This document shows positions 1 to 63,298 of a stretch of 63,298 nucleotides of DNA, piece by piece. Made by a program: the position numbers and the translations under genes. The number at the start of each line of letters is the position of its first letter. Positions within the stretch are counted from its first letter, which is position 1. The DNA lies in the NCBI RefSeq assembly GCF_000738775.1, contig NZ_JPOC01000062.1, forward strand, positions 1 through 63,298, given 5' to 3'. The DNA comes from Prescottella defluvii. GTDB lineage: Bacteria > Actinomycetota > Actinomycetes > Mycobacteriales > Mycobacteriaceae. The notes under the pieces are model-generated. The model did not search any database. It worked only from the letters and a program-made list of their open reading frames with translations, and was not told the origin of the DNA.

Positions 1-230
1 CCCTGGTCTCGGAGGTCGCCGAGTTGCGTCAACGCGGTGATTCGGTCGGTACCGGCGGCGGGTGGCGGAGGCGGAGGGGGCGGCGGTGGCGCCTGCGGTG
101 CCGTGTTCTGCGGTGCCGGCTGCTCGGCAGCCCACCGCTGTCCCTGGCGTCGGGACACTCGATTCGAGACTGCCGTCGCGGTTCCGGCCACGGCTGCGGT
201 GCGTGCGATTCCGCGGAGAAGTCCGGGCAT
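1..230 (-). CDS. SHOCT-type small protein, 3' end cut by window edge
   Basis: The reverse strand reads from an ATG at 230 with GGAG a few bases upstream. The protein begins MPGLLRGIARTAAVAG, continues through a basic RRQ segment and a Pro/Ala-rich linker with a run of nine prolines, and reaches TALTQLGDLRDQG before the window ends. That last stretch resembles the start of a SHOCT domain, a short C-terminal oligomerisation module common in actinobacterial stress proteins. It starts 16 bases after the DUF6325-type gene, so the two are probably co-transcribed. Function is unknown. Confidence 0.75.
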   Translation of the reverse strand, partial: MPGLLRGIARTAAVAGTATAVSNRVSRRQGQRWAAEQPAPQNTAPQAPPPPPPPPPPAAGTDRITALTQLGDLRDQ

Positions 231-246
231 GGTGTGCTCCTTGATC

Positions 247-696
247 TCAGTTGGCGGTGTCGAGCGAGTCGAGGTTGTCGAGCAGTCCCTGCACGGGGAT
301 CCGCCCCGTGGCCACGAGTCGGGCACCGCTGTGGCGCAGCGCTGCCGCGAAGGGGGTGGCCCAGCGGTTCTCGTACACGAGAACTGCTGCGGAACAGCCT
401 GGTTCGAGAATGGAGGCGGCCTCCTCGAGGTCGGTCTCCTTCAGCAGATCCGAGGACGCCTCCGCGAACAACGTCACGTCGATCTCGCCCGCGAAGCCGA
501 CGTCGTCGATCTCGATGCCCGCGAGCGAACCGTCGGCCTCCTTGCGGACGAACGCGAGATCGAGCACGCGGATGATGCCCCGCTCGACGAGTTCGCGGAG
601 GATCGGCAGGGCGGAGCCGTCGGGTTGTCGATCGGCGGGAAACTCCACCACCAGGTAGTCGATGGGCCCGATGTCGTCGAGTTCGGTGTCGTTCAC
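247..696 (-). CDS. DUF6325 family protein
   Basis: This 149-residue protein begins VNDTELDDIGPIDYLVVEFP. I chose the GTG at 696 because GAGAGG lies just upstream and the conserved GPIDYLVVEFP block follows directly; a longer frame adds an Arg/Pro-rich stretch that looks non-coding. The ending, AVLVYENRWATPFAAALR then GRIPVQGLL, is typical of DUF6325 (DUF1269-like) proteins, which in actinobacteria often sit beside SHOCT proteins, as here. These are thought to be envelope or stress related, but no activity is established. It has no signal peptide or membrane segment. Confidence 0.8.
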   Translation of the reverse strand: MNDTELDDIGPIDYLVVEFPADRQPDGSALPILRELVERGIIRVLDLAFVRKEADGSLAGIEIDDVGFAGEIDVTLFAEASSDLLKETDLEEAASILEPGCSAAVLVYENRWATPFAAALRHSGARLVATGRIPVQGLLDNLDSLDTAN

Positions 697-1021
697 TGCG
701 GAGCCTCTCTTCCAGGAAGCGGGTGGACCGCTCGCTCGATGTGGGGCGCACCGTCCCCGTTCGCCCACTCATCGTCTGGTTCTGCGCGGCCGGCGGTCAA
801 GCTCGAAACCGCATCGAAGTCAGAGCAATTCGTGGCGAACGATGCGAGTGGCCCGAGTGCCCCGGACCGGACACGAATCGCTCCGTGATCGTGTCGCATT
901 CCGCGACGAGCGAGCGCCGCATGGGGAGAGAATGGGTGTCCGGTCCGGCCGGGCCGGTGGAGAACGGCGGTCATGTCCCGAGGGCGTGTCTGCCGGACGA
1001 CGACTGAGGACCGTGGATGCC
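697..1021. other. Intergenic region between divergent genes
   Basis: This 325-base gap separates the minus-strand DUF6325 gene from the plus-strand polyphosphate kinase gene and must hold both promoters. Frames crossing it are Arg/Pro-rich and look spurious. The one structure I see is the inverted repeat at 862-948. I could not assign convincing -35/-10 pairs. Confidence 0.6.
862..948. repeat. 13-bp inverted repeat with 61-base spacer
   Basis: CCGGACCGGACAC at 862-874 is matched exactly by its reverse complement at 936-948. It lies in the divergent intergenic region upstream of the polyphosphate kinase gene. It could be a paired regulator site or a long-range hairpin. Short GC-rich dyads can arise by chance in this base composition, although 13 perfect pairs is long. 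Confidence 0.5.
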
Positions 1022-1903
1022 GTGAGCAAGAAGGGCAAGGACGGGAAGGCGACCGAGCGTGCACGTTCGGCCGGTGGCCGGACCACCGATGGCGGTGAGC
1101 TGACGGAGGCGGGCGCCCCCGAATCTGCTCCACCGATGAAGAACAGGGACTATCGGCGGGAGCTCAAACCGCTCCACGCCGAGTTGGTGGCGTTGCAGGA
1201 GTGGGTCAAGGCGTCCGGCGCGAAGGTCTGCATTGTGTTCGAGGGGCGCGACACGGCCGGCAAGGGCGGGGTCATCAAGGCGATCACCGAGCGGGTCTCG
1301 CCCCGGGTGTTCCGGGTCGTGGCGCTACCCGCGCCGACCGAGCGGGAGCGGACACAGATGTACGTGCAGCGGTACGTGCCGCATCTGCCGGCGGCCGGCG
1401 AGGTCGTCATCTTCGACCGCAGTTGGTACAACCGCGCGGGCATCGAGCGCGTCCTCGGACTGTGCACCGAGGACCAGACACGCCAGTTTCTCCAGATCAT
1501 TCCGACCGTGGAACGCGCGATCGTCGAGTCCGGTGTCATCCTGCTCAAGTACTGGCTCGAGGTCGGTCAGGAGCAGCAGACGCTGCGTCTGCAGAGCCGG
1601 ATCGACGACCCGCGGAAAATCTGGAAGCTGTCGCGGATGGACCTGGCGTCGTACAGCCACTGGTTCGACTACTCGCGGGCCCGCGACGAGATGTTCCGGT
1701 TCACCGACACCGGCTGGGCGCCGTGGTTCGTCGCGCTCAACGACGACAAGAGACGGGGACGGCTCAACGTCATCAGCCACCTGCTGAGCCAGGTGCCCTA
1801 CGAGCCGTTGGAGCAGCACGCGGTTTCGCTGCCGGAGCGGCAGAAGGCCGAGGGCTATCAGCCGCCGACGCAGCCGCTGCACTGGATTCCGACACCGTTC
1901 TGA
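1022..1903 (+). CDS. ppk2: Polyphosphate kinase 2 family protein
   Basis: PPK2 enzymes move phosphate between polyphosphate and nucleotides. The 293-residue product has the Walker A loop GRDTAGKGG (about residues 75-83), the Walker B segment FDRSWYNRAGIE (from about 131) and a lid region rich in Arg and Lys (QSRIDDPRKIWKLSRMD). It ends with HWIPTPF, close to the usual PPK2 ending. GTG 1022 was chosen because TGAGGA lies 11 bases upstream; GTG 1013 is an alternative. The first 38 residues are polar and probably disordered. The P-type ATPase gene follows after 33 bases, so the two are likely co-expressed. Direction of catalysis and preferred nucleotide cannot be read from sequence. Confidence 0.9.
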   Translation: MSKKGKDGKATERARSAGGRTTDGGELTEAGAPESAPPMKNRDYRRELKPLHAELVALQEWVKASGAKVCIVFEGRDTAGKGGVIKAITERVSPRVFRVVALPAPTERERTQMYVQRYVPHLPAAGEVVIFDRSWYNRAGIERVLGLCTEDQTRQFLQIIPTVERAIVESGVILLKYWLEVGQEQQTLRLQSRIDDPRKIWKLSRMDLASYSHWFDYSRARDEMFRFTDTGWAPWFVALNDDKRRGRLNVISHLLSQVPYEPLEQHAVSLPERQKAEGYQPPTQPLHWIPTPF

Positions 1904-1936
1904 CGTCGCCGATTCACCGGGCAAGGAGGAGCCGCG

Positions 1937-4720
1937 ATGGCCACCGATCATCCCGCGCCGGACCGGGTGGCCGGGGAGACCCGGTCGGACTGGCACAGCC
2001 GTGACGCCGACGCCGTGGTGTCGGCGCTGGGCTCGGACCGTCTGTCCGGGCTGACTTCCGCCGACGCCGATGCACGGCGCCGTCGATACGGCGTCAACGA
2101 GATCGCGTCCGAGCCTGCCCCGTCGATCTGGGCTGTCGCGCTGGTGCAACTGAGGGATCCGATGAACCTCATGCTGGTGGCGGTGGTGATCGTCAGCCTG
2201 ATCATCGGGGAGGTCCCGACCGCGCTCGTGGTGGTGGCACTGGTCGTCCTGAACGTCGTGCTGGGCACGCAACAGGAGTTGAAGGCGCGGGCGAGCGTCG
2301 ACGCCCTCGCCCGGATGCAGATTCCGCAGGCCCGGGTGGTCCGCGACGGCACCCTCGTCCAACTGCCCGCAACGGATCTCGTGCCCGGCGACATCGTCGA
2401 ACTCGAGTCCGGGGATCTCGTCCCCGCCGACGGCCGTCTGCTGCGCTCGGCCACACTGGAGACGCAGGAGGCGGCGCTGACCGGGGAGAGTGCGCCCGTC
2501 CCGAAGGACCCGCAGACCCTCGATTCCGTCGATGTCGCTCTCGGTGATCGCAGCAACATGCTGTTCCAGAACACCTCCGTCACCCGTGGCACCGCGGCGA
2601 TGGTCGTGACCGAGACCGGCATGCGGACCGAGATGGGCCGGATCGCGTCGATGCTCTCCAGCATCGCTCCCGGCAAGTCGCCGCTGCAGCGAGAACTCGA
2701 TTCGCTGACCAAGGTGCTCGGTGTCATCGCGTGGGTCGCGGTGGCGATCATCGTCGTCATCGGACTGCTGCGTGGGCAGGACCTCGCCACGGTCATGTTG
2801 CTCGGGATCTCGATGGGGGTGTCGGCGATCCCGACCGGCCTGCCGACGTTCGTGCAGGCCATGTTGGCGTTCGGCGCGCGCAAGCTGGCCGATGCGAAGG
2901 CCGTCGTCAAGAACCTGAGCGATGTCGAAACCCTCGGTGCGACAAGCGTGATCAACTCCGACAAGACCGGCACCCTGACGATGAACCAGATGACGGTCCG
3001 GTCGCTGTACTTCCACTGCCGGTGGTTCACGGTGGACGGTGAGGGCTACAGCAAGACCGGGACCGTCGCGCACGTCGCGGGGGAGCCGGCGCCGGACTTC
3101 ACGCTGCTGGCGTACGGGCTGTGCCTCGACAGCGATGCCACCGTCTCCGACACCGGCGAGGTGGTCGGTGATCCCACCGAGGCGGCGCTCGTGGTGCTCG
3201 CGGCCAAGCTGGGGGTCGACGCCCCGAGTACTCGGAGGGCGTATCCGCGGGTGGCGGAGGTGCCGTTCGATTCCGCGTACAAGTTCATGGCGACCTACCA
3301 CCACCTTCCGGTCGACGGGGACGTCCGGTTCGTCGAGCTCGTCAAGGGCGGTCCGGACGTGGTGCTGGCGCGGTGCGGGTCCGCCTTCCGACCGGGGCGC
3401 GAACTGGTTCCCCTCGACGACGTGCGCGACGACATCACGGCCGCCACCCGCGGGATGTCCGAGAAGGGGCTGCGGGTCCTGGCGTTCGCGGTTCGTATCC
3501 TCGACGGCTCGGAGGGCGCGGTGACCGCCGATCCGATGGCGTTCGTGGAGGACCTCGTGTTCGTCGGCATGGTGGGCATCATCGATCCGCTGCGGCCGGA
3601 GGCGGTCGATGCGGTCCGCACCGCGCATGCCGCAGGGATCGACGTCCGGATGATCACCGGGGACCACGCGGTGACCGCCTCCGCGATCGGTGCCGAGCTC
3701 GGACTCGGGCCGGGCGCGATCGGCGGCGCCGAACTCCAGGCGATGACCGACGAGGAACTTACGGCGGCGCTGCCCGAACTCCATGTCTTCGGCCGCGTCA
3801 CACCGCAGGACAAGCTGCGGCTGGCCGACGTGATGCAGCGGGGCGGCGCGATCGTGGCAATGACCGGGGACGCGGTCAACGACGCCGCCGCGCTGAAGAA
3901 GGCCGACATCGGGGTCGCGATGGGGTCGGGCAGCGAGGTGACCAAACAGGCGGGCAAGCTCATCCTCACCGACGACAACTTCGGCACCCTGGTCACCGCG
4001 ATCCGTCTGGGCCGCAGCATCTACGACAAGATCGTGGCGTACATCCGCTATCAGATGTCCAAACTGTTCTCGCTGGTGCTGCTGTTCCTGGTGGCCAGCG
4101 TCTTCGGGATCAACGACGGTGTCGCCCTGACCCCGCTGATGGTGCTGTTCCAGCACTTCTTCATCACGCTGTTCCCGGTCGTCGTCATCATGCGGGATCC
4201 GCCGCCGCCCAATCTGATGGACAACCCGCCCCGCGACCCGAAACAGCCGATCGCCAACCGGAAGTCGTTCGTGCAGTGGTTCGCGTACGGTGCCCTCCAG
4301 TTCGCGGTCGCGCTCGCGGCGATGCTGCTGGCCCCGGGGCCGATGAGTCCGACCGAACCGAACGTGCCGATGACGACGGCGTTCGTCGTGCTGTCCTTCG
4401 GTTCCATCCTCGCCGGACTGGTTCTGCGGCGTGATCCGGACTCCGGTGTCGCCGCGCCGATTCTCGGTGCGCTCGAGATCCTGTCGATTCCGATCGTGGT
4501 GACGGTGCTGGCCGTCGAACTCGGATTCCTTCAGGACCTCCTGGGCACCACGTCCTTGACCGGCGGTCAGTGGCTCGCGTGCCTCGGCTGGTCGCTGATC
4601 GTCCCGGTCGTCATCGAGGCGGAGAAGGCGTTGCGGCGCCGGCGCCGCCAGCGGTCGGCGCCGCCCGCACCGATTCCCGCGACCGTCGCCGTCGATCCGC
4701 AGCGCGCCCGTCTGCACTGA
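1937..4720 (+). CDS. P-type ATPase (HAD-IC family) with atypical ion-site motifs
   Basis: An ATP-driven membrane ion pump of 927 residues, preceded by a strong AAGGAGG site 8 bases from the ATG. It has the N-terminal cation-ATPase domain, the actuator TGES (182-185), the phosphorylation motif DKTGTLT with Asp342, and the hinge TGDAVNDAAALKKADIGVAMG from about 643. The overall plan is P2-like. However, the M4 motif is PTGLP at 299-303 where P2 pumps have PEGLP, and the M6 region reads FQHFFITLFPVVVIMRDPPPP where the usual NLVTDG is expected. Two standard cation ligands are therefore absent, so the transported ion is unknown. A SulP transporter follows one base after the stop. Confidence 0.9.
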   Translation: MATDHPAPDRVAGETRSDWHSRDADAVVSALGSDRLSGLTSADADARRRRYGVNEIASEPAPSIWAVALVQLRDPMNLMLVAVVIVSLIIGEVPTALVVVALVVLNVVLGTQQELKARASVDALARMQIPQARVVRDGTLVQLPATDLVPGDIVELESGDLVPADGRLLRSATLETQEAALTGESAPVPKDPQTLDSVDVALGDRSNMLFQNTSVTRGTAAMVVTETGMRTEMGRIASMLSSIAPGKSPLQRELDSLTKVLGVIAWVAVAIIVVIGLLRGQDLATVMLLGISMGVSAIPTGLPTFVQAMLAFGARKLADAKAVVKNLSDVETLGATSVINSDKTGTLTMNQMTVRSLYFHCRWFTVDGEGYSKTGTVAHVAGEPAPDFTLLAYGLCLDSDATVSDTGEVVGDPTEAALVVLAAKLGVDAPSTRRAYPRVAEVPFDSAYKFMATYHHLPVDGDVRFVELVKGGPDVVLARCGSAFRPGRELVPLDDVRDDITAATRGMSEKGLRVLAFAVRILDGSEGAVTADPMAFVEDLVFVGMVGIIDPLRPEAVDAVRTAHAAGIDVRMITGDHAVTASAIGAELGLGPGAIGGAELQAMTDEELTAALPELHVFGRVTPQDKLRLADVMQRGGAIVAMTGDAVNDAAALKKADIGVAMGSGSEVTKQAGKLILTDDNFGTLVTAIRLGRSIYDKIVAYIRYQMSKLFSLVLLFLVASVFGINDGVALTPLMVLFQHFFITLFPVVVIMRDPPPPNLMDNPPRDPKQPIANRKSFVQWFAYGALQFAVALAAMLLAPGPMSPTEPNVPMTTAFVVLSFGSILAGLVLRRDPDSGVAAPILGALEILSIPIVVTVLAVELGFLQDLLGTTSLTGGQWLACLGWSLIVPVVIEAEKALRRRRRQRSAPPAPIPATVAVDPQRARLH

Positions 4721-4721
4721 C

Positions 4722-6428
4722 ATGGTCTGGAGGGAGAGTGTCGGACGGCTACCCGGGGTGGCGACGGCCCGGGAGTACCAGCGCTCCTGGCTGCGCACCG
4801 ACGTCACGGCCGGCCTCGTCCTCACCGCGCTGCTGATCCCGGCCGGCATGGGCTACGCCGAGGCCGCCGGACTCCCCGCGTATGCCGGGCTCTACGCGAC
4901 GATCGTGCCACTGCTCGTCTACGCCGTGGTGGGGCCGTCGAAAATCCTTGTGCTCGGACCGGATTCGTCGCTGGCGCCGCTGATCGCCGCGGCGGTCCTG
5001 CCGCTCGCGGTCGTCGGAGACCCGGAGAGTGCCCTCGCCCTCGCCGGAGTGCTCGCCATCCTCGTCGGGGCGATCCTCGTCCTCGGCGGATTCCTGAATC
5101 TGGGGTTCGTCACGGAGTTGCTGTCGAAGCCGATCCGGCTCGGGTACCTCAACGCGATAGCGCTGATCGTCGTGGTCGGCCAGCTTCCGAAACTGCTCGG
5201 CTTCTCCGTCGACGCGTCAGGTCTGATCGGCGAGATCGGTGAGATCGGCACGTCGATCCTCGCGGGTGACATCGACCCGGTCGCGGCCGCGATGGGCATC
5301 GGGTCGCTCGCCGTGATCGTCGCCTTCCGGCTGTGGTTGCCCCGCGTTCCCGGTGTCCTCGTCGCCGTCGTCGGATCGATCGCGGTCGCCGCGGCGACCG
5401 GCCTCGACGAGAAGATCGGGATGGTCGGTGCGCTGCCCGAGGGCCTGCCCCTTCCTCAGTTCGGCGGCATCGCCTGGCAGGACGTGCTCGCCCTGATCGG
5501 TCCGGCCGCCGGCATCGCGCTCATCGCCTTCGCGGACACCGGCGTGCTCTCCCGGACCTTCGCGGCCCGTCGTGGTGAGGAGGTGAACGGCAGCACCGAG
5601 ATGAAGGCGATCGGCGCCGCCAACGTGGCGAGCGGCCTGTTCGGCGGATTCCCGATCTCGGCCAGTGGCTCGCGGACCCCGGTGGCCGAGCAGAGCGGTG
5701 CCCACACCCAACTGGCGGGCGCGGTCGGCGCCGTGGCGGTGCTGGTGTTCGTGCTGGTCGCTCCCGGGATCACCGCCTACCTGCCCGACGCCACCCTGGC
5801 GGCGGTGGTGATCGTCGCGGCCACGGCGCTGATCGATGTGCGCGGCATGATCGCGATGTGGCAGATGAGCCGGGTGGAGACCGGACTCGCCGTCGCCGCC
5901 TTCCTCGGTGTCGCACTGGTGGGGGTGCTACAGGGCATCCTGGTCGCGATCGGGTTGTCGTTCGTCGCGGTCGTCGCGCGGGCGTGGCAGCCGTACCGCA
6001 CGGAGTTGGTCGAGTTGGCCTCCGGGACCGGATTCCACGATGTCGCCCGGCACCCGGAGGGCCGCCGTGTCCCCGGTCTGGTCCTGATCCGATTCGATGC
6101 ACCACTGTTCTTCGCGAACGGCGGGATCTTCGACGACTATGTGCGGTCCGTCGTGGCGCGCGCACAGGCCCCGGTCGAGTGGGTGGTGATCGCCGCCGAA
6201 CCGATCACCGGCCTCGACACCACCGCCGTCGACGAACTCGTCGATCTCGACCGCTACCTCGAGGGTCGTGGCATCCGATTGGCGTTCGCCGAGATGAAGG
6301 GGCCGATCAAGGACCAGCTCGTCCGGTTCGGTGTCGGCGATCGGTTCGATTCCACCCACTTCTATCCCACACTCGACGCCGCAGTCGACGCCTTCCATCG
6401 GAGGGCCCGTCCAGGCGGCGGCATCTGA
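4722..6428 (+). CDS. SulP family anion transporter with STAS domain
   Basis: A 568-residue inner-membrane anion transporter. The N-terminal half starts with DVTAGLVLTALLIPAGMGYAEAAGLP, the sulfate-transporter signature region, followed by about 11 hydrophobic segments and a conserved ISASGSRTPVAEQSGAHT block. The C-terminal part from about residue 440 is a STAS domain (APLFFANGGIFDDYV, then ITGLDTTAVDELVDL). SulP members carry sulfate, bicarbonate or other anions; the substrate is not evident. Its ATG is one base after the ATPase stop and has little ribosome site of its own, suggesting translational coupling. A pump plus anion carrier pair may balance charge, which is inference. Confidence 0.9.
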   Translation: MVWRESVGRLPGVATAREYQRSWLRTDVTAGLVLTALLIPAGMGYAEAAGLPAYAGLYATIVPLLVYAVVGPSKILVLGPDSSLAPLIAAAVLPLAVVGDPESALALAGVLAILVGAILVLGGFLNLGFVTELLSKPIRLGYLNAIALIVVVGQLPKLLGFSVDASGLIGEIGEIGTSILAGDIDPVAAAMGIGSLAVIVAFRLWLPRVPGVLVAVVGSIAVAAATGLDEKIGMVGALPEGLPLPQFGGIAWQDVLALIGPAAGIALIAFADTGVLSRTFAARRGEEVNGSTEMKAIGAANVASGLFGGFPISASGSRTPVAEQSGAHTQLAGAVGAVAVLVFVLVAPGITAYLPDATLAAVVIVAATALIDVRGMIAMWQMSRVETGLAVAAFLGVALVGVLQGILVAIGLSFVAVVARAWQPYRTELVELASGTGFHDVARHPEGRRVPGLVLIRFDAPLFFANGGIFDDYVRSVVARAQAPVEWVVIAAEPITGLDTTAVDELVDLDRYLEGRGIRLAFAEMKGPIKDQLVRFGVGDRFDSTHFYPTLDAAVDAFHRRARPGGGI

Positions 6429-6541
6429 CGCCGCGACGGACCCGGATACGGGAAACCGCCGCGGGCGCACCGACGATCGGCGGACAATGTCTTCATCGCA
6501 CCCGATGCTCGGGCCCGACCCGCGCGGCAGGACGGTTCACG

Positions 6542-7957
6542 ATGCCCGACACCGACAGACATCACCCCGGAGTGGCGATGCTCAGCCGCGCCGAGCGCGC
6601 CGAGCGTGGTCTGGCCGCCAGACGCGCGACTCCGTTCACCGCCCTCGCCGAATGCACGACCGGCGCGCGGCGCGATCCGATCCGCCTCCTCGAACAGCAG
6701 TCCGCGGACCGGATCCCCGACCTGGTCCCGGTCCGGTACGGGCGCATGGCGAGCAGTCCGTTCGCCTTCTACCGCGGCTCCGCACTGATCATGGCCGACG
6801 ACCTGTCCAGCACCCCCGGGTCGGGGCTGACGGTGCAGTTGTGCGGGGACGCGCACCTGTGCAACTTCGGGATCTTCGCCACGCCCGAACGGATGCAGGC
6901 GTTCGACATCAACGACTTCGACGAGACGTACCCGGGCCCGTTCGACTGGGACGTCAAGCGCCTCGTCGCGAGCCTCGCGATCGCGGGCCGGGAGCGGGGG
7001 TTCGGCGGCAAACAGCGCGCGAAGATCGTCCGAGCGTGCGCCGCCGAGTACCGCGAAACCATGCTGCGGCAGGCGGAGCGCGGGAATCTCGTGGTCTGGT
7101 ACTCGCACATCGAGCCCTCCGCCGAACTGGTGGCGCTGCGCGACGAACTCGACACGTCCTCGAAGAAGAGTGTGCGCCGAACCCTCGACAAGTCGTGGCA
7201 CCGGGACAGTGTCCACGCGCTGGCGAAACTGACCGCGGTGGTCGACGGCCGACGGAGCATCGTCAGCACGCCGCCGCTGATCGTCCCCATCGAGGAGGTC
7301 TTCGCGGAGGCGGACGCCGAGTCCCTGTTCGAGGAACTGCGCGGACGGCTGGACGACTATCGGGAGACGTTGCAGGACAACCGCCGGGTGCTGCTGCGCC
7401 GGTTCGAGTTCGTGCAGGCGGCCCGCAAGGTGGTCGGTGTCGGCAGCGTCGGTACCCGGGCGTGGATTCTGTTGCTGCAGGGCGTCGACGGGGATCCGCT
7501 GTTCCTGCAGGCGAAGGAAGCGCGGCCGTCGGTACTCGCGAGCTATGTGGACGGCCCGTCGTTCGCGAATCAGGGGGAGCGGGTCGTGGCGGGCCAGCGG
7601 CTGATGCAGGCCGCGAGCGACATCTTCCTCGGATGGCAGCAGGGGGCGGGCCCGGACGGGGTGGTCCGGGACTTCTATGTCCGCCAACTGCGCGACGGCA
7701 AGGGCTCGGCGGTGATCGAAGCGATGACGCCGTCCGGGATGGAGTTGTACGGGCGTCTGTGCGGGCGGGTGCTGGCCTACGCTCACGCCCGGTCCGGGGA
7801 CCGGATCGCGATCGCCGCCTACCTCGACTCCGGAAGCGAATTCGACAAGGCCGTCAGCGAGTTCGCCGAGTCGTACGCCGACCGGAACACCCGCGATCAC
7901 GCGGTCCTGCTCGAGGCCATCGACGAACGCCGCATCGCGGCACGGTTCGGCGTATGA
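6542..7957 (+). CDS. DUF2252 domain-containing protein
   Basis: This 471-residue cytosolic protein belongs to the widespread DUF2252 family, whose fold is related to aminoglycoside and choline kinases. Key blocks are YYRGSA-like FYRGSALIMADDL, the motif GDAHLCNFG (102-110) and DINDFDETYPGPFDWDVKRL, which correspond to a phosphotransferase-like active site; biochemical function is unknown. ATG 6542 was chosen since upstream frame is Arg-rich shadow sequence. The stop overlaps the diacylglycerol kinase start by four bases (ATGA), so the two are translationally coupled, hinting at work on a shared lipid or phospho-compound. Confidence 0.88.
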   Translation: MPDTDRHHPGVAMLSRAERAERGLAARRATPFTALAECTTGARRDPIRLLEQQSADRIPDLVPVRYGRMASSPFAFYRGSALIMADDLSSTPGSGLTVQLCGDAHLCNFGIFATPERMQAFDINDFDETYPGPFDWDVKRLVASLAIAGRERGFGGKQRAKIVRACAAEYRETMLRQAERGNLVVWYSHIEPSAELVALRDELDTSSKKSVRRTLDKSWHRDSVHALAKLTAVVDGRRSIVSTPPLIVPIEEVFAEADAESLFEELRGRLDDYRETLQDNRRVLLRRFEFVQAARKVVGVGSVGTRAWILLLQGVDGDPLFLQAKEARPSVLASYVDGPSFANQGERVVAGQRLMQAASDIFLGWQQGAGPDGVVRDFYVRQLRDGKGSAVIEAMTPSGMELYGRLCGRVLAYAHARSGDRIAIAAYLDSGSEFDKAVSEFAESYADRNTRDHAVLLEAIDERRIAARFGV

Positions 7958-9321
7958 CCCGGCCGCGCGGCCGCAGGTGGTGGGCCATGGCCGCATTCGT
8001 GGCGGCCTTCGGTGCGGCCGCGGCGCCGATCGCGGTCGCCGGCCTGCTCGGTACCGTCGCGATGCTGGCAGTGGGGGTCGGTGGCGTCGCCGCGACCGTG
8101 GCGGCGTCGTACCGGTTCCTCACCAGTCGCGGTGTGCTGCGGGCGATCTCGGCGGGCCTGGCGGTGCTCGCGCCGGTCGTCGTGCTCGTCCTCTTTCTCC
8201 GTGCCGGTCTGGTGTGGGTGGTGGTCCTCTCGTGCGCGCTGCTGCTCGTGGCCGTGCTGTGCGCCCGGGTCGCGTTGCGGGAGCCCGGGAAGGACGCGAT
8301 GCCGGAGGGGCGCGCGCCGGCACCGCGGCGGCCGTTCCTCCTGATGAATCCGCGGTCGGGCGGGGGCAAGGTGGCGAAATTCGATCTGCAGCGCAAGGCC
8401 GAAGACCTCGGCGCCGAGGTGGTTCTGCTCGATGGGCCGGACACCGCCGACGTGGCCGCGCTGGCCCGCGCCGCCGTCGAGCGTGGCGCGGATCTGCTGG
8501 GCGTCGCCGGCGGGGACGGCACCCAGGCGCTGGTGGCCGCCGTCGCCGCCGAGTACGATGTGCCGTTCCTGGTGATCAGCGCCGGAACCCGCAACCACTT
8601 CGCGCTGGACCTCGGGCTGGACCGAGACGACCCCGCCACGTGCCTCGATGCGCTGGACGACGGTGTCGAACTGCGTGTCGACCTGGGCTGGATGGACGGG
8701 CACCCGTTCGTCAACAACGCCTCGTTCGGGGTGTACGCCGAGTTGGTGCAGAGCCCGGCCTACCGGGACGACAAGACCGGCACGGTGCTGCAGATGCTGC
8801 CGGAGCTGCTCGACAGCCATCGGGCCTGTCGGCTCACCGTGCAGTTCGGTGACGTGACGGCGACCGGTCCGCAGGCGGTCCTGGTGAGCAACGGGCCCTA
8901 CCGCACCGGTGACCTCGCGGGACTGGGACGCCGAGAGAGCCTGGACAGCGGCGTCCTCGGGGTGGTGACGGTGTCGGTGAACAGTGCCGGACAGGCCGTC
9001 GGACTGTTGCAGGGCGTCCACGCGCGGGGCGTGGACACGGCCCGCGCGACCGAGGTCGTCGTCGATGCCGACCGGTCGTCGATACCGGTCGGTGTCGACG
9101 GCGAATCCCGGATGGTCCGCACTCCGGTGCGGTGCACCGTTGCCCCCGCGGCCCTGCGGGTGCGGGTGCCTCGGCACCGTCCCGGTGTACGCCCGCCGCA
9201 GCCGGGAATGGAACTGGCGCGACTGTACCGGCTGACGGGGTGGCCGACCGGCCCTACTGGCCGACGAGTTCGAGCGCCAGGCGCACGTACAGGTTCACTT
9301 CCTCCACCGCGTACAGGATGA
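7954..9321 (+). CDS. Membrane-anchored diacylglycerol kinase family protein
   Basis: The 455-residue product joins about four N-terminal membrane segments (residues 10-115) to a diacylglycerol/sphingosine kinase catalytic domain. That domain has NPRSGGGK (132-139), the nucleotide loop GGDGT (186-190) and SAGTRNHFALDLGLD. It probably phosphorylates a lipid at the membrane, since soluble family members are lipid kinases. ATG 7954 overlaps the DUF2252 stop. The reading frame continues to 9321 and overlaps the 3' end of the convergent gene at 9254-9571 by 68 bases, so the last 20 or so residues (RRVRAPGARTG region) may be unconstrained. Confidence 0.88.
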   Translation: MTRPRGRRWWAMAAFVAAFGAAAAPIAVAGLLGTVAMLAVGVGGVAATVAASYRFLTSRGVLRAISAGLAVLAPVVVLVLFLRAGLVWVVVLSCALLLVAVLCARVALREPGKDAMPEGRAPAPRRPFLLMNPRSGGGKVAKFDLQRKAEDLGAEVVLLDGPDTADVAALARAAVERGADLLGVAGGDGTQALVAAVAAEYDVPFLVISAGTRNHFALDLGLDRDDPATCLDALDDGVELRVDLGWMDGHPFVNNASFGVYAELVQSPAYRDDKTGTVLQMLPELLDSHRACRLTVQFGDVTATGPQAVLVSNGPYRTGDLAGLGRRESLDSGVLGVVTVSVNSAGQAVGLLQGVHARGVDTARATEVVVDADRSSIPVGVDGESRMVRTPVRCTVAPAALRVRVPRHRPGVRPPQPGMELARLYRLTGWPTGPTGRRVRAPGARTGSLPPPRTG

Positions 9322-9571
9322 CGACCTCGAGGCTGTCCCGGTGATCGCTGCGCGCGGTCAGCGAGATCCGGGGCGGCTCGGCGTCGGCGTGCAGCGTGAG
9401 ATCGCTGCGCCTGCTCGCACTCATGCGTTCGAAGGCCTCGGCCCACTCGCGGCGGATGTCGCCGTCGAGTTCGGCGTCGACACGGACGATGTCGCCCGAC
9501 ACGGTCGAAACGACATTGCTGACCTTGACCGGAGCCCACCGACGTTCGGTGGCCCGCGACTGCTGGCCCAT
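9254..9571 (-). CDS. Conserved hypothetical protein, 105 residues
   Basis: A small soluble acidic protein preceded by GAGGGG a few bases before the ATG. It reads VSTVSGDIVRVDAELDGDIRREWAEAFERM, then LEVVILYAVEEVNLYVRLALELVGQ. There are no cysteines, signal peptide or membrane segment, and I do not recognise the family. It overlaps the convergent diacylglycerol kinase gene by 68 bases. Coding potential looks real from its amphipathic helices and balanced composition. Confidence 0.65.
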   Translation of the reverse strand: MGQQSRATERRWAPVKVSNVVSTVSGDIVRVDAELDGDIRREWAEAFERMSASRRSDLTLHADAEPPRISLTARSDHRDSLEVVILYAVEEVNLYVRLALELVGQ

Positions 9572-9676
9572 TGCCCCTCACTTCTGATCAGGTTGACCGC
9601 CCACCATATCCAACTTCCGGGCAAAAGCAACAAAGCATCGACGCAGGTCACGGCGCTGCAGTCGGGGCGATCGGGG

Positions 9677-11284
9677 TCAGGGCAACAGGATCCTGCGGGC
9701 ATGACGGATCTCCGGAATCCCGATGAGCTTGGACGCCAGCGCGAAGGCCGCGACGCCGGTGACCGTTCCGGCGGCCAGGGCGACGACCGCTCCGGTTCGG
9801 GGATCCCCCAGTTGGTTTTTCGTCGCGTAGGTGGCCGCGAGGCAGACGGCACCGGAGAGCGCCGCTGCAGCGGCGACCCGGACCGCGGTGTCGCGTACAT
9901 GGTGGAAGCCCAGTAGCCCGAATCGTCGTCGCAGCAGGATGTGTCCGAGCATCGCTCCCACGACGTAGGACAGGGAACCGGCCACACACAGCATCAGGAC
10001 CACGCCCTGATCGGGCATTGTCGTCGTGGCGACCCCGATGGCCGCGATCTTCGTGGTGACCATCGCGATGTTGATCAACGCGGGCGTGCGGGTGTCCTGG
10101 TCGGCGTAGAAGACCCGGAGTTGGAGCATCACGATCGCGAACGGCGCCAACCCGAACGCGGAAACGGCCAGAGCCGTTCCGATCAGGTGCGCGTCGGCCG
10201 GGTCCACGCGGCCCACGAAGATGACGGTCGCCAACGTCGGCCCCAGGACCATCAGGGCGGCGGTGACCGGGACGAGAGCGACCACCGAGTATCGGGCGCC
10301 GCGGCCGAGGTCGGCGAGGACCGCGGCGTGATCGTTCTTCGCGACGGCGCGCGCGATGCGGGGCATCAGCACCGTCAGGAGCGACACACCCAGAATTCCG
10401 TACGGCACCTGGAAGAGGAGGTCCGCGTAGGTGTAGGTGGACACGCCACCGTGACTGAACGCGACACGGAGCACCACCACGACACCGATCTGGCTCGTGA
10501 CGACGTAGGCGAGGACCCAGCCGACCAGGGGCAGTCCGACGCGGACGGGACGCCACGTGTACGGCAGTAGCCGCACCCTCCAACGCCAGCGGAAACCGTT
10601 GCGCCGCAGCGCGAGCACGACGGTGGCCGCCTGTCCGACGATGCCCAGTGTGGTGCCGGCGCCGATCACTGCCACCTGAGCGACGGTCATGGACTGTGGG
10701 GTGAGGGTGACCGGTCCGGGCAGCAGGACGAACACCGCCGCCGTGACCAGGACGATGATGTTGTTGACCACGGGCGCCCACGCCGCGGGGCCGTGGACAC
10801 CGCGGACATCGAGCACCGCCGTCGCCAGGGCGGCCAGTCCGTAGAAGAAGATCTCGGGCAGCAGCAGGTACGCGAACACCGTCGTCAGTTCCCGCTGCGC
10901 GGCGTCGTCGACGAACACCGACGCGATCAACGGGGCGGACAGGACGGCGAGCACGGTCACCGCCGCCATCGCGACTGTCGCGCTCGCCATCAGGCGCTGC
11001 GTGAACCGGGTGTCCACCCGCCCGCCGCGCAGTCGCGAGCGCGTCAGGACCGGGATGAGCACGCTCGTGAGCACACCGCCGAGCAGCAGTGCGTAGACCA
11101 TGTTGGGAAAACTGTTCGCGCCGTTGTAGGCGTCGCCGACCATGGCAGTGCCCAGCACGGCGGCCAGCGCCGCCGTACGGACGAACCCCGTCACCCGGCT
11201 GACCGTCCCGGCGACCGCGACCCGTCCTCCTGCCTGTGCGACGTGGCGTTCCGGGCCGTCATCCTGCCTGCGATGTCTCCCCAC
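9677..11284 (-). CDS. murJ: MurJ-type lipid II flippase (MVIN family)
   Basis: A 535-residue polytopic membrane protein with about 14 hydrophobic segments. The N-terminal part has AVAGTVSRVTGFVRTAALAAVLG followed by GDAYNGANSFPNMVYALLLGGVL, hallmark of the MurJ/MviN flippases that move lipid-linked peptidoglycan precursor across the membrane. Further MurJ-like blocks are YADLLFQVPYGILGVSLLTVLMPR and the repeated RVFYADQDTRTP. The start is the GTG at 11284, and map is transcribed divergently 139 bases away. Mycobacterial MurJ is longer and carries C-terminal pseudokinase and sugar-binding domains; this protein stops at the transmembrane core, so it could be a paralogue rather than the main MurJ. 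Confidence 0.8.
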   Translation of the reverse strand: MGRHRRQDDGPERHVAQAGGRVAVAGTVSRVTGFVRTAALAAVLGTAMVGDAYNGANSFPNMVYALLLGGVLTSVLIPVLTRSRLRGGRVDTRFTQRLMASATVAMAAVTVLAVLSAPLIASVFVDDAAQRELTTVFAYLLLPEIFFYGLAALATAVLDVRGVHGPAAWAPVVNNIIVLVTAAVFVLLPGPVTLTPQSMTVAQVAVIGAGTTLGIVGQAATVVLALRRNGFRWRWRVRLLPYTWRPVRVGLPLVGWVLAYVVTSQIGVVVVLRVAFSHGGVSTYTYADLLFQVPYGILGVSLLTVLMPRIARAVAKNDHAAVLADLGRGARYSVVALVPVTAALMVLGPTLATVIFVGRVDPADAHLIGTALAVSAFGLAPFAIVMLQLRVFYADQDTRTPALINIAMVTTKIAAIGVATTTMPDQGVVLMLCVAGSLSYVVGAMLGHILLRRRFGLLGFHHVRDTAVRVAAAAALSGAVCLAATYATKNQLGDPRTGAVVALAAGTVTGVAAFALASKLIGIPEIRHARRILLP

Positions 11285-11411
11285 GATGTCAGGCTCTCAC
11301 AGCCCGAGACGGGCCGGCCGGACCTTGCAGGGTGGCCGTCACGAGAACGTGGGGAGGGCGTCGGGGAGGGTCTGGGGGAGGTAAGCGCACGGGCCGCCGG
11401 GTGGCGCGGTC

Positions 11412-11417
11412 TACCCT
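11412..11417 (+). promoter_or_regulatory. -10 element for leaderless map transcript
   Basis: TACCCT ends six bases before the map ATG at 11424 and there is no Shine-Dalgarno sequence between. This spacing places the transcription start at or next to the start codon, as in many actinobacterial leaderless genes. Confidence 0.5.
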
Positions 11418-11423
11418 GAACCC

Positions 11424-12281
11424 ATGTCTGTTCGCACTGCGCTCGTCCCCGGAACCGTCTCGCCCGTCCTCGATGTCCCCAAGAGCATCGAGCGTCCCGA
11501 GTACGTCTGGAAGGCGACGGCCAGGGAGGGCAACGAGCCGTGGGTGCAGACGCCCGAGACCATCGAGAAGATGCGGGTGGCGAGCCGGATCGCCGCGCGA
11601 GCGCTGCAGGAGGCCGGCAACGCCGTCGCGCCCGGCGTCACCACCGACGAGCTGGACCGCATCGCGCACGAGTACATGTGCGATCACGGCGCCTACCCGT
11701 CGACGCTCGGCTACCGCGGCTTCCCGAAGTCGTGCTGCACGTCCCTCAACGAGGTCATCTGCCACGGCATCCCCGACTCGACCGTCATCCAGGACGGTGA
11801 CATCGTCAACATCGACGTCACCGCCTACATCGACGGTGTCCACGGCGACACCAACGCGACGTTCCTCGCCGGTGACGTCTCCGAGGAGAACCGCCTGCTG
11901 GTCGAGCGCACCCGCGAGGCCACGATGCGTGCCATCAAGGCGGTCAAGCCGGGCCGCGAGCTCAACGTCATCGGCCGCGTCATCGAGTCGTACGCCAATC
12001 GCTTCGGCTACGGCGTCGTGCGGGACTTCACCGGCCACGGCATCGGTGAGACCTTCCACAACGGCCTGGTGATCCTGCACTACGACCAGCCGAACGTCGA
12101 CACCGTCATCGAGCCGGGCATGGTGTTCACGATCGAGCCGATGATCAACCTCGGCACCGTCGACTACGACATCTGGGAGGACGGCTGGACCGTCGTCACC
12201 AAGGACCGCAAGTGGACCGCGCAGTTCGAGCACACGATCGTCGTCACCGAGACCGGCAACGAGATCCTGACGCTGCCCTGA
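11424..12281 (+). CDS. map: Type I methionyl aminopeptidase
   Basis: Removes the initiator methionine from new proteins in the cytosol. The 285-residue protein has the metal ligands and neighbours of the family: [20 protein letters not shown] and GDTNATF (two Asp), GHGIGETFH (His), FTIEPMI (Glu) and QFEHTIVVT (Glu). The N-terminal extension of about 40 residues with a proline-rich SH3-ligand-like stretch ([13 protein letters not shown]) matches the MapB type of mycobacteria. It appears to be leaderless. cobQ starts two bases after the stop. Confidence 0.95.
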
Positions 12282-12282
12282 C

Positions 12283-13809
12283 ATGGGACTGAGCGGATCC
12301 CTGCTGGTCGCGGGCACCACGTCCGACGCCGGCAAGAGCGTCCTCGTCGCCGGACTGTGCCGGATGCTGGCGCGGCGCGGAGTGAAGGTGGCGCCGTTCA
12401 AGGCGCAGAACATGTCGAACAACTCCGTCGTCACGCTCGACGGCGGGGAGATCGGACGCGCGCAGGCGCTGCAGGCGCGGGCGTGCGGGCTCGAGCCGAG
12501 TGTGCGGTTCAACCCGGTACTGCTCAAGCCGGGCGGTGACCGCACCTCGCAGCTCGTGGTCCGCGGCAAGGCCGTCACCACCGTCGGTGCCCGCGACTAC
12601 ATCACCCACCGCGAATGGCTGCGGGAGATCGTCGCCGACGAGCTGTCCGCGCTGCGCGGAGAGTTCGACGTCGTGATCTGCGAGGGCGCCGGATCGCCCG
12701 CGGAGATCAACCTGCGGGCTACCGATCTGGCGAACATGGGGCTGGCGCAGGCCGCGCAGCTACCGGTGATCGTGGTCGGCGACATCGACCGCGGGGGAGT
12801 GCTCGCGCACCTGTTCGGCACCGTCGCGGTCCTCGCGCCCGAGGACCAGGCGCTGATCGCCGGTTTCGTGATCAACAAGTTCCGCGGCGACGTCAGCCTG
12901 CTCGAACCCGGACTCGACCAGCTGACGGCGCTCACCGGGCGCCCCACCCTCGGGGTGATCCCGTTCGCCGAGGACCTGTGGCTCGACGCCGAGGACTCCC
13001 TCGGTGTCGTCGGGGACGCGTCCGTCGGCCGGCCCGGTTCGCCGGTCGGCGACGAATGGCTGCGCGTCGCCGCGATCCGGCTGCCGCGCATCTCCAACTC
13101 CACCGACGTCGAGGCGCTCGCGTGCGAGCCGGGCGTCGCGGTGCACTGGGTGAGTGAACCGTCACGCCTGGCCGACGTCGACCTCGTCGTCGTTCCCGGC
13201 AGCAAGTCGACGGTCACCGATCTGGAGTGGTTGCGGCGCAGCGGAATCGGAGACGCCCTGGTGCGCCGCGCGGAGGCGGGCGGTGCGATCCTCGGCATCT
13301 GCGGCGGGTACCAGATGCTCGGCGCCGTGATCGACGACGGCGTCGAATCCGGTGTCGGGGAGGTGCCCGGGCTGGGGATCCTGGACCTCGAGATCGAGTT
13401 CGCACCCGACAAGGTACTCGCGCAGGTCGACGGTGACGCCGACGGAGTTCCGGTGCGCGGCTACGAGATCCACCACGGGCGGGTCCGCCGCAACGGTGAC
13501 GCGCCGCTGCTGAGCGGCGCCGACGGCGCCAAGGAGGGCAGTGTCCGCGGCAGTGTCCGCGGCACCCACTGGCACGGACTGTTCGAGAGCGACGAGTTCC
13601 GGCGACGGTACCTGGCCGAGGTGGCGAAGGCGGCGGGCCGGAGCGGCTTCGTCGTCGCCCCGGACACCGACGTCGCGCAGGTGCGGGAGTCGCAGTTGGA
13701 TCTGCTCGCCGACCTCGTCGAGCAGCACCTCGACATCGGCGCGCTCGACGCGCTGCTGGCAGGCGGCGCGCCGAGCGGAATGCCCACGATCAGCTCGTCG
13801 CTCGCCTGA
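12283..13809 (+). CDS. cobQ: Cobyric acid synthase
   Basis: CobQ uses glutamine and ATP to amidate four side chains of adenosylcobyrinate diamide in B12 synthesis. The 508-residue protein has an N-terminal CobQ/CobB P-loop domain ([15 protein letters not shown] at about 10-24, then [11 protein letters not shown], family-specific) and a C-terminal class I glutamine amidotransferase-like domain with the nucleophile Cys340 in [10 protein letters not shown] and a late GTHWHGLFE. It begins two bases after map. The other B12 genes lie 16-21 kb downstream, so it is separated from the riboswitch-led cob operon. Its 3' end overlaps the convergent ABC permease by 20 bases. Confidence 0.95.
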
Positions 13810-14533
13810 CAACCACCCAGGTCGCGGCGATCGCCGCCGCGGCGGCGGCCACCGGAACCACCGCGAGCGTCATCGCGCGGGGCGCGTCGACGAACCAGGA
13901 CCCGATCGCCGGCCACCACTGTGCCCAGGTGATGACGACGGCGGCGAGGCCCGACACCCCGATCGTGCCGATGCCAGCGACGAGGAATCCGATGGTCCGC
14001 CAGCGCTGGTGCACCGCGCCCAGCAGCATCGAGATCGAGGTGGTCAGCAGCAGGCTCGCGAAGAAGGCGGCGGTCTGCAGCACACTCGAATCCGTCGCGA
14101 AGCGCAGGATGCCGAACATGCGCATCCCGACGCCCCACCCGCCGGTCGCGGCCTCGATCACCGACAGTAGTTGAAGCACTGCAGCGAACGCGGCCGACTG
14201 GACCACCGCGACGACGGTGGTCGAGGCGAAGAATTGGCGCCGCGTCACGCCCAGTCCGAGTGCGAACGGGAATGTCTGCGTCATCGCCTGCGCATAGAAC
14301 GCCACGACGAAGCCGTACAGCGCGAGCACGGCGCCGGTGACCTGGGTGTCGTCGCCGGTGTCGATCAGCGCGAAGATCGTGAGGTTGATGGCGAACGTGA
14401 CGGCGAGGATCGCGGCGGGCGCCGCCAGCAGCAGCGGCCACGACACCGCATGGAGTCGGCAGACCGCCAGGAGGCGCCGGGAATCGGTCCGCGGCGGGCG
14501 CGCCGGAGCGGCGGTGGGGGTGGCGACGGTCAT
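13790..14533 (-). CDS. ABC-2 type permease of the YtrA-linked transporter
   Basis: A 247-residue membrane protein with about six hydrophobic segments (for example [25 protein letters not shown] and the closing [23 protein letters not shown]). Its ATG overlaps the stop of the ATPase gene upstream by four bases. It likely forms the membrane part of a small ABC exporter with that ATPase. The motif TRRQFFAST is often seen in such permeases. The substrate is unknown; YtrA-controlled transporters in other Gram-positive bacteria respond to cell-wall-active compounds. The stop at 13790 lies inside the end of cobQ on the other strand. Confidence 0.82.
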
Positions 14534-15450
14534 GGTCGGGTCTCCTTGCCGGAATCGGGTCGGCTGTCGAGGGCATCGCGAATCGTGATCTGCTGCAGGG
14601 ACACCGGTGACAGTTCGATGTCGGAGCGGGCGGCCTCGGCGCGGTCCGACGCGGTGATGGTGCCGCGGATGGTGGCACGCGCGAAGCCGCCGAGGTCCTC
14701 GCGATGCAGGACGGTCTTGCCCACCGTGAAGGCGTCGATCAACGTGGCCCGTCCGCTGGCCAGCACGTGCCGGCTGCGCAGGTCGTCGGTGTCGGCATCG
14801 GTGGTGACGCGGCCGCCGTCGATCACGATGACGTGCTCGAGCAGATCGGCGACCTCGTCGATCAGGTGCGTGGACAGCACCACCGTGCGCGGGTGTTCCG
14901 CGTAGTCGGCGAGCAGCCTGTCGTAGAACAACTCGCGGGCCACCGCGTCGAGCCCCAGGTACGGCTCGTCGAACAGGGTCAGCGGGGCGCGGGACGCCAG
15001 TCCGATGACGATGCCGAGTGCCGACGTCATGCCGCGCGAGAGCTTCTTGACCCGGCGGCGCTCGGGAAGCTGGAAGTCGTCCATCAATCGACCGGCGAAG
15101 TCGCCGTCCCATCCCGGCAGCAGGAGTTCGGCCGCGGTGAGAACGTGCTTGACCTTGAGGTCGTCCGGATACCGCTGGCTCTCCTTGATGAAGCACAGAT
15201 TCCGCAGTACATCCGCGTTCTCGAACGGTGCTCCACCGAAAGCGCTGACCTCCCCGGCGCTCGGCAGTTCCTGGCCGGTGAGGATCTTCATCAGTGTGGT
15301 CTTGCCCGCGCCGTTGCGGCCGAGCAGGCCGTAGATCTTTTCCGCCCGCAGGTCGAAGGTGACGTCCTCGAGTGCGGTGACGTCGCCGTACCGCTTCCCG
15401 ATCGCCCGCACCGAGACGACGGTGTCCCGGTCGATGTGTGTGATGGTCAT
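14530..15450 (-). CDS. ABC transporter ATP-binding protein of the YtrA operon
   Basis: A 306-residue ATPase with Walker A GRNGAGKTT (about 42-50), a Q-loop near CFIKESQ, Walker B APLTLFDEP and the switch His in VLSTHLIDEV. The signature motif is LSRGM rather than LSGGQ, as in the YtrB-like group. The C-terminal 80 residues are a separate accessory region (GRATLIDAFTVGKTVLHREDLGG). ATG 15450 overlaps the regulator stop by four bases, and the gene is coupled in turn to the permease, giving a three-gene operon regulator-ATPase-permease. Confidence 0.9.
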   Translation of the reverse strand: MTITHIDRDTVVSVRAIGKRYGDVTALEDVTFDLRAEKIYGLLGRNGAGKTTLMKILTGQELPSAGEVSAFGGAPFENADVLRNLCFIKESQRYPDDLKVKHVLTAAELLLPGWDGDFAGRLMDDFQLPERRRVKKLSRGMTSALGIVIGLASRAPLTLFDEPYLGLDAVARELFYDRLLADYAEHPRTVVLSTHLIDEVADLLEHVIVIDGGRVTTDADTDDLRSRHVLASGRATLIDAFTVGKTVLHREDLGGFARATIRGTITASDRAEAARSDIELSPVSLQQITIRDALDSRPDSGKETRP

Positions 15451-15812
15451 GGACGTTCCTCCCACTTGTCCAGCATGGATTTCAGCTCGGCGATGCTCAC
15501 TCCGAGCTTGTCCGCCTCGCGGACGAGCGGCGCGAGGTACTGCGCCGCGAACTGTTCGCGCCTGCGGAATCGGAGCGCGTCCCGGGCGCCGGTGGTGACG
15601 AACATGCCGATCCCTCTTCTCTTGTAGAGAACTCCGTCGGCGACGAGTTGGTTGAGGCCCTTCGCCGCCGTCGCCGGGTTGATCCGGTGGAAGGCGGCCA
15701 GTTCGTTGGTGGACGGCGCCTGCGACTCCTCCGGCAGTGAACCGTCGATGATCGCGTTCTCCACGAGCTCCGCGATCTGCTGGAAGAGGGGCTTGCCCTC
15801 CTCGTTCAGCAC
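15447..15812 (-). CDS. YtrA-subfamily GntR transcriptional regulator
   Basis: At 121 residues this is the short GntR type, with a winged helix (GKPLFQQIAELVENAIIDGSLPEESQAPSTNELA, then INPATAAKGLNQLVADGVLYKRRGIGMFV) and only a short C-terminal dimerisation tail, the defining feature of the YtrA group. The GTG at 15812 starts directly with the typical first helix. Such regulators repress their own ABC transporter operons by binding a palindrome. A perfect palindrome sits 27 bases upstream (15839-15864), so autoregulation of this operon is very likely. Confidence 0.88.
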   Translation of the reverse strand: MLNEEGKPLFQQIAELVENAIIDGSLPEESQAPSTNELAAFHRINPATAAKGLNQLVADGVLYKRRGIGMFVTTGARDALRFRRREQFAAQYLAPLVREADKLGVSIAELKSMLDKWEERP

Positions 15813-15838
15813 TGCGCCCCGCCCGCCGCGAGGCTGCT

Positions 15839-15864
15839 TGGTTCATTACTCATGTAATGAACCA
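15839..15864. promoter_or_regulatory. Palindromic operator of the YtrA operon
   Basis: An 11-base arm TGGTTCATTAC is followed by the spacer TCAT and the exact reverse complement of the arm, 26 bases in all. On the minus strand a TTATAT or TATATG element lies just upstream, so a bound regulator would block transcription initiation. The site is AT-rich in a GC-rich genome. It matches the GT(N)xAC-type palindromes known for YtrA regulators in general form. Confidence 0.8.
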
Positions 15865-16014
15865 TATAACTGGCGTGGGGGCCGGTCAATCCGGCATCGA
15901 GATCGCGCCGTGCGGGAGACCGTTTCGCGCGTTCGGCACGGGGAGGAGTGTTCCGGCACCTAAAATCCGGGGCGGTGCCGAACGGCCTGGACACTCGCGA
16001 TGACGGGAGCCGAC

Positions 16015-17277
16015 ATGCGCAGCAGATTCGAAACCGGGACAGGAATTCGTGTCGCGTGCGGTGCGGTGGCGGTGGCGCTCGCCCTCGCCGGATGTTCCTC
16101 CGGGGATTCGGGATCCGACGGCGCGGCCTCCAGCAGTGCACCGTCGAGCAGTTCGGTGCCCGCGACCACCACGGTGACGCTGCAGAAGGTCGACCAGGCG
16201 ACGCTGGACGGCATCGTCGCGAGTGTCGCCGAGAATCTGCAGATCCCCGGCGCCGTCGCGATCCTCAAGACCCCCGACGGCGACCTGACGGTGAAGTACG
16301 GCAACGGAACTCGGGGGCAAAACACTCCCGTCGACACCGTCGAGCACATCCGCATCGGCTCCAACACCAAGACCATGACCGGCACCGTGATCCTGCAGCT
16401 CGTGCAGGAGGGCAAGATCGCGCTGACGGACCCGGTCTCGAAGTTTCGGCCGGACGTGCCGAACGGCGACAACATCACCATCGAGCAGCTGCTCGACATG
16501 CGCAGTGGCCTGTTCAACTACACCGAGACCGCCGAGCTCAACGAGGCTCTCGACAACGACCCGCAGAAGCAGTGGAAGCCGGACGAACTCCTGGCGCTCG
16601 CGTTCTCGAATCCGCCGTACTTCCCGCCGGGGCAGGGCTACCACTACTCGAACACGAACATCGTGTTGCTGGGCCTGATCGCGGAGAGCCTCGACGGCAA
16701 GCCGCTGCCGCAGATCTTCCAGTCTCGGCTGTTCGGTCCGCTGGGACTGACCGGCACGTCGTTCCCGGACACCGCCGACAACACGATCCCGGCGCCCTAT
16801 TCGCGCGGCTACGTGTTCGGGACCAACATGGACACGTTGACCGAGCCGGCGCTGCCCGAGGCCATGCAAGCCGCCGCGAAGGACGGAACCCTCCAGCCCA
16901 ACGACGTCACCGACGTGAACCCGTCGTGGGCGTGGGCGGCCGGAGCCGGCATCTCCACCGCGAACGATCTCGTGACCTGGGTGCAGGCGCTGGTCGCCGG
17001 GAAACTGCTGGGCACCGACCTGCAGGCCCAGCGCCTCGCCAGCGTCCAGCCCACGGCCCCCGAACCCGGATCGGCCGAATACGGTTGGGGCATAGCGAAG
17101 ATGGGTCCGATGTTCGGGCACACCGGCGAACTGCCCGGCTTCAACTCCTTCATGGGTCACGACCCCGTCAACAAGGTGACGCTGGTGGTGTGGGCCAACC
17201 TGGCTCCGGCGGCGAACGGGCAGGATCCGGCGACCACCATGGCGAAGGAGATCATCGGCAAGGTCTATCCCGCATAG
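16015..17277 (+). CDS. Beta-lactamase/penicillin-binding-type serine hydrolase, lipoprotein
   Basis: A 420-residue exported lipoprotein. After a basic N-terminus it has the lipobox LALAGC (Cys about 26) and a Ser-rich linker, so it is anchored outside the membrane. The class C beta-lactamase/DD-peptidase fold shows Ser116-N-T-Lys119 (SxxK), Tyr211-S-Asn213 (YxN) and His369-T-Gly (HTG), the three catalytic elements. Likely roles are D-Ala-D-Ala peptidase or esterase activity on the envelope; a true beta-lactamase is less likely for a lipoprotein of this type. ATG 16015 was chosen over 16000 because GGGA lies six bases upstream of it. Confidence 0.88.
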   Translation: MRSRFETGTGIRVACGAVAVALALAGCSSGDSGSDGAASSSAPSSSSVPATTTVTLQKVDQATLDGIVASVAENLQIPGAVAILKTPDGDLTVKYGNGTRGQNTPVDTVEHIRIGSNTKTMTGTVILQLVQEGKIALTDPVSKFRPDVPNGDNITIEQLLDMRSGLFNYTETAELNEALDNDPQKQWKPDELLALAFSNPPYFPPGQGYHYSNTNIVLLGLIAESLDGKPLPQIFQSRLFGPLGLTGTSFPDTADNTIPAPYSRGYVFGTNMDTLTEPALPEAMQAAAKDGTLQPNDVTDVNPSWAWAAGAGISTANDLVTWVQALVAGKLLGTDLQAQRLASVQPTAPEPGSAEYGWGIAKMGPMFGHTGELPGFNSFMGHDPVNKVTLVVWANLAPAANGQDPATTMAKEIIGKVYPA

Positions 17278-17318
17278 GTGTCCGATTCCGTGACGTGGAT
17301 CGCGTACCGTTTCCAGCC

Positions 17319-17885
17319 ATGGAGTCGACGCGTGTTGAGGTGGGAAGCGGAACCTGGGCGGTCCGTATCGGTGGGCCCGAGAGCCGGCACACCGTCCTCT
17401 TACTTCCCGATACGGGCGATTCGGCGGACGTCTTCGACGCCGTCTGCGCGCGCCTGCACGACTCCGATCTGCGGACCGTGGTCCCGGAGAACGTCGACGG
17501 GCTCGACGAGCCGTCGGTGATCGCGATGCTCGACGAACTGAAGCTGCCGTGGGTGAACCTCGTCGGCGCCGGGTCGGGTGCCGAGCTGGCGTGGTCGCTG
17601 GCCGCGAAGACGTTCGGCCGGTTCGCGAGCCTCGTCGTCGCCGACCGCGGCCATCCCGCGGTACCGGGGGCGGACGGGGCGGTGCGGGACGCGGCGTGCC
17701 CCGCCGTCGAACTGCCGACCACCGTGGTCGTCGGCACCGCGCTCGGACGTCCCTGCGCGGACGCCAGCGGCCGGTATGCGTATTCGGATTTCCGGATCGT
17801 CCAGCTCGACAGCATCGGCAACGTCCCCGCGGACGCCGCCCCGGAGTTGGCCAGCGAGATCGTCCTCCGCACCAGCTCCTGGTGA
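17319..17885 (+). CDS. Small alpha/beta hydrolase-like protein
   Basis: A 188-residue cytosolic protein. HTVLLLPDTGDSADVFDAVCARL resembles the first strand and oxyanion region of alpha/beta hydrolases, and LVGAGSGAELAWSLAAK occupies the nucleophile-elbow position with Ser in GAGSGAE. An ending such as ADRGHPAVPG is consistent, but a catalytic His is not obvious and the protein is short, so it may be a reduced or inactive member. TACCGT ends eight bases before the ATG, suggesting a leaderless transcript. It is 41 bases after the serine hydrolase gene. Confidence 0.72.
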   Translation: MESTRVEVGSGTWAVRIGGPESRHTVLLLPDTGDSADVFDAVCARLHDSDLRTVVPENVDGLDEPSVIAMLDELKLPWVNLVGAGSGAELAWSLAAKTFGRFASLVVADRGHPAVPGADGAVRDAACPAVELPTTVVVGTALGRPCADASGRYAYSDFRIVQLDSIGNVPADAAPELASEIVLRTSSW

Positions 17886-17929
17886 CGCCCGGCGGGCGGG
17901 GTGACCCGGGTCGACCGGCGCGAGGTTTC

Positions 17930-17935
17930 TAGACT
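17930..17935 (+). promoter_or_regulatory. -10 element for leaderless second SulP gene
   Basis: TAGACT ends six bases before the GTG at 17942 with no ribosome-binding sequence between, the arrangement expected for leaderless initiation. Confidence 0.45.
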
Positions 17936-17941
17936 CCTCCG

Positions 17942-19438
17942 GTGCTCGACACCGCTGCCGCCCCGCCCGACGTCACCTCCGTTCGCACCGCGTTGCGGTC
18001 GCCACGCCGACTCACCACCGAGGTGCTGGCCGGGTTGGTCACGTCCCTCGCGCTGATCCCCGAGGTGATCTCGTTCGCGGTCATCGCGGGAGTCGATCCC
18101 CGGGTGGCGCTGTACACCTCGTGCATCATGGCGATGACGATCGCGTTCGTCGGCGGACGTCCGGCGATGGTGTCGGCGGCGGCGGGCGCGACCGCACTGG
18201 TGATCGCACCCCTCGTCGCGTCGCACGGAATCGACTACCTCATCGCGGCGGTGTGGCTGGCCGGCGCCCTCCAGATCGTGCTCGCGGTGGCGGGTATCGC
18301 GAGACTGGTGCGGTTCATTCCGAGGTCGGTGATGATCGGCTTCGTCAACGCGCTCGCGATCCTCATCTTCAGCGCCCAGCTACGGCACCTGTTCGACGTG
18401 CCGTGGCTCGTGTATCCACTGGTCGTGGCGGGCCTGGTGATGATCGTGCTCGTGCCGAAGCTGACGACGTCGGTGCCGGCGCCGCTGATCGCGATCGTCG
18501 TCCTCACCGCGGTCGTCACGCTGTTCCATCTGGACGTCCCCGACGTCGCCGACCAGGGGGAGCTGCCGTCGGGCCTGCCCACCTGGATGATCCCGGACGT
18601 CCCGCTCACGTGGGAGACCCTCACGATCATCGCGCCGTTCGCGCTCGGGCTGGCGCTCGTGGGCCTGCTCGAATCGCTGCTCACCGCCAAGCTCGTCGAC
18701 GAGATCACCGACACCGGATCCGACAAGACCCGCGAGGCGTGGGGGCAGGGTGTCGCGAACATCGCCGGCGCCGCGTTCGGGGGCATGGGAGGCTGCGCGA
18801 TGATCGGCCAGACCATGATCAACGTGAAGGAAGGCCGGGCCCGGACCCGGATCTCGACGTTCCTCGCCGGCGCATTCCTCCTGGTGCTGTGTGTGACCGT
18901 CGGCGACGTCGTCGGTGCGATCCCGATGGCCGCGCTGGTCGCGGTGATGGTGGTGATCGCGGCCACCACGTTCGACTGGCGCAGCATCACCCCGCGCACG
19001 CTGCGGCTCATGCCGCGCAGCGAGACGCTCGTGATGGTCGTGACGGTCGTGGGGACCCTGGCCACCGAGAACCTCGCGGTCGGTGTCGTGCTCGGTGTCC
19101 TGACGGCGATGGTCGCGTTCGCGCGTCGCGTCGCGCACACGGCCCGCGTCGACGTCGACGACCGGGACGTCGACGGCGTCACCGTGCGGACCTACCGGGT
19201 GACGGGGCAACTGTTCTGGGCGTCGAGCAACGACCTGATTCATCGCTTCGACTACGCCGGTGGCCCGGACTCGGTGGTCGTCGACCTCACCGACGCCGAG
19301 GTGTGGGACGCCTCCACCGTGGCCACGCTCGATGCGGTGCTGCAGAAGTACGCCGCCGAGGGGGTATCCGCGCGCATCGTGGGCCTCGACGGGGCGAGCC
19401 TGAACCGGCTCGAGAGGTTGTCCGGGAAGCTCGGGTAG
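17942..19438 (+). CDS. SulP family anion transporter with STAS domain (second copy)
   Basis: A 498-residue membrane transporter. LTTEVLAGLVTSLALIPEVISFAVIAGVDP is the family N-terminal signature, but with SLALIPEVISFA in place of the LPQGMAYA type seen in sulfate carriers. Eleven or so membrane segments follow, then a C-terminal STAS domain (TGQLFWASSNDLIHRFDY, VVVDLTDAEVWDASTVATLDAVL). This variant resembles bacterial SulP members annotated as bicarbonate or dicarboxylate carriers, so sulfate should not be assumed despite the sulfur operon just downstream. GTG start, probably leaderless. Confidence 0.88.
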   Translation: MLDTAAAPPDVTSVRTALRSPRRLTTEVLAGLVTSLALIPEVISFAVIAGVDPRVALYTSCIMAMTIAFVGGRPAMVSAAAGATALVIAPLVASHGIDYLIAAVWLAGALQIVLAVAGIARLVRFIPRSVMIGFVNALAILIFSAQLRHLFDVPWLVYPLVVAGLVMIVLVPKLTTSVPAPLIAIVVLTAVVTLFHLDVPDVADQGELPSGLPTWMIPDVPLTWETLTIIAPFALGLALVGLLESLLTAKLVDEITDTGSDKTREAWGQGVANIAGAAFGGMGGCAMIGQTMINVKEGRARTRISTFLAGAFLLVLCVTVGDVVGAIPMAALVAVMVVIAATTFDWRSITPRTLRLMPRSETLVMVVTVVGTLATENLAVGVVLGVLTAMVAFARRVAHTARVDVDDRDVDGVTVRTYRVTGQLFWASSNDLIHRFDYAGGPDSVVVDLTDAEVWDASTVATLDAVLQKYAAEGVSARIVGLDGASLNRLERLSGKLG

Positions 19439-19602
19439 GCCCCGGGAATGCCGCCGTCGACCGCTCGTCTCACAGATGTCACCGTTCGTCGCCGCGCGTA
19501 TACGCACGATTTGGTCGCGGGGCGGAAGGCGCGTTAGCCTGCTCACACGGACACGCCGAACCCCGGTGTGCCGATTCTCGATCTCGTCCGGGAAGGACCT
19601 CG
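19439..19602 (+). other. Promoter and 5' leader region of the sulfur operon
   Basis: This 164-base stretch carries the promoter at 19511-19540 and the untranslated leader up to the cysteine-rich peptide. CACGCCGAACCCCGGTGTG near 19551-19569 can fold into a small hairpin. No other gene is evident. Confidence 0.5.
19511..19540 (+). promoter_or_regulatory. Predicted promoter of leader peptide and metQNI operon
   Basis: TTGGTC at 19511-19516 and TAGCCT at 19535-19540 are separated by 18 bases, a good housekeeping-sigma layout. Initiation near 19547 would leave about 56 bases of leader before the peptide start at 19603. No other pair upstream of the operon looks as good. Confidence 0.55.
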
Positions 19603-19677
19603 ATGCGCGGCACTGCAGTCACGGCCACCGCGACGCGAATGCGTTGCGTGTGTTGTCGCTGCATGCGCGTGAGCTGA
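19603..19677 (+). CDS. Cysteine-rich leader peptide (24 residues), likely attenuator
   Basis: GGAAGGA lies five bases before an ATG that opens a 24-codon frame. The peptide contains MRCVCCRCMR (residues 13-22) with Cys at 15, 17, 18 and 20. Four Cys codons within six is extreme for such a short frame. Short polycysteine frames upstream of sulfur genes are known in mycobacteria as cysteine-responsive attenuators: ribosome behaviour at the Cys codons reports cysteine supply. Here the frame is 126 bases upstream of an oxygenase-metQNI operon. CGCTGC overlapping the last Cys codons (19657-19662) is complementary to GCAGCG at 19758-19763, in the loop of the hairpin before the next gene, which offers a possible coupling. 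Confidence 0.78.
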   Translation: MRGTAVTATATRMRCVCCRCMRVS

Positions 19678-19741
19678 GACGAGATCCCCGCGCGACGTCC
19701 CCTCGAAGGCCGTCCCGCATCCCCGTGCTGATTCTTCCCAC

Positions 19742-19784
19742 CGGGCACCGAAACGTCGCAGCGTGAGTTATCCGCCGGTGCCCG
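19742..19784 (+). promoter_or_regulatory. Hairpin before the oxygenase ribosome-binding site
   Basis: CGGGCACCG (19742-19750) pairs perfectly with CGGTGCCCG (19776-19784). The 3' arm ends one base before the GGGGAAAGGA ribosome site of the gene at 19804. With no U tract after it, it fits control of translation or a Rho-type decision better than an intrinsic terminator. The loop holds GCAGCG, complementary to the Cys-codon region of the leader peptide, so two alternative folds are possible. Confidence 0.55.
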
Positions 19785-19803
19785 TGGGGAAAGGATCCAT
19801 GCC

Positions 19804-20802
19804 ATGTCCGCACACGCTCTCCCGATCATCGATCTGGACAACCTCGACGTCGACGCGCTCCGCAAGGTCACGCACGAGATCGGGTTCTTCTACCTGACCG
19901 GGCACGGCATCGACCAGCAGCTCACCGACGACCTGATCGCCACGTCCCGTGCGTTCTTCGCGTTGCCCGAGGCGGACAAGCTCGAGATCGAGAACAGCAA
20001 TTCGCCCCACTTCCGCGGCTACACCCGCGTCGGCGGTGAGCGCACCCAGGGCTACATCGACTGGCGCGAGCAGCTCGACATCGGACCCGAGCGGGCCGCG
20101 GTCGACCCGATCGACCCGGACCGTGCGTGGGACGTCCTGCACGGACCCAACCTGTGGCCCACGCGCATCCCGAAGCTGCGGGAGCTGGCCCTCGAGTGGT
20201 CGGCTCAGGCGCAGGCCGCCGGGCTCCGCCTGATCAGTGCCTGGGCGGTGTCGCTCGGCGCCCCCGCGGACTTCTTCGACGCCGCCTTCTCGGACCCCGA
20301 TCCGCTGCTGAAGATCGCCCGCTACCCGGGTCACGACGGCTCGGTGACCGGCCAGGGCGTCGGCAGCCACAAGGACGTCGGGGCGCTGACCCTGCTCTAC
20401 CCCGAGCCCGGCAGCGGCGGTTTCCAGGTGGAAACAGACGGCGGCTGGCTCGACGTCGCACCGATCCCCGGCCACCTGCTGGTCAACATCGGCGAGCTGC
20501 TCGAGGTCGCCACCGGCGGCTACCTCAAGGCCACCGTGCACCGGGTGCTGCCGCCGGCCGCCGGCACCGACCGGGTCTCGCTGCCGTTCTTCCTCAACCC
20601 CGGCTACGACCACGCCCTGCCCACCGTGCCGCTGGCGCCCGAGCTCGCGGCCGAGGCCGCCGGCGTCGGCCCCGACCAGCACGGCGGCACCCTGCACGCC
20701 CGCTACGGCCTCAACGCCCTCAAGTCGCGCCTGCGCGCGCACCCCAACGTCACCGAGCGGTACCACCGCGACCTGCTCGACCTGCCCGCCCTGCGCGGCT
20801 GA
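19804..20802 (+). CDS. Isopenicillin N synthase-type Fe(II)/2-oxoglutarate oxygenase
   Basis: A 332-residue cytosolic non-haem iron oxygenase. The N-terminal DIOX_N region (PIIDLDNLDVDALRKVTHEIGFFYLTGHGI) precedes a jelly-roll core with the iron facial triad His189-x-Asp191 and His246 and the substrate/co-substrate pair Arg257-x-Ser259 (RVS). The family oxidises small molecules including thiols. Its place as first gene of a metQNI operon behind a polycysteine leader suggests it releases or modifies sulfur from an imported compound; that is inference. GGGGAAAGGA precedes the ATG, and the site is next to a hairpin. Confidence 0.88.
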   Translation: MSAHALPIIDLDNLDVDALRKVTHEIGFFYLTGHGIDQQLTDDLIATSRAFFALPEADKLEIENSNSPHFRGYTRVGGERTQGYIDWREQLDIGPERAAVDPIDPDRAWDVLHGPNLWPTRIPKLRELALEWSAQAQAAGLRLISAWAVSLGAPADFFDAAFSDPDPLLKIARYPGHDGSVTGQGVGSHKDVGALTLLYPEPGSGGFQVETDGGWLDVAPIPGHLLVNIGELLEVATGGYLKATVHRVLPPAAGTDRVSLPFFLNPGYDHALPTVPLAPELAAEAAGVGPDQHGGTLHARYGLNALKSRLRAHPNVTERYHRDLLDLPALRG

Positions 20803-20833
20803 CCATCTCGACCCGATCGGAAGGCTCCTCCCA

Positions 20834-21667
20834 ATGTTCTTGCGCCGCACTGCTGTCCTGTCCGCCGCCGCTCTGCTCACCGTGGGCCTGGCCGCCTGCT
20901 CGTCGGGCGGTGACGGGGACAAGCTGGTGATCTCCGCGTCCACCACCCCGCACGTGGAGATCCTCGAGCACATCGCCGACTCCGGCGCCCTCGGCGACGT
21001 CACCCTCGACATCAAGCCGGTCACCGGCGAGATCGACCCCAACGAGCTGCTCGTCGCCGGTGACGTGAAGGTCAACTACTTCCAGCACGCCCCGTACCTC
21101 GCGGACTGGCAGAAGCAGAAGGGCGTGGACGATCTCGTCGCGGTCGCCGACGTCCACCTCGAGCCGATGGGCCTGTACTCGGAGAAGGTCACCGCGGTCG
21201 ACCAGATCGCCGACGGGTCGACCATCGCGCTGCCCAAGGACACCACCAACTTCTCGCGCGGGCTGTACCTGCTCGAGTCCGCCGGTCTGATCGAGATGGA
21301 CGTGCCGTTCGCCGACGCCAACCTGTCGGTCGTGACGCAGAAGAACATCAAGGCCAACCCGAAGAACCTGAAGTTCGTCGAGATCGAGCGCTCGCAGATC
21401 GCCCGCAACCTGGGCGACCCGCAGATCACCGCGGCGATCATCAACTCGAACTACGCGCTCGAGGCCGGCCTGAATCCGACCGCGGACTCCCTCATCGCGG
21501 AGAAGGCGGAGGGCAACCCGTTCGCGAACCTGCTCGTCGTCCGCGCCGCCGACGAGAACGATCCCGGCGTCAAGGCCCTCGCCGAGGCCCTCGAGTCGCC
21601 GGAGACCGCCGCCTGGATCCAGGAGAACTACTCCGGCGCCGTCATCCCGGTCCACGCGGGCAGCTGA
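20834..21667 (+). CDS. metQ: MetQ/NlpA-type substrate-binding lipoprotein
   Basis: The 277-residue extracytoplasmic lipoprotein starts MFLRRTAVLS with lipobox LAAC and Cys22, followed by a short Ser/Gly linker. The NlpA fold is shown by LVISASTTPHVEILEHI, VNYFQHAPYLADW and the conserved DQIADGSTIALPKDTTNFSRGLYLLESAGLI. It should capture methionine or a related sulfur compound for MetNI. The gene is 31 bases after the oxygenase, and its stop TGA shares one base with the metN ATG, so production is coupled. Confidence 0.9.
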   Translation: MFLRRTAVLSAAALLTVGLAACSSGGDGDKLVISASTTPHVEILEHIADSGALGDVTLDIKPVTGEIDPNELLVAGDVKVNYFQHAPYLADWQKQKGVDDLVAVADVHLEPMGLYSEKVTAVDQIADGSTIALPKDTTNFSRGLYLLESAGLIEMDVPFADANLSVVTQKNIKANPKNLKFVEIERSQIARNLGDPQITAAIINSNYALEAGLNPTADSLIAEKAEGNPFANLLVVRAADENDPGVKALAEALESPETAAWIQENYSGAVIPVHAGS

Positions 21668-22701
21668 TGATCACCGTCGAGAACCTGGTCAAGACCTTCC
21701 CCGCAGCTGCCGGCGCGGGGAAGGTCTCGGCTCTGCGCGGCATCGACCTCGAGATCGCCGACGGCGAGATCTTCGGCATCGTCGGGCCGTCGGGCGCCGG
21801 TAAATCGACGCTGCTGCGATGCCTGAACCTGCTCGAGCGTCCCACCAGCGGACGCATCGTGCTCCGCGGCGACGACGTCTCGCAGCTGACCGGTGCCGGT
21901 CAGCGGCAGGCACGTCGCCGCATCGGCACCGTGTTCCAACAGTTCAACCTGCTGCACTCGCGGACCGTCCGGGCCAACATCGAGTTTCCGCTCGAACTGG
22001 CCGGACTTGACCGCAAGCAGCGCCGGGCCCGCGCCGACGAACTGATCGAGCTGGTCGGTCTCGCCGGCAAGGAGAAGTCGTTCCCGTCGCAGCTGTCGGG
22101 TGGTCAGCAGCAGCGTGTGGGCATCGCCCGTGCCCTGGCGTCGGAGCCCGACGTGCTGCTGTGTGACGAGGCGACCAGTGCGCTCGACCCCGACACCACC
22201 GATCAGGTGCTGGATCTGCTCGCCGAACTGAACCGCAGGCTCGGCGTCACAGTCGTGCTCATCACCCACGAACTGGGGGTGCTGCGCCGGATCTGCACCT
22301 CCGCAGCCCGGCTCGAGGACGGCCGGATCGCGGAGACCGGACGGATCCTCGACCTGGTCGGAACGCCCGGCTCGGTGCTCGGCGCGGCGATCGTCCCGGT
22401 CGGGGACGACCCGTCCGTGGGCGACGACGCCGATACCGCGATGGTCACCACGATCGGTGACGACGCGCACGGCCCGTGGCTCGCGCAACTCGTCCGCAAG
22501 CTGGACGTCGACATCTCCGTCGTCGGCGGTCGCGTCGAACAGGTCTCCGGTGTCACGGTCGGCCGACTGCGTCTGCGTTTCGGTCCCGATGTGAACCGGG
22601 CCGACGTCGAGGCGTTCGTGGAGACACAGCCGGGTACCACCCTGGCATGGGGTGCACGACCGGAAACGACCGGCGCAGTGGCGCAGGGGGCAACCGCATG
22701 A
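21667..22701 (+). CDS. metN: Methionine-type ABC importer ATPase with NIL domain
   Basis: A 344-residue ATPase on the inner face of the membrane. Walker A GPSGAGKST is at 40-48, the signature is LSGGQQQRVGIARAL, Walker B LLCDEATSALD, and the switch His is in LITHELGVL. The C-terminal 90 residues (TIGDDAHGPWLAQLVRKLDVDISVVGG, then FGPDVNRADVEAFV) form a NIL/ACT-like domain that in E. coli MetN binds methionine and shuts off transport. So feedback by substrate is expected. It overlaps metI by four bases. Confidence 0.93.
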   Translation: MITVENLVKTFPAAAGAGKVSALRGIDLEIADGEIFGIVGPSGAGKSTLLRCLNLLERPTSGRIVLRGDDVSQLTGAGQRQARRRIGTVFQQFNLLHSRTVRANIEFPLELAGLDRKQRRARADELIELVGLAGKEKSFPSQLSGGQQQRVGIARALASEPDVLLCDEATSALDPDTTDQVLDLLAELNRRLGVTVVLITHELGVLRRICTSAARLEDGRIAETGRILDLVGTPGSVLGAAIVPVGDDPSVGDDADTAMVTTIGDDAHGPWLAQLVRKLDVDISVVGGRVEQVSGVTVGRLRLRFGPDVNRADVEAFVETQPGTTLAWGARPETTGAVAQGATA

Positions 22702-23366
22702 ACAAGCTGACCTGGACCGACTCGCTCCCCGAGGTGTGGGAGGCGACGCAGGAAACCCTGTACATGGTGGGAATCTCGTTCGTGCTCACGGTGATCGGCG
22801 GCGTCGTCCTCGGCGTGGTGCTGCACGTGACCTCGCCGAGCGGACTGTGGCCGCAGCGCGCCGTCAACGCGGTGCTCGGCGCCATCGTCAACGTCTTCCG
22901 TTCACTGCCGTTCCTGATCCTGATGATCGCGCTGATCGGCCTGACACGGCTGATCGTCGGCACCGCGATCGGTCCGACCGCCGCGATCGTGCCGCTGACG
23001 ATCGGCGCGATCCCGTTCTATGCGCGGGTCGTCGAATCCGCCCTGCGTGAGGTACCCGTCGGCCGGGTCGAGGCCGCGCAGGTGATGGGCGCGAGCAACG
23101 GTCAGATCGTCCGAAAAGTGTTGCTGCCGGAGTCGGTTTCGGCGTTGGTCGCCGGCGCGACCCTGACCGTGGTGCTGCTCGTCGGGTACTCGGCGATGGC
23201 CGGTGTCATCGGTGGCGGCGGACTGGGCGACTTCGCGATCGTCTACGGCTACCAGCGGTTCAACACGCCGGTACTGCTGGTGGCGGTCGTCGTGCTCATC
23301 GTCCTGGTGCAGATCCTGCAGTCCATCGGCGACGGTATCGTCCGGGCACTGAAGCACCGCAAGTAG
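22698..23366 (+). CDS. metI: Methionine-type ABC importer permease
   Basis: The 222-residue permease has five hydrophobic segments and the EAA-loop sequence EVPVGRVEAAQVMGASNGQIVRKVLLPES that docks the ATPase. NVFRSLPFLILMIALIGLTRLIVGT is typical of MetI. Its ATG overlaps the metN stop (ATGA). It ends the operon, and a strong hairpin follows within 10 bases. Confidence 0.93.
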   Translation: MNKLTWTDSLPEVWEATQETLYMVGISFVLTVIGGVVLGVVLHVTSPSGLWPQRAVNAVLGAIVNVFRSLPFLILMIALIGLTRLIVGTAIGPTAAIVPLTIGAIPFYARVVESALREVPVGRVEAAQVMGASNGQIVRKVLLPESVSALVAGATLTVVLLVGYSAMAGVIGGGGLGDFAIVYGYQRFNTPVLLVAVVVLIVLVQILQSIGDGIVRALKHRK

Positions 23367-23375
23367 GCGTCGGCT

Positions 23376-23426
23376 CCGATCGTGGAGCGTTCCTTCCGCC
23401 GGGCGAGAGGAATCCTCCACGATCGG
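23376..23426. terminator. Bidirectional hairpin after metI
   Basis: CCGATCGTGGAG (23376-23387) pairs perfectly with its complement ending at 23426. Inside, after a 2x2 mismatch, TTCCT pairs with AGGAA, leaving a loop of about 13 bases. It sits between the convergent metI and the gene ending at 23438. Its sequence resembles the hairpin at 25281-25338. Confidence 0.75.
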
Positions 23427-23437
23427 CGGCGTCGCGA

Positions 23438-23806
23438 TCAGGGGGCGCCGGAGAGCGAGTAGACGACGTACTTGTCGCCCCACTTCAGGAAGGCGCTGGT
23501 CGTCGCCTGACCACGGATCTCGTCGTTCTGCCACTGGTAGACGGGGTGCCCGGGCGGCAGGGATCCGACCCGTTCGAGGGTGTAGCGATCGAGGTGACCC
23601 GGTGGGTACCGCCCGTCGACGTCCTCACGACTGAGTGGCGGCAACCGGCCCTGCACGTAGGTTCGATCCAGGGACGTGATTCGTTCCGGCGGCGCAAAGA
23701 CATTGACGCTGTGGTAGACGAAAGCCAGATAAAGATAGACCGCCGCGACGGCGGTCACGAGCACCGCCGCGCCGATCTTCGACGCGCGACGAACCAGCAA
23801 TGGCAT
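23438..23806 (-). CDS. Small membrane-anchored hypothetical protein
   Basis: A 122-residue protein with one N-terminal membrane segment (about residues 12-32, IGAAVLVTAVAAVYLYLAFVY) and an outward polar domain: ERITSLDRTYVQGRLPPLSREDVDGRYPPGHLDRYTLERVG, then WGDKYVVYSLSGAP. No family recognised. ATG 23806 was preferred to the TTG at 23821. It lies 99 bases downstream of the secreted lipase in the same direction and may share its transcript. Confidence 0.65.
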   Translation of the reverse strand: MPLLVRRASKIGAAVLVTAVAAVYLYLAFVYHSVNVFAPPERITSLDRTYVQGRLPPLSREDVDGRYPPGHLDRYTLERVGSLPPGHPVYQWQNDEIRGQATTSAFLKWGDKYVVYSLSGAP

Positions 23807-23904
23807 GGCACACGATAACAATGGTCGAGAAGCGGCCCGGCGCCACGGGCGCGACGACGTCTTCTGCTCCGGCGTCCCTGCCTTGCTGTGTCAGATCCCC
23901 GCGG

Positions 23905-25209
23905 TCAGTTCGACCCGAGGGAGGCGCTCGATCCGCTGGATCCGACGGACCCGCTCGACCCGCTCGATCCGCTCGACCCGAGGGAGCCGCTGGACCCGAG
24001 GGATCCCGTGGACGCGGGCCCGCACCGTGGATCGCCCGATCCGGGCTCGCACTGGAACACCGTGGCGATGAAGTCGACTGCGTCCGCCTCGTTGGCGTAC
24101 ATGCTGCCGATGTGATCGGCCGGATACACCTCGAACTCCGGGAAGGTGCCGGCCAGACCCATGTCCGCGACGAGCTTGATCGTCAACGGCAGTGGCACGG
24201 TGAGGTCTTCGGCTCCCTGCGCGATCATCAGCGGCCGGTCGTATCCGGAGGTCGGCACCTGCAGGTAGTCGCGCAACGCGGCCATCAGTGCCGGTTCGTT
24301 GAGGGAACGCGAAAGCATCTGGCCCACAGAAATATTCGCGGACAGTCGGGAGAACTCCCGATAGGGTAGCTCCGGTGCCGCGTCGACCAGGGTGCGTCCG
24401 ATCGGCGTCAGATAGCTGTTCACGTCGAGCTCGGGATGGATGTCGCGGAACCCGGCGATCACGAAGGTCATGAAGTTGGTGAGCCCGGCGAGGCCCTCCG
24501 GCGGAAAGCCCGGTCCGGCCAGCGGGGCGATCGTCTCGATGTTCGACGGCACGCCGACGGCGACCGCGCCCACGTAGTCCAACTCGGGTGCGTATCGGGT
24601 GGCGGCGTGCGCGGTGAACACCGCGGCCTGCCCGCCCTCGGACAGGCCGACGACCGCCCACCGCGGTGAGAGCCGGTCGTCGACGGCGCGGGCCGCACGC
24701 ACCGAGTCGATCACACTGTGCGCCGCGGACTTCCCCTCCAGATAGGGCGGGACGCCGGGGGTGCCGAGCCCGATGTAGTCGGTGGCCGCCACGGCATAGC
24801 CACGACTGAGCCAGTTCGACACGTAGCGACTGCTCCCGGAGTCGACACCGTTGCGTGACGGGGCGTCCGCGTCGGAATTGCCGATGGTTCCGTGTGCCCA
24901 GGCGATGACCGGCCAGCCGCCCGACGGCGGCGGACCGGCCGGGACGAACACCATTCCGGTGGAGGGCGTCCGGCCGGTCGGGCCTGTGGTCACATAGGTG
25001 ATCCGGTACGCGGCGCCCGTACCCGGTAGCCAGAACTCCTGCGGCAGTGGGGCCGACTCGACGACGGTCCCGGGATCGTCCAGGGCCGGCGCCGCGACCG
25101 GCGTCGCCTGCACGGACGAAACCGTGGGAGTGATGATCTGCGGTGCAACGGCGATCAGGGCGATGGCGATCGCAGTGCCGATGCGGCGGCCGAGTCCGGT
25201 GCTCGTCAT
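23905..25209 (-). CDS. Secreted lipase-family alpha/beta hydrolase with Gly/Ser repeat tail
   Basis: A 434-residue exported hydrolase. Residues 1-36 form a signal peptide ending near VQATPVAA. The fold matches secretory lipases (LIP family): VIAWAHGTIG oxyanion region, nucleophile Ser190 in GLSEGG, Asp335 in GAEDLTVPL and His366 in ADHIGS. Cys387 and Cys396 could form a disulfide. Residues 399-434 are a low-complexity tail of GSLGSS and GSSGSSGS units, absent from usual family members. A TAGATT element (25216-25221) ends six bases before the ATG, so it is likely leaderless. Confidence 0.88.
   Translation of the reverse strand: MTSTGLGRRIGTAIAIALIAVAPQIITPTVSSVQATPVAAPALDDPGTVVESAPLPQEFWLPGTGAAYRITYVTTGPTGRTPSTGMVFVPAGPPPSGGWPVIAWAHGTIGNSDADAPSRNGVDSGSSRYVSNWLSRGYAVAATDYIGLGTPGVPPYLEGKSAAHSVIDSVRAARAVDDRLSPRWAVVGLSEGGQAAVFTAHAATRYAPELDYVGAVAVGVPSNIETIAPLAGPGFPPEGLAGLTNFMTFVIAGFRDIHPELDVNSYLTPIGRTLVDAAPELPYREFSRLSANISVGQMLSRSLNEPALMAALRDYLQVPTSGYDRPLMIAQGAEDLTVPLPLTIKLVADMGLAGTFPEFEVYPADHIGSMYANEADAVDFIATVFQCEPGSGDPRCGPASTGSLGSSGSLGSSGSSGSSGSVGSSGSSASLGSN
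23908..24015 (-). repeat. Tandem 9-base-unit repeat encoding Gly/Ser tail
   Basis: The last 36 codons of the lipase are built from imperfect 9-base units, visible on the plus strand as repeated CCGCTCGAC/CCGCTCGAT and CCCGAGGGA. They encode GSS/GSL triplets. Such arrays can change copy number by slippage, giving a variable-length tail. Confidence 0.75.
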
Positions 25210-25215
25210 CCGCGG

Positions 25216-25221
25216 AATCTA
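25216..25221 (-). promoter_or_regulatory. -10 element for leaderless lipase gene
   Basis: On the minus strand TAGATT ends six bases before the ATG at 25209, with no ribosome-binding site between. Confidence 0.45.
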
Positions 25222-25280
25222 GCTCAGCGCCAACACTCGTCGCGGTGATTCGCAGGAACCGGGAGGTAGGTGCGGGTTCC

Positions 25281-25338
25281 GATCGTGAAGGATTCCTCTC
25301 CGATTCCTCTCGGACTCCGAGGGGAATCCTTCACGATC
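25281..25338. terminator. Hairpin after the mycothione reductase operon
   Basis: GATCGTGAAGGATTCC (25281-25296) pairs perfectly over 16 bases with 25323-25338, with a 26-base loop. It lies just past the stop of the mycothione reductase gene and ends that operon. The stem shares the core GATCGTG(G/A)AGGATTCC with the hairpin after metI. Confidence 0.75.
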
Positions 25339-25355
25339 CGACGAGCGTCGACGAC

Positions 25356-26759
25356 TCAGATGTCGAGGCCGAGGAGCGCGTTCTCGACGACCTCGGGCAT
25401 CGCCGGGTGGATCCAGTACTGGCCGGTGGCCATGTCCTGCGCCGACAGGCCGAAGCTCATGGCCTGGATCAGCGGCTGGATGACGGTCGGGGCCTGTGCG
25501 CCGATGACGTGCGCGCCGAGCAGGCGTCCGGTGCCGCGTTCGGCGATCACCTTGCAGAAGCCCTCGTCGTCCTCCATCGCCCAGCCGTACGCGACGTCGC
25601 CGTAGTTCTGCACCTTGACGGTGATGTCGAGGCCGGCCTCGCGGGCCTGCTCCTCGGTCATGCCGACGTCGGCGATCTGCGGGTCGGTGAACACCGCCGC
25701 GGGCACGAACCGGTGGTCGGTCCGGCGCAAACGTGAGATCGGGTGGACCGCAGTGTCGTTCCAGGCGTCGTGCAGCAGATTGTGCTGGACGACGCGCATC
25801 TCGTGGTTCGCGACGTGCTTGAGCTGGTACGGCGACGACACGTCCCCGAGCGCGAACACGCCCTCCGCGGTGGTGCGCTGGAACTCGTCGACGATGACCC
25901 GTCCGTTGTCGTCGACGGCCACCCCGCCGTGCGCCGCGTCGAGCAGGTCCCCGTTGGGGGTGCGGCCGACGGCGACCAGCAGTTCGTCGCCGGCGACGAC
26001 GGTGCCGTCGGCCAGTTCGATCTCGATGCCGCCCCCGGCCGGCCGGGCCGCGACCATCGGGTTGCTCAGGTGGACGTCCCACTTGCGGTGGGCCAGTTCC
26101 GTGAACCAGTCCGAGACGTCCCGGTCCAGGTGACGCAGCAGGCGCTCGCTGCGGCCGATGATCGACACCTGGACGCCGAGCGCCGAGAACACGTGCGCGA
26201 ACTCCGCGGCGATGAAGCCGGATCCGAGGATCACCAGACGCTCCGGCAGTTCGGGCAGGCGCATGATGTCGTCGTTGGTGTGGAAGCGGACTCCGCCGTC
26301 GAGGATCTCCTGCGGGATCGTCGGCCGTGAACCGGCCGCGATCACCACCTGGTCGGCGGTGATGACCTCACCCGTTCCGGTGTCGATGGTGCGGGGCCCG
26401 ACGAACCGGGCGTGCCCGCGGAACACGGTCACGTTCGCGCAGTCCTCGGAGCGGTACCGCTCGCCGCCGACGGAGATCGGATCGATCCGGCCGAACACAC
26501 GCTTGACGATGTCGTGCCAGCGCACGTCGTCGAGGGTCGCGTCGATCCCCAGCTTGGAGGATTCGGTGATCGTGCGGGCGACCTCGGCCGCGTAGACGTA
26601 CATCTTGGTGGGGATGCAGCCCACATTGAGGCACGTGCCGCCGAACGTGCCCTCCTCCAGGATCGCGACCTTCATCCCGTCGTAGCGTTCGTCGAGGATC
26701 GAGTTGCCCGATCCGCTTCCGATGATCGCGAGGTCGAAGTGGGTATCGGGGTGGTTCAC
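25356..26759 (-). CDS. mtr: Mycothione reductase
   Basis: This flavoenzyme uses NADPH to reduce mycothione disulfide back to mycothiol, the main low-mass thiol of actinobacteria. The 467-residue protein has the FAD motif IIGSGSGNS (12-20), redox Cys43 and Cys48 in [13 protein letters not shown], the NADPH region [21 protein letters not shown], and the C-terminal interface [17 protein letters not shown] with the catalytic His. The variant GSGSGN at the FAD site is usual for Mtr. GTG 26759 overlaps the upstream hydrolase stop by four bases. Its presence supports a mycothiol-producing host. Confidence 0.93.
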
Positions 26760-27778
26760 GCGGGGGCTCCGGACTCTCGGTCTGACAGGTGGTGGGCGTC
26801 GAGCCAGTCGAGCCACAGATTCACCTCGGTGAACGCGGCCGCGAGGGGCTTCTCGGTGGACAGGAACACGTCGTGGCGGGCGCCGTCGATCGGCACGATC
26901 GTGGTGCGGTTGCCGAGGCAGCCGGCCCACTTCGCGATCTGGTCGACGTCGAGGACGGCATCCGCGGCGTCGACGGCAGGGTTGTAGCGGGACGCGAAGA
27001 CCGTGTTCTTCGACCTCAGGATCAGTGACGGTACCCCGATGTCGAGGCCGCGATGCAGCTGCGCGTGGCCGCGGCGGATCGCGCGCAGCCAGCCGAACGT
27101 GACGGGGAACCCGGTCAGCGGCTTCCAGTCGAGGTCGTACTCCCACGCGCCCCCCGAACCCACGTGCAGGCTCGAGCCGTACGTATCGAGCTTCTGGCCG
27201 GGGATGGGGGTCTTGCTCGACACCCGGCCCAGCGCGTCGATGGCCGCGGTGGTGCCGGCGGTGCGCAGCAGGGCCGGGCCCTGCAGGTCGAACCACGGGC
27301 TGTTGAGGATGAGACCCGCCACACCGGCACCGGCGGACCCGCCCGGCTTGCGTTCGAGTCGATCGAGCCACAACGGCACGATCAGCCCGCCCGTGGAGTG
27401 CGCGACGAGCAGGACCTGGCCGCCGCCGATCTGCTCGCGCACCACACGCAGCGCCTCGTTCAGTTCGGCGTCGTACATCCGCAGGTCGGTCACGAAGTGC
27501 GGTGTCTGACTTGGACGCCGTGACCGGCCGCATTTACGCAGGTCGAGCGCGAAAAAGGAGAATCCCTGCTCGGCGAAATGCTCGGCGAGATGCTGCTGGA
27601 AGAAGTAGTCGGTGAACCCGTGGACGTAGAGCACGGCCCGGTTCGCGGGGGTGGAGGCGGGCTGGTAGCGGACCAGTGTGGCCTCGACGTCTCCCTCCCC
27701 GTCGGGATCGGTCCCCAAAGGGATTGTCAGCTGCTGGTATCCATCGCCGAGGACGTCGGGAGCCCAAGTAGTCACCAT
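26756..27778 (-). CDS. Lysophospholipase/monoglyceride lipase-like alpha/beta hydrolase
   Basis: A 340-residue cytosolic serine hydrolase of the Hydrolase_4 group. [25 protein letters not shown] is the N-terminal strand and oxyanion loop, [18 protein letters not shown] holds the nucleophile Ser, and [12 protein letters not shown] provides the His. ATG 27778 is used; GTG 27781 directly before it and GTG 27772 are alternatives. A TAGAGT element directly abuts the start region, so a leaderless start at the third codon GTG is possible. It precedes mtr with a GTGA overlap, an arrangement I recall from related genomes. Confidence 0.85.
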
Positions 27779-27999
27779 CACACTCTATTGGGCGAACAGA
27801 GTCGTTTGCGAGGGGCACAATTGGGGGAGGTGACGCACAGGTAACCTAAGCGCCACAGGCGCGCGAATTGCGGTCTGTGCACGTGATGCCTTCAGTGGAT
27901 TCGGTCGTCGGTTTCGGAACTCCGGTGACAGCGAGGATTCTGCGCCGGCGATGCGTGCGAACAGGTCGCGTGTGAACAGACAAGGAAGTCGATTCTCCA

Positions 28000-29538
28000 G
28001 TGTCAGAGCAGAACGTAGTGGCGAAGACCGATGTAGTGCTCGTCGGAGCGGGCATCATGAGCGCAACGCTCGGCGCGATCCTGCGCCAGGTGCAGCCTGA
28101 CTGGTCGATCACCACCTTCGAGCGACTCGACGCCGCTGCCGCCGAGAGCAGCGACCCGTGGAACAACGCGGGCACCGGCCACTCCGCGCTGTGTGAGCTC
28201 AACTACACGCCCGCGAAGTCCGACGGCACCGTCGACATCACCAAGGCGATCAACGTCAACGAGCAGTTCCAGGTCTCCCGCCAGTTCTGGGCGCACGCCG
28301 TCGACACCGGGGTCCTCACCGATCCCCAGGAGTTCGTCAACCCGATCCCGCATGTGAGCTTCGTGCACGGCGCCGACAACGTGAAGTACCTGCGCGCGCG
28401 CTACGACGCGCTCGCCGGGCACCCGCTGTTCGCCGGCATGGAGTACTCCGAGTCGGAGGACTTCTTCACCGAGCGCCTGCCGCTGATGGCCAAGGGGCGT
28501 GACTTCTCCGATCCGGTCGCGCTCAACTGGACCGAGTCCGGCACCGACGTCGACTTCGGTGCGCTCACCAAGCAGCTGCTGAACTACGTCGCCTCCTCCG
28601 GCGGCACCGTCCACTTCGGCCACGAGGTCCGCAACCTCACCAAGCAGTCCGACGGCAGCTGGATCGTCAAGGTCGAGAACCTGCGCACCGGTGCGAAGAA
28701 GACCGTCAACGCCAAGTTCGTGTTCGTCGGCGCCGGTGGCGGCGCGCTGCACCTGCTGCAGAAGTCGGGCATCAAGGAGGCCAAGGGCTTCGGCGGTTTC
28801 CCGGTCAGCGGCCAGTTCCTGCGCTGCACCAACCCCGAGCTGATCGACCAGCATCGGGCCAAGGTGTACGGCAAGGCGGCCGTCGGTGCGCCCCCGATGT
28901 CGGTGCCGCACCTCGACACCCGTGTGATCAACGGCAAGCCGGGCCTGCTGTTCGGCCCCTACGCCGGCTGGTCGCCCAAGTTCCTCAAGCAGGGCAAGAT
29001 CACCGACCTGCCCGGCTCGGTCAAGCCGAACAACCTGATGTCGATGCTCGGTGTCGGCCTCACCGAGATGAGCCTCACCAAGTACCTCATCGGTGAGCTC
29101 ATGCAGTCGCCCGCCGACCGCATCGGCACCCTCGGCGAGTTCGTGCCGAAGGCGGTCGGCAAGGACTGGGAGCTGATCACGGCCGGTCAGCGCGTCCAGG
29201 TGATCCGCAAGAAGGGCAACGGCGGCGTCCTCGAGTTCGGCACCGCCGTGGTCAACGCCGAGGACGGCACCATTGCCGGTCTGCTCGGTGCCTCGCCCGG
29301 CGCCTCCACTGCCGTGCCGGCGATGCTGGATGTCCTGCAGCGCTGCTTCCCGCGCGAGTTCGCGGCGTGGAAGCCGAAGCTGCAGGAGATGGTCCCGTCG
29401 CTGGGCCTGAAGCTGTCCGACAACGCCGACCTGTTCCAGCAGGTCTGGGACTGGAGCACGCGCTCGCTGCAGCTCGGCGGTGCCCCCGCGACCGTCCCGG
29501 CGCACGCCGCGCCGGCGGTCGAGTCCGCGTCCGTCTGA
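28000..29538 (+). CDS. mqo: Malate:quinone oxidoreductase
   Basis: Mqo is a membrane-associated FAD enzyme that oxidises malate to oxaloacetate and passes electrons to quinone. The 512-residue protein starts with the dinucleotide-binding stretch [19 protein letters not shown], then carries family blocks [27 protein letters not shown] and [19 protein letters not shown]. An Ala/Pro-rich tail of about 20 residues follows. The GTG start has AAGGAAG 11 bases upstream. It stands alone, ended by a 17-bp hairpin, and sits next to the B12 locus as I recall for M. tuberculosis. Confidence 0.95.
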
Positions 29539-29574
29539 CGATCGCACCGCATCCACACACATCCACAAACACCA

Positions 29575-29612
29575 ACTGCCGCGGCCCGGAGGAAACTCCG
29601 GGCCGCGGCAGT
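29575..29612 (+). terminator. Terminator of mqo
   Basis: A 17-bp perfect stem (arm ACTGCCGCGGCCCGGAG from 29575) closes a GAAA tetraloop at 29592-29595. It is 36 bases after the mqo stop and upstream of the cobalamin riboswitch. The U tract is weak, as is usual in high-GC actinobacteria. Confidence 0.85.
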
Positions 29613-29654
29613 GTGTCGTATCAGGTGTGCGGCGGCGTGCTGCCGGTGTCCGCA

Positions 29655-29805
29655 CGGTAGGGTGCTGCTGAGAAACGTCTGCGGGGAAGTCCTGTGAGAA
29701 TCAGGCGCGGTCCCGCCACTGTGAGGGTGCTCGATCCGAGCGACCCCGAAGCCAGAATGCCGCAACGTTTCGCACCGCCAAGCTCTCGGCGAGGAAACCG
29801 AGACG
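29655..29805 (+). promoter_or_regulatory. Cobalamin (B12) riboswitch
   Basis: The conserved core is clear: GGGGAAGTC at about 29683, GGTCCCGCCACTGT at 29709-29722 and the B12 box GCCAGAATGCCGC at 29751-29763. The closing helix pairs AAACGT (29673-29678) with ACGTTT (29765-29770). Downstream, CTCGG (29785-29789) can pair with CCGAG (29798-29802) just before the GAAGGGA ribosome site, a likely expression platform acting on translation. It should repress the chelatase-cobO-cobB operon when adenosylcobalamin is plentiful. Confidence 0.93.
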
Positions 29806-29821
29806 TGAAGGGATTCGATCG

Positions 29822-31765
29822 TTGCGTCACAGTCATGACCTGGCAGCTCACGAGCCTGCCGGCTTCCCGTTCAGTGCCGTCGTCGGACAGGATCGCCTGC
29901 GCCTGGCGCTGACCCTGTGCGCCGTCCACCCCGGTATCGGGGGTGTGCTGGTCCGCGGCGAGAAGGGCACCGCCAAGTCGACCGTCGTGCGTGCGCTCAC
30001 CGCGTTGCTGCCCGAGATCGAGCACGTGGGGGAGCGTCGCCGGGCCCGGCTCGTCGAACTCCCCGTCGGTGCCACCGAGGACCGGGTCGTCGGATCGCTC
30101 GATCTCGAGAAGGTGCTCCGCGACGGCGAGCGCGCCTTCCAGCCGGGGCTGCTCGCGGACGCGCACCAGGGCGTGCTGTACGTCGACGAGGTCAACCTGC
30201 TGCACGACCACCTGGTGGACGTGCTGCTCGATGCCGCCGCGATGGGCCGCGTCCACATCGAACGGGACGGGGTCTCGCACTCGCACCCGGCGAAGTTCGT
30301 GCTCGTCGGCACCATGAACCCCGAGGAAGGGGAGCTGCGCCCGCAGCTGCTGGACCGGTTCGGGCTCGCGGTGGACGTGGCCGCGTCCCGCGACGTCGAC
30401 GTGCGCATGGAGGTGGTGCGCCGCCGCCTCGACTACGAGCGTGACCCCGACGCGTTCGCCGCCCGCTACGCCGAGCAGGACGAGGAACTGGCCCGTCGGA
30501 TCGCGCACGCCCGCGGCCGCATCGACGACATCGAGCTGTCCGACGGTGAACTGCGCCGGATCGCGTCGCTGTGCGCCTCGTTCGATGTCGACGGCATGCG
30601 CGCCGATCTGGTTCTCGCTCGCACCGCCACCGCGCACGCCGCCTGGCGGGGTGCCGCCGCGGTCGCCGAGGAAGACGTGCGGGTGGCCGCGGAACTTGCT
30701 CTGCCGCACCGGCGTCGGCGGGATCCCTTCGACGAGCCTGGACTCGACCAGCAGCAACTCGACGACGCGATGACGCAGGCCGATGCCGACGTCAAGGCGC
30801 ACGAGGAGCCCGAGCCCGACCCCGATCCGGACGGGCCCGGTGGCGGCGGCTCCCCGTCGGACCCGGATCCGGAGCCGCAGTCCCCGGCGGGGGATTCGAC
30901 CTCGGAGTCGCCCGAACAGGATTCGCCCGCACCGGGATCCGGTCCGGGGGCCGAGCGCAGCGCAGGTGCGCCGGGCCCGCAGTTCCGGACCCGGATGCTC
31001 GAGATTCCCGGCGTCGGCGACGGCGCTCCCGGCCGACGGTCCCGCTCCCGCTCCACCCGCGGCCGCACCGTCCGGACCACCACCGAGCCCGGACACGGTC
31101 TGCATCTGGTGGGCACGCTGTTCGCCGCTGCCGAACACCAGACCGATCGCGGGCGGTGGGACGGTCCGATGCGGTTGGCGCCCAGTGACATTCGCGGTGC
31201 GATCCGGGAGGGGCGCGAGGGCAACCTGGTGCTGTTCGTCGTCGACGCGTCCGGGTCGATGGCAGCGCGGGACCGGCTGTCCGCGGTGACCGGTGCGGTG
31301 GTGTCGTTGCTGCGCGACGCCTACCAGCGGCGCGACAAGGTCGCCGTCGTCACGGTCCGCGGCCGCGAGGCCGAACTGGTGCTGCCTCCGACGTCGTCGG
31401 TGGATGTCGCCGTCCGTCGACTGCGGGCGATGAAGACCGGAGGCAAGTCGCCGCTCGCGGAGGGTTTCCTGCGTGCCCGCGAGGTGGTGCTGCGCGAACG
31501 CGTCCGGGATCCGAAGCGCCGCGCGCTGGTGGTGTCCCTGACGGACGGTCGCGCCACCGGCACCTCGGACGCCGTCCGGCGGGCCAAGCGCGCTGCCGCG
31601 ATGCTCGCCGACACCGGTGCGGCCTCGATCGTGGTGGATTGCGAGACCGGCATGGTCCGGCTCGGTCTGGCCGCCGAGCTGGCGCGGGACCTGCGCGGCG
31701 GCTGCGTGCGTCTGGCCGAACTGTCGGCGCAGCAGGTCGCGGGTGTCGTCCGCGCCGCCGCCTGA
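29822..31765 (+). CDS. Chelatase ChlI/ChlD-type fusion, probable cobaltochelatase subunit
   Basis: A 647-residue fusion of an AAA+ motor and an integrin-type domain, the two partners of metal chelatases. Walker [10 protein letters not shown] is at 46-54, with [10 protein letters not shown] as Walker B. An acidic proline-rich linker (about 335-395) follows, then a von Willebrand-type domain with the MIDAS motif DASGS at 475. With a cobalamin riboswitch upstream and cobO after, it probably drives cobalt insertion together with CobN, which is not in this window. The start is the TTG at 29822, nine bases after AAGGGA; no better ATG or GTG lies nearby. Confidence 0.88.
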
Positions 31766-31793
31766 ACCTCACAGCCAGAGAAAGGGATTCATC

Positions 31794-32408
31794 ATGCCCA
31801 AGGGCGTACCCGAGAACGTGCCCGTGGACGGGCTGACCACCCGGCAGCGCCGCAACCAGCCGGTCCTGGCGGTGCACACCGGCCCCGGTAAGGGGAAGTC
31901 GACGGCCGCGTTCGGCATGGCGCTGCGCGCGTGGAACCAGGGCTTCGACGTCGGTGTGTTCCAGTTCGTCAAGAGCGCGAAGTGGAAGGTGGGCGAGGAG
32001 GCGGCGTTCCGCGCGCTCGGCGAGTTGCACGCGACCAGCGGCGTCGGTGGCGCGGTGGAGTGGCACAAGATGGGCGAGGGCTGGTCGTGGACCCGGAAGC
32101 AGGGTTCCGAGGAGGACCACGCCGCCGCGGCGGCCGAGGGCTGGCAGGAGATCGCCCGTCGGCTCGCGGCCGAGACGCATCGCTTCTACGTGCTCGACGA
32201 GTTCACCTATCCGCTCAAGTGGGGCTGGGTGGACACGGAGGAAGTTGTCGAGGTCCTTCGTAACCGGCCCGGCAACCAGCACGTCGTGATCACCGGCCGG
32301 GACGCCCCGCAGGCGCTGATCGAGGCCGCGGACCTGGTCACCGAGATGACCAAGATCAAGCATCCGATGGACGCCGGCCGCAAGGGCCAGCGCGGCATCG
32401 AGTGGTGA
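31794..32408 (+). CDS. cobO: Cob(I)yrinic acid a,c-diamide adenosyltransferase
   Basis: CobO (CobA/BtuR type) attaches the adenosyl group to reduced corrinoid. The 204-residue protein carries the P-loop HTGPGKGKST (28-37), the FQFVKSAKW block and the DEFTYPLKWGW motif, close to the usual family length. AGAAAGGGATTC precedes the ATG. It is 28 bases after the chelatase gene and overlaps cobB by four bases, so it belongs to the riboswitch-controlled operon. Confidence 0.95.
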   Translation: MPKGVPENVPVDGLTTRQRRNQPVLAVHTGPGKGKSTAAFGMALRAWNQGFDVGVFQFVKSAKWKVGEEAAFRALGELHATSGVGGAVEWHKMGEGWSWTRKQGSEEDHAAAAAEGWQEIARRLAAETHRFYVLDEFTYPLKWGWVDTEEVVEVLRNRPGNQHVVITGRDAPQALIEAADLVTEMTKIKHPMDAGRKGQRGIEW

Positions 32409-33787
32409 GGTCCACTCCCGCAGTCGTGATCGCGGCCCCGGCGTCGGGTAGCGGCAAGACCACCGTCGCGACCGGACTGGTCGGGGCGCTGCGGTCCGCG
32501 GGGGACCGGGTCGCTCCGTTCAAGGTGGGGCCCGACTACATCGACCCCGGCTACCACGCTCTCGCCGCGGGCAGGCCGGGCCGCAACCTCGACACCGTCC
32601 TGGTGGGCGCCGACCGGGTCGGGCCGCTGTTCCGGCACGGCAGCGACGACTGCGACATCGCGGTGGTCGAGGGCGTCATGGGACTGTTCGACGGCAAGAT
32701 CGACCCCGGGTCGACCGAGCCGTCGGCGGAGGGGTCCACCGCGCAGGTCGCCGCCGCGCTGGGTGCTCCCGTCGTCCTGGTGATCGACGCCCGCGGCCAC
32801 AGTCAGAGTCTCGCCGCCGTGCTGCACGGCTTCTCGACGTACGACGCCGCGGTGCGGATCGGCGGGGTGATCCTCAACCGGGTCGGCAGTGCCCGGCACG
32901 AGCAGGTGCTGCGGCAGGCGTGCGAGCGGGTGGGCCTGCCGGTGCTGGGGTCGGTGCCGCGCCTGGCCGAACTCGAGGTGCCGTCCCGGCACCTCGGTCT
33001 GGTGCCGGCCGTCGAACACGGCCGGGCCGCGCTCGACGCGGTCGGCGCGATGACGGAACTGGCGGCGGCGCACCTGGACCTGGACGCCATCCGCGCGCTC
33101 GCGCGCTCGTCGGTCGACACGCCCGCCTGGGACCCGGTGAGCGAGGTCGGTCCGGTGGCCGCCGGATCGCGGCCGATGATCGCGCTGGCCGGTGGCGTCG
33201 CGTTCACGTTCGGTTACGCCGAGCACCGTGAACTGCTCGAGGCGGCGGGCGCCGACGTCGTCACCTTCGACCCGCTTCTCGACGAACTGCCCTCCGGGAC
33301 TGCCGGACTGGTGCTGCCCGGCGGCTTCCCGGAGGAGCATGCCGTGGCGCTGTCGTCGAATGTTGCACTACTGCAGCAGGTCCGGAAGCTGGCCGCGGAC
33401 GGCGCTCCGATCCACGCGGAGTGTGCGGGGCTGCTGTACCTGGCCCGGAGCCTCGACGGGCATCCGATGGCCGGGGTGGTCGACGTCGACGCGCGGTTCG
33501 GGTCCCGGCTCACCCTCGGCTACCGCGAGGCGGTAGCGCTGACCGAGTCGACGCTGTTCGCCGCCGGTACCCGGGTGACGGGCCACGAGTTCCACCGCAC
33601 GTCCCTGACGACCGACACCGCCACCGGAACCGGTCCGGCGTGGGGCTGGCGGGCGTGGGACGCCGGGGCCACCCGTGAGGGGTTCGTCGGTGGACCGTCG
33701 GGCGCCGTGCACGCGTCGTACCTGCACACCCATCCCGCCGGCAACCCGGGATCCGTGCGCCGATTCGTCGAGGCCGCGCATGGGTGA
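32405..33787 (+). CDS. cobB: Cobyrinic acid a,c-diamide synthase
   Basis: CobB amidates two acetate side chains of the corrin ring. The 460-residue protein has an N-terminal P-loop domain (ASGSGKTTVATGL, then FKVGPDYIDPGYH) and a C-terminal glutamine amidotransferase domain with the nucleophile Cys in HAECAGLLYLARSL and a late VHASYLHTHPAG. GTG 32405 overlaps the cobO stop by four bases; GTG 32402 is an alternative. It overlaps the next gene by eight bases. Confidence 0.95.
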   Translation: MRSTPAVVIAAPASGSGKTTVATGLVGALRSAGDRVAPFKVGPDYIDPGYHALAAGRPGRNLDTVLVGADRVGPLFRHGSDDCDIAVVEGVMGLFDGKIDPGSTEPSAEGSTAQVAAALGAPVVLVIDARGHSQSLAAVLHGFSTYDAAVRIGGVILNRVGSARHEQVLRQACERVGLPVLGSVPRLAELEVPSRHLGLVPAVEHGRAALDAVGAMTELAAAHLDLDAIRALARSSVDTPAWDPVSEVGPVAAGSRPMIALAGGVAFTFGYAEHRELLEAAGADVVTFDPLLDELPSGTAGLVLPGGFPEEHAVALSSNVALLQQVRKLAADGAPIHAECAGLLYLARSLDGHPMAGVVDVDARFGSRLTLGYREAVALTESTLFAAGTRVTGHEFHRTSLTTDTATGTGPAWGWRAWDAGATREGFVGGPSGAVHASYLHTHPAGNPGSVRRFVEAAHG

Positions 33788-34142
33788 GCTGTGCGTGGGG
33801 GTGGGGGCCGGCAGCCGAGTGGGCGCCGCGGACATCGTCGCCGCAGTCCTCGAGACGTGCGGCGAGGAACCGGTGCGCGTGCTCGCCACGCTCGACCGGA
33901 GAGCGGCGCAGGATCCTTTCGTCGACGCCGCCGAGGTGCTCGGGGCCACGCTCGTCGGGTACCCCGCCGATCGGCTGGCCGCGGTGCCGGTGCCGAATCC
34001 GGCGGACGGGGTGGCGGGGGCGGTGGGGACGCCGAGCGTCGCCGAGGCCGCCGCGGTCCTCGCCGCGGACGGCGGGCGTCTGGTCCTGCCGAAGCGGGTC
34101 GCGAATGGCGTCACCGTCGCCGCTGCCCGTAATGTTCCGTGA
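33780..34142 (+). CDS. CobE/CbiG C-terminal-type protein
   Basis: At 120 residues this matches the small CobE/GbiG-C domain found in B12 operons: LCVGVGAGSRVGAADIVAAVLETCGEEPVRVLATLDRRAAQDPFV, then TPSVAEAAAVLAADGGRLVLPKRVANGVTVAAARNV. In CbiG this domain helps open the ring-expanded lactone; stand-alone CobE has no fully settled role. ATG 33780 overlaps cobB by eight bases. The position inside the cob operon supports the call. Confidence 0.82.
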   Translation: MGELCVGVGAGSRVGAADIVAAVLETCGEEPVRVLATLDRRAAQDPFVDAAEVLGATLVGYPADRLAAVPVPNPADGVAGAVGTPSVAEAAAVLAADGGRLVLPKRVANGVTVAAARNVP

Positions 34143-34208
34143 TCTGTCATGTATCGGGATCAGCCGAGATGAAGAACAATCCGCAATTCGAGAAACAGGG
34201 AGTACGCA

Positions 34209-35435
34209 GTGTCTGCTGTCGCCGGTGACGAGACCAGCTACCTGGTCGGACTCAACCTGACGGACCGTCGGGTCGTGGTGGTCGGGGGCGGTACGGTCGC
34301 GCAGCGCCGGCTCGGTCTGCTGATCGCGTCCGGGGCCCGCGTGCACCTCGTCAGCCGCGAGGTCACGCCCGCGGTCGAGGGCATGGCCACCGCCGGTCAG
34401 ATCACGCTCGAGTTGCGTGACTACACCGACGGTGACCTCGACGGCGCGTGGTACGCCATCGCCTGCACCGACGAGCCCGAGACCAACGCCGCGATCGTCG
34501 CGGAGGCCGAGCGCCGACGCGTGTTCTGTGTGCGCGCCGACAGCGCCCGCGAGGGTACGGCCGTCACCCCGGCCACCGGAATGTTCGACGGGCTGTCCAT
34601 CGGTGTCCTCGCGGGCGGTGCGCACCGCCGCTCGGCCGCCGTGCGGACCGCGCTGGTCGAGGCGTTGCAGTCCGGCACCGTCTCCGACACCGACGAGGCA
34701 CCCACCCCCGGTGTCGCGCTGGTCGGTGGCGGACCGGGCGACCCCGATCTCATCACCGTGCGCGGACGCCGCCTGCTCGCCCGCGCCGACGTCGTCGTCG
34801 CCGACCGCCTCGCTCCGCCGGAGTTGCTGGCCGAACTCGGCCCGCACGTCGAGGTGATCGACGCCGCGAAGATCCCGTACGGCCGCGCCATGGCGCAGGA
34901 GGCGATCAACACCGCCCTCATCGAGGGCGCGAAGGCCGGCAAGTTCGTGGTCCGGCTCAAGGGCGGCGACCCGTACGTGTTCGGCCGCGGCTTCGAGGAA
35001 CTCGAGGCGTGCGCGGCCGCGGGGGTTCCGGTGACCGTCGTCCCGGGCATCACCAGCGCGATCTCGGTGCCGTCGGCGGCCGGGATCCCCGTCACCCACC
35101 GCGGGGTCACGCACGAATTCGTCGTCGTCAGCGGACACGTCGCGCCCGACCACCCGGATTCGCTGACCGACTGGTCGGCGCTGGCCCGGCTGCGCGGCAC
35201 CATCGTGATCCTCATGGGCGTCGAACGGATCGAGAAGTTCGCCACCGCGCTCGCCGAAGGTGGCCGCCCGTCCGACACCCCGGTCACGGTCGTCCAGGAG
35301 GGCACGCTGCGCACCCAGCGGGTGCTGCGCGCCGACCTGGCGACCGTCGCGTCCCGGGTGCGGGAGGAGAACATCCGCCCGCCGGCGATCGTCGTGATCG
35401 GTCCGGTCGCCGGGTTTTCCGCCGACCCTCGGTAA
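34209..35435 (+). CDS. cysG: Siroheme synthase/uroporphyrinogen-III methyltransferase fusion
   Basis: The 408-residue protein joins an N-terminal precorrin-2 dehydrogenase/ferrochelatase-type domain (VVVVGGGTVAQRRLGLLIASGA at 21-42) to a SUMT methyltransferase domain from about 165 (ALVGGGPGDPDLITVRG, VVRLKGGDPYVFGRG, VPGITSAISVPSAAGIPVTHRG). It supplies precorrin-2 for B12 and siroheme for sulfite reduction. GTG 34209 has CAGGGAG seven bases upstream. It starts 66 bases after the cobE-like gene, so it may have its own promoter. efpA begins 11 bases after the stop. Confidence 0.93.
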   Translation: MSAVAGDETSYLVGLNLTDRRVVVVGGGTVAQRRLGLLIASGARVHLVSREVTPAVEGMATAGQITLELRDYTDGDLDGAWYAIACTDEPETNAAIVAEAERRRVFCVRADSAREGTAVTPATGMFDGLSIGVLAGGAHRRSAAVRTALVEALQSGTVSDTDEAPTPGVALVGGGPGDPDLITVRGRRLLARADVVVADRLAPPELLAELGPHVEVIDAAKIPYGRAMAQEAINTALIEGAKAGKFVVRLKGGDPYVFGRGFEELEACAAAGVPVTVVPGITSAISVPSAAGIPVTHRGVTHEFVVVSGHVAPDHPDSLTDWSALARLRGTIVILMGVERIEKFATALAEGGRPSDTPVTVVQEGTLRTQRVLRADLATVASRVREENIRPPAIVVIGPVAGFSADPR

Positions 35436-35438
35436 CGT
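35433..35438 (+). promoter_or_regulatory. -10 element for leaderless efpA transcript
   Basis: TAACGT overlaps the TAA stop of cysG and ends eight bases before the GTG at 35447. There is no ribosome-binding site between. The same hexamer precedes hen1. Confidence 0.4.
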
Positions 35439-35446
35439 GAACTCTT

Positions 35447-36925
35447 GTGTCTGACTCCACCGTCGTGAAGTACCCCGTGACCACGCGGGCGTTCGGCCTC
35501 GCGATCATCGTCCTCAGCGGCATGCAGCTGATGATGGTGCTCGACGGCACCGTCGCCTCGCTCGCGCTCGCCAAGATCCAGGAAGACCTGGGGCTCAGCG
35601 ATTCCGGGCGGAACTGGGTGATCACGTCGTACGCGCTCACCTACGGCGGCCTGATGCTGCTCGGCGGCCGGCTGGGCGACTCGTTCGGCCGCAAACGGGT
35701 CTTCATCGCGGGCGTCGCGGTGTTCACGATCACGTCGCTGCTGTGCGGGGTGGCCGTCAACGAGGCCACCCTCGTCGCGGCCCGTGCCCTGCAGGGCGTC
35801 GGCGCCGCGATCGCCTCACCGACCGCGCTTGCGCTGGTGGCCACCACGTTCGCCCCCGGACCGGTGCGCAACCAGGCGATCGCGATCTTCGCGGCGATGA
35901 CGGGCGTCGGCTCGGTCGCCGGCCTGATCATCGGCGGCGCGCTCACCGAGGTGTCGTGGCGGTGGATCTTCCTCATCAACGTGCCGATCGGCCTGGTGAT
36001 CCTGGTGTTCGCGTTCCGCGCGCTGACCGAGACCGGGGCCGAGCGGCTCAAGCTGGACGTGCCGGGGGCGATCCTCGCGACCCTGGGTTGTGCCGCCGTC
36101 GTCTTCGGATTCACCGAGGGCCCCGAGATGGGCTGGGGCAGCCCGCTCGTGCTCACCGGGCTGATCGGCGGGCTGGGACTGCTGGTGGCCTTCCTCGCGG
36201 TCGAGCGGCGCGCCGAGAACCCGCTGCTGCCGTTCTCGCTGTTCCGTGACCGCAGTCGCGTCGCGACCTTCGTCTCCATCGCCCTCGTCGGCATGGTGAT
36301 GTTCTCGCTGGCCCCGTTCGTCGCGCTGTTCGTCCAGGACATCCTCGGATACACGCCGCTGCACGCGGGTCTCGCGTTCGTGCCGTTCGCGTTCGGCCTC
36401 GGTGCCGCGGCCTTCGTCGCCTCCAAGCTCGCGGTGAAGGTGCAGGCCCGCTGGCTCGTCGTGACGGGCATGGTCATCACGTTCGTAGGCCTGCTGTACG
36501 GGTCCACTCTCGACGCCGCCGCCACCTACGTCGGCAACCTGTTCCTTCTCGTGGTCGCGGTCGGCTTCGGCGTCGGCCTCGCGGTGGTGCCGCTGCCGCT
36601 GTGCGCGATCGCCGGTGTCGGCCCGCACGAGATCGGCCCGCTGGCCGCGATCGCGCAGGTCGCGCAGACACTGTTCGGGCCCGTCGGGTTGGCGATCGTC
36701 GGCGCCATGGCCACGTCGAAGACCCTGTCGCTCGGAGGGATTTCCGGTGTCGCGGTGCACATGACGCCGGAGCAGCTGTCCGCGCTCAGCGAGGGCTACA
36801 CGTTCGCGCTCCTCGGCTGCGCCGTCCTCGCCCTCCTCGCGGGCGTGGCCGCCCTGTTCATCAGGTTCACTCCCGGACAGGTGGCGCAGGCACAGGCCGC
36901 GGAGAAGGCCGCCCAGGAGGTGTAG
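35447..36925 (+). CDS. efpA: EfpA-like DHA2 family MFS efflux transporter
   Basis: A 492-residue drug:H+ antiporter with 14 hydrophobic segments. SGMQLMMVLDGTVASLALAKIQEDLGLSDSGRNWVITSYALTYGGLMLLGGRLGDSFGRKR contains motif D1 and motif A, and RALQGVGAAIASPTALALVA contains motif C. These match M. tuberculosis EfpA closely from memory, and cysG upstream is the same neighbour. EfpA lies in the inner membrane and is linked to multidrug efflux; natural substrates are probably lipids. GTG 35447 is used. A 7-bp hairpin follows. Confidence 0.88.
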   Translation: MSDSTVVKYPVTTRAFGLAIIVLSGMQLMMVLDGTVASLALAKIQEDLGLSDSGRNWVITSYALTYGGLMLLGGRLGDSFGRKRVFIAGVAVFTITSLLCGVAVNEATLVAARALQGVGAAIASPTALALVATTFAPGPVRNQAIAIFAAMTGVGSVAGLIIGGALTEVSWRWIFLINVPIGLVILVFAFRALTETGAERLKLDVPGAILATLGCAAVVFGFTEGPEMGWGSPLVLTGLIGGLGLLVAFLAVERRAENPLLPFSLFRDRSRVATFVSIALVGMVMFSLAPFVALFVQDILGYTPLHAGLAFVPFAFGLGAAAFVASKLAVKVQARWLVVTGMVITFVGLLYGSTLDAAATYVGNLFLLVVAVGFGVGLAVVPLPLCAIAGVGPHEIGPLAAIAQVAQTLFGPVGLAIVGAMATSKTLSLGGISGVAVHMTPEQLSALSEGYTFALLGCAVLALLAGVAALFIRFTPGQVAQAQAAEKAAQEV

Positions 36926-36932
36926 GCGACGG

Positions 36933-36949
36933 CGGGCGCGTAGCGCCCG
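36933..36949 (+). terminator. Candidate terminator after efpA
   Basis: CGGGCGC (36933-36939) pairs with GCGCCCG (36943-36949) around a three-base loop GTA, eight bases after the efpA stop. It separates efpA from the hen1 promoter. Confidence 0.5.
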
Positions 36950-36980
36950 AAATGTCCTGGCTGAACGGTCCGCTGCCCCG

Positions 36981-36986
36981 TAACGT
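36981..36986 (+). promoter_or_regulatory. -10 element for leaderless hen1-pnkp transcript
   Basis: TAACGT ends seven bases before GTG 36994, exactly where the bacterial Hen1 homology (VLLTLTAT) begins. It decides the start over the longer frame beginning at 36952. Confidence 0.5.
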
Positions 36987-36993
36987 GCTTTCG

Positions 36994-38394
36994 GTGCTGC
37001 TCACTCTGACCGCCACCGCCACGGACGACGTCCCGGACGCCTCGGACCTCGGCCACCTGCTGCACAAGCACCCTGATCGGGTGCAGACATTCGAGTTGTC
37101 CGTGGGCACCGCGACCGTGCTCTACCCGGAGTCGACCCAGGCGCGCTGCACCGCGGCGCTGCTTCTCGACGTCGATCCCATCGAACTCGCACGCAGCAGG
37201 TTCCGCCGCGGCACTGACGGATTCGCCCTGGGCCAGTACGTCAACGACCGCCCGTACGCGGGGTCGTCGATGCTGGCGGTCGCCCTCTCGCGGGTGTTCA
37301 AGTCGGCGCTGGCGGGCGTCTGCAAGACGCGACCGGAACTTGCCGAGGCCGCGCTGCCGCTGCGGATCACGATCCCGGCGATGCCGGCCCGCGGCGGTGC
37401 CGATCTGCCCGGCCGACTCTTCGGCCCCCTCGGCTGGGACGTGACGGCGGCTCCGCTGCCCCTCGACGAGACCATTCCGCAGTGGGGTGACGCCGACTAC
37501 GTGCGCCTCGAGCTGACGGGAGTCTCGACGCTGTCGTCCGCCCTGCGGCACCTGTACGTGCTGCTGCCGGTACTCGACGACGTCAAGCACTACTGGGTGG
37601 GCGAGGACGAGGCAGACAAGCTGGTTCGGATGGCCGGCGAATGGCTCGCCGGGCACCCCGAGGCCGAGCCGATCGCATCGCGATATCTCGCGCACAGGCG
37701 GGACTTGGTGTCGTCGGTGGTCGATCGACTGGCCGAAGACGACGGCGCGGCAGAGCGGGACGCCGACGCCCCCGCACCCGATACGAGCCTGGCGCAGCTG
37801 CGCCAGGACACGGTGCTGGCGACTCTCGAGAAGCTCGGTGCGGCCCGCGTCGTGGATCTGGGCTGCGGCGAGGGGCGACTGCTACGAGCCCTGGTGGCCC
37901 GACCGTCGTTCACCAGGATCGTCGGCGTCGACGTCAGCGACCGGGCCCTCCGCAGGGCGGAGCGCCGCCTCGGCCTCGACGAGATGTCGGACGCCCAGCG
38001 GGAACGCATCACGGTGCTGCAGTCCTCGGCCACCTACCGCGACGCCCGGTTGCGCGGCTTCGATGCCGTGGTGCTGATGGAGGTCGTCGAGCACATCGAC
38101 GAGCCGCGACTGCCGGCGCTGGTGCAGTCGGTGTTCGGTGACATGCGGCCCCGGACGGTGCTGGTGACGACCCCCAATGCGGAGTACAACGTGCTCTACC
38201 CGGGCCTCGGGGCCGGCGGATTCCGGCATCCGGATCACCGGTTCGAGTACACGCGGACACAGTTCGAGACCTGGGCGGCGGAAATCGCGGCCACGCACGG
38301 CTACGACGTGCAGTTCACGGGGATCGGTGAGCCCGACGACAGCCACGGCGCGCCCACCCAGATGGCCGAATTCATCCGAAAGGCGGACTCGTAG
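36994..38394 (+). CDS. hen1: 3'-terminal RNA ribose 2'-O-methyltransferase Hen1
   Basis: Bacterial Hen1 methylates the ribose 2'-OH at the 3' end of a cleaved RNA before ligation, marking it against repeat cleavage. The 466-residue product has the N-terminal ligase-activating domain (ASDLGHLLHKHPDRVQTFELSVG) and a C-terminal methyltransferase: SAM loop VVDLGCGEGRLL from 287, metal-site EVVEHIDEPRL, and HPDHRFEYTRTQFETWA. GTG 36994 is chosen for homology and the leaderless -10. The stop TAG is immediately followed by the pnkp ATG. Confidence 0.93.
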   Translation: MLLTLTATATDDVPDASDLGHLLHKHPDRVQTFELSVGTATVLYPESTQARCTAALLLDVDPIELARSRFRRGTDGFALGQYVNDRPYAGSSMLAVALSRVFKSALAGVCKTRPELAEAALPLRITIPAMPARGGADLPGRLFGPLGWDVTAAPLPLDETIPQWGDADYVRLELTGVSTLSSALRHLYVLLPVLDDVKHYWVGEDEADKLVRMAGEWLAGHPEAEPIASRYLAHRRDLVSSVVDRLAEDDGAAERDADAPAPDTSLAQLRQDTVLATLEKLGAARVVDLGCGEGRLLRALVARPSFTRIVGVDVSDRALRRAERRLGLDEMSDAQRERITVLQSSATYRDARLRGFDAVVLMEVVEHIDEPRLPALVQSVFGDMRPRTVLVTTPNAEYNVLYPGLGAGGFRHPDHRFEYTRTQFETWAAEIAATHGYDVQFTGIGEPDDSHGAPTQMAEFIRKADS

Positions 38395-40923
38395 ATGAGT
38401 CTCGTCGAGATTCCCGAACCGTCGTTGGTGGTACTCGTCGGGATCAGCGGATCCGGCAAGTCCTCGTTCGCTGCCCGGCACTTCGGGCCCTACGAGGTGA
38501 TCTCCAGCGACCACTGCCGGGGGCTCGTCAGTGACGACCCGAATGCGCAGGCCGCGACCGCCGACGCGTTCGAGGTGCTCGAGTTTATCGCGGCCAAGCG
38601 CCTGCGCGCGGGCAAGCTGACCGTCGTCGACGCGACCAGCGTCCAACCGGCGGCCCGGAAGAAGCTGGTCGATCTGGCCCGCAGCCACGATGCGCTTCCG
38701 GTGGCGATCGTCCTGGACGTCCCGGAGCCGGTGTGTGCCGAGCGCAACGCGGCCCGCGGAGACCGGGCCTTCGATCGCGCCGTGCTGCGGCGTCAGCACC
38801 AGCAACTGAGCCGGTCGCTGCGCGGACTCTCCCGTGAGGGTTTCCGGGTCGTGCACGTGCTCGACGGCGTGGACGAGGTCGAGTCGGCTCGAATCGTCCG
38901 GCAGCCCCTGCGCAGCGACCGCCGCGACCTGACCGGGCCGTTCGATGTGATCGGTGACGTGCACGGCTGCCTCGGCGAGCTCGAAACACTGCTGGGCGCA
39001 CTGGGATACACGGTGCTGCGCGACGACCTGGGGCGGGCGGTGGACGCGGTTCCGCCGACCGGCCGGACCGCGGTCTTCGTGGGCGACTACGTCGACCGGG
39101 GTCCGGACTCGCCCGGTGTGCTCCGGTTGGTCATGGGCATGGTCGCCGCCGGCCATGCGCTCGGTGTGCCCGGGAACCACGAGAACAAACTGGTCAAGGC
39201 ATTGCGCGGCAGGAAGGTCAGCGTCACGCACGGTCTCGAACGCACCCTCGAACAGTTGGCCGGTGAGACCGAGGAGTTCCGCAGACAGGTCGTGGACTTC
39301 TGCGACGGACTGGTCGCGCACCTCGTCCTCGACGGCGGCCGACTGGTCGTCGCGCACGCCGGACTCAAGGAGGAATACCACAACCGCGCGTCGGGCCGGG
39401 TGCGCAGCTTCGCGCTCTACGGCGAGACGACCGGGGAGACAGACGAGTTCGGGTTCCCGGTGCGCTATCCCTGGGCCGAGGACTATCGGGGTGAGGCAAT
39501 CGTGCTCTACGGGCACACCCCGGTCCCGGAGGTGCGTTGGATCAACCGCACCGCCTGCCTCGACACCGGATGCGTCTTCGGTGGCGCACTCACCGCGATG
39601 AGATATCCGGAACGCGAAGTGGTGTCGGTGCCGGCCGAGCGGGAGTGGTACCGACCGGTGAAGCCGCTGCACCGGTCGGAGCCGGATCCGCAGGCCCTCG
39701 ACATCGACGACATCCTCCGGATCGGGGGAGTGGAGACCTCGACTCGCGGGCGAATCTCGGTCCGCCCGGAGAATGCGGCCGGCGCACTCGAGGTGATGAG
39801 CCGCTACGCGGTGGATCCGCGGTGGCTCACCTATCTTCCGCCGACGATGTCGCCGTGCGCGACCTCAGCCCTTCCGGGGCTTCTCGAACATCCTGCCGAA
39901 GCCTTCGCCGCCTACCGGAAGGCGAAGGTGGACAAGGTGATCTGCGAAGAGAAGCACATGGGCTCGCGCGCCGTGGCGCTGGTGTGCCGCGACGCGTCCG
40001 TGGCCGCGGAACGCTTCGGCGTCGGCGACGGGCTGTCGGGGATGGTGCACACCCGCACCGGTCGGCGCATGTTCGGCGAGACACAGACAGAGTTGCTGGT
40101 CGCCAGGATCGCGGATGCCGTCGGGGCCGCCGGGCTGTGGGAGGAACTCGGCACCGACTGGGTGCTGCTCGACACCGAACTGCTGCCCTGGTCGGCGAAG
40201 TCGGAGACACTGCTGCGTTCGCAGTACGCGGCCGTCGGCGCAGCGGCGACCGCGGCCCTGTCCGCACGCGAGGCGGTGCTGGATGCCGCGTCCGGGCGGG
40301 GACTCGACGTCGATGCGCTGCTGACGGGGACCAGGTCCCGCGCCGACGACGTCGCGCGCTACGTCGACGCCTACCGGAGATACGTGTGGCCGACGGACGG
40401 GCTCGACGGGGTACGGCTCGCGCCGTTCCAGTTGCTGGCGACCGAAGGGGCGAGCTACGGCGACCGCGACCACGGTTGGCACCTCGGCCTCGCGGATCGA
40501 CTCGTCGACGTCGCACCCACGCTGTTCACGACGACGCGACGGATGGTCGTGGACACGACACTTCCCGAGTCGGAGGCGGCGGGAATCGTCTGGTGGGAGG
40601 AACTGACCTCGGCGGGCGGTGAGGGCATGGTGGTCAAACCGTTCCGCAACCAGGACGGTCGTGGACGCGTGCAGCCGGGCATCAAGGTGCGCGGACGCGA
40701 GTACCTGCGACTGATCTACGGTCCGCACTACACCGAGCCGGAGAACCTGGCCCGGCTGCGGAACCGGAGCCTGGGCCACAAACAGTCGATGGCGTTGCGC
40801 GAGCACGCGCTCGGGATGGAGGCGATCGACCGGCTCATCAAGGCCGAGCCGCTGTGGAAGATCCACCAAGCGGTGTTCGCCGTCCTCGCGCTGGAGTCGG
40901 AGCCGGTGGACCCGCGGCTGTGA
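38395..40923 (+). CDS. pnkp: Polynucleotide kinase-phosphatase (RNA repair), Pnkp
   Basis: An 842-residue three-domain RNA repair enzyme. The kinase has the P-loop GISGSGKSS (16-24). The central metallophosphoesterase has GDVHG (187-191), GDYVDRGPDS and GNHENK, which heals 2',3'-cyclic phosphate ends. The C-terminal adenylyltransferase/ligase has the nucleotidyl Lys520 in EEKHMGSRA and late motif EGMVVKPF. Bacterial Pnkp needs Hen1 to ligate, and hen1 is directly upstream with no gap. The pair repairs RNAs such as tRNA cut by ribotoxins. Complete, full length. Confidence 0.95.
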   Translation: MSLVEIPEPSLVVLVGISGSGKSSFAARHFGPYEVISSDHCRGLVSDDPNAQAATADAFEVLEFIAAKRLRAGKLTVVDATSVQPAARKKLVDLARSHDALPVAIVLDVPEPVCAERNAARGDRAFDRAVLRRQHQQLSRSLRGLSREGFRVVHVLDGVDEVESARIVRQPLRSDRRDLTGPFDVIGDVHGCLGELETLLGALGYTVLRDDLGRAVDAVPPTGRTAVFVGDYVDRGPDSPGVLRLVMGMVAAGHALGVPGNHENKLVKALRGRKVSVTHGLERTLEQLAGETEEFRRQVVDFCDGLVAHLVLDGGRLVVAHAGLKEEYHNRASGRVRSFALYGETTGETDEFGFPVRYPWAEDYRGEAIVLYGHTPVPEVRWINRTACLDTGCVFGGALTAMRYPEREVVSVPAEREWYRPVKPLHRSEPDPQALDIDDILRIGGVETSTRGRISVRPENAAGALEVMSRYAVDPRWLTYLPPTMSPCATSALPGLLEHPAEAFAAYRKAKVDKVICEEKHMGSRAVALVCRDASVAAERFGVGDGLSGMVHTRTGRRMFGETQTELLVARIADAVGAAGLWEELGTDWVLLDTELLPWSAKSETLLRSQYAAVGAAATAALSAREAVLDAASGRGLDVDALLTGTRSRADDVARYVDAYRRYVWPTDGLDGVRLAPFQLLATEGASYGDRDHGWHLGLADRLVDVAPTLFTTTRRMVVDTTLPESEAAGIVWWEELTSAGGEGMVVKPFRNQDGRGRVQPGIKVRGREYLRLIYGPHYTEPENLARLRNRSLGHKQSMALREHALGMEAIDRLIKAEPLWKIHQAVFAVLALESEPVDPRL

Positions 40924-40941
40924 GCCACTGACGAGGTGTCG

Positions 40942-41685
40942 TCAGGTGAGGATGGTCAACTCTGCATCCGACGCGATCTCCACCCGCAGTCCCGCCTTGG
41001 CTGCGACGCGGGCCACGCCTCTGATGTCGGACGGTTCGGCGCGCGAGACGGTCAGCGCCCGCGCGAGCAGACCCTTGTGGTGCTTGTTGAAGTGGCTCAC
41101 CACTTTTCGGGAGCCGTTCGGCTGCTCGGTGAGCACCGTCGCGATCAGCGCCCCGGGCACCGGGCCCAACTGCTGGTAGGTGCCCGAGCGCAGGTCGACG
41201 ACGAGGCCGCCGTCGGCCTCTGCCACCAGGGCATCGGACAGTTCCGGCTTCCACAGCGACTGCAGCGTGCCGAAGCCTGGCAGCTTCGATCCACCCGACA
41301 GCCGGTACGCGGGGATCGGGTCCCCGGCCCGCACCGCGCCGAACAGGGCCGAGCCCATACCCAGCCGTCGGTACGCCTTCTCCCGCTGCACCTTCGTGAA
41401 CGACTTCGCATCGAGCGCGTCGAACAGCACCCCCGTGTACCGCTCGAGCGCGGGGCGGGTGGGGGAGACCCAGAGCTTGGCGTTGCGTTCGATCTCGTCG
41501 GCCTGCTTCGGCCCCAGTCCCAACGCCAGATTCGATGCCTCGGTGTCCGCCGCGAGGTCGACGAGTGCGGCCGCGAGCATCTCGCGGGTCTCCGTCAGTT
41601 GCGGCATCGACAGTTCGCCCAGGTCGAGCGGCGCACCCTTGCCGCCGTCGGACTTGGTTTCGGAAGGGGGGAGCAGCACCAGCAC
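40942..41685 (-). CDS. yaaA: Peroxide stress protein YaaA (DUF328)
   Basis: YaaA lowers free iron and DNA damage during peroxide stress in E. coli and binds DNA. The 247-residue protein starts VLVLLPPSETKSDGG, the family start, so GTG 41685 is chosen over a TTG at 41718. KSFTKVQREKAYRRLGMGSALFGAVRAGDPIPAYRLSGGSKLPG and VSHFNKHHKGLLARAL are the conserved helix-hairpin-helix-like and C-terminal blocks. TACGGT lies eight bases before the start, so it may be leaderless. It is convergent with pnkp, 18 bases apart. Confidence 0.88.
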   Translation of the reverse strand: MLVLLPPSETKSDGGKGAPLDLGELSMPQLTETREMLAAALVDLAADTEASNLALGLGPKQADEIERNAKLWVSPTRPALERYTGVLFDALDAKSFTKVQREKAYRRLGMGSALFGAVRAGDPIPAYRLSGGSKLPGFGTLQSLWKPELSDALVAEADGGLVVDLRSGTYQQLGPVPGALIATVLTEQPNGSRKVVSHFNKHHKGLLARALTVSRAEPSDIRGVARVAAKAGLRVEIASDAELTILT

Positions 41686-41721
41686 AGTGGGTAACCGTAC
41701 CGGTGCCGGCGACCGCAAACG

Positions 41722-41757
41722 GGTCTGGCCTCCGCCCCGTGGGGCGAAGGCCAGACC
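41722..41757. terminator. Terminator of the three-repeat secreted protein gene
   Basis: GGTCTGGCCT pairs with AGGCCAGACC around an inner CGCCCC/GGGGCG helix, with a single mismatch and a GT loop. It lies 21 bases after the stop of the gene at 41779-43134 on the minus strand, and just upstream of yaaA. Confidence 0.75.
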
Positions 41758-41778
41758 GCTGGGCGTTACTGGGTCAGG

Positions 41779-43134
41779 TCAGGCGCGACGACGCAGGGCC
41801 GTCACTGCCAGGCCGGCGGCGATGGCGCCACCGATCGCCAGCGGAGCCATCGGCAGGCCCGAGCCCGAGTCGGACTGGACGCTCGCGGCGTTCTCGATCT
41901 CCGGAGCATCGACGACGAGGTTCGCGGGGGCCGCCGGAGCGAACGTGATCGGAGTCTTGGTGTCCTGGCTGCGGTCCTGGGAACCGTGCGCCATGACGGT
42001 GTAGATCGAGCACGCGTTCACGAAGCAGTTCGATGCGCCGCTGACCGCGGTCGCGCTGATGGTGGCGGTCCAGGCACCGTTCACGATCTGAGCCTTGGTC
42101 ACGAATCCGGTGGTGATCCACGCGCCGGCATTGGTCGTCGAGTACTGGTCGTCCTGGACGATGCCGTAGTACAGGCCGGTGCCGGCCGCGGCGCCCTCGA
42201 ACCCGGTGCCGGACACCGTGATGGTCTCGCCCACGGTCAGGTTCGCGGTCTTGCTCGCGGTCACCGCGGGCCCGGAGGGCACGACGACCGGCGGTGCGAA
42301 GGTGACCGGCGTCGCGGTGTCCTGGCTGCGGTCGTCGGGCGTGTACCGGTCGGCGAACGTGAAGATCGAGCACGCGTTCTCGAAGCAGTTTGCGTCGCCC
42401 TTGATCGCGGTGGCCTTCACCGTGGCGGTGAAACCGCCGTCGACGATGTCGGCGGCCTTGAGCCATGCGGCGGAGTTGTAGGCCGCCATGCTCGACGTGG
42501 AGTACTTGTCGACCTGAGCGAGGCCGACGTAGACGCCCTGGCCGTCACGGCCGAAGCCGGTGCCGGTGACGGTGATGTTCTCCCCGTCCGTCAGACCGGT
42601 GGACTTCGAGACCGTCACGGCCGGGCCCGCCGGCACGACGACGGGCGCCGCGAAACTCACCGGGGTCTTGGTGTCCTGGGTGCGGTCGGGAGAACCGTGC
42701 GCGGCGACGGTGTAGATGGAGCAGGTGTTCTCGAGGCAGTTCGAGTCGCCCGCGAGAGCGGCGAGGTCGATGTCGGCGGTCCAGGCGCCGTTCACGATGT
42801 CGGTGGCGGTGAGCCACTTGGTGGTCATCCAGGCATCGGCGTCGGTGGCGGAGTACTTGCTGTCCTGGACGAGCCCGACGTAGAGGCCGGCTCCGGCGCC
42901 GGAGAAGCCGCTGCCCGTGACGGTGACGGTCTCACCGGCGGCCGCGATCCCGGTGGCCTTCGACAGCGACACAAGGGGCGTCGCCTCTCCGGGTTCCTCG
43001 GTTCCCGGGTTGCTGGAGCCGAGGCTGCCCAGCGAACCGAACGGGCTGGTCTGCGCCGCCGCGACGCCCAGCGGCAGCGTGCAGGCGACGGTGGCGGCAA
43101 CCGCCACGATCGCGGACTTTGTGAACGCGCGCAT
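41779..43134 (-). CDS. Secreted membrane-anchored protein with three neocarzinostatin-like repeats
   Basis: A 451-residue surface protein. Residues 1-27 are a signal peptide (cleavage near AAA-Q) and 428-446 a C-terminal membrane anchor followed by RRR. Between lie three about 110-residue repeats (52-162, 171-280, 289-398). Each has GETVTVTGSGF, YVGLVQD..YS, W, a Cys pair (C-x4-C, as in NCLENTC), SIYTV.AHGS.DRSQDT and a final V/ITFA strand. The all-beta pattern with a close Cys pair resembles neocarzinostatin-type domains; ligand unknown. Repeat 2 lacks the His (FADRYTPDDRS). An IdeR-like box lies 43 bases upstream, so iron control is likely. Confidence 0.78.
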   Translation of the reverse strand: MRAFTKSAIVAVAATVACTLPLGVAAAQTSPFGSLGSLGSSNPGTEEPGEATPLVSLSKATGIAAAGETVTVTGSGFSGAGAGLYVGLVQDSKYSATDADAWMTTKWLTATDIVNGAWTADIDLAALAGDSNCLENTCSIYTVAAHGSPDRTQDTKTPVSFAAPVVVPAGPAVTVSKSTGLTDGENITVTGTGFGRDGQGVYVGLAQVDKYSTSSMAAYNSAAWLKAADIVDGGFTATVKATAIKGDANCFENACSIFTFADRYTPDDRSQDTATPVTFAPPVVVPSGPAVTASKTANLTVGETITVSGTGFEGAAAGTGLYYGIVQDDQYSTTNAGAWITTGFVTKAQIVNGAWTATISATAVSGASNCFVNACSIYTVMAHGSQDRSQDTKTPITFAPAAPANLVVDAPEIENAASVQSDSGSGLPMAPLAIGGAIAAGLAVTALRRRA

Positions 43135-43176
43135 GTTCCTACTTTCTGATGTGGGTCGCCGAAACGCGGCGAACGA

Positions 43177-43195
43177 TTAGGTAACGCTAGCCTTA
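43177..43195 (-). promoter_or_regulatory. IdeR/DtxR-type iron box
   Basis: TTAGGTAACGCTAGCCTTA matches 15 of 19 positions of the DtxR/IdeR consensus TTAGGTTAGGCTAACCTAA. It stands 43-61 bases upstream of the three-repeat secreted protein ATG, where a bound iron-loaded repressor would cover the promoter. Confidence 0.75.
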
Positions 43196-43275
43196 GTTTT
43201 GTTCGCGGTAAAGGGGTTGCTCGGACGTGGACTCCACGGCCGACGAGCTGCGAATGTGCCTGAGTCCGGGCATGT

Positions 43276-43312
43276 TTCGGTGAGGGCATCCGGATCGGAT
43301 GCCCTCACCGAA
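43276..43312 (-). terminator. Terminator of the four-repeat secreted protein gene
   Basis: A 17-bp perfect stem (inner arm CGGTGAGGGCATCCG, 43278-43292) with a three-base loop lies 13 bases after the stop at 43325. It separates the two repeat-protein genes into distinct transcription units. Confidence 0.85.
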
Positions 43313-43324
43313 CGGGGGATGGCG

Positions 43325-45499
43325 CTAGGCTCGGCGGCGCAGTGCGAAGGTTGCGGCCACTGCAATTCCCGCTCCGACGACGCCGCCGACGAGCAGCGGA
43401 GCGATCCATGCGGTGCCGTCGGTGAACGCGTCGGAGAGATTGCGGATCGCCGAGGCGGTCGCGTTGTCCGAGGAGGCTGCGCCCCCGTCGCCCGAGTCGC
43501 CGCCGGCCGCGGTCAGCGCCGATTCCTCGGCCTTGTCGGCGTTGGGGGCGTTCGGGTCGTCGCCGAAGCTGACGGGAGTCTGCGTGTCCTGGCTGCGGTC
43601 ACTCGAGCCGTGGGCCGCGATCGTGTAGATGGAGCACGCGTTCTTGGTGCAGTCCGAGTCACCCTTGACCGCCTGCACCTTCATGGTGGTCGACCACGCG
43701 CCATCCTTGATCCGGCTCGGCGTGATGAATGCGGTGGTCATCCAGACGCCGGCGTCGGTGGTGGAGAACTTGCTCTCCTGGATCAGCCCGACGTAGATGC
43801 CGGGCTGCGCACCGGAGAAGCCGGTGCCCGAGATGGTGATCTCGTCGCCGTCGACCTTCAGGCCCTTCGCCTTCGACAGGGTGACGGCCACGGTCTTCGC
43901 CGCGCCGGGAGCGCCGGCCGCATTCAGCACCGGAGGTGCGGTGACGGTGCCCGGAGCGACTCCGCCGACGAAGCTCACCGGCGTCTTGGTGTCCTGGCTG
44001 CGGTCCGAGGAACCGTGCGCCATGACGGTGTAGATCGAGCACGCATTCCGGATGCAGTCGAACGCGCCCTGCGTGGCGATCATCTCCACGGGGAGCGACC
44101 AGTTGCCGCCGGAGATCTGCTCCGGCTTGACGAACGCCGAGGTCATCCACACCGACGCGTCGGCGGCGGAGAACACGTTGTCCTGCACCAGACCCACGTA
44201 GAGGCCGGGTGCGGCGCCGGAGAACCCGGAGCCGGACACCGTCACGGTCTCACCGGCCGGGTTGATGTCGCTCGTCTTCGACAACGACACCGACAGGTTG
44301 CCGTTGGCCGTGAACGCGGCGCCGGGTGCGGCACCGGCGGCGCCGGGCCCCGTTGCGCCCCCACCGGTTCCAGGGCCGGTTCCGCCGCCCCCGGTGACCG
44401 GGGGCGCGGTGCCGACGAAGCTGATCGGCGTCGTGGTGTCCTGGCTGCGGTCGCTCGACCCGTGCGCGGCAAGCGTGTAGAGGGCGCACGCGTTGGCGAT
44501 GCAGTCGCCGCCGGGGAACGCGCCCAGGACGTCGATCGAGGTGGAGAAGGAACCACCCGACATGTCGGATGCCTTGATGTACTGCGTGCCGTAGAAGACG
44601 GACGCGTCGGTGGCCGAGTACCGGTTCGTCTGCGCGATGCCGACGTAGATGCCCATGCCGGTGGTCGAGAACCCGCTGCCGCGAACGGTGATCGTGTCGC
44701 CGGCGGCATCGAGTCCGCTGGTCTTGCTGGCATCGACCCGGGGTCCGCTGCCCGGGGTCGGCTTGGTCGTCGTGGGCTTGGTCGTCGTCGGCGGCTTGGT
44801 CGTCGTGGTCGGCTTGGTGGTCGTGGGCGGCTTCGTCGTCGTCGTGGGCGGCACCGTGGTGGTGGGCGGCACCGTGGTGGTCGGCGGCACGGTGGTGGTC
44901 GGCGGGAGCGCCGCAAACGTCACCGAGACCCGGGTGTCCTGGCTGCGGTCCGGCGAACCGTGCGCCGCGACGGTGTAGATCGAGCAGGCGTTCTCGATGC
45001 AGTCGAAGGTGCCCTTGACTGCGGGGACGGTGATGTCGGTCGACCATGCGCCGCCCACGATGCCGGCCGACCGGATGAACTCCTGGGTCAGCCAGACGCT
45101 GCCGTCGGTGGCCGAGAACTGGTCGTCCTGGACGAGTCCGACGTAGATGCCGGCGCCCGCGCCGGAGAATCCGGTGCCCGTCACGGTGATCGTGTCACCG
45201 TCCTTCAGGCCCGTCCTCGCGGAAACGGTCGTGGACGCGGTGCCGGGGACGGCGGACGTGGTCGAGACCGTGGTGGTCGGGACGGTGGTCGAGACCGTGG
45301 TCGGAGTCGTGGTGGTCGGAGCGCTCGTGGTCGTGACCGGGGCGCCGGCCTCGGACGTGACCGGGATGCCGGAATCGGTCTGGGTGGCGGGGTCGTTGCC
45401 GCCGGTGGGTTCGGGGGCGGCGATGGCGATGCCGACCGGTGTCGTCAATGCCATGGCGACCGCTATGGTCGCGAACGCAGCTCTGCTGAACGCGCGCAT
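43325..45499 (-). CDS. Secreted membrane-anchored protein with four neocarzinostatin-like repeats
   Basis: A 724-residue paralogue of the neighbouring gene. Signal peptide 1-28, then a Thr/Ser/Pro-rich stalk (about 44-87), repeat 1 (88-197), a PTTT linker (198-250), repeat 2 (253-362), a Gly/Ala/Pro linker, repeats 3 (401-511) and 4 (536-645), and a membrane anchor at 698-720 ending RRRA. All four repeats keep DC-x4-C (DCIENAC, DCIANAC, DCIRNAC, DCTKNAC), Tyr in YVG and the motif AHGSxDRSQDT. Surface exposure and probable glycosylation of the linkers are inferred. AGGAAGAAGGAAG precedes the ATG, with iron-box-like TTAGGCT motifs upstream. Confidence 0.8.
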   Translation of the reverse strand: MRAFSRAAFATIAVAMALTTPVGIAIAAPEPTGGNDPATQTDSGIPVTSEAGAPVTTTSAPTTTTPTTVSTTVPTTTVSTTSAVPGTASTTVSARTGLKDGDTITVTGTGFSGAGAGIYVGLVQDDQFSATDGSVWLTQEFIRSAGIVGGAWSTDITVPAVKGTFDCIENACSIYTVAAHGSPDRSQDTRVSVTFAALPPTTTVPPTTTVPPTTTVPPTTTTKPPTTTKPTTTTKPPTTTKPTTTKPTPGSGPRVDASKTSGLDAAGDTITVRGSGFSTTGMGIYVGIAQTNRYSATDASVFYGTQYIKASDMSGGSFSTSIDVLGAFPGGDCIANACALYTLAAHGSSDRSQDTTTPISFVGTAPPVTGGGGTGPGTGGGATGPGAAGAAPGAAFTANGNLSVSLSKTSDINPAGETVTVSGSGFSGAAPGLYVGLVQDNVFSAADASVWMTSAFVKPEQISGGNWSLPVEMIATQGAFDCIRNACSIYTVMAHGSSDRSQDTKTPVSFVGGVAPGTVTAPPVLNAAGAPGAAKTVAVTLSKAKGLKVDGDEITISGTGFSGAQPGIYVGLIQESKFSTTDAGVWMTTAFITPSRIKDGAWSTTMKVQAVKGDSDCTKNACSIYTIAAHGSSDRSQDTQTPVSFGDDPNAPNADKAEESALTAAGGDSGDGGAASSDNATASAIRNLSDAFTDGTAWIAPLLVGGVVGAGIAVAATFALRRRA
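44750..44908 (-). repeat. Low-complexity repeat encoding the Pro/Thr linker
   Basis: This stretch codes for residues 198-250 as iterated VPPTTT and KPTTTT units. The 18-base unit containing GGCGGCACCGTGGTGGT occurs about three times. It is a spacer between the first and second folded repeats and may vary in length by slippage. Confidence 0.75.
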
Positions 45500-45548
45500 C
45501 TTCCTTCTTCCTGGTCACAGCCGCGGTCTCGGCGTCCTGGGGCGACCT

Positions 45549-45598
45549 GACCGACGAATCAGCTAAGCCTAAGTATGCTCAGGCGAGCCTAAGCTACA
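45549..45598 (-). promoter_or_regulatory. Iron-box-like cluster upstream of four-repeat protein
   Basis: On the minus strand TTAGGCT occurs twice, in CTTAGGCTCGCCTGAGCATA and CTTAGGCTTAGCTGA. The first 19-mer matches about 13 of 19 positions of the IdeR consensus, and CATACT between the motifs could be a -10. Both motifs lie 60-95 bases upstream of the ATG at 45499. The match is weaker than the box at 43177. Confidence 0.5.
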
Positions 45599-45738
45599 TC
45601 AGTGCTGGTCTGTTTGGGGTCGCTACGAATTCGGGGTGCACTTCGACGGCGGCGCGGTTGCCGCCGCAGCCGGCCCGGCACGGCGTCGTCGAGTGCCCCG
45701 CGGCCGTCCCCTGGGCGCGTCTGTGCTGGACAACCGAC

Positions 45739-45744
45739 TACGCT
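45739..45744 (+). promoter_or_regulatory. -10 element for leaderless proS
   Basis: TACGCT ends eight bases before GTG 45753 and there is no Shine-Dalgarno sequence. This supports GTG 45753 as the true start rather than the longer open frame. Confidence 0.45.
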
Positions 45745-45752
45745 GGTGCCCC

Positions 45753-47498
45753 GTGATCACTCGCATGTCGCACCTGTTCCTCCGTACACTTCGCGACGAC
45801 CCGGCCGATGCCGAGGTCGCCAGCCACAAGCTGCTGGTTCGCGCCGGCTACGTGCGGCGTATCGCGCCAGGCGTGTACTCGTGGCTGCCGCTGGGTCTGC
45901 GCGTGCTGCGCGAGGTCGAGCGGGTGGTCCGCGAGGAGATGAACGCGATGGGCGCGCAGGAGATTCTGCTGCCCGCGCTGCTGCCGCGCGATCCCTACGA
46001 GACGTCGAACCGCTGGACCGAGTACGGCGCCGGCCTGTTCCGCCTCAAGGACCGCAAGGGCAACGACATGATGCTCGGTCCCACCCACGAGGAGCTGTTC
46101 GCGCTCACCGTCAAGGGTGAGTACAACTCGTACAAGGACTTCCCGGTCACCCTGTACCAGGTGCAGACCAAGTACCGCGACGAGGAGCGGCCCCGCGCGG
46201 GCATCCTGCGCGGCCGCGAGTTCGTGATGAAGGACTCGTACTCGTTCGACCTCACCGACGAGGGCCTGACGGCGTCCTACCAGGCGCACCGCGACACCTA
46301 CGAGCGGATCCTGGCCCGCCTCGGCGTCAAGTACGTCATCGTGTCCGCCACCTCGGGTGCGATGGGCGGCAGCGCGTCGGAGGAGTTCCTGGCCGAGAGC
46401 GCGATCGGCGAGGACACCTACGTCCGTTGCCTCGAGTCCGGCTATGCCGCCAACGTCGAGGCCGTCAAGACGCTTGCCCCCGAGCCGATCCCGTTCGAGG
46501 GGCAGCCGGCCGCCGAGGTGCGCGACACCCCGGGCACCGAGACCATCGACACCCTCGTCGAGTGGGCCAACGGCGCCGACCTCGGTAGAACCGTCACCGC
46601 CGCGGACACCCTGAAGAACATCATGGTGAAGACCCGCGTGCCCGGCGGCGAGTGGGAGTTGCTCGCGATCGGAATCCCCGGCGACCGCGAGGTCGACGAG
46701 AAGCGTCTCGAGGCCGCGCTCGAGCCCGCCGAGTACGTGCTCATCACCGAGACCGACTTCAAGAACAACCCGTTCCTCGTCAAGGGCTACATCGGCCCGA
46801 AGGCGCTGCAGGAGAACGGTGTCCGCTACCTCGTCGACCCGCGTGTCGTGGACGGCACCAGCTGGATCACCGGCGCCGACGAGGAGGGCAAGCACTACGT
46901 GGGTCTGGTCGCCGGCCGCGACTTCACCCCGGACGGCACCATCGAGGCCGCCGAGGTGCGCGACGGCGACCCGTCGCCCGACGGCGCCGGCGCGCTGGTC
47001 GCCGCCCGCGGCATCGAGGTCGGCCACGTGTTCCAGCTGGGCCGCAAGTACACCGACGTCTTCGGCGTCGACGTGCTGGGCGAGAACGGCAAGCCGGTCC
47101 GCCCGACGATGGGCTCGTACGGCATCGGTGTGTCCCGTCTGGTCGCGGTGATCGCCGAGCAGCACCACGACGACAAGGGTCTGCGCTGGCCCGCCGAGGT
47201 CACCCCGTTCGACGTGCACCTGGTGATCGCGAACAAGGACGACGCCGCCCGTGCGGGCGCCGAGGCCCTGGCCGCCGAGCTCGACAAGGCCCGCGTCGAG
47301 GTCCTCTTCGACGACCGCAAGGCCTCGCCGGGCGTGAAGTTCAAGGACTCCGAGCTGATCGGCGTCCCGCTGGTCGTGGTCGTGGGCCGCGGCTTCGCCG
47401 AGGGCAACGTGGAACTGCGCGACCGCTTCACCGGCGAGTCCCGCGAGGTGCCCGTCGAGGGCGCGCTCGCGGAGATCCTCACCGCGATCCGCGGCTGA
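45753..47498 (+). CDS. proS: Proline--tRNA ligase
   Basis: Charges tRNA-Pro in the cytosol. The 581-residue bacterial-type enzyme begins [32 protein letters not shown]-like, matching the mycobacterial start. Class II motifs are present: motif 2 [27 protein letters not shown] and motif 3 [13 protein letters not shown]. The editing (INS) domain between them has TLKNIMVKT and [10 protein letters not shown], and an anticodon-binding domain closes the protein. It flanks the iron-linked surface genes divergently and converges on the SDR gene over a strong hairpin. Confidence 0.97.
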
Positions 47499-47521
47499 CG
47501 CAGCAGGTTTCGCGCGTCGTC

Positions 47522-47554
47522 CGACGCCCGGATCAGCGCCTGATCCGGGCGTCG
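47522..47554. terminator. Bidirectional terminator overlapping SDR stop codon
   Basis: CGACGCCCGGATCAG (47522-47536) pairs over 15 bases with 47540-47554, with a CGC loop. It lies 24 bases after the proS stop and spans the stop and last codons (DARIRR) of the convergent SDR gene. It should terminate proS; for the SDR operon the coding end forms part of the stem. Confidence 0.8.
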
Positions 47555-48348
47555 TACGCCGCGCGCCCGGCATCGACGTCCAGGAACACCCGTTCGAGTC
47601 CGGTTGCCCGCCGCAACAGGTGGGCGACCGGTCTCGGGATCAGCGGCCACAACAGCGCCCCGGACAGCCGGCCCGGTACGACGGCCCGCCGGCGCCCGGT
47701 CCGCAGGACCTGCACCACCGTGTGCGCGACCTGTTCCGGCTCGATCGGGGCGATCAACCGTCCCGGATGGGTCCCGGCGAGCAGGCCGGTGCTCGTGAAC
47801 GTCGGCAGCACCGTCCCGACCCGTATCCCGTGCGCGGACAGTTCGGCGTCCGCGGCGTCACCGAAGCACGACACCGCGGCCTTGGTGGCGTTGTAGACGG
47901 CCATGCCCGGCACCGGGATGCACCCGGCGATCGAGGCGATGTTGACGATCCGGCCGCCTCCGGACCCGCGCATCGCCCGCCCCGCGGCGCGGGTCCCGTG
48001 CACCACCCCGCGCAAGTTGACGTCCACCACGGCGTCGACGGTCGCATCGTCCTGGTCGAGCAGCGGGCCGAGCGGCATCACGCCGGCGTTGTTGATCCAG
48101 CCCCACGGCGGACCGAGTGTCGACTGCACCCGGGTGAGGAAGGCCTGCACCGACCGCGGATCGGTGACGTCGAGCACCTCACCGAGGACGCCGAGGGCGT
48201 CGGCGGTGTGCTGTACCTCGGCCTCGTCGATGTCGCCGATGGCGACCCGCGCGCCGACGTCGCGCAGGGCGATCGCGGTCGCCCGGCCGATCCCGCGCGC
48301 CCCTCCGGTCACCACGACGACGCGACCGGCGATGTCAGTTCTTCTCAC
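47533..48348 (-). CDS. Short-chain dehydrogenase/reductase
   Basis: A 271-residue NAD(P)-dependent oxidoreductase, last gene of a six-gene operon. It has the cofactor motif TGGARGIG (14-21), NNAGV, and the catalytic Ser139, Tyr152 and Lys156 (YNATK). A C-terminal extension of about 40 residues (LSGALLWPLIPRPVAHLLRRATGLERVF) is typical of SDRs acting on hydrophobic lipids in mycolic-acid bacteria. GTG 48348 overlaps the CoA ligase stop by four bases. It may oxidise the alcohol made by the P450 (inference). M. tuberculosis has a similar SDR beside TetR and CYP136. Confidence 0.9.
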   Translation of the reverse strand: MRRTDIAGRVVVVTGGARGIGRATAIALRDVGARVAIGDIDEAEVQHTADALGVLGEVLDVTDPRSVQAFLTRVQSTLGPPWGWINNAGVMPLGPLLDQDDATVDAVVDVNLRGVVHGTRAAGRAMRGSGGGRIVNIASIAGCIPVPGMAVYNATKAAVSCFGDAADAELSAHGIRVGTVLPTFTSTGLLAGTHPGRLIAPIEPEQVAHTVVQVLRTGRRRAVVPGRLSGALLWPLIPRPVAHLLRRATGLERVFLDVDAGRAAYDARIRR

Positions 48349-49934
48349 GTGTGGCTCTCCTTCAGTTCGTCGAGCGTGTGGCGCAGGACCTTTCCGGACG
48401 ATCCTCGGGGGAGTGCGTCGACGAACACGATGTCGCGTGGCATCCGGGAGCGGGGGAGTTCGGCCGCGAGGTACTCGCGGACCGCCTGTTCGTCGAGATC
48501 GTCGGTGCACACCAGGTAGGCGCGCAGGCGCCGGCCGAAGTCGGGGTCCGGGACCGCGGTGACCACGGCGTCGGTGACATGCGGGTGGGCGAGCAGCGTC
48601 GTCTCTACCTCCTCGGGGAAGACGTTCTCGCCGCCGGAGACGATCATTGCGTCGGAACGGCCCGCGACGTGCAGGCGGCCGGCCGTGTCGAGGTGGCCGC
48701 GGTCGCCGGTGTCGAGGAACCCGCCCGTGCCGCTCTTGCGGGTGCCATCGGTGTAGGCCTCGATCTGGCCCGGCGTGCGCACCAGAATCCGGCCCTCGGC
48801 TCCGGCCGGGAGCGGGCGGCCGTCGTCGTCGGCGATGCGAACGGTGTTGCCGCGCGGTGGAATCCCCGCGCACCCCGGGGACTCGGCGAGGTCCGCGGGT
48901 GTCGCGATGCTGATGTATGCGGCCTCGGTGGACCCGTACAGGTTGTGCAGCACCGATCCCCACGCGTCGGTGATCTGCGTGACCAGGGCGGTGTCCAGTC
49001 GAGCGCCGCCGCTGGCGACTATTCGCAACGCGGACAGGTCGGCTGACGGCTCGGCATCCGACGCGCCGAGAAGTCGGCGCAGCATGGTCGGCACCGCGAT
49101 CAACGCGGCGCAGCGGTGGGCTTGCAGGTCGTGCAGCGTCTTCGTGGCGTCGAAACGTCGCCGCAGCACCAGCGTCGATCCGAGGGTCAGCGTCAGTGTC
49201 GCGACCAGCAGTCCCCAGCCGTGGAAGATCGGCGCCGCCACCAGGACTCGTTCGCCACCACGCAGGGGGATCTTCGAGAGCAGACCCGCCGGCAGGAGCA
49301 GCGTCGGCGCCTCCCCGCGCGGTGCCCCCTTCGGGGTGCCGCTGGTGCCGCTGGTCAAGATCACCAGAGACGCCGGTCGCGCCGGCCTGGGCGGCAGCGT
49401 GTCCGGGACGTTCGCGAGAAGCGCGGACAGCGTGTCCGGAGCGTCGGGATCGGCGCACCACGCGCGCCAGCACGGCCCGTCGAATCCCTCTACCGCAGAG
49501 GCGAACTCCTCGTCGTGGATGATCGCGTCCAGGCGTTCACGGGCGGCCACTTCGGACACCTGACGGCGCCCGAAGTCCGAGTTGAGCAGCACGACACGGG
49601 CGCCGGCGGCCGATGCCGCGCAGAGCGCGACGACGGCGTCGGCGTGATTGCGGCACAGTATCCCGATCCCCGGTTGCGGCCCGGGCAGTCGCGAGCGCAG
49701 CGCGTGCGCCAGACGGTGTGTGCGCCGGGCGAAGTCGTCGAACGTCAACCGAACCCGCTCGTCGACGATCGCGACGCGGTCCGGGTACACGGCCGCGCCG
49801 AAGGCCGCCAACCCGCCGAACGGTCCGAGGCGGGCCACCGCCCGCGCCCCGACCGCCGCGGCCCTCGGGTTTCGCGGGACCATGCCCGCCCGCCACAGGA
49901 CCCCGGCCGAGGCCACCTCGTCGACGATGCGCAT
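48345..49934 (-). CDS. AMP-binding acyl-CoA synthetase
   Basis: A 529-residue ANL-superfamily ligase that activates a carboxylic acid as an adenylate and transfers it to CoA. Motifs: SLVILTSGTSGTPKGAPRG (P-loop A3), NLYGSTEAAY (A5), TGDRGHLDTAGRLHVAGRSDAMIVSGGENVFPEEVE (A7/A8 hinge) and PRGSSGKVLRHTL (A10 with catalytic Lys). ATG 49934 has GAGGAGAG directly upstream. It starts eight bases after the aldehyde dehydrogenase and overlaps the SDR. The acid it activates is probably the aldehyde dehydrogenase product. Confidence 0.9.
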   Translation of the reverse strand: MRIVDEVASAGVLWRAGMVPRNPRAAAVGARAVARLGPFGGLAAFGAAVYPDRVAIVDERVRLTFDDFARRTHRLAHALRSRLPGPQPGIGILCRNHADAVVALCAASAAGARVVLLNSDFGRRQVSEVAARERLDAIIHDEEFASAVEGFDGPCWRAWCADPDAPDTLSALLANVPDTLPPRPARPASLVILTSGTSGTPKGAPRGEAPTLLLPAGLLSKIPLRGGERVLVAAPIFHGWGLLVATLTLTLGSTLVLRRRFDATKTLHDLQAHRCAALIAVPTMLRRLLGASDAEPSADLSALRIVASGGARLDTALVTQITDAWGSVLHNLYGSTEAAYISIATPADLAESPGCAGIPPRGNTVRIADDDGRPLPAGAEGRILVRTPGQIEAYTDGTRKSGTGGFLDTGDRGHLDTAGRLHVAGRSDAMIVSGGENVFPEEVETTLLAHPHVTDAVVTAVPDPDFGRRLRAYLVCTDDLDEQAVREYLAAELPRSRMPRDIVFVDALPRGSSGKVLRHTLDELKESHT

Positions 49935-49942
49935 CGCTCTCC

Positions 49943-51487
49943 TCACGATCGGTGCCGCACCGCGAGCAGGGCACGGGTGCCGGTATTCATCGCGGCCAGC
50001 AGGGCGCCGCGGAGTCGGTCGGGGTAGGCCGTCGGGACGCGTTGGGTGGTGACCGTCTGCGGTTCGGTGTAGCGGACGATGCCGTCGCGGCCGTGCCGGC
50101 GGCCGGTCCCGCTGGACCGCATGCCGCCCATCGGGGCGCCCAACGACGCGATCGCGGACAGGTAGCCGTCGTTGACGTTCACCGAACCCGCGACCACCCG
50201 GGCGGCGATCCCGCGTCCGCGTTCCACGTCGCGGGTCCACACACTCGCGCTCAGCCCGTACTCGCCCTCGTTGGCGCGGCGCACCGCCTCCTCCTCCGAT
50301 GTCACCGGGTAGACGGAGACGACCGGGCCGAAGGTCTCCTCGGTGTGCACCGTCATCTCGGCCGTCACACCGGTGAGCACGGTCGGTTCGTGGAACAGCG
50401 GGCCGAGGTCGGGGCGCGCTCGGCCTCCGGTCACGACGGTGGCGCCCTTGGCCAGTGCGTCCGCGACGTGCTTCTCGGTCGTCTCGAGCTGGCGACGGGA
50501 GGTCAGCGACCCCATGTCCACGTCGTAGCCGTACCCGGCGCCGACCCGAAGCCGCTCGGTGCGCGTGGCCAGGTCGCGCACGAACCGGTCGAACACGCTC
50601 TCGTGCACGTAGATCCGTTCGATGCCGATGCACATCTGCCCGGCGTTGGAGAAGACCGCCTGCACGGCGCCGCGGGCGGCCGCCGGGACGTCGGCGTCGG
50701 CGCAGACGATCATCGGGTTCTTCCCGCCCAACTCCAGCGAGGACCCGATCAGCCGGTCCGCGCACCTGCGGGCGATCTCCCGGCCCGTCGCCGTCGACCC
50801 GGTGAAGCTCACGTAGTCCACCTCGTCCACCACCGCGGGACCGATGCGGCGGCCGGGACCGGCCACCACCTGCCACACCGCCTCGGGCACCCCGGCCCGA
50901 ACCGCCAGGCGGCGGGCGTGGAGCAGCGTGAGCGGGGCCTGCGAATCGGCCTTGCTGAGCACCGCATTGCCGGCGAGCAGGGCCGGGATAACGTCGCCGA
51001 CGGCCAGGAACAGCGGATAGTTCCACGGCGCGATCACCCCGACGAGACCCTTGGGGAGGTAGCCGACCCGGGCCGACACCAGCCCCGGCACCGCGCCCCG
51101 GACCCGGCGTTCGCGCAGGTAGTCGGCGCTGTGGGCGGCGTAGTGCAGTGCCGTGGACACGACGCCCTGCACCTCGACGGCGGCGTGCACGCGGGCCTTG
51201 CCTGTTTCCCACTGCATGAGGTCGCACAGGCGGTCGTGGTGGTCGACCAGCAGGCGCGCGAACCGCGCCACGACGGCCCGGCGCTCCCGGATCGGCCGCG
51301 CCGCCCAGTCCGGCTGCGCCGACCGGCCGACCGCGGCAACCGCGGCGACCGACCCGGCGGACGTCTGCGGGACGGGCGGCAGCGACTCGCCGGTAAACGG
51401 TGCGGTGGCGCACGAGTATTCGGTGGAGGGCGGCAGCTGGGCCAGCAGGTCGTCGTACCCGGCGATCAGCACGGCGTACCTGCGCAC
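49943..51487 (-). CDS. Aldehyde dehydrogenase (succinic semialdehyde dehydrogenase type)
   Basis: A 514-residue NAD(P)-dependent dehydrogenase with Glu252 in LELGGKNP and the nucleophile Cys286 in NAGQMCIGIERIYV. Also VIAPWNYPLFLAVGDVIPALLAGNAVLSK and FTGSTATGREIA for cofactor binding. The CIGIERIYV variant marks the SSADH-like group found with lipid catabolism. The N-terminus is slightly long and GTG 51487 is only the likely start. It lies 13 bases after TetR and 8 before the CoA ligase. A role in oxidising an aldehyde from the oxygenases is inferred. Confidence 0.9.
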   Translation of the reverse strand: MRRYAVLIAGYDDLLAQLPPSTEYSCATAPFTGESLPPVPQTSAGSVAAVAAVGRSAQPDWAARPIRERRAVVARFARLLVDHHDRLCDLMQWETGKARVHAAVEVQGVVSTALHYAAHSADYLRERRVRGAVPGLVSARVGYLPKGLVGVIAPWNYPLFLAVGDVIPALLAGNAVLSKADSQAPLTLLHARRLAVRAGVPEAVWQVVAGPGRRIGPAVVDEVDYVSFTGSTATGREIARRCADRLIGSSLELGGKNPMIVCADADVPAAARGAVQAVFSNAGQMCIGIERIYVHESVFDRFVRDLATRTERLRVGAGYGYDVDMGSLTSRRQLETTEKHVADALAKGATVVTGGRARPDLGPLFHEPTVLTGVTAEMTVHTEETFGPVVSVYPVTSEEEAVRRANEGEYGLSASVWTRDVERGRGIAARVVAGSVNVNDGYLSAIASLGAPMGGMRSSGTGRRHGRDGIVRYTEPQTVTTQRVPTAYPDRLRGALLAAMNTGTRALLAVRHRS

Positions 51488-51500
51488 GTGCCGGCGGCGG

Positions 51501-52094
51501 TCACCACACCAGGCGGGTGAGGTACCTCTCGGCGTAGCGGCGTACCGCAGCGGGATCGGCCGTGTCCAACTGCCCGTGGGGGTGCAGCATCAGCGACATC
51601 GCGATGCGGATGAGGATCTCGGACGCGGCCAGCAGATCCTCCTCGGGCATCGACGCCCCGCTGTGGCGCAGCGTGGCGGCGACCCGTGCGGCGGTGACCG
51701 CGATCGGTGCACCCTCGGTGCGGGAGGTCACCTCGACCATCATTTCCGGTTCGCTCTCGAGGATCCGGCCGATCAGCGGGATCTCGCGAGTCAGTTGAAC
51801 TCCCCGGGCGAAGCACTCCACGACGGCCTGCGCCGGGTCGAGATTGCGGGCCAGGGCGTCGAGTTGATCGAAGAACAGTCCCGCCTCGCGCAGGACCAGC
51901 ACCTCGACCAGCGCGTCCTTGTTCGGGAACCGCCGGTAGAGGGTGCTGCGGCTGATCCCCGCACGCTTGGCGACGTCGTCCATGTTGGTGCGCCGAATCC
52001 CGTAGCGCTCGAACTCCTCCCGCGCGGCGTCGAGCATCGCCTGCTCCGCGGAGGAGGCGGGCGGTGCGGTGGGGGTGCGGCGCGTGGTCATCAC
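51501..52094 (-). CDS. TetR family transcriptional regulator
   Basis: A 197-residue repressor-type protein. The N-terminal helix-turn-helix is clear (AMLDAAREEFERYGIRRTNMDDVAKRAGISRSTLYRRFPNKDALVEVLV, about 20-66), and the C-terminal ligand domain is divergent. It is the third gene of the operon, 18 bases after the P450, so it likely controls its own operon and the divergent acyl-CoA oxidase in response to a pathway intermediate. A similar TetR sits next to CYP136 in M. tuberculosis as I recall. Confidence 0.9.
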   Translation of the reverse strand: MMTTRRTPTAPPASSAEQAMLDAAREEFERYGIRRTNMDDVAKRAGISRSTLYRRFPNKDALVEVLVLREAGLFFDQLDALARNLDPAQAVVECFARGVQLTREIPLIGRILESEPEMMVEVTSRTEGAPIAVTAARVAATLRHSGASMPEEDLLAASEILIRIAMSLMLHPHGQLDTADPAAVRRYAERYLTRLVW

Positions 52095-52112
52095 GGGTCA
52101 GCATATCCATCG

Positions 52113-53456
52113 TCAGATCGCCCGCAGCGTCACCGGGAGGCGGTCCTTCGGAACCGGCAGCGTGGTGTTGTCGAGTTTCCACGTGTAGCCGTCGGGCACC
52201 GACCACTCGAAGTCGAGCAGGAGGTTGTGCATGATCGTCTTGATCTCCATCTGCGCGAAGTAGAGGCCGATGCACTTGTGCACGCCGCCGCCGAACGGCA
52301 TCCACGCGTACCGGTGCGACTTGTCCTCCGCACGTTCGGGGGAGAAGCGGTCCGGATCGAACCGTTCGGGGTCCGTCCACAGGGCGGGGTTGTGGTGATT
52401 GACCATCCCGATCGCGCTGACGTACGTGCCCTTCGGGACGAAGTGACCGTCGATCTCGGTGTCCTCCAACGCGCGCCGGGCAAGACCGGGCACCGGCGAG
52501 TTCAGGCGCAGTGACTCCTTCATGACGGCGTCGAGCACCGTGAACTCGGGCAGGTTGTCGTACGTGATCTCGCGCGGCAGCGCGCGGGACTGTGCGCGGG
52601 CCTTCTCCTGCCACTGCGGGTTCTTGGCCAGGTAGTAGGCCATGGTGGTCAGCGTGATGGTCGAGGTGTCGTGCGCGGCCATCAACACGAAGATCATGTG
52701 GTTGACGACGTCCTCGTCGGTGAAGGTGTGGCCCTCCTCGGACCGTGCCCGGCACAGCACGGAGAACAGGTCCGGGGTCTCGGTGGCGCGCTTGGCCGGG
52801 AGGTGCTCGCGGAAGAACTCCTCGAGCACGGTGCGCCCGGCCAGACCGCGGGACCACTTGGTCCCGGGGATGTTCCTGCGGACGAGGGACATCCCGGCGT
52901 TGACGCAGTCGATGAACGCCCTGTTGATCCGATCCGCCTCCGCGCGCGGCAGATCCATGCCCAGGAAGATCTCCAGCGCCAGATCGAGGGTCAGTTCCTT
53001 GAACCGGTCGAGAATCGGGATGCTCTCGCCGACGGGCAGGCTCCGGACACCGTCACGCAGCATCGGCTGCATGTCGTCCAGGTAGCCGCGTAGGTGCTTG
53101 TTGTTGAAGGCCTGCTGCAGGATCAGGCGGTGGTGTCGGTGCTCCTCGAAGTCCATCAACAGGATCCCGCGGCGGAAGAACGGCCCGATCAGGAACCCCC
53201 AGGCCGGCTCCGCGGCCAGCGCCTTCTGCCGGTTCGCGGCAACCGCCTCGGCGCCGTCGGCGGTGAGCGGCACCGCGAACTTCTGGCCGAATGCGTTGAT
53301 GTAGGTGATGTCGCCGAAGGCTTCCCGTCGCTGCGCGACGAGCCGCACCGGGTTGCGGAAGAACCGCAGGAGTTCGACGACGCCGGGATCGCCGGTGCCG
53401 TTGATCGGCCGGAGACCACTGCCGGCCGGTGGTGGTGCCAACTGCTTGGTGCGCAC
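52113..53456 (-). CDS. Cytochrome P450, CYP136-like
   Basis: A 447-residue soluble P450. The I-helix motif AAHDTST is at 260-266, the ExxR pair Glu314/Arg317 (KESLR), and the haem Cys395 in FGGGVHKCIG. GPFFRRGILLMDFEEHRHHRLILQQAF, VNHMIFVLMAAHDTST and FGGGVHKCIGLYFAQMEIKTI closely match M. tuberculosis CYP136 as I recall it. It needs separate ferredoxin and reductase, which are not nearby. The substrate is unknown; a sterol, terpenoid or fatty compound is plausible. It is nine bases after the MpaB-type gene. Confidence 0.92.
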   Translation of the reverse strand: MRTKQLAPPPAGSGLRPINGTGDPGVVELLRFFRNPVRLVAQRREAFGDITYINAFGQKFAVPLTADGAEAVAANRQKALAAEPAWGFLIGPFFRRGILLMDFEEHRHHRLILQQAFNNKHLRGYLDDMQPMLRDGVRSLPVGESIPILDRFKELTLDLALEIFLGMDLPRAEADRINRAFIDCVNAGMSLVRRNIPGTKWSRGLAGRTVLEEFFREHLPAKRATETPDLFSVLCRARSEEGHTFTDEDVVNHMIFVLMAAHDTSTITLTTMAYYLAKNPQWQEKARAQSRALPREITYDNLPEFTVLDAVMKESLRLNSPVPGLARRALEDTEIDGHFVPKGTYVSAIGMVNHHNPALWTDPERFDPDRFSPERAEDKSHRYAWMPFGGGVHKCIGLYFAQMEIKTIMHNLLLDFEWSVPDGYTWKLDNTTLPVPKDRLPVTLRAI

Positions 53457-53465
53457 GGAAGTCTC

Positions 53466-54419
53466 CTAGCGGGTGGGGGCGGATACGGCCCGGGAGTTCA
53501 TCAACGGTCGTGGGTCGATCCCGACCCGGCGCCAGGCCTCGGCCGCCCAGGGCAGATACAACGCGCGCAACGGCAACCTGTTGACGAGCGGGTTGATGCG
53601 GCGGGAGAACGCCGCGAAACGCTGGAACTGCCTCTCCTTCTTCGGATTCCAGTCGAGACCGCACACCTCGCGCATCTGCGGGGGCAGAGTGCCGACGACG
53701 ACGGTTCGCATGAAGGCGTTGATCGGGGCGGACAGCACGTTCCACACGGGCGCCGGAATCCGCCGTGGGCCCGGCACGCCCTTGCGGATGTACCCGGTGG
53801 CGTAGACGATCGTCGCGGTCGGCACGAACCGGTCGAGCATCTGCGCCCAGTACTCCTGGAACTCCTCGTAGGTCTGCGGCTGACTCCGGTCACTGACCCC
53901 GTAGATCCGGTACCAGGTCCGGCCTTCCTCGAAGATCTGCACCTTCTCCTCGTGCGACAGCCGGCGGATGAAGGTGTCGGTGACGTACAGGACCTGGTCG
54001 ACGAAGGTGGCGTGCGCCCAGTAGAAGAGTTCCGGGTTGAGGGCGTGATAGCGCGAGCCGTCGTCGATCGTGCCCTTGATCGGCTTGTGGAAGTCGCGAA
54101 CCGTGCGACCCCAGTGGTGGGGGGCGTCGCTGTAGACGGTCTTCATGATCGGCGGGCCACTGCGGCGGGCCCGGCCGAGGGTGTCGGAGAAGATCACCGA
54201 ATGGTCCTCGACAGCCTTGCCGAGCTGCTCGATGCAGTTCTCGGTACCGGCCAGCCGCTGGAACCCCAGCAGTCCTCGGATGTCGCCGTAGTACTTCCAG
54301 ATCAGCGAATCGGGACCCAGCCGCGGCGCGTCTGGGGCGTCTGGGTTGTCTGGGTTGTCTACGAGCATGGGGACCGCCTCACGGATGGCGGAATCGAAGT
54401 CGAGCGGCTCGAGCGGCAT
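53466..54419 (-). CDS. MpaB/DUF2236-type oxygenase
   Basis: A 317-residue protein of the DUF2236 family, which includes rubber oxygenase Lcp and fungal MpaB that cleaves an isoprenoid chain, both haem enzymes. The conserved block is GRTVRDFHKPIKGTIDDGSRYHALNPELFYWAHATFV, with His111 and Trp134-x-His136 as candidate haem-site residues. No signal peptide, unlike Lcp, so it acts in the cell. ATG 54419 is chosen for the AGGGA site; a longer frame adds 12 residues. An imperfect DNPDNPDAPDAP repeat lies near residue 21. First gene of the operon. Confidence 0.82.
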   Translation of the reverse strand: MPLEPLDFDSAIREAVPMLVDNPDNPDAPDAPRLGPDSLIWKYYGDIRGLLGFQRLAGTENCIEQLGKAVEDHSVIFSDTLGRARRSGPPIMKTVYSDAPHHWGRTVRDFHKPIKGTIDDGSRYHALNPELFYWAHATFVDQVLYVTDTFIRRLSHEEKVQIFEEGRTWYRIYGVSDRSQPQTYEEFQEYWAQMLDRFVPTATIVYATGYIRKGVPGPRRIPAPVWNVLSAPINAFMRTVVVGTLPPQMREVCGLDWNPKKERQFQRFAAFSRRINPLVNRLPLRALYLPWAAEAWRRVGIDPRPLMNSRAVSAPTR

Positions 54420-54620
54420 GGGTGGTTCCCTGTCTGCGGTGGGACGGTGGAACAAAACTGTCTCGCTGTGTCAGAAGTTAGCACCGAGTGACCCACGACA
54501 CAAGGATGTCGGTGGCGTCCGGTGATCGGCTTCGCGAGAACCTCCCCGCGTGCGGCGGGTGTCGGGAAGAGTGGACGGCGAGCCCCTTCCTGGGGCGCCG
54601 CTTCCGTGACCCGGAGGGTG
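54420..54620. other. Divergent control region of the P450 cluster
   Basis: This 201-base region holds the promoters of the MpaB-P450 operon and the acyl-CoA oxidase-like gene. The TGTGTC/GACACA pair near 54465-54502 and the AACTGTC... region are loosely symmetric but no convincing TetR palindrome is seen. Confidence 0.5.
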
Positions 54621-56360
54621 ATGACAGTGGGCGAGCTACTGCTGAATCCGCACGACTACGACCCCAAGGATTTCGATCCGAACACGCGCCGATTGCTGCG
54701 CGCGACGATCGACTGGTTCGAGGCCCGGGGTAAACGCCGGTTGTTGCAGGACGACCTCCATGCGATCTGGACCGGTGACTTCATGAACTTCGCCGGGCGC
54801 GAGGGTCTGTTCGCGACGTTCCTCACCCCGGCCGCCGAGGCGAACGGCGATCCCAACAAGAGGTGGGACGCCGCGCGAAACGCCGCGCTGAGCGAGATCC
54901 TCGGGTTCTACGGGTTGTCCTACTGGTACCTGTGGCAGGTGACGGTGCTCGGCCTCGGGCCGGTCTGGATGAGCGACAATCCGGCGGCCCGACGGCGCGC
55001 CGCCGACCAGTTGGACGCCGGTGGGGTCATGGCGTTCGGCCTGTCCGAGCGTGAGCACGGCGCCGACGTCTACTCGACCGACATGCTGCTCGCCCCGTGC
55101 GTCGGCACGGCCGACGGCACCGCCGCGTTCCGCGCGAACGGCACCAAGTACTACATCGGCAACGGCAACGTCGCCGGCACGGTGTCGGTGTTCGGGCGCC
55201 GCACCGACGTCGAGGGCGCCGACGGCTACGTCTTCTTCACCGTCGACAGTCGGCACCTGCACTACCGCCTCATCGACAACGTCGTGCACGGGCAGATGTA
55301 TGTCAGCACTTTCGCGCTGCGCGACTACCCGGTGCGGGAGGAGGACATCCTGCACACCGGACCGGACGCGTTCTCGGCGGCGCTCAACACCGTCAACGTC
55401 GGCAAGTTCAACCTGTGCACGGCCTCGATCGGGATCTGTGAGCACGCCTTCTTCGAGGCGATCACGCACGCCCACAACAGAATTCTGTACGGCAAGCGAG
55501 TCACCGACTTCCCGCACGTGCGGGCCAACTTCGTGGACGCCTACGCCCGGCTCGTCGCGATGAAACTGTTCAGTGCCCGCGCCGTCGACTACTTCCGCAG
55601 TGCCGGACCGGAGGATCGCCGGTACCTGCTGTTCAACCCGATGACGAAGGCGAAGGTCACCTCGGAGGGGGAAACGGTGATGGCGTTGCTGCACGACGTC
55701 ATCGCGGCCAAGGGCTACGAGAAGGACACGTACTTCCGGGAGGCCGCCGAGTTGATCGGCACGCTGCCCAAACTCGAGGGCACCGTCCACGTCAACGTCG
55801 CGCTGATCCTCAAGTTCATGCCGAAGTACCTGTTCGATCCGGCGTCGTATCCGGATGTCGCCACCCGTACCGACCCCACCGACGACGCATTCTTCTGGAG
55901 GCAGGGCCCCACCCGGGGTGCGGGCAACGTGCAGTTCCAGGACTGGACCCGGGTGTACGACGCCCACGCCGACATCCCCAACGTCGCCCGGTTCCACGAG
56001 CAGGCACTCGAACTCCGGGAGCTGCTCGCGACGGCGGCGCCGGACGCAGTGCAGCGGGAGGACCTGGACTTCCTGCTCACCGTCGGGCATCTGTTCGAGC
56101 TGGTCGTCTACGGGCAGTTGATCCTCGAGCAGGCCGACATCGTCGGTCTCGACCGCGATCTGCTCGAGCAGATCTTCGACTTTCAGATCCGTGACTTCTC
56201 CCGGTACGCCGTCGCCCTGCACGGTAAGCCGTCGTCGACGGCGGCCCAGCAGGAGTGGTCCATCGGTGCTATCCGCAAGCCCGTGCCCGACACCGACCGC
56301 TTCGATCGGGTGTGGGAGCAGGTCGTCGGGTACGACGGCGCATACGAGATGCGGCCCTAG
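54621..56360 (+). CDS. Acyl-CoA dehydrogenase/oxidase family protein
   Basis: A 579-residue flavoprotein. Length and sequence (MAFGLSEREHGADVYSTDMLL, then FRANGTKYYIGNGNVAGTVSVFGRR and FNLCTASIGICEHAFFEAITHAHNRILYGKRV) place it with the longer acyl-CoA oxidase-like branch rather than the 380-residue dehydrogenases. It likely introduces the first double bond of beta-oxidation. ATG 54621 is preceded by GGAGGG. It is divergent from the MpaB-P450 operon with a 201-base shared control region, so co-regulation by the TetR is likely. Confidence 0.85.
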   Translation: MTVGELLLNPHDYDPKDFDPNTRRLLRATIDWFEARGKRRLLQDDLHAIWTGDFMNFAGREGLFATFLTPAAEANGDPNKRWDAARNAALSEILGFYGLSYWYLWQVTVLGLGPVWMSDNPAARRRAADQLDAGGVMAFGLSEREHGADVYSTDMLLAPCVGTADGTAAFRANGTKYYIGNGNVAGTVSVFGRRTDVEGADGYVFFTVDSRHLHYRLIDNVVHGQMYVSTFALRDYPVREEDILHTGPDAFSAALNTVNVGKFNLCTASIGICEHAFFEAITHAHNRILYGKRVTDFPHVRANFVDAYARLVAMKLFSARAVDYFRSAGPEDRRYLLFNPMTKAKVTSEGETVMALLHDVIAAKGYEKDTYFREAAELIGTLPKLEGTVHVNVALILKFMPKYLFDPASYPDVATRTDPTDDAFFWRQGPTRGAGNVQFQDWTRVYDAHADIPNVARFHEQALELRELLATAAPDAVQREDLDFLLTVGHLFELVVYGQLILEQADIVGLDRDLLEQIFDFQIRDFSRYAVALHGKPSSTAAQQEWSIGAIRKPVPDTDRFDRVWEQVVGYDGAYEMRP

Positions 56361-56369
56361 GCTGTCGGT

Positions 56370-57053
56370 ATGACGGACAGCATGGATGACGTGAATCGGT
56401 GGGTCGAGGTCGACCACTATCTGGCCGAGACGGTTCTGGGTGCGGACGAGGCGCTCGAGCGCGCCCTCGCGGCCAACGCCGCGGCGGGGCTGCCGCCGAT
56501 CGACGTGTCGCCGGCGCAGGGCAAGCTGCTGAACCTGCTGGCGCGCATGGCCGGTGCGACGCGGGTGCTCGAGATCGGCACGCTCGGTGGGTACAGCACC
56601 ATCTGGCTCGCCCGCGCGGTCGGGGAGTCGGGGCGGGTCGTCACGGTTGAGTACGAACCTCGCCACGCCGCCGTCGCCCGGGACAACGTGGACCGGGCCG
56701 GTGTCGGCGACCGGGTCGACATCCGGGTCGGTGCGGCGCTGGACGTGCTGCCGGGTGTCGAGGCCGACGGCATCGCGCCCTTCGACCTGGTGTTCATCGA
56801 CGCCGACAAGGTGAACAACTCCAACTACGTGCGGTGGGCCCTGCGGTTGTCGCGGCCCGGCACGGTGATCGTCGTCGACAATGTCGTGCGCGGCGGATCG
56901 GTGTCCAACCCCGACCTCGACGACGAGGCCGTCCGCGCCAGTCGCGAGGTCCTCGAACTGCTGGCGGCCGAACCGCGCCTCGATGCCACCGCGCTGCAGA
57001 CGGTCGGCTCGAAGGGATGGGACGGTTTCGCTCTTGCGCTGGTGGTGAATTGA
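56370..57053 (+). CDS. O-methyltransferase (CCoAMT-like)
   Basis: A 227-residue class I SAM-dependent methyltransferase of the caffeoyl-CoA OMT-like family. ATRVLEIGTLGGYSTIWLARAVG is the SAM site; FDLVFIDADKVNNSNYVRWALRLSRPGTVIVVDNVVRGG includes the Asp residues of the metal-catechol site. Bacterial members methylate small hydroxylated aromatics, although the physiological target is unknown here. TAGGCT ends six bases before the ATG, so it has its own leaderless promoter 9 bases after the acyl-CoA oxidase stop. Confidence 0.9.
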   Translation: MTDSMDDVNRWVEVDHYLAETVLGADEALERALAANAAAGLPPIDVSPAQGKLLNLLARMAGATRVLEIGTLGGYSTIWLARAVGESGRVVTVEYEPRHAAVARDNVDRAGVGDRVDIRVGAALDVLPGVEADGIAPFDLVFIDADKVNNSNYVRWALRLSRPGTVIVVDNVVRGGSVSNPDLDDEAVRASREVLELLAAEPRLDATALQTVGSKGWDGFALALVVN

Positions 57054-57156
57054 AACCGGCCCCACGTTTTCCGCTTGCGCTGACGGTTCGGCGTCGTCCA
57101 CGTAGGGTGTGACGCGCGCGACCATCTGACCGTCGAACCTCGAGAGACGCAGGCGA

Positions 57157-57777
57157 ATGCACAAGCTGAGAACCACTATTGCCGCGGCCGGCCTGGCCGT
57201 GATCCCGTTCCTTGCGACCGCACCGGCCAACGCGGCCGCGCTGAACATCCCGGGACTGATCGATCAGGGCATCGATACCCTCCAGTACACGGCCGCATCC
57301 GGTGTCTCGGACACCGTTTCGTCACTGGGGCAGTACGCCGCCGCGCACGCCTACCTCACGACCGGCGACCCGGCGTCCCGCTACATCGTGGTGCTCGGGG
57401 CGCGCCTCAACGCCGACGGACTGCTGCCGGCGGTGCTCAACGCGCGACTGGACGCCGCGGCCGCGATCGCGCGCATCCACCCGCAGAACAAGGTGATCGT
57501 CTCGGGTGGGCCGACGCAAGCGCTGCCCTACAGCGAATCGCAGGCGATGTTCGCCGGTCTCGTTCTGCGAGGCGTCAATCCGGCGAGCATCGTGCTGGAG
57601 AACGCCTCGTACTCGACGGTCGAGAATGCCCGCAACACCACCGAGATCCTCTCGGCGGCCGGTGCGGACGGCGCCGTCCTGGTGACTTCCGCGTCCCACA
57701 TCGACCGGGCGCTCGGGGCGTTCCGGTCGGCGTCGGGCGAGTTCCGGTACGCGCCCGTCGCCGTCCCCGGGTGGTGA
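57157..57777 (+). CDS. Secreted YdcF/ElyC-type DUF218 protein
   Basis: The 206-residue protein has a clear signal peptide (LRTTIAAAGLAVIPFLATAPANAAA, cleavage near 27-28) followed by a DUF218 domain: YIVVLGARLNADGLLPAVLNARLDAAAAI, VIVSGGPTQALPYSESQAM and SYSTVENARNTTEIL. The family includes SanA/ElyC envelope proteins and YdcF. Export to the outside is expected. Role unknown, probably envelope. GAGAGACGCAG precedes the ATG. Confidence 0.85.
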   Translation: MHKLRTTIAAAGLAVIPFLATAPANAAALNIPGLIDQGIDTLQYTAASGVSDTVSSLGQYAAAHAYLTTGDPASRYIVVLGARLNADGLLPAVLNARLDAAAAIARIHPQNKVIVSGGPTQALPYSESQAMFAGLVLRGVNPASIVLENASYSTVENARNTTEILSAAGADGAVLVTSASHIDRALGAFRSASGEFRYAPVAVPGW

Positions 57778-57801
57778 GCGGGGTGCGTCGGTAGGGCGCA
57801 A

Positions 57802-58389
57802 TCAACCCTGCTGTGGTGGAACAGGATACGTCCAGTACGGCGGGATCTCGTGTGCGAGGCCACCATCCGTCTTCGTCCCGTTGTGGCTCTGATTGCAGGG
57901 GCCCGCACCCCACCAGGTGACGTTCACCGGGGGGCCGGCGGCGTAGTGGAAGGTGGTCCACACGACCGCTGCCGGTGCCCCGACGATTCCGATTCCGCAC
58001 AGGCGCGGGTTGCCGGGGCCGCCGACGTTGAAGGCGTCGACGACGGCGACGAGTTCGGCTCCCTCGAGGCGCCCCGACAGCGTGAGGGGCGGCGGAGTCG
58101 ACGGAGCCGATCCGAAGTCTCCGCCTGCCTTCTCGTAGCGGCAGACGTCGGCGGACAGCGGGCTGTCGGGAACCATCGTCTCAGCGGTGCCGGGCCGCGC
58201 CGGGCCGAACTCCGGACTCGCGGCCGGGCAGTCCACCGGTGCCGCCGCCGGTATTGCGACGACGGGTGCCGTCTCGGTTTGCGCGGCCGCGCCGTCGGTC
58301 CCCGCGGAGTCGTGGATCAGCAGGGCTGCGCCGGCGCACAGCACGGCCAGGCCGGCGATGCGGACGACGACGCGACCGGATACTTTCAT
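57802..58389 (-). CDS. Secreted hypothetical protein
   Basis: A 195-residue protein with a signal peptide or single membrane anchor (VVRIAGLAVLCAGAALLIHDSAG). A Pro/Ala-rich spacer follows, then a domain with DCPAASPEF, DVCRYEK, LCGIGIVGAP and WGAGPCNQSH: four Cys able to make two disulfides. I do not recognise a family. ATG 58389 has GGGGGAA five bases upstream; ATG 58401 is an alternative. Convergent with the DUF218 gene. Confidence 0.65.
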   Translation of the reverse strand: MKVSGRVVVRIAGLAVLCAGAALLIHDSAGTDGAAAQTETAPVVAIPAAAPVDCPAASPEFGPARPGTAETMVPDSPLSADVCRYEKAGGDFGSAPSTPPPLTLSGRLEGAELVAVVDAFNVGGPGNPRLCGIGIVGAPAAVVWTTFHYAAGPPVNVTWWGAGPCNQSHNGTKTDGGLAHEIPPYWTYPVPPQQG

Positions 58390-58502
58390 CGATTCCCCCA
58401 TGCGTCGCAGATTAGCGGCACCCCGATCTCCGGACCGAAGAACCGGCCCGAATCGGTCTGGCCTCCCGGTGCGCGGCGCCGGGCGGTCGTAGCATCGGGT
58501 CC

Positions 58503-58916
58503 GTGGCCAATCCGACCGTCCGCTCCGATGATTCCGAATCGCTGCGCGTGCTCGTGTACAGCAGCGACGCCTCGACCCGCGGGCAGGTGATGCGGGCCCT
58601 CGGTCGGCGTCCGCATCCCGACCTTCCGGAACTGGAGTACGTGGAGGTCGCGACGGCGCCGGTGGTGGTCCGCACGATGGATGCGGGCGGGATCGCGCTG
58701 GCGATTCTCGACGGCGAGGCGACACCGGCGGGTGGCATGGGAATCGCCAAGCAGCTCAGGGACGAGCTCGCGGTGTGCCCGCCTGTGGTGGTGCTGACCG
58801 GACGTGCCGACGATGCCTGGCTCGTGGACTGGTCGCGGGCCGACGCTGCCGTGCCGCACCCGATCGACCCCTTCCGGCTGGCCGCCGCCGTCGTTCCGCT
58901 GCTGCGGCGGCCGTGA
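58503..58916 (+). CDS. Atypical response-regulator-like protein upstream of nuo
   Basis: A 137-residue stand-alone receiver-type domain. LRVLVYSSDASTRGQVMRALG resembles the first strand, AILDGEATPAGGMGIAKQLRDE places an Asp (Asp70) at the phospho-acceptor position, and PPVVVLTGRADDAWLV the Thr/Ser region. The usual late Lys-Pro is PHPIDP, with no Lys, so phosphorylation may be abnormal. No DNA-binding domain. M. tuberculosis Rv3143 has the same size and place just before nuo as I recall, so a link to complex I is plausible. TAGCAT ends seven bases before the GTG (leaderless). Confidence 0.82.
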   Translation: MANPTVRSDDSESLRVLVYSSDASTRGQVMRALGRRPHPDLPELEYVEVATAPVVVRTMDAGGIALAILDGEATPAGGMGIAKQLRDELAVCPPVVVLTGRADDAWLVDWSRADAAVPHPIDPFRLAAAVVPLLRRP

Positions 58917-59149
58917 CGGAACCGGTGCCGGCTCGATATCGCGGCGGCATCGGAAGACTCGCGGGTAAAACCGAAGCCAAGGTTGACGCTCGTCCCGGTA
59001 GGCTGAGTCGTAGATCACATTCTGCGGGTGGATTCTCCTGATTGCGTGATTGTGCGTCGCTCGTGGCTACCCGCCGCTCGTGTTCTGGTTGTGACCGTCC
59101 TGCATCGGGCACGGGCGGTCGGGCTCGCGAGGTGAGGAGCTGAGGTGAC
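58917..59149 (+). other. nuo operon upstream region
   Basis: This 233-base gap before nuoA must carry the nuo promoter. TTGACG at 58983-58988 is a fair -35, but I see no well-spaced -10. GTGAGGAG near 59132 and GAGGTG just before the GTG at 59150 are the ribosome site candidates. No gene or clear dyad is evident. Confidence 0.5.
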
Positions 59150-59521
59150 GTGAACGCGTACGTGCCGATTCTCGTGCTCGCGGCGATCGCCGCCGCGTTC
59201 GCGGTCTTCTCCGTGATCGTCGCCTCGGTCGTGGGACCGCGGCGGCTCAACCGCGCCAAGCTCGAGCCGTACGAGTGCGGAATCGAGCCCACCCCGGCGG
59301 AAGCCGGGCGGGGTCTGGCCGGCCATCGGGTCCCGGTGAAGTACTACCTCACGGCGATGCTCTTCATCATCTTCGACATCGAGATCGTGTTCCTCTACCC
59401 GTGGGCCGTCCACTTCGACGCGCTCGGTGTGTTCGGTCTGGCCGTGATGGCGGTCTTCGTGTTCAACGTCGCGGTGGCCTACGTGTACGAGTGGCGGCGT
59501 GGGGGATTGAGCTGGGACTAG
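59150..59521 (+). CDS. nuoA: NADH-quinone oxidoreductase subunit A
   Basis: A 123-residue membrane subunit of complex I with three hydrophobic helices (residues 2-25, 63-85, 90-112). The loop KLEPYECGIEPT contains the conserved Cys of the NuoA/ND3 loop and YLTAMLFIIFDIEIVFLYPWAV is the family signature. GTG start at 59150. It opens the nuo operon; nuoB begins 39 bases later. Confidence 0.95.
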   Translation: MNAYVPILVLAAIAAAFAVFSVIVASVVGPRRLNRAKLEPYECGIEPTPAEAGRGLAGHRVPVKYYLTAMLFIIFDIEIVFLYPWAVHFDALGVFGLAVMAVFVFNVAVAYVYEWRRGGLSWD

Positions 59522-59560
59522 GGGTGTTTCGGGTGACTGCCGAGCGGAGGTGAACCGGGT

Positions 59561-60133
59561 ATGGGTCTCGAGGAGAAGCTGCCGAGTGGTTTCGTGCTGA
59601 GCACGGTCGAAACCGTCGCCGGCTACGCGCGCAAGGGCTCGTTGTGGCCGGCGACCTTCGGCCTCGCCTGTTGTGCGATCGAGATGATGGCCACCACGTC
59701 GGGGCGCTTCGACCTCGCCAGGTTCGGGATGGAGGCCTTCCGCGCGTCCCCGCGCCAGGCCGATCTCATGATCGTGGCCGGACGGGTGAGTCAGAAGATG
59801 GCCCCCGTGCTGCGGCAGGTCTACGACCAGATGGTCGAACCCAAGTGGGTCCTCGCGATGGGGGTGTGTGCCTCGTCGGGCGGAATGTTCAACAACTATG
59901 CGATCGTGCAGGGCGTCGACCACGTGGTGCCGGTCGACATCTACCTGCCGGGCTGCCCACCGCGCCCGGAGATGCTGCTCAACGCGATCCTGACGCTGCA
60001 CGCGAAGATCCAGGAGATGCCGCTCGGGGTCAACCGCGAACAGGCGGTGCGCGCGGCGGAGGAGGCGGCGCTCGCCGCCCGGCCCACGATCGACCTCGGG
60101 TTTCCGGGGCGCGGCGCGGGGGCGGTGCTGTGA
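59561..60133 (+). CDS. nuoB: NADH-quinone oxidoreductase subunit B
   Basis: The 190-residue peripheral subunit that carries cluster N2 next to the quinone site. [15 protein letters not shown] has the adjacent Cys pair, with further cluster Cys in [11 protein letters not shown] and [12 protein letters not shown]-terminal Ala-rich tail of 25 residues follows. AGCGGAGG precedes the ATG. Its stop TGA shares a base with the nuoC ATG. Confidence 0.96.
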
Positions 60134-60894
60134 TGACGAACGGACGCGACGGTGATCGCTCCGAACTCGGTGGTCCCGATCCCGAGGCCACCGCCGGTCC
60201 GGAGGGCACGGTGCCGCCCGAGTCGGTCGCGGGCGGCGAGATGATCGGTCTGCGACAGGGCATGTTCGGTGTCGGCGGCACCGGCGACACCTCCGGCTAC
60301 GGACGGCTCGTCCGCCCGGTCACGTTGCCGGGCAGCACTCCTCGCCCCTACGGCGGCTACTTCGACGAGGTCGTCGACACGTTGGCCGTCGGGCTCGGCG
60401 ATACCGGGAGGCCGTTCGTCGATGCCGTCGAACGGGTCGTCGTCTTCCGCGGCGAACTGACCCTGCACGTGCGACGGGACTCCCTGCAGGTAGTCGCGCG
60501 ATTGCTGCGCGATCATCCCGAACTGCGTTTCGAACTGTGCCTGGGGGTCAGCGGCGTGCACTACCCGCAGGATTCCGGGCGGGAGTTGCATGCGGTGTAC
60601 CCGCTGATGTCGATCACCCACGGCCGTCGGCTACGGCTCGAGGTGGCCGTGCCCGACGCCGACCCGCACATTCCGTCGCTCTACGGCGTGTACCCCACGA
60701 CGGACTGGCACGAGCGGGAGGCGTACGACTTCTTCGGCCTGATCTTCGACGGGCACCCGTCGCTGACCCGGATCGAGATGCCCGACGACTGGACGGGGCA
60801 CCCACAGCGCAAGGACTACCCCCTCGGCGGCATCCCCGTCGAGTACAAGGGGGCGAGGATCCCACCACCGGACGAACGGAGGGCCTACCAGTGA
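60133..60894 (+). CDS. nuoC: NADH-quinone oxidoreductase subunit C
   Basis: A 253-residue subunit. After a polar tail of about 45 residues, [25 protein letters not shown] and [15 protein letters not shown] lead to the 30 kDa signature [28 protein letters not shown] and the ending [27 protein letters not shown]. The order and tail match mycobacterial NuoC as I recall. ATG 60133 or GTG 60130 (four-base overlap with nuoB) are both possible starts. Confidence 0.95.
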
Positions 60895-62225
60895 CCACCC
60901 CTCGTGATCCGTTCACCCGGAACGGCACCGGCGACGCGGTGTTCACCGTCGGCGGTCAGGACTGGGACGAGTTCGTGGACGCTGCGCACAGCGCCCACGA
61001 TGCCGGGGCCGAACGCATCGTCGTGAACATGGGGCCCCAGCACCCGTCCACGCACGGCGTGCTGCGGCTGATCCTCGAGATCGAGGGGGAGACGGTCACC
61101 GAGACCCGCTGCGGTGTCGGCTACCTGCACACCGGGATCGAGAAGAACCTCGAGTACCGGAACTGGACCCAGGGCGTCACGTTCGTGACCCGGATGGACT
61201 ACCTGTCCCCGTTCTTCAACGAGGTCGCCTACTGCCTGGGCGTCGAGAAGCTCCTCGACATCACCGATCGGGTTCCCGAGCGCGCCACCGTCGTGCGGGT
61301 GATGTTGATGGAGCTCAACCGGATCTCGTCGCATCTGGTGGCGCTCGCGACGGGCGGCATGGAACTGGGGGCGATCACCCCGATGCTGTTCGGCTTCCGT
61401 GAACGTGAGCTGGTCCTGGACGTGTTCGAGATGATCACCGGGCTGCGCATGAACCACGCGTACATCCGCCCGGGCGGTCTGTCGCAGGACCTGCCCGACG
61501 GCGCAGCGGCGAAGGTGCGCGAGTTGCTCGACCTCATGCCCCGCCGGTTGAAGGACATCGAGGATCTGCTGAGCGAGAACCCGATCTGGAAGGCCCGGAC
61601 GAAGGGCATCGGCTATCTCGATCTGACCGGCTGTATGGCGCTGGGGGTGACCGGACCGGTGCTGCGCGCCACCGGCCTGCCCCTGGACGTACGCAGGTCG
61701 GATCCGTACTGCGGCTACGAGACCTACGAGTTCGACGTCGTCACCGAATCCGGATCCGATTGCTACAGCCGCTATCTCGTCCGGCTGCGCGAGATGGCGG
61801 AGTCGCTGAAGATCGTCGAACAATGCCTCGACCGTCTCCGTCCGGGTCCGGTCATGGTGGCGGACAAGAAGATCGCGTGGCCCGCCGACCTGGCTGTCGG
61901 CGTCGACGGCCTGGGGAACTCACTCGAGCACATCCGGCGGATCATGGGTACCTCGATGGAGGAACTGATCCACCACTTCAAGCTGGTCACCGAGGGATTC
62001 CGGGTGCCGCCCGGGCAGGTGTACATCCCGGTGGAGTCGCCGCGCGGTGAACTGGGCGTGCACATGGTCAGCGACGGTGGGACCAGGCCCTTCCGGGTGC
62101 ACTACCGCGATCCGTCGTTCACCAATCTGCAGGCCGTCTCGGCGATGTGCGAGGGAGGCATGGTGGCCGACGTGATCGCGTCCGTCGCCAGTATCGATCC
62201 CGTCATGGGGGGAGTAGACCGATGA
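60891..62225 (+). CDS. nuoD: NADH-quinone oxidoreductase subunit D
   Basis: The 444-residue 49 kDa-type subunit lines the quinone cavity with NuoB. Blocks [56 protein letters not shown] and the ending [25 protein letters not shown] are canonical. GTG 60891 overlaps the nuoC stop by four bases; the fused nuoE-nuoF ATG overlaps its stop likewise. Confidence 0.97.
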
Positions 62226-63298
62226 CCGGTGCGCGAGAAGGCAGTGGATCGGGTCCGGTGTTCGTCGAACTGAGCTGTCCCGGGGACCGTCCGAGCTATC
62301 CGCCGGACGTGCACACCAGGCTGGTGGCGGACGCCGAGGAGATCGTCGCCCGCTACGAGACCGGTGATGCCGAGGCGGACCGTCGGCGCGGGCCCGACAG
62401 CCCATCCCGTTCGGCGCTGCTGCCCCTGCTGCACCTGGTGCAGGCCGAGGACGGCTACGTCTCCCCGGCGGGAATCGACTTCTGTGCACGACAACTCGGC
62501 CTGACCGCCGCCGAGGTGACCGCCGTCGCGACGTTCTACTCGATGTACCGGCGCAGTCCGTCCGGCACGTATCACGTCGGCGTGTGCACCAACAGCCTGT
62601 GCGCGGTGATGGGTGGGGACACGATCCATGCCGCCCTCCGGGACCACCTCGGTATCGACGACGGCGAGACCACCGCGGACGGATCGGTGACCCTCGATCA
62701 CATCGAGTGCAACGCGGCGTGCGACTTCGCACCGGTGATGATGGTGAACTGGGAGTTCTTCGACAACCAGACGCCGGCGTCGGCCACCGGAATCGTGGAC
62801 GCGCTCCGGTCGGGTGAGACCGTGACCCCCACACGAGGGGCGCCGCTGGGCTCCTTCCGCGACACGGCCCGGGTGCTCGCCGGGTTCCCCGACCCGCGCC
62901 CCGGCGCGGTCGAGGCGGGCGGCGGGGGCGGCGGTGCCAGCCCCCGGCCGCCGCGTCCGTCCGCCGCGGGCTCGGTCGACGGACTGACACCGGTGCTGAG
63001 CCGGTACTGGGACGACCCCCGGTCGTGGACCCTCGACACCTATCACCGCCACGACGGCTACACCGCGCTGCGCAAGGCGCTCGGCGCGAACCCGGACGAG
63101 GTGATCCAGACGATCAAGGACGCCGGGCTGCGTGGCCGCGGCGGCGCCGGTTTCCCGACCGGGATGAAGTGGTCGTTCATCCCGCAGGACCCGGCGACGG
63201 ACGGTGCCGCCAAGCCGCACTACCTGGTCGTCAACGCGGACGAGTCGGAACCGGGCACCTGCAAGGACATTCCGTTGATGCTGGCGACCCCGCACGCG
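62222..63298 (+). CDS. In-frame NuoE-NuoF fusion, cut by window edge
   Basis: From ATG 62222 the frame runs to the window end with no stop (359 codons). Residues 1-225 are NuoE: the [2Fe-2S] Cys are C122, C127 (VCTNSLC), C163 and C167 (ECNAACD), and [26 protein letters not shown] is typical. A Gly/Pro linker (about 226-252) joins directly to Nuo[16 protein letters not shown], then the FMN loop [13 protein letters not shown] (from 302) and the NADH region [12 protein letters not shown] (338-348). In M. tuberculosis they are separate genes. Only the first third of NuoF is visible. Fusions of this kind occur in HoxF-type hydrogenase subunits. A sequencing error that removed a stop is possible. 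Confidence 0.88.

Follow-up and report, generated by a model that had tools for sequence, protein, structure and literature searches.

A conserved cysteine-rich leader frame ahead of the oxygenase-metQNI operon of Prescottella defluvii is probably part of a cysteine-sensing attenuator

Introduction

Canestrari reportedly described polycysteine leader attenuators of mycobacteria in 2020. Cys-rich leaders in mycobacteria are also dealt with in passages of PMC1262725, PMC4633059 and the review PMC9031893. According to passages of the first two they consist, like the leader reported here, of a short frame with Cys codons near the stop ahead of a sulfur operon, and ribosome stalling on the Cys codons is proposed there as it is here. 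The mycobacterial attenuators are leaderless, which probably holds for some species of our second leader lineage (see below) as well. In contrast, the frame in our window has its own Shine-Dalgarno sequence and a putative 5' leader, and its target is metQNI with an oxygenase.

The other close relative is metL of S. lividans TK24, a published leader ahead of metNIQ, which is read as methionine-type in a passage of PMC8079986. It likewise has clustered Cys codons ahead of a MetQNI-type transporter, yet the gene order is N-I-Q, there is no oxygenase match and the peptide is otherwise unlike. We found metL-like peptides in 11/11 Streptomyces-like loci. As for Rhodococcus, section 6 of PMC8557817 reports increased MetQ and MetN for R. 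qingshengii IGTS8 on dibenzothiophene, and the top-ranked results from the open-licence PubMed Central literature contained no description of the leader studied here. The novelty claimed in the initial annotation is curtailed by metL being in print ahead of S. lividans metNIQ (PMC8079986, in the passage concerned). The leader is most likely a polycysteine attenuator like those of mycobacteria, acting on a new target, and metL partly anticipates it.

Results and Discussion

The window, i.e. the whole stretch of DNA analysed, comprises 63,298 nucleotides of P. defluvii, and all its features given below lie on the + strand. The initial annotation had named an oxygenase gene followed by metQ, metN and metI, and Pfam confirmed these identities. 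The first gene encodes a 2OG-Fe(II) oxygenase of 332 aa (19804..20802; DIOX_N and 2OG-FeII_Oxy). It is followed by metQ for the lipoprotein substrate-binding subunit (20834..21667; Lipoprotein_9, with solved MetQ relatives), metN for an ATPase with a NIL domain (21667..22701; ABC_tran and NIL) and metI for the permease (22698..23366; BPD_transp_1). The start of metI was corrected to the ATG at 22698 as read from the sequence; it overlaps the metN stop. By Pfam, a MetQ lipoprotein, MetN with NIL and MetI make up a MetQNI importer, putatively of the methionine type. Because the best NCBIfam matches, TIGR02314 for MetN and NF008049 for MetI, were below their curated cut-offs, the latter slightly, the substrate is not fixed as methionine. 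The upstream neighbour, a SulP-type sulfate permease gene with a STAS domain (17942..19438; Pfam Sulfate_transp and STAS), is outside the leader unit.

Ahead of the oxygenase gene lies a Cys-rich frame of 24 codons (19603..19677; ATG at 19603, TGA at 19675-19677; MRGTAVTATATRMRCVCCRCMRVS). Its Shine-Dalgarno sequence GGGAAGGA (19590..19597), read from the sequence, is mostly conserved in the leader alignment. Cys codons at 19645, 19651, 19654 and 19660, four in six, form the cluster CVCCRC (19645..19662), the proposed sensor. The frame, its ribosome site and the density of Cys codons were therefore as initially annotated. Among 249 short-frame ATG starts in the window (8-40 aa, both strands) four Cys in six codons occurred twice, both times as starts of this frame, and eight first-order Markov simulations of the window gave no such frame. 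In 14 aligned leaders indels of the frame were 3 or 6 nt and internal stops were absent (0/14). Substitution types gave a weak coding signal: the mean BLOSUM62 score was 0.74 in the leader frame versus 0.27 and 0.36 in the other two, and the synonymous share was 0.27, 0.26 and 0.25 across the three frames. Given its conservation across loci, the Cys-run frame is, by comparison of sequences, not due to chance.

The leader operon was found in many Rhodococcus species. A search of relatives for the frame, as suggested initially, retrieved it at every operon locus examined. All 27 oxygenase-metQ loci examined in the family had a Cys-run frame, with two to four Cys per six codons, ending 110-147 nt upstream of the oxygenase; the last Cys was followed by 1-5 codons to the stop, and one locus, L009, had two Cys only. 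By inspection, none of 11 oxygenase loci without metQ had the frame (Fisher p = 8e-10, kinship not corrected). A mechanical filter alone gave 26/27, missing the two Cys of L009, and 1/11, owing to a chance frame at L152. Both states, leader plus metQ or neither, occurred inside each of three genera (g48, g21, g13). The close metQ loci had the frame in 30/30 cases, and in 2/2 same-genus genomes without a close oxygenase the leader and a P2-like hairpin (see below) were located directly ahead of metQ. In a third genome (L179) the Cys frame was upstream of a degraded oxygenase remnant. Because loci without the oxygenase keep the leader next to metQ, and loci without metQ do not have it, the leader belongs to metQNI and not, contrary to the initial framing, to the oxygenase, which on these comparisons is an optional part of the leader-metQNI unit. 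No Cys frame was present at ten metQ loci of the family that are more distantly related (six g23 genomes, 50-54% identity; four g3 genomes, about 40%), so metQNI in general does not need such a leader. The 27 leaders fell into two lineages, 14 in the first and 13 in the second, with otherwise unlike peptides that both end in the Cys run.

The oxygenase contains no Cys, and its only Met is the start. In 72 distant relatives the mean number of such residues is 1.4, and the 25 coding-like frames of the window used for comparison contain 0.82% Cys and 1.73% Met. Judged by composition, this is as expected of a sulfur-starvation enzyme. Yet oxygenase relatives without metQNI are low in Cys and Met, too, so composition by itself is no link between the enzyme and the metQNI operon. 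The AlphaFold2 model (pLDDT 90.3) was compared with known structures by Foldseek. Ethylene-forming-enzyme and IPNS-like 2OG oxygenases (9ovh, 6jyv) have a similar fold with 35-38% identity in structural alignments and share the HxD...H and RxS positions; the window enzyme differs by lacking Cys and internal Met and by its link to metQNI. H189, D191, H246, R257 and S259, which form these motifs, were invariant in 27/27 aligned oxygenases. Deducing the function from neighbours of the distant relatives, tested with five genes picked at three of the 72 loci, was abandoned because 6/72 loci with a homologue of any tested gene were too few for an assignment.

The initial annotation had placed a good promoter ahead of the leader frame. 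A sigma-70 consensus scan had no match there, but a putative -10 element TAGCCT (19535..19540) is present in 12/14 aligned leaders and TANNNT in 14/14. It ends 62 nt upstream of the ATG, so the 5' leader would be about 55 nt long, and with a Shine-Dalgarno sequence present the frame does not have the leaderless form. The second-lineage leaders L136, L137 and L143 look leaderless by eye. Rfam covariance models run on 19300-20000 yielded nothing above gathering and three sub-threshold matches to unrelated families.

Two hairpins recur in the first lineage. P1, a short one towards the leader's 5' end (19550..19572), has changes on both sides at 4/6 pairs, with 89% of cells paired. P2 (19736..19789; arms 19736-19749 and 19777-19789) forms 13 pairs in 14/14 leaders. 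It overlaps the left edge of the oxygenase ribosome site with the Shine-Dalgarno sequence GGAAAGGA (19788..19795, from sequence), so the hairpin touching the next ribosome site was confirmed. Because P2 is nearly invariant (11/13 pairs), covariation cannot support it, and the value for further pair types in P1 and P2 was reached by 287/500 shuffles. The proposed pairing with the hairpin loop proved possible and recurrent for the Cys-codon or stop region: GCTGAGACG, which includes the frame's stop codon (19673..19681), is complementary to the loop element CGTCGCAGC (19754-19762), with 8/9 positions pairing in 13/14 leaders and 7/9 in the remaining one. This pairing has no covariation because both elements are near-invariant. 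In RNAduplex the best partner of the P2 loop was within 5 nt of the leader-frame stop in 7/14 leaders, and no conserved sequence that could compete for the P2 5' arm was seen across the 14 leaders.

In the folded window sequence GGAAAGG of the oxygenase ribosome site had a mean unpaired probability of 0.20. With 60 composition shuffles per leader this site was at or below 0.05 in only 4/14 first-lineage and 0/13 second-lineage leaders, i.e. not clearly more hidden than in shuffled leaders. Nested folds in which a stalled ribosome masked any of three Cys positions or the stop gave no switch, the site being just as closed as without a mask. A common P2 was not seen among the 13 second-lineage leaders. 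A scan for an intrinsic terminator between leader frame and oxygenase gene found none; one terminator-like match (shuffle mean 0.1) is inside the frame at 19629-19648.

We consider it very probable that the leader is a polycysteine-type attenuator mediated by the ribosome, which senses cysteine and controls metQNI with a sulfur-sparing oxygenase as the first gene. The observations behind it are the frame and its conservation, the shared Cys, the association with metQNI, an oxygenase free of sulfur and P2 beside the ribosome site. We infer translation of the leader frame, stalling, the direction of control, which structure switches and what is transported. If Cys-tRNA suffices, the ribosome would pass the Cys codons and terminate, and the leader RNA would keep the first gene's ribosome site closed behind P2; pairing between the frame end and the P2 loop might assist. 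When cysteine is scarce the ribosome would stall on the Cys codons near the stop and the leader RNA would change, which would step up the operon's translation (or its continued transcription). By reverse transsulfuration, cysteine could then be made from the imported methionine or related compound. The initially proposed cysteine control is thus backed by conservation and the shared Cys, but not by the masked-ribosome folds, which leave the ribosome site closed.

As to the signal, Cys is the residue common to the leader peptides of the 27 loci. Methionine might be sensed instead, as is stated for S. lividans metL, given that methionine would be what the operon takes up; the Cys codons would then be incidental. 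The downstream genes are indeed metQNI, Met is found beside the Cys run in first-lineage peptides, and a passage of PMC8079986 shows metL listed as methionine-dependent by its authors. Against this, the best six-codon Cys stretch is without Met in 13/13 second-lineage peptides, and 10/11 Streptomyces-like loci keep C-x-C, the inner Met being Leu in 2 of those 10. We therefore rate a methionine sensor as unlikely. Because the Cys-run ends are kept in two unlike lineages and Met is missing from all second-lineage runs, cysteine is the likely signal as far as the peptides tell. Cys clusters also bind metals, and metal- or redox-responsive Cys-rich leader peptides exist in other bacteria, so control might come from the peptide itself, e.g. 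through metal binding or a redox response on the ribosome, and not from codon-limited stalling. Yet number and spacing of the Cys vary (CCC, CCRC, CRCCRC, CC), the downstream genes serve sulfur uptake and the oxygenase is sulfur-free, which together argue for supply rather than chemistry and make a chemically acting peptide very improbable.

The output of the cysteine-sensing attenuator is less certain. In a variant that we regard as possible but doubtful it lies at transcription, where stalled or fast ribosomes would alter Rho access or a leader terminator and P2 would be incidental. A passage of PMC1262725 proposes Rho for mycobacterial cys leaders; the missing second-lineage P2, the ribosome site staying closed in stalled-ribosome folds and the terminator-like match inside the frame fit as well. 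The lack of an intrinsic terminator between frame and gene in the scan and the pairing of P2 beside the ribosome site in 14/14 leaders speak against it. Finally, the frame might be untranslated and the conserved stretch an RNA element, e.g. a riboswitch, with Cys codons as by-products. Strong RNA conservation around the frame, compensatory changes in P1 and the weak substitution signal for coding agree with this. However, no Rfam family matched above gathering, indels keep the frame and internal stops are lacking in 14/14 leaders, and second-lineage RNA is unlike while the Cys-run ends are kept; we hold an RNA element to be extremely improbable.

More tentatively, leader, metQNI and sulfur-free oxygenase may form a cysteine-starvation module switched at the ribosome by the supply of Cys-tRNA, in which the oxygenase frees sulfur from, or modifies, an imported methionine-like organosulfur compound. 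If so, such scavenging would be new to the literature as far as this was searched, and Streptomyces metL would be a sensor of cysteine, not methionine. The published metL is thus a candidate for a re-test as a cysteine sensor. Ribosome-sensed cysteine control, known for cysteine synthesis, would extend in two actinobacterial groups to uptake of the methionine type. A leader kept with the transporter and a dispensable sulfur-free oxygenase offers a clear setting for seeking the substrate of this oxygenase family.

The same genome was searched for other Cys leaders. The pattern TGYTGYTGYATGCG occurred at one place (control pattern 1), which was not leader-like on inspection, and TGYTGYTGYCGN..TGA at 20 places versus 18 for the reversed control, none of them leader-looking. 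A sulfate transporter cluster near C26:41560-44270 had no Cys frame on its strand. A Cys-rich leader is, however, also located upstream of a NIR_SIR (sulfite-reductase-type) gene (C26:31128-32865). It resembles the actinobacterial HVDLxRVCS...C leader and differs from the metQNI leader in both peptide and operon.

Organization of the locus

The leader of about 260 nt is located on the plus strand between a SulP-type permease gene (17942-19438) directly upstream and a 2OG-Fe(II) oxygenase gene (19804-20802), which is followed by metQ (20834-21667), metN (21667-22701) and metI (22698-23366). From the permease gene to metI all genes are on the plus strand and either overlap or are narrowly spaced. 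A short frame at 19603-19677 (plus strand) has four Cys codons in six and a clear Shine-Dalgarno sequence at 19590-19597. Thus the initial annotation of a Cys-rich frame with a strong ribosome site preceding the oxygenase, metQ, metN and metI was borne out. Among the window's short frames, with 249 ATG starts, this density of Cys codons was reached from two starts, both belonging to the leader frame, and it was not reached in any of eight simulated windows. A leader, MAAMTDTGVRLVARRHVDLKRVCSCCCLPCGV, was also present ahead of a sulfite/nitrite reductase-family gene on C26, a contig of the same genome (C26:30884; L212:2885-2983); therefore the cell has a Cys-rich leader elsewhere, too. The source genome comprises 5.13 Mb in 265 contigs. 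The best named relatives of the oxygenase were from R. hoagii AcN21-7 (94%) and R. tukisamuensis (93%), in a homologue search that possibly omitted the window's own record. Downstream of the operon, at 25356-27533 on the minus strand, the translation by eye resembles a mycothione-reductase-type disulfide reductase.

Conservation of the leader

A same-genus search covered 14 genomes; the oxygenase copy was fragmented in G008, and genomes G003 and G011 had no close oxygenase. All 12 same-genus oxygenase loci, the window counted in, carried the frame, which started 196-201 nt before the oxygenase. A close oxygenase was found in 36 of 401 family genomes. The 37 matches of this family search (two in genome G094) and the fragmented G008 gene (locus L023) made up the 38 loci examined; metQ was directly downstream of the oxygenase in 27 and not in 11. 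By inspection a Cys-run frame preceded 27/27 loci with metQ and 0/11 without (Fisher's test, p = 8e-10, kinship among loci not removed), i.e. the frame is conserved in relatives carrying the operon. A fixed filter alone detected 26 of the 27, missing L009 with its two Cys, and 1 of the 11, a chance frame in L152. Both states, leader plus metQ or neither, were found inside three genera (g48, g21, g13). Eight named Rhodococcus loci agreed with the pattern; they overlap genomes already counted and so were not added. A blastn search for leader remnants in the 11 loci without metQ yielded nothing but a 24-nt antisense match in L139. At locus L134 the SulP gene and the oxygenase are retained 54 nt apart, with leader and metQNI both missing; L135 shares this spacing, and its upstream sequence is nearly identical. 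The SulP-oxygenase pair, seen in L134 and inferred for L135, outlasts the apparent loss of leader and metQNI there.

The most telling comparison is provided by loci with metQ and no intact oxygenase. Of the 401 family genomes, 40 contained a homologue of MetQ with an E value of 1e-60 or better. Thirty were close (68% identity or more), namely the 27 oxygenase-metQ loci and those of G003, G011 and G183. In G003 and G011, which belong to the genus of the window, the leader stands directly before metQ with the peptide MRSPATPDATTLMRGRCCCMRWR or its twin, and a hairpin like that at the window's oxygenase ribosome site (P2, see below) is predicted over the ribosome site in both. In G183, metQ is preceded by a Cys frame and by the remnant of a degraded oxygenase gene. 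The remaining ten MetQ loci are more distant, at about 40-54% identity (six from genus group g23, four from g3), and none had a Cys frame. The leader thus belongs to this metQNI lineage, with the oxygenase as an optional first gene.

Cysteine or methionine as the signal

The leaders form two lineages with unlike peptides. The 14 of the first read MRG.AAT.A...MRGGCCCMRQR or ...CVCCRCMRVS and variants, with a Met immediately after the Cys run, while the 13 of the second end in APACCCR, PACCRCR, CRCCRCF, SCCCACR and similar. The best six-codon stretch holds four Cys in 5 leaders, three in 21 and two in one; a Met falls inside it in 3/14 first-lineage and 0/13 second-lineage leaders. In all 27 leaders one to five codons separate the last Cys from the stop, and 110-147 nt the frame end from the oxygenase. 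This comparison makes cysteine, rather than methionine, the likely signal.

For a MetQNI-type operon, a leader with Cys codons is already in print under a methionine reading: Streptomyces lividans metL, MSTTSDRTPATEATTTPGARCMCRRMCAF, is listed as methionine-dependent and leaderless in PMC8079986. A MetI query matched 51 of 396 genomes sampled from the phylum, and 40 of the 55 matches listed were inspected for Cys frames. The filter flagged eight, six of the metL type and two chance-like (L267, L273). In a looser look, a metL-like peptide was upstream of metN in 11/11 fetched loci of genus group g54 (L247-L257), which from the peptide match would be Streptomyces. C-x-C was kept in 10/11 (exception L253), and in two of these ten the inner Met was replaced by Leu. 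This conservation argues for cysteine over methionine in S. lividans metL as well, and this published neighbour merits re-reading. The claim of novelty is thereby narrowed. In the open PubMed Central literature we found no description of such a leader for Rhodococcus or an oxygenase operon, but metL before a MetQNI-type operon has been published; novelty is moderate, a known kind of control with a new target.

Two studies bear on physiology. MetQ and MetN are among the proteins raised in dibenzothiophene versus sulfate cultures of R. qingshengii IGTS8 (PMC8557817), and Rhodococcus has been proposed to convert methionine to cysteine by reverse transsulfuration (PMC9426449). Methionine-type import switched on by a cysteine-reporting leader fits this chemistry. 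Taken together, the original observation stands. In the proposal that cysteine supply controls both uptake and oxidation, the reading as a cysteine leader has good comparative support, but the link to the oxygenase is secondary, as the leaders of G003 and G011 show.

Structure of the leader RNA

RNA structure was compared in alignment A3 of the 14 first-lineage leaders. P1, a short hairpin near the 5' end and upstream of the frame's ribosome site (19550-19572), had compensatory both-side changes at 4/6 pairs, with 89% of cells paired. In P2 (19736-19789), 13 pairs formed in 14/14 leaders, 11 of which never vary; P2 overlaps the ribosome site of the oxygenase at its left edge, which confirms the predicted hairpin touching that site. 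For P1 and P2 jointly, shuffles reached the observed covariation score in 0/500, the values for cells and for pairs with both-side changes in 10/500 and 17/500, respectively, and that for further pair types in 287/500 cases.

At the stop codon of the frame, GCTGAGACG matches the complement of the P2-loop element CGTCGCAGC at all positions but one. Eight of nine pairs were kept in 13/14 leaders with no covariation, and the best partner of the loop lay within 5 nt of the stop in 7/14. When a ribosome was masked in the folding, either on the Cys codons or at the stop, the oxygenase ribosome site was as closed as without a mask. Its closure against composition shuffles was at or below 0.05 in 4/14 first-lineage and 0/13 second-lineage leaders, and no P2 common to the second-lineage leaders was seen. 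The masks and shuffles speak against a simple switch. We therefore claim the sensor with confidence, whereas the output step is no more than inferred.

Properties of the oxygenase

A predicted model of the oxygenase (pLDDT 90.3) most resembled two proteins, an ancestral ethylene-forming enzyme (9ovh) and an IPNS-like protein from Pseudomonas (6jyv), with identities of 35-38%. H189, D191, H246, R257 and S259, in this family the iron and 2-oxoglutarate residues, were invariant in 27/27 aligned oxygenases.

The 332 residues include no Cys and one Met. Coding-like frames of the window (n = 25) average 0.82% Cys and 1.73% Met, so that eight or nine such residues would be expected at this length. 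Mean contents were 0.04 Cys and 1.12 Met in 26 orthologues with metQ (the broken L023 excluded), 0.55 and 2.64 in the 11 without metQ, and 0.07 and 1.35 in 72 distant homologues, which make up the remainder of the best 80 of 586. Because Cys and Met are low in all these groups, the family is nearly sulfur-free within the sequences compared. Low sulfur content is described as a mark of sulfur-acquisition proteins in PMC7661421. No metQNI homologue was found beside the 72 distant relatives within the fetched flanks. In a Microbacterium locus (L042:30-5020) the genes preceding the oxygenase encode a PLP enzyme of Cys/Met metabolism, a luciferase-like monooxygenase (no Cys, one Met) and an aminotransferase-fold enzyme.
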